A stretch of DNA of 20,088 bases, from positions 1-20,088 of IMG/VR virus record IMGVR_UViG_3300003324_000976; one strand, 5' to 3'. The position numbers and the translations under genes are program-made. The notes below the pieces were generated by a model that was not told the origin of the DNA, ran no database searches, and worked only from the letters and a program-made list of their open reading frames with translations. This stretch comes from a virus. Shown piece by piece: positions 1 through 20,088 of the stretch; within the stretch, counting starts at the first letter, position 1; the number at the start of each line of letters is the position of its first letter.

Positions 1-2958
1 GCGCGCGTGCATCAGATCGGCGCCGACCTGTTCCGGGGGCTGGCCGGCATCGCCGCCGACTATGCGCGCGCGGTTGGGCAGGACGTTCCCGCGGCCACCA
101 AGACGCTGGCGCAGGCCTTCGCCGATCCGGAGCAGGGCGCGCAGCAGCTGGAAAAGACCCTCGGCACGCTCAGCAGCACCACGCTGTTGCAGGTACAGCG
201 CCTGGCCGCGCAGGGCGACCAGCTCGGCGCGCAGCGCGCGCTGTTCGCAGGCCTGGAGCAGGCCGTGCGCGGATTGGCGCACCAAGGCATCACGCCGCTG
301 CAGCAGGCCACCAACGACCTGGGCAATGCCTGGGACAAGGCCATGGGCAGCTTCCGCGAGTCGGAAGGGCTGCGCACGGCCACGTCCGCGGTGGCCGGCC
401 TGGTGGGCTGGATGGCCACGCTGGTGCAGCGCCTGCAGGAGGCTGAGCCGGCCCTGCAGAAGATGTTCGGCGGCGGCCTCAATGGGCTGGTGGCGCGCAT
501 GGTCGCCGGCACCAAGGCGCCGGCGGTGGCGTCCGGCGGTGGCGGACAGTTCGCCGGGATCGGCGCCAGCGGTTCCTGGGATGCCGACCAGCCTGGCGGC
601 GTCCCCAAGGCCATCCAGGACCAGGTCAAGGCAGGCCTGGAACTGGGCAAGAGCTACCAGAGCACCGCGGCACGCATCGAAGAGCTGACCGGCAAGCAGA
701 CCGCGCTGCGCGGCGCACTGCAGGCGGCCACCGCCAACTACGGCGCCAACAGCGCGGAGGCCAAGAAGCTGGCCGCGTCCGTCGCCGGCGTCGGCGAACA
801 GATCGACAGCCTGCGCAAGAAGGAGGGCCAGCCGGCCCGCGACGCCGATGTGCTGCTCAAGCGCAGCGTCGCCGCATCGATCGAGAACGCACGCCGGGTC
901 GCCGAGTCGCAGAAGGCCGCCGCCGACGCCGCCAATGAAGCGCTGCGCGCCGACTACGAGGAAGGGCTGGTCGACCTCGCCACGTACTACGCGCGCCGCC
1001 GCGAGCTGGCCGACGACGCCGCACAGGCCGAGATCGACCGCATCGACACCGTCGTTGCGGCGATCGAGCGCGAGCGCAAGGCCGCCAGGACGCCCGAGAC
1101 GCGCGAGGACGCCACCAACAGGCTGCTCGACGCCGCCGAGCAGCAGGCCAAGGCCACGAGCGACGCAGCACGCACGCGCGATCGGCTGCGCCGCGACGAG
1201 CAGCGCGACCAGCTTGCCCTCAACCGACAGCTCATCGAGCAGGAGGCTGAGCTCGCTCAACTGCGCGGCGACGAAGCGCGCGCGCTGGCCATCCGCGATC
1301 AGCAGCGCGTGGCCGATTTCGCGCGCATCAACACCCGGGCCGGTGGCGACCAGCAGCGCGTGGCTGACTTCTCCGACGCGCTGGCGCAGCAGCGCAGCCT
1401 GGTCGTGCTGCAGAACGAGCAGTCGGTGCTCGTCGAACGGCTGGCGATCCAGGAGGAGCGCTACACCCTGGCAGCCCGCGCCCGCGGCGACAGCCAGCAG
1501 GAGATCGAGCAGGGCCTGTACGAACGCCACCAGGCGCAGCTCGGCGTGCTCGGTCAGCTAGCCGCCAAGGCGCAAGAGCTCGCCAAGAACAGCACCGACC
1601 CGCACGTGCTGCTCTACGCCGAGCAACTCGCGCTGCAGTGGCAACGCGTGGCCGACGAAGTGGAACCCGCGCTGCAGCGCATGCGCGCAGCCGGCGACGA
1701 CGCGGCGCAGGCGTTCGGCAAGTTCGCCGGTACGGTCAGCCTCAACTTCCGCGATGCCCGCAGCGCCGTGAAGAGCCTGGGCGATGCGCTGCAGCAGATC
1801 AGCACCCGCGAGCTCGTCGAGAAGCCCTTCACCGAGATGGCGAGCAAGGCCTTTCGCGGCATCACCGAAGGCCAGGGCGGTGTGGGCGATTTCTTTCGCC
1901 AGATCTTCGGCGTCAAGGGCGGGCCGGCCGCCACGCCGGAGGGTGCAGCGAGCGCTGGACCCGGCGGCGTGCTCGGCAAGATTGCGCGCGCGGCAGGTCT
2001 GCCTGCGCTACCTGGTTTGCCGGGCGCCGTCGCCCGAAGCGGCCCGTCCGGCGCGCTGTCTGCGCTGGCGCGCGCGGCCGATAACGCTGCGCGCGAACTC
2101 GGCGGCCAGGGCGGCGGCATCGCCGGCGGCGTCCTCGGCGCCATCAGCGGTGCCGACCGCGACCTGATCGTCGACACCGACGGTGCCGGCATGCCGGCAC
2201 CGCCCAGCATCGAGCGCGACATCCTGCGCCGCATGGAAGCCGGCGGCGAAAGCGTCGACGACGCGGCCAACACGGTGCTCGACCGCCTGGGCGGTGCCGT
2301 CGACCAGGCGCTGCCCGGCATCGAGCAACTCGGCACCGCGGCAGACGGCGCCGGCGGCGCGCTGCAGGGCTTGCCCGACCTGCTGGGCAACCTGTTCAAG
2401 GGCGTCGACTTCGGCGGCCTGTTCGGCGGCGCCGGCGGCGGCCAGGGCTTCGACCTCACCGGGATGTTCGGCGACCTCTTCGGCTTCGACGCCGGCGGCT
2501 ACACCGGCCACGGCGGCAAGCTCGAGCCGGCCGGCATCGTGCACAAGGGCGAGCACGTCATGCCGCAGGAGCGCGTGCGCGAGCCCGGCGCGCTGCACTT
2601 CCTCGAGCGCGTGCGCGAGTCCGGCTTCAAACGCGCGATGGGCGAAACGATGGTCGAGCGCATCCGCGCATCGGCCGCCGCGCCCGGGCAGATCAACACA
2701 CGCGCCGCGTTGCCGGGCTTCGCGGTCGGGGGCCTCGTCGGCCTGCCGGGCTATGCCGACGGCGGCTATGTCGCCGACACGCGGCCGCTGGCCGAGCGCA
2801 CGCAGATGCAGTGGGCGCCGCGCGCCGAGGCGTCAACCACCACCATCAACGCGCCGATCACGGTCGCGGTGCAGGGCACGGTCGACCGCCGCACCGCGGC
2901 ACAGGTCGGCGCCGAAACCGCACGCAGCATCGCGCGCGTGGCCCGAAGGATGAATTGA
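1..2958 (+). CDS. Phage tail tape measure protein (5' end outside window)
   Basis: The frame is open to the first base of the window, so the N-terminus is missing; about 985 residues are visible. The protein sets tail length and occupies the tail-tube lumen before DNA ejection. Residues roughly 1-150 resemble the conserved block of lambda/prophage tape measure proteins (AxxLGxLxSTTxxQxQxLxxQGDxxxA, then a W-D segment). Long Ala/Gln/Arg/Glu-rich coiled-coil stretches follow (about 210-560), then Gly/Ala-rich low-complexity sequence (about 640-830). The C-terminus carries the [26 protein letters not shown] motif region typical of lambda-type tape measure C-termini. The octapeptide DQQRVADF occurs twice (see repeat). 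It is the first gene of a tightly packed tail operon; the next ATG overlaps its stop by one base. Family assignment is confident; the true start is not visible. Confidence 0.93.
1297..1371 (+). repeat. 24-bp imperfect direct repeat inside tape measure gene
   Basis: Two copies (1297-1320 and 1348-1371) both encode DQQRVADF and differ at three synonymous third positions. This looks like a small internal duplication in the coiled-coil part of the tape measure protein, where length changes are tolerated. Confidence 0.7.
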
Positions 2959-3569
2959 TGGCGTTCTTCGAGCACCGCCTGAGCAACGCCATCTGCGCCG
3001 GCTCCAGGGGCGGACCCGTCTTCAGCACCTCGCGCGTCTACACCGGCGCCGGACACCGCCAGGCCAATGCGAACTGGCCGGCACCGAAGCACCGCTACGA
3101 CATCTCGTTCGGCATCAAGCTGGCCGCGCACCTCGACGAGGTGCTGGCCCTGTTCTACAACGTCCGCGGCGGCTTCGACGGCTTCCGCTTCCGCGACCTG
3201 CGTGACTACCGCCATGACGACCGCGGCGCAGCGCCGGTGCTCACGCCCGTCAGCGGCGCCGTGTGGCAGCTCGGCAAGCGGTACACCATCGGCTCGCGCT
3301 CGTTCACGCGCACGATCCACAAGCCCGTCGACGGCACCGTCGTCATCAAGGATGCCGGCGGCGCTACGCTGGATGCCGCAGTCGACCCCACCACCGGCCG
3401 CGCCACCGTCACCGGTACGCCGGCCACCTGGACCGGTGAATTCGACGTCCCTGTGGAGTTCGTCGACGACAGCCTCGAAGACCTCGAGATGCTGGGCAGC
3501 ATCCAGAACCTGCTGTTGTCGCTGCCGTCGATCAAGGTGCAGGAACTCCTGATCCGGGTGGCCGCATGA
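2958..3569 (+). CDS. DUF2460 tail protein (lambda gpM-position)
   Basis: 203 aa. The N-terminus [20 protein letters not shown], followed by a block with W-P-x-KHRYDISFGI and FYNVRGGFDGFRFRDLRDY, is the hallmark of the DUF2460 (TIGR02217) family of siphophage and gene-transfer-agent tail proteins, and the length is normal for the family. The order tape measure - DUF2460 - DUF2163 - NlpC - J-like parallels lambda H-M-L-K-J, so it probably acts at the tail tip, joining tape measure to tip complex (inference from synteny). The start ATG at 2958 overlaps the tape measure stop (TGATG) and has an AAGGA about 10 nt upstream. The stop overlaps the next ATG (ATGA). Confidence 0.92.
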   Translation: MAFFEHRLSNAICAGSRGGPVFSTSRVYTGAGHRQANANWPAPKHRYDISFGIKLAAHLDEVLALFYNVRGGFDGFRFRDLRDYRHDDRGAAPVLTPVSGAVWQLGKRYTIGSRSFTRTIHKPVDGTVVIKDAGGATLDAAVDPTTGRATVTGTPATWTGEFDVPVEFVDDSLEDLEMLGSIQNLLLSLPSIKVQELLIRVAA

Positions 3570-4399
3570 AGACCCAATCGGCCGCGCTCGCCGCGCACTA
3601 CCAGGGCGACGAAACGACGCTCGCCACACTGTGGAAGGTCACGCGGCGCGACGGCCAGGTGTACGGCTTCACCGACCACCCGGAGCCGATCACCCATGAC
3701 GGCGTCACCTACGAGCCATCGTCGTCCTACGACGCCAGCGCGGTGCGCACGCTGGCCGAGCTCAACGTCGACGACCTCGAAGTGCATGGCCTGCTGGCGT
3801 CCGACGGCATCACCGCCGAAGACATCGAGGCCGGCCTGTGGGACGGCGCGGCCGTGCAGATCCTCGAGGTCAACTACGCCGACCTGACGATGGGCGAGAA
3901 CGTCATGCGCGTCGGTGAGCTTGGCGAGGCGCAGCGCGAGGGCCTGACCTACAAGGTCGAACTGCGCGGCCTGATGCAGAAGCTGCAGAACAACATCGGC
4001 CGCGTCGTCACGCCAGCCTGCGACGCCGACTTCGGCGACGCGCGCTGCGGCATCGACCTCGAAGCGCGTCGCGTGCCGATCACCGTCACAGCGGCCACCG
4101 ATGCCCGCACCTTCGAAGTCATCGGCCTCGGCGCCGACGGCTATGCCTACGGCGTCGTCACCTGGACCAACGGCGCCAACGCGGGTCTGTCGATGGAAGT
4201 CAAGCGGCAGGTCGGCGCCGAACTCACCCTGCAACTGCCGATGCCGTACGCCATCCAGCCCGACGACGAGGCAACCATCGTCCCCGGCTGCGACAAGACC
4301 AAGGCGACGTGCAAGGACGTTTACTTCAACGTCGTCAACTTCCGCGGCTTCAGCTTCGTGCCAGGCGGCGACAAGGTGCTCAAGGTGGGCGGCCAATGA
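3566..4399 (+). CDS. DUF2163 tail-tip protein (gpL-like, possible Fe-S)
   Basis: 277 aa, matching the DUF2163 (TIGR02218) family: a beta-rich N-terminal domain (WKVTRRDGQVYGFTDHPEPI, then a segment on E-x-G-LWDGA) and a C-terminal region with VVNFRGFSFVPGGD. Four cysteines (C152, C161, C242, C249) are spaced C-x8-C...C-x6-C. As I recall the lambda gpL literature, that is the arrangement binding an iron-sulphur cluster in the gpL tail-tip family; the cluster here is inference. It starts at an ATGA overlap with the DUF2460 gene and ends in an ATGA overlap with the NlpC gene, so translation is probably coupled. Confidence 0.9.
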   Translation: MKTQSAALAAHYQGDETTLATLWKVTRRDGQVYGFTDHPEPITHDGVTYEPSSSYDASAVRTLAELNVDDLEVHGLLASDGITAEDIEAGLWDGAAVQILEVNYADLTMGENVMRVGELGEAQREGLTYKVELRGLMQKLQNNIGRVVTPACDADFGDARCGIDLEARRVPITVTAATDARTFEVIGLGADGYAYGVVTWTNGANAGLSMEVKRQVGAELTLQLPMPYAIQPDDEATIVPGCDKTKATCKDVYFNVVNFRGFSFVPGGDKVLKVGGQ

Positions 4400-4851
4400 C
4401 GACGCGTGACGATGTCATCGCCGAAGCCCCCACGTGGCTGGGCACGCCGTTCCACGAGGGCGCTCACCTGCGCGGCATCGGCTGCGACTGCATCGGCCTT
4501 GTCGGCGGTGTCGCCGTCGGCGCCGGTCTGGCCCCAGCCGACTTCTGGGAGACGGACTTCGCGCCCTGGCACGGCTACTCGCAGACCGCGCACGAGGGCT
4601 CGCTCATCGCGGGCCTCGATGCCTTCCTCGATCGCATCGATCCGCATGACGCACGAGCCGGCGACGTGATCGTGATCCGCTGGGCCGGCGAGCCGCAGCA
4701 CCTCGCGATCCTCGTGCCCTACGCGCACGGCGGTCTGGCGATGGTGCACGCACTCAACGCGCCGGCCATCCAGCGCGTCACCGAGCACCGGCTCGGCGGC
4801 GCGTGGCTGCGGCGCGTGTCGCATGCCTACCGGTACCGGGGCCTCGCTTGA
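4396..4851 (+). CDS. Phage NlpC/P60 family tail peptidase
   Basis: 151 aa. The motif GCDCIGLV (C32 as the predicted nucleophile) and the downstream PQHLAIL (H102) mark an NlpC/P60 papain-like peptidase of the phage subfamily (TIGR02219). These are tail-tip components, corresponding in position to lambda gpK, and are thought to cut peptidoglycan cross-links or cell-wall peptides during entry. The start is taken at ATG 4396 (ATGA overlap with DUF2163) because longer in-frame extensions would run back into that gene. It has no signal peptide, as expected for a virion protein. The stop TGA overlaps a TTG that probably starts the next gene. Confidence 0.92.
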   Translation: MTTRDDVIAEAPTWLGTPFHEGAHLRGIGCDCIGLVGGVAVGAGLAPADFWETDFAPWHGYSQTAHEGSLIAGLDAFLDRIDPHDARAGDVIVIRWAGEPQHLAILVPYAHGGLAMVHALNAPAIQRVTEHRLGGAWLRRVSHAYRYRGLA

Positions 4852-7800
4852 GCGCACGCGGCGTCCTCACCGTCGTCGGCCAAGCGGTCGGCAGCTACTT
4901 CGGCGGCCCGATTGGCGGGGCCATCGGTGGCGCCATCGGCGGCGCGGTCGGCGGGCTGATCGACGGCCCCATCGAAGGCCCAAAGCTCAGCGACACCAAG
5001 ATCCAGATCTCCTCCTATGGGGCGATGCTGCCGATCGTGTACGGCGGCACGCGGCTCGCCGGCAACGTCATCTGGTCCACGGACCTCGTCGAGCACTCCG
5101 ACGGCGGCAGCAAGGGCGGCCCGGAGGTGGAGAACTTCACCTACACGGTGAGCTGCGCGATCGCGATCTGCGAAGGGCCGATTGGTGGCATCCGCAAGAT
5201 CTGGGCGGACGCCAAGCTCGTCTACGACATCAGCGAGGACGCCGACGGCGCCACGCAAGCCGCGAGCGCCGCCTTCGCGCAGTACTTCGTCTTCTACCCC
5301 GGCGACGAAAGCCAGCTGCCCGACCCGACGATCGAAGCCGTCGAGGGCGTCGGCAACGTCGAGGCCTACCGCGGCACGGCCTACATCGTGTTCACCGACC
5401 TGCCGCTCGGGGACTACGGCAATCGGATCCCGAATTTCACGTTCGAGGTCACGAACGAGGATCCGGCCACTGCGGGCGCGGAACAGCTCGCGCCGCTCAT
5501 CGTCGGGCCGTGGGCTGAAGCTGATGGCGCGCCATATCACGCGACAGGCGCGAGCGAGTACACCGATCTCGCCTACGTCGACAACTTAGGGCCTGACCTG
5601 CCGATCGCCGGCACCTATTCGAGCCTCTCCGCAGCCATGGCCGCGATAGCGGTGGAATTCCCGGAACACAACGCCGTGCTGGCCTGGACGTCGTCGGTGA
5701 ACCCGATCCCGAACGTCTTCGTTGGTGGCGCGGCCGTCACCGATGAAGCAGAGTATTGCGACATCTGGATCGGTCTCGTAGAGCTCGGCAGAGTCATCGA
5801 GGCGTCGAGCTGGGCCGCGACGGCGGCGCTCATCGGCGATGTCGAGGATCCGCCATACAGCGACGCATTCGCCGGTGGCCTGTCGCGCTACGGCTGGGAT
5901 CCCGTGCAGGTCGGCAACGGACAGCTTCGGCTGGTCTACAGCACCGCCGCCGTGACGCCGCCGAACTACTACGACAATGCGGTGTATCACGCCACTGGTT
6001 TCCCGCCGGCCTACCCGGCGATTGACCCCGGCCCGCCGCCCGCCGGCTACTTCCCGACGCTGGTGTCGGCGCCGATGATCCGCATCCGCGTGCGCCGGGT
6101 GCCTTATTTGGCGCAGACCTGCTTGCCCGGCGACCCGTGCCTGCTCGGCATCGCGCAAATCCCCGGAGACGCCGACTTTTGCATCAGCTGCGACGGCGAC
6201 GTGTCGCGCAACTTCTCGTACGAGCTGGAGTCCGGCAGCTTCCGACAACTGCGGCAGATCCACTATGCAGACGGCGCGCTGACGAGCAATGGCGTCGGTC
6301 CGGTACTGAGAGAAGGCGACCCGAACTTCGACAGCCAAGCCTACTGGGAGGCCGCGGCCGCCGAAGCCGGCATTGGTGGCAGCTATGGCGTCGACTGGCC
6401 GGTTGCATCAAGCGAAGCCGGCGTGGCGAACTACGACACAGCCTCGGCCGTCCCTGGTAGCGCAATGCTGTCGGACATCGTCACCGACATTAGTGTGCGT
6501 GCTGGCCTGCGTGAGGACCAGATCGACGTCACCGCCCTGACCGACGTCGTGCTCGGCTACAAGATCGCGCGCCAGATGCCGGCGCGGAACGCACTCGAAC
6601 CACTGCGTCAGGCCTACTGGTTCGACGCGGTCGAGAACGGCAGCCGCATCGTCTTCGTCAAGCGCGGCGGCGACTCCATGGCCACCATCGGCCCCGAGGA
6701 TCTTGGGGTATCCGAGAGCGGCGAAGCCGGCGCTTTGGTCGTGACCACCCGCGCGCAGGAGGCGGAACTCCCGGCCGAGATCAGCGTCGCCTACGAGGTG
6801 CGCGAGGCCGACTACCAGACCGGCGTGCAGCGGGCCCGGCGCATCACCACCGGCAGCCGGCAGATCGTCAGCATCGAATTGCCGATCGTGCTGCCCGACC
6901 TCAAGGCCGCCCAGGTCGCCGACGTGCTGATGTACGACGCCTGGCAGGGCCGCGCCGAGCGCAAGTTCTCGACCACGCGCAAGTGGACGGCGCTGCTGCC
7001 GAACGACGTGGTCACGCTCGACGACGGCGAATTCCAGTACCGCGGCCGCATCACCGAGAAGTCCGAAGAAGGCCCGCTGATCCGCTGGACGCTGCGCGAC
7101 GAGGCCGCGGCCAGCTACAGCCCGAACAGCGTGCCCAGCATCACCAGCGGCGGCGGCAGCACCGTGCGCTTCGATGGGCCGATGAAGACCGAGCTGCTCG
7201 ACGTACCGCTGTTGCGCGACGACCTCGACGGCGCGTCGTTCCTGGTAGCGGCCGCCGGCTACCGGCCCACCTTCCGCGGCGGGCGTCTCTATCGCAGCAC
7301 CGACGGCGCCAACTACGCGTTGCTGCGCGACATCACCGCGAAAGCCACCATCGGCTACGCGCAGACAGAACTCGGCAGCTATGCCGGCGGAAACACCGTC
7401 GACGAATGCAACACCGTCGACATCCGCCTGCACAGCGGCACGCTGGCCAGCATCACGCGCGCCTCGCTGCTCAACGGCGGCAACGCCTGCGTGCTCGGCA
7501 GCGAGGTGCTGTGCTTCCGCCGCGCCGAGCTGATCGGCGAGCGCACCTACCGGCTCAGCGGCCTCCTGCGCGGGCGCAAGGGTACCGAGCAGCACATCGG
7601 CGCGCACGACGTCGACGAGCGCTTCGTGCTGCTCGACGCGGCCAACATCTACCGGATCGCGCAGTCGCTCGGCGACATCGGCGTGGCGGCCCAATTCAAG
7701 GGCGTCGCCTTCGGCACGGCGCTGGCCGACGCGAGCGCCCAGGAGTTCACCTACGCGGCCGTCAACCTGAAGCCGCTGAGCCCGGTGCATTTGCGCGCGT

Positions 7801-9017
7801 GGCCCAATGGGGACGGCACTTACACCGCCCGGTGGAAACGGCGCACGCGCTACAACGGCTCATGGCTGCCCAGCGTTGATGTCCCGCTGGGTGAGTCGAC
7901 GGAAAGCTACGTCGTCGAGGTGCTCGACGGCGATACGGTGATCGAGACGCAGACGGTGTCGCAGCCGACGGCGACCTTGGGCGCCTCGTCGACCGACTAC
8001 ACGCTCACGCAGACGGCGCAGCTGCAGAACCCCGCGTTTGCGCTGAAGGAGGTCGGCGGCGGTGGCCTGGTCGGCGTCCAGATCAACGACGCGGCGTACG
8101 CGACCAATGCCGCTGTGCAGTTCGATGCGGCCGGCAACCAAGTCGCGGCCTCGGGGTCCTGTGGACACGAGATCATCCAGGTCGCGCATGGCACGTCCGC
8201 GATGTACGTGCTGGGGTATCACGAGACGAACACGGTCCCCACCTACTACCTCGACACGACCGTGCGCCGGATCCTGTATTCCGACGTCTCGGGCACGCCT
8301 GTGGCGCTGGTCTCGGCCATTGCCGGCGACTACCGCGGCGTGGCGTTCGACGGGGTCAACGTGTGGATCACGCAGGCCAGCACGGACCAGATCCACCGGT
8401 GTGACCCTGCCACGCTTTCGATCGTCGACAGCTTCGTCATCGCAGACGCCGGCGCCGCACAGCTCTCGCGCATCTTCTATTTCGACTCGCATCTGTGGAT
8501 CCTGGCCGACTACGGCAGGGAGATCGTGAAGTGGGATCTGGTGTCCGAAGCCGAGGTCGCCAGGCTCACGCCGCTCAGCCGCAGCAGCGGCCTGATCGTC
8601 GCCGGCGGCCTCCTGTACGTGGCGGCCGCCGAGGGCGGACAGGTCCTCGTATACGACCCTGACACGCTGTCGCTGGTGGCGGCGCATTCGGCACAACCTC
8701 TCTCGGCGCCGAGTCTCATCGAGTGGGGCGCATACGTCGTCGCCATCGACTACCCGCATCTGCTCCTGCTGGATGCGGGCACCGGCGCGGAGGTGGCATC
8801 CGACATCCCGTTGGCGGCCACTTACCTCTCGGGCTTGCGCGGATCAGACATTTTGATCGGCATGAGTCCGACGAACAGCTACCTCGACATGCGCACGCGC
8901 GCCTATTCGCTCGGCGCGCCGACGAGCGGCACTGACTACAGCGGCAAGACGATGCGGGTTTGTCAGATGTCGTCGACGGTCGGGCGAGGCCGCCCGTCAG
9001 AGATCACGATCACATAG
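4848..9017 (+). CDS. J-like tail-tip / host-specificity protein with propeller-like insertion
   Basis: 1389 aa if started at TTG 4848, which overlaps the NlpC stop (TTGA); the farther ATG at 4803 lies well inside the NlpC gene. The N-terminus has a GxxxG-rich hydrophobic stretch (about residues 9-45), then GAMLPIVYGGTRLAGNVIW and FTYTVSCAIAICEGPIGGI, typical of GTA-type and siphophage tail-tip proteins. Residues about 565-760 resemble the Phage-tail_3 (PF13550) module, followed by an FN3-like stretch (about 970-1055). Residues about 1065-1350 contain repeated blades (GVNVWITQASTDQIHRCDP, GLLYVAAAEGGQVLVYDPD and similar) suggesting a YVTN-type beta-propeller. The conserved family ending VCQMSSTVGRGRPSEITIT comes after it. 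A second, less familiar segment (about 210-540, six Cys) also looks inserted. It probably contacts the host receptor. Confidence 0.88.
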   Translation: MSARGVLTVVGQAVGSYFGGPIGGAIGGAIGGAVGGLIDGPIEGPKLSDTKIQISSYGAMLPIVYGGTRLAGNVIWSTDLVEHSDGGSKGGPEVENFTYTVSCAIAICEGPIGGIRKIWADAKLVYDISEDADGATQAASAAFAQYFVFYPGDESQLPDPTIEAVEGVGNVEAYRGTAYIVFTDLPLGDYGNRIPNFTFEVTNEDPATAGAEQLAPLIVGPWAEADGAPYHATGASEYTDLAYVDNLGPDLPIAGTYSSLSAAMAAIAVEFPEHNAVLAWTSSVNPIPNVFVGGAAVTDEAEYCDIWIGLVELGRVIEASSWAATAALIGDVEDPPYSDAFAGGLSRYGWDPVQVGNGQLRLVYSTAAVTPPNYYDNAVYHATGFPPAYPAIDPGPPPAGYFPTLVSAPMIRIRVRRVPYLAQTCLPGDPCLLGIAQIPGDADFCISCDGDVSRNFSYELESGSFRQLRQIHYADGALTSNGVGPVLREGDPNFDSQAYWEAAAAEAGIGGSYGVDWPVASSEAGVANYDTASAVPGSAMLSDIVTDISVRAGLREDQIDVTALTDVVLGYKIARQMPARNALEPLRQAYWFDAVENGSRIVFVKRGGDSMATIGPEDLGVSESGEAGALVVTTRAQEAELPAEISVAYEVREADYQTGVQRARRITTGSRQIVSIELPIVLPDLKAAQVADVLMYDAWQGRAERKFSTTRKWTALLPNDVVTLDDGEFQYRGRITEKSEEGPLIRWTLRDEAAASYSPNSVPSITSGGGSTVRFDGPMKTELLDVPLLRDDLDGASFLVAAAGYRPTFRGGRLYRSTDGANYALLRDITAKATIGYAQTELGSYAGGNTVDECNTVDIRLHSGTLASITRASLLNGGNACVLGSEVLCFRRAELIGERTYRLSGLLRGRKGTEQHIGAHDVDERFVLLDAANIYRIAQSLGDIGVAAQFKGVAFGTALADASAQEFTYAAVNLKPLSPVHLRAWPNGDGTYTARWKRRTRYNGSWLPSVDVPLGESTESYVVEVLDGDTVIETQTVSQPTATLGASSTDYTLTQTAQLQNPAFALKEVGGGGLVGVQINDAAYATNAAVQFDAAGNQVAASGSCGHEIIQVAHGTSAMYVLGYHETNTVPTYYLDTTVRRILYSDVSGTPVALVSAIAGDYRGVAFDGVNVWITQASTDQIHRCDPATLSIVDSFVIADAGAAQLSRIFYFDSHLWILADYGREIVKWDLVSEAEVARLTPLSRSSGLIVAGGLLYVAAAEGGQVLVYDPDTLSLVAAHSAQPLSAPSLIEWGAYVVAIDYPHLLLLDAGTGAEVASDIPLAATYLSGLRGSDILIGMSPTNSYLDMRTRAYSLGAPTSGTDYSGKTMRVCQMSSTVGRGRPSEITIT

Positions 9018-9026
9018 GAAACAGCA

Positions 9027-10403
9027 ATGGACTCGACCAATACTCTGCCGCAGATTGAACCTGCGCAGAGCCACAAAGAGGCCACGGCCAATGAACTCTT
9101 CGCCGCTGCCTCGCCGGCGATGGCCTATGCCCGCAACGCCGACACCAGCGGCGGCCTCACGTGGGGCTACCTCGGCGCACGCTGGGGCGGCACGCTGGTC
9201 GCCAACGGCACGATCACACTCGGCGCCAGCACGACGACATACATCGTCGCGCACCGCACGACCGGCGCGGTCAGCGCGAGCGCCGCGACGACGAACTGGG
9301 ACGACATCGGCACCTACGCCAGGCTCTACAAGGTGTTCACCGGCGTCAGTACCGTGTCGAGCTACGAAGACCACCGCGCCGGCCCGAACGGATTGGTGCC
9401 ATCGTCGTCCGACGCGATTGCCGGTCACGAGGCGGCGACAGACCCGCACCCGCAATACCTCACGGCCGCGGAGGGCAATGCGGCCTATCAGCCGCTCGAT
9501 GCCGAGCTGAGCGCACTGGCCGGTCTGGCGAGCGCGGCCAACAAGATTCCTCGCTTCACCGGATCGGGCACGGCGGGTCTGCTGGACTTCAGCACCGACA
9601 CCGCCATGGCGGCCAACAGCGATACGGTCATCCCCAGCCAGAAAGCCATCCGGAGCTACATCGACAGCGTCGTCACCGGCGGTGCCGTCGACGCGATGAT
9701 CTTCAAGGGCGTGGTCGATTGCTCGGCCAACCCCAACTATCCGGCGGCCGATGCCGGCCATCTCTACAAGGTCAGCGTCGCCGGCAAGATCGGTGGAGGC
9801 TCCGGCCCCAACGTCGAGGCGGGCGACACGCTCTATTGCATCACCGACGGCACGGCTGCCGGCAATCACGCCACCGTCGGCGCGGCCTGGGTCATCGCGC
9901 AGGCCAATGTCGATGGTGCGGTGACCAGCGTGACGTCTTCCGTCACATCCGGCAGCGTCGCTGTTTTCTCCGGCACCTCGGGCAAGGTCGTGGCGGAGCG
10001 CACGCTGAGCCAACTGGCCGGCGATCTGCGGGCCGACCTCAAGCCGACCGACTGCATCCCCGTCGCATGCTCCGACGAAACCACGGCGCTGACGGCCGGC
10101 ACCGCCAAGGTGACGTTCCGCATGCCGTTCGCTTTCACCCTCACGGCGGTGCGTGCCAGCCTCACGACGTCGCAAACCAGCGGATCGATCTTCACCGTCG
10201 ACGTCAACGAAGCCGGCACGTCCATCCTCAGCACCAAGCTGACCATCGACAACACCGAGCGGACCAGCACCACCGCGGCAACCGCTGCCGTCATCACCGA
10301 TTCATCGCTGGCCGACGACGCCGAGATCAGCATCGACATCGACCAGGTCGGTGACGGAACCGCGAAGGGGCTGAAGGTCTATCTGATCGGGTATCGCACA
10401 TGA
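9027..10403 (+). CDS. Tail fibre / distal tail protein
   Basis: 458 aa, Ala/Ser/Thr/Gly-rich and beta-rich. It contains ATDPHPQYLT near residue 135, a motif common in phage tail fibres, and SDTVIPSQKAIRSYID near 205, another frequent fibre signature. The last 120 residues or so (from PVACSDETTALTAGTAKVTF to VYLIGYRT) form a beta-sandwich-like distal domain seen at the ends of other phage tail proteins, plausibly receptor-binding. The ATG at 9027 is preceded by a good ribosome site (AGGAAACAGCA), and there is a 9-bp gap after the tip protein gene. Its end overlaps the next gene by ATGA. Assignment as a fibre is firm; the receptor is unknown. I found no DGR variable-repeat match in it. Confidence 0.8.
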   Translation: MDSTNTLPQIEPAQSHKEATANELFAAASPAMAYARNADTSGGLTWGYLGARWGGTLVANGTITLGASTTTYIVAHRTTGAVSASAATTNWDDIGTYARLYKVFTGVSTVSSYEDHRAGPNGLVPSSSDAIAGHEAATDPHPQYLTAAEGNAAYQPLDAELSALAGLASAANKIPRFTGSGTAGLLDFSTDTAMAANSDTVIPSQKAIRSYIDSVVTGGAVDAMIFKGVVDCSANPNYPAADAGHLYKVSVAGKIGGGSGPNVEAGDTLYCITDGTAAGNHATVGAAWVIAQANVDGAVTSVTSSVTSGSVAVFSGTSGKVVAERTLSQLAGDLRADLKPTDCIPVACSDETTALTAGTAKVTFRMPFAFTLTAVRASLTTSQTSGSIFTVDVNEAGTSILSTKLTIDNTERTSTTAATAAVITDSSLADDAEISIDIDQVGDGTAKGLKVYLIGYRT

Positions 10404-11023
10404 GCTGCGCGTCGCGTGCGCGCCAGCGTGGCTTCTTGCTCAACCCTGCTCGATTTGGTGCAGGTGCGGCTGCTGGCGCCACCTGGGATGCGACCTACAA
10501 CACCACCGGACTGACATATTCCGAAGGGAACCTGCGGATCACGCCGAAGAACTCCATTCACCAGAACGCGCGCAGCAGTAGGGCGATCGTCGGCAAGGTT
10601 TACTTCGAGGTCTTGATCAACGCGCAAGGCATCAATGGCACGCCGACCATTGGCGTCGCTGCCGCCATGGGTGCCAACGCAGCAGTGGGCGAAGACTCGA
10701 CGAGCTGGGGCTACCGCGTCGCATCGGGCTTCGGGATCTACCGGCACAACGCGGTCACCGCCTCGGGGAAGGGCACGGTATCAGCGGGAGGTACGGTGAT
10801 GGTGGCCGTGGACATGCCGGGCGGGAAGATCTGGTTCGGCAAGAACGGCGCATGGAACGAAGGCAACCCGGCCGCTGGCACCGGGGCCCCCTACACCGAC
10901 CTGGCTGGCACGCTGTACGCCGCGACCGGCCTGGATAGCATCACAGGGGTCGCCGACGCCGCGGCGCGTTTCTCGTCGAGCTCATGGGTCTATTCGGCGC
11001 CGTCAGGATTTGGTCAGCTCTGA
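10400..11023 (+). CDS. SPRY-like distal tail protein
   Basis: 207 aa. After a short Arg/Ala-rich leader, the sequence TWDATYNTTGLTYSEGNLRI, then GKVYFEVLI, GYRVASGFGIYRHNA and VAVDMPGGKIWFGKNGAW follows the strand order of SPRY/B30.2-like domains (YFEV - GYR...G - VD...G.IWF.KNG). Such domains occur at the ends of some phage tail operons and are presumed to bind surface ligands. It is translationally coupled to the upstream fibre gene (ATGA) and lies just before the lysis cassette, so it is most likely a virion adhesin or fibre accessory. The fold call is by motif pattern only. Confidence 0.7.
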   Translation: MSCASRARQRGFLLNPARFGAGAAAGATWDATYNTTGLTYSEGNLRITPKNSIHQNARSSRAIVGKVYFEVLINAQGINGTPTIGVAAAMGANAAVGEDSTSWGYRVASGFGIYRHNAVTASGKGTVSAGGTVMVAVDMPGGKIWFGKNGAWNEGNPAAGTGAPYTDLAGTLYAATGLDSITGVADAAARFSSSSWVYSAPSGFGQL

Positions 11024-11034
11024 CATTGACGCAT

Positions 11035-11442
11035 ATGCCCCACTCGCCGCAACCACCCCTCGACATCGTGTCCATCGCCATCGCTGCAGCCACGGCCATG
11101 CTCAGCGCCGGCGCCGGCACCGTGGTTGGCACCTACTCGGTGATCCTGGTCTGTGCTCTGGGCGGCGCGGCCTGGTCGGCCGGCAACCAGGAGCCGTTCG
11201 AGCAGCACCGTCGCGCGCGCACGCTGCTGCACATCCTGCTGCGCGTTGGGCTGGCGCTGGTGGTCACCGTGCCCATCGCCGAGATGGCCAGCAGTGCGTG
11301 GCCGCAGCTGCAGGTGCGCTGGCTGTTCGGGCCCGTGGCCATGTTGGTCGCCGGGCAGCCGCCGTGGGCTGCAGGGCTGCTGCGCGGGCTGGCGGCGCGG
11401 ATCGGCATCCAGCCGCAGCCGCCGAAGGAGGACCGCCCGTGA
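11035..11442 (+). CDS. Small membrane protein, holin candidate 1
   Basis: 135 aa from ATG 11035; an upstream in-frame ATG (10984) would overlap the SPRY gene and add 17 unlikely residues. There are three hydrophobic segments: about residues 10-45 (IVSIAIAAATAMLSAGAG onwards), 67-88 (LLHILLRVGLALVVTV) and 98-115. The C-terminal tail is charged and proline-rich. Small size, three predicted helices and position immediately before the endolysin suggest a class I-type or GTA-type holin, which would permeabilise the inner membrane at lysis. It could instead be an anti-holin or membrane accessory to the next protein. No specific family is recognised with certainty. Confidence 0.6.
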   Translation: MPHSPQPPLDIVSIAIAAATAMLSAGAGTVVGTYSVILVCALGGAAWSAGNQEPFEQHRRARTLLHILLRVGLALVVTVPIAEMASSAWPQLQVRWLFGPVAMLVAGQPPWAAGLLRGLAARIGIQPQPPKEDRP

Positions 11443-11798
11443 GACCGATGATCGACATGCAGGGCCTGCCAGAGCCATGGTTGTGGGCGCTGACCGGCAT
11501 CAACATGGTCGCGTGCGCCGCCGTCATGTGGGCCTGCGCCTGCAGGCTCTCGGTGACGTCGCGCGGCACGACCAAGCCGCAGTTCATCAACTGCTACTCG
11601 CTGGTCTTCGCGGCTGCATTCGCCAGCGGCCTCAGTCGATGGCTATGGGGCGAGTGGCCCGGGCCTGGGCAGATCGCGTTCGCTTTGGCCGTCCTGTACG
11701 TCATTGGCACCGGCATGCGCGAATGGCGACGCGGGCCGCCGGACTACGCCAGGTCCGCCCCGGGCGATTTCGACGCCACGCCGCACCACCATCACTGA
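11439..11798 (+). CDS. Small membrane protein, holin candidate 2
   Basis: 119 aa from GTG 11439, chosen because AAGGAGG sits 8 nt upstream and the GTGA overlaps the previous stop; ATG 11448 is the alternative. Three hydrophobic segments are visible: residues about 10-32 (WLWALTGINMVACAAVMWAC), 48-66 (NCYSLVFAAAFASGLSRW) and 73-92 (QIAFALAVLYVIGTG). The C-terminus ends naturally in four histidines. Together with the preceding gene it forms a tandem of two small membrane proteins ahead of the endolysin, as in phages with holin/antiholin pairs. Which is the pore former cannot be told from sequence. Confidence 0.6.
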   Translation: MRPMIDMQGLPEPWLWALTGINMVACAAVMWACACRLSVTSRGTTKPQFINCYSLVFAAAFASGLSRWLWGEWPGPGQIAFALAVLYVIGTGMREWRRGPPDYARSAPGDFDATPHHHH

Positions 11799-11809
11799 GG
11801 GGGTCGATC

Positions 11810-12367
11810 ATGGACATCACCGCACCCCAGCTCGCGTTGGCCTGCGATTGCGCCTTGCCGCGCGCCGAGAACTGGCTGGCAACCATCAATGCCGCGATGC
11901 GGCTGTACCTGATCGACTCGCCGCGGCGCCAGGCGGCGTTTTTGGCGCAGGTCGCGCACGAGTCCGGCCGGCTGCGCTACACGCGCGAGATCTGGGGCCC
12001 CACGGAGGCGCAGCTGCGCTACGAGGGTCGGGCCGACCTGGGCAACACGCAGCCCGGCGACGGGTATCGCTACCTCGGCCGAGGCCTTGTCCAGATCACC
12101 GGCCGCGCGAACTACACAGCCGCGCGCGACGGCCTGCGCTTGGTCGAGCCGGCGACGCCGGATTTCGTCAGTCGGCCCGATCTGCTCGAGGCGCCGCGAT
12201 GGGCCGCGCTCAGCGCCGCGTGGTACTGGTCGAGCCGCGGACTCAATGCGCTGGCGGACGCCGGCGCTTTCGAGCGGATCACGAGGCGCATCAACGGCGG
12301 CACGAACGGCCTGGCCGAACGCGAGACGCTGTGGGCCGGCGCCAAGGGCGCGCTGGGGTTGGCGTGA
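11810..12367 (+). CDS. Endolysin, glycoside hydrolase family 19
   Basis: 185 aa. It matches the GH19 (chitinase-class I/lysozyme-like) endolysin fold common in phages of Gram-negative bacteria: AAFLAQVAHESGRLRYTREIW with E51 as the likely general acid, the YLGRGLVQITGRANY loop (residues 88-102), and INGGTNG near 161. It would cleave the beta-1,4 glycan strands of peptidoglycan. There is no signal peptide or SAR helix, so release should need a holin, consistent with the two membrane proteins upstream. A GAGGGGG ribosome site precedes ATG 11810. The stop overlaps the spanin start (TGATG). Confidence 0.92.
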   Translation: MDITAPQLALACDCALPRAENWLATINAAMRLYLIDSPRRQAAFLAQVAHESGRLRYTREIWGPTEAQLRYEGRADLGNTQPGDGYRYLGRGLVQITGRANYTAARDGLRLVEPATPDFVSRPDLLEAPRWAALSAAWYWSSRGLNALADAGAFERITRRINGGTNGLAERETLWAGAKGALGLA

Positions 12368-12897
12368 TGCTGCCGCTGGTCATGCCGCGGGCGTCGGCCA
12401 TCGTGGCCGGAATCGTCATCGTCGCAGCATCGGCCACGGCGGTGGTGCAGACGGCGCGGCTCGTGTCGACCAAGGCCGCGCTGGCCGAAGAGCGCCTCGG
12501 CCGGGCCAAGGACAGCGCCAGCGCGGCGCAGGTTGCGGCATCCGCCGAGGCTGCAGCACGGGCCGAGGAACAGCGGCGCGCCGCCGCGCAACGGGAGATC
12601 ATCGATGCCGCCGAGAAGGATGCCGCGCGTGCGCGCGCTGATGCCGATGCTGCCGCTGGTGCTGCTCGCGGGCTGCGCGACGCCGCCGCAGCCGCTGCCG
12701 CCCGTTGTGGTGCTGCCGCCGGCCATCCAACCGCTGCCGCAAGCGGCCCGCCAGCCGCCGACCCCATCCTGGTGCTCGCCGACCTGCTTGGGCGCCTGGA
12801 GGCGCGAGGTCGAGAGCTGGCAGAGCTTGCTGATCGACGCGGCGCCGCCGGGCGCGCCTGCGAGCGCTCCTACGATGCGTTGACAGCCCTGGAGTAG
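12367..12897 (+). CDS. Rz: Rz-like inner-membrane spanin
   Basis: 176 aa. One N-terminal membrane helix (about residues 8-26, SAIVAGIVIVAASATAVV) is followed by a long Ala/Arg/Glu/Lys-rich periplasmic coiled coil, the architecture of i-spanins. The C-terminus has RACERSYDAL, with a cysteine as seen in many DUF2514/Rz proteins. It lies directly after the endolysin and contains an entire lipoprotein gene in another frame (Rz1), which is near-diagnostic for two-component spanins. The pair would fuse inner and outer membranes in the last step of lysis. ATG 12367 was chosen by the TGATG overlap; GTG 12364 is an alternative. Confidence 0.85.
   Translation: MLPLVMPRASAIVAGIVIVAASATAVVQTARLVSTKAALAEERLGRAKDSASAAQVAASAEAAARAEEQRRAAAQREIIDAAEKDAARARADADAAAGAARGLRDAAAAAAARCGAAAGHPTAAASGPPAADPILVLADLLGRLEARGRELAELADRRGAAGRACERSYDALTALE
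12605..12883 (+). CDS. Rz1: Rz1-like outer-membrane lipoprotein spanin, nested in Rz
   Basis: 92 aa, read entirely within Rz in a different frame. It has a charged N-terminus and a hydrophobic stretch with the lipobox LLAGC (acylated Cys predicted at residue 24). A proline-rich mature part follows (PPQPLPPVVVLPPAIQPLPQ), the classical Rz1 composition. The start at ATG 12605 is preferred because GGGAG sits about 8 nt upstream; ATG 12620 would also give a complete signal. The mature protein is about 69 residues. It is expected to form the o-spanin partner of Rz across the periplasm. Confidence 0.82.
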   Translation: MPPRRMPRVRALMPMLPLVLLAGCATPPQPLPPVVVLPPAIQPLPQAARQPPTPSWCSPTCLGAWRREVESWQSLLIDAAPPGAPASAPTMR

Positions 12898-12899
12898 CG

Positions 12900-13175
12900 G
12901 TGCCGTCCTGGCACGCCGAAATCGCGCTGCTGCAACTGTGCCTGCGTCGGTATCCCACCGACGACGCGCAGTCCGCATTCGCGGCGCGCGCGCCCTACGA
13001 CGGCATTGCCACCGCGACGATCAGGGACGGCGAGGCGTGGCTGTCCGGCATGCTGGTGGCCGGCACGCCGCTGACGCGCGAGGACCGGCGGCAGATCGCC
13101 ACGCTGATGCGCCAGCATGGCGCCGTGGTGCTGCATGCGGACCGGCACGGCCGGCTGGTGCAGTGGGCCGAATGA
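12900..13175 (+). CDS. Hypothetical phage protein after spanins
   Basis: 91 aa from GTG 12900, which follows the Rz stop by two bases; GGAG just upstream can serve as its ribosome site. The protein is soluble with no signal or membrane segment. A central IATATIRDGEAWLSGMLV and a helical REDRRQIATLMRQHGAVVLHADRHGRLVQW are visible. I do not recognise a named family. It is the last plus-strand gene of the late operon and runs convergently into the 56-aa minus-strand gene six bases away. Confidence 0.65.
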   Translation: MPSWHAEIALLQLCLRRYPTDDAQSAFAARAPYDGIATATIRDGEAWLSGMLVAGTPLTREDRRQIATLMRQHGAVVLHADRHGRLVQWAE

Positions 13176-13192
13176 GCCAGGTCATTCTGGCT
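13175..13192. terminator. Weak candidate bidirectional terminator between convergent genes
   Basis: A hairpin with a 6-bp stem (AGCCAG / CTGGCT) and 6-nt loop is followed by only two or three T on the + strand. It spans the 6-bp gap between the last late gene and the convergent minus-strand gene. The position is right for a terminator, but the stem is short and the U-tract poor. Confidence 0.3.
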
Positions 13193-13352
13193 TTCGTGCG
13201 CGGTCGATGGCGCGCTCCAGCCAGCCCCTGCCGAGTCGCTGGAGCTTGGCCCAGCGTGCGTCGTCGAGGCGCACAGAGCGCACCGGGGTCTGGCGGCGCT
13301 GCTCGGGCGGCAGCGGTGGCCGACCCAGTTTCTTGGCGGGGGCCGTCGTCAC
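13182..13352 (-). CDS. Small basic protein, possible DNA-binding (56 aa, GTG start)
   Basis: 56 aa, starting at GTG 13352, which overlaps the stop of the upstream 97-aa gene (GTGA). The sequence begins MTTAPAKKLGRPPLPPEQRR, a basic KKxGRPPLPxExR leader often found at the head of small ribbon-helix-helix-like phage regulators. A short helical part LDDARWAKLQRLGRGWLERAI follows. Coupling to a clear upstream gene, G/C-rich third positions and a sensible composition support it as real despite its size. DNA binding is inference from the leader only. Confidence 0.6.
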   Translation of the reverse strand: MTTAPAKKLGRPPLPPEQRRQTPVRSVRLDDARWAKLQRLGRGWLERAIDRARKPE

Positions 13353-13642
13353 TTCAGCACCTCGATCTTGTCGTCAAAGTGACTCGGGATGTACACGTCG
13401 CGGTGACGCCCGATCCAGTCCGGCAGGTGGGCGCCGTTGTCCAGGTCGACCATGATGCGGTGACGCCCGTCGGGCGCCGGCCCGGAGTGCACGACGACAC
13501 CCGTGACAACAACACCGGGGCGGGCCGGGTGATTCCCAAACGCCTTGCTGCGGGCCTCGTCTCTCGGCGCGGTGGTGATCTTGACCCGGTCGCCTTTCTC
13601 GATCTTTGCCGTGGTCGGGATGAAGGTGGCGGCTTCGGTCAT
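13349..13642 (-). CDS. Hypothetical SH3/KOW-like phage protein
   Basis: 97 aa from ATG 13642. The start was set by the strong ribosome site GGAGAGAGAA immediately upstream; the longer open frame to 13900 would run through the operator-like repeats. The sequence KIEKGDRVKIT...RPGVVVTGVVVHSG...HRIMVDLDNGAHLPDWIG looks like a small beta-barrel. A G-D-x-V-K-I turn like this is common to KOW and SH3-like domains. The function is unknown. It is the first gene of a two-gene minus-strand unit (with the 56-aa protein) under an inverted-repeat-rich upstream region, so it is probably a regulated lysogenic or early gene. Confidence 0.7.
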   Translation of the reverse strand: MTEAATFIPTTAKIEKGDRVKITTAPRDEARSKAFGNHPARPGVVVTGVVVHSGPAPDGRHRIMVDLDNGAHLPDWIGRHRDVYIPSHFDDKIEVLK

Positions 13643-13682
13643 TTCTCTCTCTCCAGTTGGCTCGGCAGCACTGCGCTTTCGA

Positions 13683-13740
13683 TGTAATGACTGTATTACA
13701 CGAAATGCAGTCTCGCAAGGACTTTCGTGTAACACGAGAA
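13683..13740. promoter_or_regulatory. Inverted-repeat operator/promoter region
   Basis: An AT-richer stretch holds overlapping palindromes: TGTAAT/ATTACA (13683-13688 and 13695-13700), TTACACGAAA/TTTCGTGTAA (13696-13705 and 13723-13732, 10-bp perfect arms, 17-bp spacer), and TCGTGTAACACGA (13725-13737). The half-site ACACGA thus recurs three times. It lies about 40-100 bp upstream of the 97-aa gene (-) and just ahead of a possible divergent ORF (+). This is the usual geometry of a repressor-controlled promoter. No repressor gene is visible in the window and I cannot place -35/-10 boxes with confidence. Confidence 0.6.
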
Positions 13741-13751
13741 ATGCGAGCAAG

Positions 13752-13961
13752 ATGACTGCCGTCAGGTGGCGCCCCTGCGGCGCCTGCCGGACGCGCGAGC
13801 ACTGCGCCACCATGGCGCTCGCCGGCACTCCAGCGGCCGAGTGCGAGGCGGCTCGCGCGGCAAGCGATCCGCCGCGCCAGATCCGCAGAGGCGCCGCCAC
13901 CGATCGGAGTAAGGGAGACCGCGGCGCGGCACTGGCGCGCGCTTGGCGTCGGACCGAATGA
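13752..13961 (+). CDS. Possible small Cys-containing protein
   Basis: 69 aa. The first 45 codons have a strong G/C bias at third positions, as in real genes here, and encode WRPCGACRTREHC...CEAARAAS, a C-x2-C-x5-C pattern that could bind metal. The remainder is Arg/Ala-rich and less convincing, and no good ribosome site precedes ATG 13752. It would be divergent from the 97-aa gene across the operator-like repeats. A second weak frame (13958-14134) overlaps its stop by ATGA but runs into the tRNA-derived sequence, so I do not call it. Confidence 0.35.
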   Translation: MTAVRWRPCGACRTREHCATMALAGTPAAECEAARAASDPPRQIRRGAATDRSKGDRGAALARAWRRTE

Positions 13962-14115
13962 CCTGGCCTTGCGCTGGGGTGCGATCGAACTGCACGCCGG
14001 ACCGGCTGGCGGTGATGGGGAACTTTTTGCCCAAACTGACGCGAATCTGGTCGTTTGGTGCGGTTGGCGCGGATGGCGCTCAGAGGCGCGGCATCCGCGC
14101 GGGGTGTGCGCCATT
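13962..14115. other. Non-coding or weakly coding stretch before the att site
   Basis: Together with 13643-13751 and 14163-14226 this makes up most of a 584-bp interval without a confident gene. Short frames on both strands look like shadows. In 14163-14226 an imperfect palindrome (14183-14196, CGGCGATATTGCCG) lies between the att core and the integrase stop. It could be part of attP or a weak transcription end, with nothing more to support either. Confidence 0.4.
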
Positions 14116-14162
14116 GGATTGCAAATCCGTCTAGTCCGGTTCGACTCCGGATCGCGCCTCCA
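14116..14162 (+). other. Putative attP core: 3' part of tRNA-Cys (GCA)
   Basis: These 47 bases reproduce tRNA-Cys from the anticodon stem-loop to CCA: GGATTGCAAATCC with anticodon GCA, the T arm TCCGG-TTCGACT-CCGGA, the acceptor 3' strand TCGCGCC, discriminator T and encoded CCA. The 5' acceptor, D arm and lower anticodon stem are absent: bases just upstream do not pair. A tRNA 3' fragment beside the 3' end of a tyrosine integrase gene is the classic att core, restoring the host tRNA gene on integration. It lies 64 bp from the integrase stop. Confidence 0.78.
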
Positions 14163-14226
14163 CCTTATAAATTAACGGCTTGCGGCGATATTGCCGGCTG
14201 TCACGCGAAATGCGGATGGGGAATTT

Positions 14227-15183
14227 CTAGGCCAACTTCCTGCCGATCTTCCCCAAGGCGTCGGCCAGGCGCGCGGTCGCATAGTGGGCATACCGCTTTG
14301 TCGTCTGCGCGCTCTTGTGACCCAGGACGGCGCCCACGGTGCCCAAGTCCTCGCCGGCGCTGACCATCTCCGACGCCGCAGTGTGGCGCAGGTCGTGCAG
14401 CCGCACATGGCTCATGGCGCACGCCTTTCTGGCCAGCGGCCAGTAGTAGTCGATTTCGCTGCGCCGCGGCATCGCCACTCTCGACGCGGCCGCGATCATG
14501 CGGTTGATCGGGATGATTCGTGGCGTTTGGTTCTTGCTGTCACGCAGCACGAATGCGCCGCCTATGCGCTCGGCGCGCTGGATCTCGCTAACGCGCATGC
14601 CAGACCAGTAGGCGATGCGGATCAGGGCTCGCACGCCGCGATGGCGGCACGCTCGAGCCAGGCGCACCATCTGGGCCCGGGTCACGGTCACGTCACGCGC
14701 ATTGCTCACCGGCGGCGCAGACACGCGCGCTCCGGGGTCCGACTCGGCGAGCCCGTGCTTCTTCCAGGCCCAGCGGCAGGCGGCACGCAGGTACGCGATT
14801 CGGTTCTTTACGGTGGCCGGCTTCAGCGCGCCGTGCTGATCCTCCGCATATGCGTCGCAGACAGCGTGCAGCTCGTCGACGAATCGGCCGGCGTACCAGT
14901 CGTACATCGCGCCGAGCTCGCGCTCGATGTTCGTCCCGCTCTTCAGGTTCGGGACGCGCTCCTTCAGGTAACGAGCGACAGCTTCGTCAATGTGGTGCCG
15001 AGGCTTGGCGACGCCGGTCGCGATCGCGTACAGGGCCGCGCTTTCTTTGCGGTCGAACGCGTCGGCTTGGGTGCGCGTGAAGCCTTCGGGAAGGAGTTGG
15101 CGGCGACGGACGCGAGTACCTTCGATGCGCCGGTCGAAGTCGAACATCCATCGGCCGGAGGCCTTGTCTTTGTAGATCGGCAT
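14227..15183 (-). CDS. int: Tyrosine integrase
   Basis: 318 aa. The N-terminus MPIYKDKASGRWMFDFDRRI is the three-stranded arm-binding type. A SAM-like core-binding region spans about residues 62-145, and the C-terminus is the tyrosine recombinase domain. Catalytic residues are all visible: R197 (SGMRVSEI), K217, H263 and R266 (HDLRHTAAS), H289 (LGHKSAQTT) and nucleophile Y298 (KRYAHYAT). It should catalyse integration and excision at the tRNA-Cys-derived att site immediately downstream. ATG 15183 lies inside the 3' part of the excisionase-like frame. It is the last gene of the minus-strand operon, so it is probably transcribed with the DGR. Confidence 0.95.
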   Translation of the reverse strand: MPIYKDKASGRWMFDFDRRIEGTRVRRRQLLPEGFTRTQADAFDRKESAALYAIATGVAKPRHHIDEAVARYLKERVPNLKSGTNIERELGAMYDWYAGRFVDELHAVCDAYAEDQHGALKPATVKNRIAYLRAACRWAWKKHGLAESDPGARVSAPPVSNARDVTVTRAQMVRLARACRHRGVRALIRIAYWSGMRVSEIQRAERIGGAFVLRDSKNQTPRIIPINRMIAAASRVAMPRRSEIDYYWPLARKACAMSHVRLHDLRHTAASEMVSAGEDLGTVGAVLGHKSAQTTKRYAHYATARLADALGKIGRKLA

Positions 15184-15359
15184 GCTGCTTTGTAGGCGTC
15201 GATGTCGGCCTGTTCAAAGCGCACCGCTCTGTGGCCGACACCCATGCGGTAGCACGCCAGCAGTCCGGCGTCGGCCAGATCGTAGACGGCTCTGGCGCTG
15301 AGCCCGAGTTGGGATGCTGTTTCGGCGGCCGTCAGCATCAAGGACGCCCCGTCAGCCAT
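14964..15359 (-). CDS. HTH excisionase-like protein overlapping int
   Basis: 131 aa if read to its own stop. Residues 8-58 (LTAAETASQLGLSARAVYDLADAGLLACYRMGVGHRAVRF) form an AlpA/MerR-type winged helix-turn-helix (HTH_17) typical of excisionases or directionality factors. The last 73 codons overlap the integrase start in another frame and are Ser/Thr/Arg/Lys-rich, with no recognisable fold, so the functional part is probably the first 60 residues or so. ATG 15359 lies 8 nt inside the end of the RT gene, implying translational coupling. By context it would control integrase direction. The long overlap could reflect a lost stop, or a frameshift joining HTH and integrase; I see no proof of either. 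Confidence 0.72.
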   Translation of the reverse strand: MADGASLMLTAAETASQLGLSARAVYDLADAGLLACYRMGVGHRAVRFEQADIDAYKAACRSTKTRPPADGCSTSTGASKVLASVAANSFPKASRAPKPTRSTAKKARPCTRSRPASPSLGTTLTKLSLVT

Positions 15360-16701
15360 CCGACCTCCGGTAGGTCTTGGTCAGCGCCCCATTGACGCAA
15401 TGCCCACGCCGGCGCAGCGCATTGGCGATCCGCGCACGGTCGGCGTGGCTGTGACTGGCCTGGCGCAGCAGGCCGAAGTAGCTGTTGCCGGACTGGTGCA
15501 GGTCCTCGGCCGGCGCCTCGGAAATGCGCAGCAGCGCGGCCGTCATGGTTCGCGGGCGGATCGTGCGATGCCATGGGCGGATCACGTGGCCGACGAAGTC
15601 GATGCCGCGGTTGACCGGCTGCAGGATCGTTTTGCGAGGGTTCAGCCGCAGGTGCAGCTCGGCCAGCTTCGCCTCGATCTGCAGCCGCGCTTGGTGGAGC
15701 CAGCTGCCGTCGCGGTGCAGCAGCACGAAGTCGTCGACGTAGCGCATGTAGTGCGGCGCGCGCAGCCGGTGCTTGATGAACCGGTCCAGGTCATCCAGCA
15801 GCACGTTGGCGAAGAACTGCGACGACAGGTTGCCGATCGGCAGCCCGTGATGCTCGGGCGTATTGAACAGGCTCTTGTGCGGCGGCACCAGGGCCAACTC
15901 GCGGCGGTCCCCGCGCACGTCGACGTCGATGCGCGGGTCGTGCATCAGGATCGTCTCGGTCAGCGCCATCCACCAGGGCTCCGTGACCCTGCGCTGCAGC
16001 TGCTCCAGCAGCACCGCCTTGTCGATACTCACGAAGAAGTTGGCCAGGTCGCACTTCAGGTAGGACGCCGGCCGGCTCCAGTTCTCGGTGATGCTGCGCA
16101 CCTGGCCTTCCAGGCGGCGCGCGGCGTAGAGCGTGCCTCGGCCCGGGATGCACGCGCAGCTATCGGCTACGAAGCGGGCGTGGAAGCGCGGCGCGATGTG
16201 GTTGTACAGCAGGTGATGGACGATGCGGTCGCGGAAGTCGGCGGCCCACACCTCGCGCGGCTTCGGCCGCGTGATGACGAAGCAGATCGAGCGACCCGGG
16301 CGGTAGGTGCCGGCCATCAGCTCTGCGTGCAGGTCGAAGAGGTTGGTCTCGACCTGAGCCTCGAATGCCAGCGCGCTGGCGCTGTTGCGCTTCGTGCGCC
16401 GGCAATCGAGGTAGGCCTGCACCAGCAGGGCGAACAGTGAATCTGCGGACGGCCCGAGCGCCGCCAGCGGCGCTCTTGTGGTTGTTGTTCTGGTTGCCGT
16501 TGTTGAAGTTGCAGTTCCAGGCGTACGAGGCCATGTCGCGCTATGAAGGCCGCCCGGCCGAGAAACTGCGTTCAGCCTGGAAGCTGCACCGGACCCGACC
16601 CGCTGACTCGCGGCGGTCTCCGTGATGTGCCTGTCGGTGGACTCGTGGTCCAGCGGCGCGACCAGATTCACGCGCACGGGCATGAGGGCCTTGACCGTCA
16701 T
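15352..16701 (-). CDS. DGR reverse transcriptase
   Basis: 449 aa from ATG 16701, which overlaps the avd stop (ATGA). The recognisable RT begins only near residue 95, and GTG 16422 (356 aa) is an alternative start of usual family length. Motifs in order: GRSICFVITRPKPREVWAAD (about 136-155), KCDLANFFVSID with catalytic D218, GLPIGNLSSQFFANVLL (286-302), where I-G-N-x-S-S-Q is the DGR-type motif 4, MRYVDDFVLL with D323 and D324, and NPRKTILQP...GIDFVGH (354-372). It has no maturase or endonuclease domain, as in DGR RTs. It would copy TR RNA with adenine misincorporation into cDNA that replaces the VRs. The TR lies within its 5' extension and its stop overlaps the excisionase-like gene. Confidence 0.93.
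   Translation of the reverse strand: MTVKALMPVRVNLVAPLDHESTDRHITETAASQRVGSGAASRLNAVSRPGGLHSATWPRTPGTATSTTATRTTTTRAPLAALGPSADSLFALLVQAYLDCRRTKRNSASALAFEAQVETNLFDLHAELMAGTYRPGRSICFVITRPKPREVWAADFRDRIVHHLLYNHIAPRFHARFVADSCACIPGRGTLYAARRLEGQVRSITENWSRPASYLKCDLANFFVSIDKAVLLEQLQRRVTEPWWMALTETILMHDPRIDVDVRGDRRELALVPPHKSLFNTPEHHGLPIGNLSSQFFANVLLDDLDRFIKHRLRAPHYMRYVDDFVLLHRDGSWLHQARLQIEAKLAELHLRLNPRKTILQPVNRGIDFVGHVIRPWHRTIRPRTMTAALLRISEAPAEDLHQSGNSYFGLLRQASHSHADRARIANALRRRGHCVNGALTKTYRRSDG
16444..16531 (-). repeat. DGR template repeat (TR)
   Basis: 88 bp matching VR1 and VR2. Read on the minus strand it contains eight AAC codons in the VR frame (A-W-N-C-N-F-N-N-G-N-Q-N-N-N-H-K), the typical adenine-rich template that can yield many residues without stop codons. 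The last 30 bases (16444-16473) are identical in all three copies and carry the palindrome GCGCCGC-TG-GCGGCGC (16458-16473). The TR lies between avd and the RT core, as in the Bordetella phage order. The TR-frame peptide itself is closed by an in-frame TAG upstream and is not a gene. Confidence 0.94.
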
Positions 16702-17060
16702 GCTGCAGGCGCCTTGTTCGCGTTCTTGAGCCATCCGCCGGCCTGAGCGCCGATGCTGCCCAGGATCTCGATCGACTCCGCCCACAGCTTCGGCGAGATG
16801 TAGCGGCTGTCGTGGCCGACCCGCAGCAGCACTTGCGCCGCGCGGTGCCGCGTCAGCAGCTGCTCGATGAAGGCCGCACGGGCGGCACGCTGCGAGGCGT
16901 TGGCCAGCGCCATCAGGTCCAGCATGTCCACGCAGTGCTGCATGATCTTCTCGCCGAGGATCTTCTTCACGTTGCGCGGCAGCTGCTCCTGCACCTTCAC
17001 GGCAAGCGCCAGCAGGCGCACGCCGGAGCGGTAGATGGGCAGATCGTGGTGGAGGGCCAT
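16698..17060 (-). CDS. avd: Avd-like DGR accessory four-helix protein
   Basis: 120 aa, almost wholly helical, in the length range of Avd proteins. The opening HHDLPIYRSGVRLLALAVKVQEQLPRNVKKILGEKI, followed by a second helical pair, matches the four-helix-bundle (bAvd, 23S-IVP-like) family that assembles as a pentamer and binds the RT and TR RNA. The many Arg/Lys residues fit nucleic-acid contact. It sits between the target genes and the TR/RT, the canonical place for avd. Its TGA overlaps the RT ATG at 16701. There is no clear ribosome site before ATG 17060; it begins 35 bp after target gene 1. Confidence 0.88.
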   Translation of the reverse strand: MALHHDLPIYRSGVRLLALAVKVQEQLPRNVKKILGEKIMQHCVDMLDLMALANASQRAARAAFIEQLLTRHRAAQVLLRVGHDSRYISPKLWAESIEILGSIGAQAGGWLKNANKAPAA

Positions 17061-17085
17061 GTGGCGGGGTGGCTCAGTTCAAAAG

Positions 17086-17109
17086 GATTGAAGGATCAAG
17101 CGTTCAATC
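17086..17109. repeat. Inverted repeat immediately 3' of VR1
   Basis: Perfect 7-bp arms GATTGAA (17086-17092) and TTCAATC (17103-17109) around a 10-base spacer directly abut the invariant end of VR1 on its coding-downstream side. In Bordetella phage BPP-1 a hairpin just downstream of the VR promotes homing, and this could be its counterpart. VR2 lacks an equally clear copy, having TCCTTTG-type short repeats there instead. Confidence 0.5.
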
Positions 17110-17557
17110 TGCGGACGGCCCGAGCGCCGCCAGCGGCGCCCTTGTGGCTGTAGTGCTGGTAGCCGTCGTAGAAGTTGCAGTCCCAGGCGTCCGAGGCGTT
17201 CGATTCGTGCGTCTCGCAGGACCAATGCCACGTTGGTCGCAGATGAGCCTTGCAGTTCGCGTAGAGCAGGGCCTGCTCTTGCCGCGTCGGGAGCGAGCCG
17301 CCGACCCCTTCGGCCCAGTCCATGGCGTCCTGCCAGCCGAGGTCGCTGTCTGGCAGATCGGCCATCAGCACCAGGTGGTGCAGCACCTTGCCGTCGGCGT
17401 CCAGCACCGCGCCGGCGTAGTGCTCGCCGGGCTGCAGCTCGATCTGCACCGCATCGATGGTCAGATGCGTGGCGGCGCGCTGCTTCTTGAACTTCTCAAT
17501 CAGGTCGGCGAGCTGGTCTTGCTTCTCGACCAGTTGCTCCAGGGTGACGGCGGGCAT
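17096..17557 (-). CDS. DGR target protein 1 with C-terminal variable repeat
   Basis: 153 aa. ATG 17557 has a strong AGGAGG 5 nt upstream. The N-terminus (LEQLVEKQDQLADLIEKFKKQR) is a short coiled coil. The middle and C-terminus (LGWQDAMDWAEGVGGSLPTR, ALLYAN, TWHWSCET, AWDCNFYDGY, GGARAVRR) follow the DUF1566/Lcl, C-type-lectin-like pattern used by many DGR targets. The last 30 or so residues are encoded by VR1, and the varied positions fall in the loop before the invariant GGARAVRR strand, where ligand contact is expected. It has no signal peptide and no tail-fibre-like domains. Its partner or ligand is unknown. It is a diverged duplicate of target 2. Confidence 0.88.
   Translation of the reverse strand: MPAVTLEQLVEKQDQLADLIEKFKKQRAATHLTIDAVQIELQPGEHYAGAVLDADGKVLHHLVLMADLPDSDLGWQDAMDWAEGVGGSLPTRQEQALLYANCKAHLRPTWHWSCETHESNASDAWDCNFYDGYQHYSHKGAAGGARAVRRLNA
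17110..17197 (-). repeat. DGR variable repeat VR1
   Basis: This aligns without gaps to the TR over 88 bp with nine differences. Eight are at TR adenines (to G, T or C) and change six of the eight AAC codons (to D, Y, D, Y, H, Y or S forms) and AGC to GGC. The ninth, a T-to-G at the upstream edge, probably lies outside the homing tract. The 30-bp GC-rich 3' end is unchanged. Confidence 0.93.
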
Positions 17558-17582
17558 GTGGCCTCCTGCGGGTTGGAAAGGA

Positions 17583-18011
17583 TCAAAGGACCAAAGGAAT
17601 CATGCGGACGGCCCGAGCGCCGCCAGCGGCGCTCTCGTGGTAGAGGTCCTGGTAGCCGTTGTGGAAGACGCAGTTCCAGGCGAACGAGGCATCTTCTTTG
17701 TTCCCGGTGTCCGCATCCAGGGTGTCGCTGGTCCAGTGCCAAGTCGGCTCGAACTGGTCCTTGGCGTTGGCGTAGAGCAGCGCCGAGACCGGCCGCGACG
17801 GCAGGGCGCCGCCGACTTCGCTGGCCCACTTCATGGCGTCCTTCCAGCTCAGGCGCTCCTGCGCCCTGTTCGGCAGCAGGATGACGGCGCAGTGAGTGCC
17901 GTCCTTCGTGGTGACTCCGTAGAACTTGCCGCCGGCGAGCTCGGCGCCGATGGTCGGCAGGGTCGAGAAGGAAATGGTCTTGATGGTGTCGTAGATCACG
18001 ATGGTCTCCAT
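17583..18011 (-). CDS. DGR target protein 2 with C-terminal variable repeat
   Basis: 142 aa from ATG 18011; a TTG five codons upstream (18026) is possible, and neither has a good ribosome site. It shares the DUF1566/C-type-lectin-like core with target 1: LSWKDAMKWASEVGGALPSR, ALLYANAKDQFEPTWHWTSD, AWNCVFHNGY, GGARAVR. Its N-terminus differs (METIVIYDTIKTISF, no coiled coil), and it extends six residues past the VR (MIPLVL). Residues varied relative to the TR are in the predicted ligand-binding loop. It is followed 25 bp later by target 1. No signal peptide or structural tail domain is seen, so it may act in the cytoplasm or be attached to virions by another route. Confidence 0.87.
   Translation of the reverse strand: METIVIYDTIKTISFSTLPTIGAELAGGKFYGVTTKDGTHCAVILLPNRAQERLSWKDAMKWASEVGGALPSRPVSALLYANAKDQFEPTWHWTSDTLDADTGNKEDASFAWNCVFHNGYQDLYHESAAGGARAVRMIPLVL
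17603..17690 (-). repeat. DGR variable repeat VR2
   Basis: This aligns without gaps to the TR over 88 bp with ten differences, all at TR adenines. Two AAC codons each changed at both adenines (to GTC and CTC). VR1 and VR2 differ from each other at most of these sites, so the two genes were diversified separately. The 30-bp GC-rich 3' end is identical to TR and VR1. Confidence 0.93.
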
Positions 18012-18046
18012 GAGGTGGTTGGTCAAGGGGTGGTGCGAGCTCGGCT

Positions 18047-18490
18047 TTACGCGGGCGCGCGGTGCTCGTCGAAGTCGAACAGCGTCGGCATCGCGTGCTC
18101 ACGCTCGGCCGCCTGCAGGTAGTGCACTTGGTCGGCGAAGTACGCGCCGTTGAGTTCGCTGCCGCCCGCACGGCGGCCCAGCTTGATAGCCCGCACGCCG
18201 ACCGTGCCCAGCCCGTGGAACGGGTCATAGACCAGGTCGCCGCGGTTGCTGTAGAGCTCGATGGCTCGATCGACGATGTCGAACTGCAGCGGGCAGACAT
18301 GCTTTTCAACCGCGCGCGCGGCCTGCTCGCCGTTGAGCGTGCGCATGCGCGCCACGTCGGTCCAAACGGTCGGATCAGGGCTGCCTTGGGCCAGGCACGC
18401 GAACAGCTTCGGTAGAGCGTCGCGCTCGGCGAGTGTCTGGCCGGCGGCCTTCACGTGGCGCACCTTGTCGGCGATGGGGGTGGCGGCCAC
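18047..18490 (-). CDS. Orphan C-terminal part of a beta-class DNA methyltransferase
   Basis: 147 aa from GTG 18490; GGAG lies about 9 nt upstream and the start is six bases after the DUF2303 stop. It contains EKHVCPLQFDIVDRAIELYS (motif X-like) and YDPFHGLGTVGVRAIKLGRR (motif I, SAM-binding), then SELN. This is the C-terminal order of beta-class N4/N6 methylases. The catalytic (D/N)PP(Y/W) motif and the N-terminal half are absent and there is no room for them upstream. It may be an inactive remnant, or half of a split enzyme whose other part lies elsewhere. Similar C-terminal blocks occur fused to larger proteins in other phages (recollection, not a search). Confidence 0.75.
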   Translation of the reverse strand: MAATPIADKVRHVKAAGQTLAERDALPKLFACLAQGSPDPTVWTDVARMRTLNGEQAARAVEKHVCPLQFDIVDRAIELYSNRGDLVYDPFHGLGTVGVRAIKLGRRAGGSELNGAYFADQVHYLQAAEREHAMPTLFDFDEHRAPA

Positions 18491-18496
18491 GGCGCG

Positions 18497-19375
18497 CTAC
18501 TCCGGCGTGCCCAGCAAAATCGGCACGCCCGACTGCTCACCGATGCGCTGCCACGCATCGCGGAACGCGGCCTCCAGCACCTTGTGCGGGCGGATCAGTT
18601 CGATCCACAGCGCCAGCGTGCCTTCCTTGAGGCGGTAGCGCAGCCGCGCCTGCAGCTCGCGCGGCGCCTCGTTTTCGAACACGGGGATGCTGAGTGTCAG
18701 CATCTCGGGCAGCTTCACGGTGCCGCTCGCGTTGTTGTCGGCCTTCCACTGCAGGTTGTGGCTGCCGTCCTGCAAGCGCTGCGTGGCCACGAACTGCCCT
18801 GACTGCACCGCCTGGAAGTTGAGCGCCATCTCCAGCAGCTCGGCGCCGGCGGGCTGCACCACGTCGGGCAGGTTGTCCTGCAGGAACTCGGCGAACGCCA
18901 GCTGGCTCATGTGCTGCCCGTGCACCTTGGTCCACGTGGTCCATTCGCGACTGGGCGGCACGGCGAATTCGACGCGGAACTCGCGCCAGGCGGCCTGCTC
19001 GGTTTCGGCGGCGATGTCGTCGGCCTCGCTTTCGGGAATCTGCCCCGTGGTCATGAAGTCATCGATCACGGCGAGGAACCGCGCCGGGTCCAGCTGGGCA
19101 TAGATGCGCGACTGCGGCAGCGCGTGGTCGTGCAGGAACGCAATGAAGCTGGTCGCATCACGCAGCTTCACCAGCGCCTGCGGGTGCTCGGGCCGCAGGG
19201 CCGTCTCGAGCGGCTCGACCGTGTAGCCTGCGGGCACCATCACGTAGGGCTTGCCGTGGTGCGCCGGGTTGGTGTGCGCCTTGCCGATCGCGGCGCCGGT
19301 GTCGAGCAGCAGGCGGGTGCTGGCGGCTTCATCCGTCGCGCGCGCTTGCGCGGTGGCGGGCTGCTGAAAACTCAT
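18497..19375 (-). CDS. DUF2303 family phage protein
   Basis: 292 aa. The start at ATG 19375 follows a strong GGAGGAA ribosome site; the longer frame adds a Pro/Arg-rich leader unlike the family. Features such as YVMVPAGYTVEPLE near residue 45 and SFIAFLHDHALPQSRIYAQLDPARFLAVIDDF (about 75-108) are typical of DUF2303 (PF10065), as are the central W-R-EF-VEFA-PPSREW-TW and the later MLTLSIPVFENEAPRELQARLRYRL. The family is phage-borne, found in early regions near recombination or replication genes, and biochemically uncharacterised as far as I know. It has no membrane segment. Confidence 0.85.
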   Translation of the reverse strand: MSFQQPATAQARATDEAASTRLLLDTGAAIGKAHTNPAHHGKPYVMVPAGYTVEPLETALRPEHPQALVKLRDATSFIAFLHDHALPQSRIYAQLDPARFLAVIDDFMTTGQIPESEADDIAAETEQAAWREFRVEFAVPPSREWTTWTKVHGQHMSQLAFAEFLQDNLPDVVQPAGAELLEMALNFQAVQSGQFVATQRLQDGSHNLQWKADNNASGTVKLPEMLTLSIPVFENEAPRELQARLRYRLKEGTLALWIELIRPHKVLEAAFRDAWQRIGEQSGVPILLGTPE

Positions 19376-19418
19376 GGTCGTCTTTCCTCCGGGTGGTGGT
19401 GGTAGGTGGATTGGCGCG

Positions 19419-19763
19419 TCAGCCGTTGGCCGCCTGCGCGGGCGCGGGCGCGGATGACGCAAGGGTGATCCCCGGCAGGTCGTCCTGCCGCGGGTGCTGT
19501 CGGGTCAGGTTGCCCTCGGGCGTGGGGAACATCACCGTGCCCTTGCTCTTGATCTCGGGCTTCTTCAGCTTGATTTCGTCGGTGATGACCACCGCCTCGC
19601 TGCTGCCCTTCATGGGCTTCACGTCGAGGTGCAGCGTCAGCCGGCCGCTGCCGTTGGTGCTCTGCACCGCGTGCACCAGCTCCTGCAGCTTGGCGGCCAG
19701 CTCGTCGAGCACCTCGCCGGCGCGCACGTCGCGCAGCGTGTCGAAAAAGGGGCGTCGTGCCAT
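19419..19763 (-). CDS. Hypothetical phage early protein
   Basis: 114 aa from ATG 19763, with GGAG about 10 nt upstream. A helical N-terminus (MARRPFFDTLRDVRAGEVLDELAAKLQELVHAV region) is followed by a beta-rich part (LTLHLDVKP, AVVITDEIKLKKPE, TVMFPTPEGNLTRQHPRQ) and a flexible Ala/Pro-rich tail. I have seen this layout in phage proteins encoded next to DUF2303 genes, but I know of no assigned function. It lies 43 bp upstream of the DUF2303 gene in the same direction, so the two probably act together. Confidence 0.75.
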   Translation of the reverse strand: MARRPFFDTLRDVRAGEVLDELAAKLQELVHAVQSTNGSGRLTLHLDVKPMKGSSEAVVITDEIKLKKPEIKSKGTVMFPTPEGNLTRQHPRQDDLPGITLASSAPAPAQAANG

Positions 19764-19803
19764 GGGATGGGGCTCCTGTAGTTGGCGTTTCGGGGGTTGG
19801 CCT

Positions 19804-20088
19804 TTATGGCCGGCAGGACTTGTCGAACAGTGGCTGGCCCGGCGCCGTGTGCGCCGCCAGCTGGCCGAGCTCGAAGATGCTCGATACGCGGCCTATGCGC
19901 ATCTGCGGCAGCCGGCGGGCGAGCCGCTGCGCCTTGCGCGCGCGCCGGCGGTGGTAGCTGTCGAGACTGCGCGCGTTGTGGTCGGCCACCGGCCGCGGCA
20001 CGTCGGGCAGGTCGCCGAGCCCGTACAGCGGCCGCGGAAAGCGCCGCTCGCCGTCGGCGAACTCGGTCCAGCCCGCGATGTGCACCAA
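19804..20088 (-). CDS. Hypothetical protein, cut by window end
   Basis: 94 residues are visible. The frame is open at the window edge, so the true start may lie outside. The sequence contains WTEFADGERRFPRPLYGLGD and a very basic central helix (YHRRRARKAQRLARRL), suggesting nucleic-acid contact. No family is recognised. It ends 40 bp before the 114-aa gene and belongs to the same minus-strand early operon. Confidence 0.5.
   Translation of the reverse strand: MVHIAGWTEFADGERRFPRPLYGLGDLPDVPRPVADHNARSLDSYHRRRARKAQRLARRLPQMRIGRVSSIFELGQLAAHTAPGQPLFDKSCRP

Follow-up and report, generated by a model that had tools for sequence, protein, structure and literature searches.

The window analysed here, i.e. 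the whole IMG/VR record IMGVR_UViG_3300003324_000976 (20,088 bases), carries a diversity-generating retroelement (DGR) whose genes stand in the order known from the Bordetella phage BPP-1. The locus raises the question of which RNA serves its reverse transcriptase (RT): in BPP-1 a structured spacer follows the template repeat (TR), whereas in the window a different structured RNA precedes it. As described below, the window DGR has proteins of a known kind, while its RNA makes it a variant.

Components of the retroelement and its relatives

The ORFs of the window and the Pfam and PHROG searches identify a phage contig: it has genes for the tail and for lysis, one tail-fibre-like gene and one for a tyrosine integrase. 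The preliminary description of this DNA, made from the letters alone, had read the locus as a complete phage-borne DGR with two homologous target genes, and the parts, the gene order and the phage genes of the contig support that reading. Every part that it named was located on the minus strand where it had been placed, in the transcription order target A, target B, avd, TR and RT (Table 1); the end that it gave for target A coincides with an ATG start at 18011.

Table 1. Features of the DGR locus (window coordinates; all on the minus strand)
Feature	Coordinates	Strand	Evidence and remarks
Target gene A, 142 aa, carries VR2	17583..18011	-	ORF; C-terminal C-type lectin fold (model)
VR2, variable repeat of target A	17599..17690	-	86% identical to TR
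Target gene B, 153 aa, carries VR1	17096..17557	-	ORF; N-terminal helix, then C-type lectin fold (model)
VR1, variable repeat of target B	17106..17197	-	90% identical to TR
avd, accessory protein gene, 120 aa	16698..17060	-	PHROG 3206 (Avd), 4e-21
RT-15 structured RNA (Rfam RF03018), 5' of TR	16529..16714	-	153.8 bits, E 4.6e-38
Apparent helix, 5' strand GUGAAUCUG	16663..16671	-	AAUCUG part unpaired in the Rfam model; covaries with TR 3' end
TR, template repeat	16440..16531	-	24 A in 92 nt
3' segment, adenine-free except for its last base	16444..16473	-	identical in TR, VR1 and VR2
Apparent helix, 3' strand CAGAUUCAC	16437..16445	-	at and just past TR 3' end; family covariation
RT (putative start)	15352..16500	-	PHROG 1423, 8e-115; frame open upstream through TR and RT-15 to ATG 16701

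Both small genes with the near-identical terminal repeats are present as ORFs, and the adenine-rich template copy was recovered as the TR; no third variable repeat (VR) was found in the window. The VRs were compared with the TR over a core of 88 nt (17110-17197 in VR1 and 17603-17690 in VR2), 23 positions of which are adenines in the TR. VR1 differs from the TR at 9 core positions, 8 of them TR adenines (hypergeometric p 6e-5), and VR2 at 10, all of them TR adenines (p 3e-7), so that 18 of the 19 pooled mismatches fall on TR adenines; the differences between VR1 and VR2 are at the same kind of site. The 3' segment shared by the three repeats is, by its sequence, likely the equivalent of the IMH. 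A palindrome GAGCGCCGCCAGCGGCGCTC in the 3' parts of TR and VR was considered as a BPP-1-like hairpin and rejected because it is not kept in the family consensus.

Both targets are C-type lectin folds according to high-confidence structural models (AlphaFold model of target A with pLDDT 90.6, model of target B with pLDDT 95.9). The models are nearest to the C-terminal domains of Legionella Lcl and Bdellovibrio Bd2740, and C-type lectins were matched as well; the top PDB match of target A is the Lcl C-terminal domain (8q4e), and target B matches 8oks (Z 14.0) and 8q4e (Z 13.3). A PDB sequence search with target B gave no meaningful match, and its match to Pfam Lcl_C (1e-4) lies under the cut-off, while 31 of 37 aligned members match Lcl_C. 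DGR targets in phages are usually receptor binders.

The identification of the helical protein as Avd is confirmed by PHROG 3206, which is also matched by the BPP-1 Avd, together with sub-threshold matches to NCBIfam DivGenRetAVD (1.2e-10; 41.6 bits at a cut-off of 80) and Pfam bAvd (2.4e-8; 34.9 bits at a cut-off of 40); a PDB sequence search with the window Avd gave no meaningful match. The RT carries both motifs reported for it, IGNLSSQ (the DGR motif xGxxxSQ) and YVDD. Its PHROG 1423 is the top match of the BPP-1 bRT as well, and its best PDB sequence match is 8ub7, 'Reverse transcriptase' (3.3e-35), with a chain of 328 aa, which is the length of the BPP-1 bRT. The preliminary description had proposed an RT phylogeny as a check; in the tree the RT and the BPP-1-like RTs form one group (support 1.0), which is separate from the group II and retron RTs. 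The value of 0.11 given as support of the RT-15 clade by itself was not relied on.

Relatives of the RT were found on 333 viral contigs and in 110 genome loci. Among the 151 loci with a placed TR, the window included, 128 have at least two VRs (two in 99, three in 28 and four in 1), and one VR is found in 23, a group that includes incomplete contigs. Two VRs in paralogous genes are also described in PMC3521204, where multi-VR DGRs make up about a seventh of the DiGReF set, and a figure of about 13% multi-target DGRs is quoted in PMC10743442. Since this RT clade as a rule has two targets and such DGRs have been described before, the second target alone is unremarkable. Family-wide, 3730 of 3783 mismatches (98.6%) in 297 VRs are at adenines, which account for 30% of the sites. 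Two pairs of loci with identical RTs were compared: L022 and L023 differ at 14 VR sites, all adenines, and at 1 of 1966 other bases, and L067 and L071 at 19 VR sites, again all adenines, and at none of 1636 other bases. These sequence comparisons support a live DGR family, the evidence of activity coming from close relatives rather than from the window contig in particular. The same layout occurs in cultured phages: Burkholderia phage Magia, Pseudomonas phages Cruim01 and LPPA56 and Shewanella phage QDWS have RT-15, TR, two tandem VR genes, avd and RT, with an integrase gene nearby in the stretch examined of Magia, LPPA56 and QDWS. They differ from the window in that the DNA is just ~68-70% identical, and their RT start annotations vary.

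The RNA upstream of the template repeat

The gap between avd and TR is filled by a match to the full RT-15 model (positions 1-192), with a score well above the gathering score of 82, and the end of RT-15 is the start of the TR. This structured RNA was absent from the preliminary description. RT-15 is present in 157 of the 161 RT relatives, and in nearly all of them the TR starts within a few nucleotides of its end. To avoid selection by RT, the RNA model alone was used to search ~1,000 genomes; 46 of the 47 RT-15 hits over the cut-off have a TR after them, whose adenine-specific copies lie close by. This sample is only partly independent, because 7 of its genomes came from RT-selected loci. 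A literature search found no paper tying RT-15 to DGRs; the presumed source paper of RT-15, reportedly Weinberg et al. 2017, lay outside that search.

The likeness to BPP-1 claimed previously holds for the order of the genes (mtd-avd-TR-brt in NC_005357), as well as for the RT clade, the Avd family, adenine mutagenesis and a C-type-lectin target; it does not extend to the RNA. In BPP-1 the target is Mtd and avd abuts the TR, whereas the window has two short targets and 166 nt between avd and TR. The 144-nt spacer that follows the BPP-1 TR is RF03022 (Phage_DGR; 104.7 bits), and in 50 BPP-1-like loci the gap between TR and RT is 143-186 nt; RT-15 was found in none of the BPP-1-like loci. The window has no TR-RT spacer: the RT frame overlaps the TR, and homology in this frame starts within the TR 3' end. 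The covariance search for RF03022 gave no match in the window; in Pseudomonas-family and related genomes it gave 0 matches too, with the positive controls likewise silent. The overlap of the TR with an end of the RT ORF, here the 5' end, places the window in group 3 of DiGReF as defined in the available parts of PMC3521204; an upstream structured RNA is not among the features described there.

The segment of RT-15 that is free in the Rfam model was paired with the TR 3' end in a consensus fold of ~90 loci. In the window all 9 of 9 pairs form (16671-16663 with 16445-16437). Of the 910 pairs in 91 non-redundant loci, 734 are standard ones, as compared with 640.6 +/- 8.1 when the segments are permuted among loci and 249-420 when the register is slid. 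At pair 6, 38 loci have U-A, 35 G-C, 7 C-G and 2 A-U, and parsimony on the RT tree yields 41 compensatory double changes at pairs 4-8, as against 3, 3, 7 and 0 in shifted registers; pair 5 forms in just 53% of loci. The data in which the helix was first seen and those used to test it overlap; the RNA-selected loci add a partly independent set. Judging by this covariation, a conserved helix of ~6-9 bp apparently joins the AAUCUG segment of RT-15 to the TR 3' end. Of its two strands the Rfam model, which ends where the TR begins, contains the 5' one only; the helix and the DGR context are added here. With such a helix the RT-15 core domain and the TR would form a closed loop. In most loci the identity of TR and VR stops inside the helix, and its outer half pairs much better with the TR (94/89/65%) than with the VR (65/42/24%), so that it may help to choose TR RNA over target mRNA as the template.

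Alternative explanations

Conservation of the stretch 16529-16701 might be due to protein coding, if the RT starts at ATG 16701, in overlap with the stop codon of avd, and translation continues across RT-15 and TR. The RT frame is indeed open from an upstream ATG here and in about 80 loci, the annotated Magia RT starts upstream of the TR, and there is some amino-acid conservation. The region nevertheless has a pN/pS of 0.85, changes nearly equally at all codon positions without codon periodicity and matches an Rfam covariance model; moreover, 58 of the 157 loci have it in a frame other than that of the RT, and in 19 further loci the frame is closed, with the RNA kept. Coding was rejected as the main cause of conservation on the grounds of pN/pS and the frame, and we consider this explanation unlikely. 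An RT start at ATG 16701 could still be compatible with an RNA role in the branch of the window.

It was also considered that the element is an ordinary BPP-1-type DGR with its spacer RNA hidden in the RT gene after the TR, RT-15 being a mere leader or regulatory RNA of the RT. The gene order is that of BPP-1, whose spacer recruits the enzyme and primes the cDNA from an adenine within it (PMC12875486), and RT-15, located between avd and RT, could control RT translation. This reading is at odds with the lack of an RF03022 match in the window, with the synonymous variation of the RT gene, which is normal again directly after the TR overlap with no suppression, and with the position of RT-15, which lies within a few nucleotides of the TR in nearly all loci and covaries with the TR 3' end. 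This possibility is thus quite improbable. Given the spacer role in BPP-1, the overlap of RT frame and TR, the absence of RF03022 and the lack of a sign of an embedded RNA mean that the window family needs another arrangement. Finally, the DGR of this particular phage may have decayed, its parts being present and its activity lost; a scan of 15200-18200 revealed no sigma-70-like promoter. All ORFs are intact, however, the catalytic YVDD is kept, the core differences between VRs and TR are all at adenines save one, the VRs differ from each other at such sites, and relatives are active as judged from the RT-identical pairs. Decay is the least probable of these readings. Hence the locus is with high confidence a complete phage DGR that probably works and belongs to a proteobacterial subgroup of wide occurrence, with RT-15 5' of the TR and apparently tied to its 3' end by a helix.

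Proposed function of RT-15

The following course of events is suggested. The template RNA would be supplied by a transcript running through avd, RT-15, TR and RT. RT-15 would be bound by RT and Avd, and the helix would bring it together with these proteins to the TR 3' end, the presumed start of cDNA synthesis; RT-15 itself may prime the cDNA. The cDNA would then run through the TR with errors at adenines and replace the VR of either target by means of the shared adenine-free 3' segment. According to this scheme, RT-15 would take over the task of the BPP-1 spacer but act from the 5' instead of the 3' side of the TR.

A trace of common origin of the two RNAs may be seen in the UGGUC that follows the strand pairing with the TR 3' end both in BPP-1 and in the RT-15 family, a suggestive likeness. 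Pairing with the TR 3' end is found in BPP-1-like loci too (208 pairs vs 188.4 +/- 4.0 permuted). The position matching the BPP-1 priming adenine, which we take to be A56, is G in 130 of 150 RT-15 sequences, A in 13 and T in 7, and exact homology was rejected for this reason. The homology of RT-15 and the BPP-1 spacer stays a suggestion, because the priming adenine is not conserved and five letters are weak evidence.

On balance, the data lean towards the view that a large proteobacterial clade uses RT-15 as its DGR RNA and that RT-15 is the BPP-1 spacer in permuted position; in this view a 5' structured domain spans the template, pairs with its 3' end, starts adenine-mutagenic cDNA synthesis and marks TR RNA as against VR mRNA. 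What is known of the DGR mechanism rests largely on BPP-1, where recruitment of the enzyme and priming of the cDNA are both due to an RNA that follows the template. If the proposal is true, a large clade has this RNA before the template and linked to its far end by a conserved helix; the place of the RNA domain could then be before or after the template, and an Rfam family with a name that tells nothing of its function would gain a role.

Candidate start of the reverse transcriptase gene

In the window, the candidate ATG of the reverse transcriptase (RT) frame shares bases with the avd stop codon in an ATGA at 16701-16698. From this ATG (16701) the RT frame is free of stop codons across both the structured RNA RT-15 and the template repeat (TR). 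In other relatives the candidate RT ATG is located within the TR instead. The annotated RT gene of Burkholderia phage Magia contains the TR.

Variable repeats and their target genes

The variable repeat (VR) copies of phage Magia were located here in genes 46 and 47; in the genome paper of this phage, genes 47 and 57 are given as the targets. Many relatives (including the loci L012, L013, L032, L040, L065 and L069) harbor an extra VR gene, which is separated from the two tandem target genes by several kb. A near-perfect palindrome, GAGCGCCGCCAGCGGCGCTC, is present in the TR and in VR2, the repeat of target A; it was looked for in the family consensus and is not conserved there.

Other genes of the window

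Positions of the palindrome copies and of other genes in the window
Feature	Position	Length	Remark
SPRY-domain gene	10400-11023		located after tail-fibre-like gene
tRNA-Thr	14066-14162	97 nt	ARAGORN prediction; adjoins integrase gene
Palindrome in TR	16456-16475
Palindrome in VR2	17615-17634
Methylase ORF	18047-18490	147 aa

The methylase ORF matches larger helicase/methylase families over just one section close to their C-terminus (positions 806-928 of 986 in PHROG 16) and may be truncated. The tRNA-Thr is a possible attachment site.
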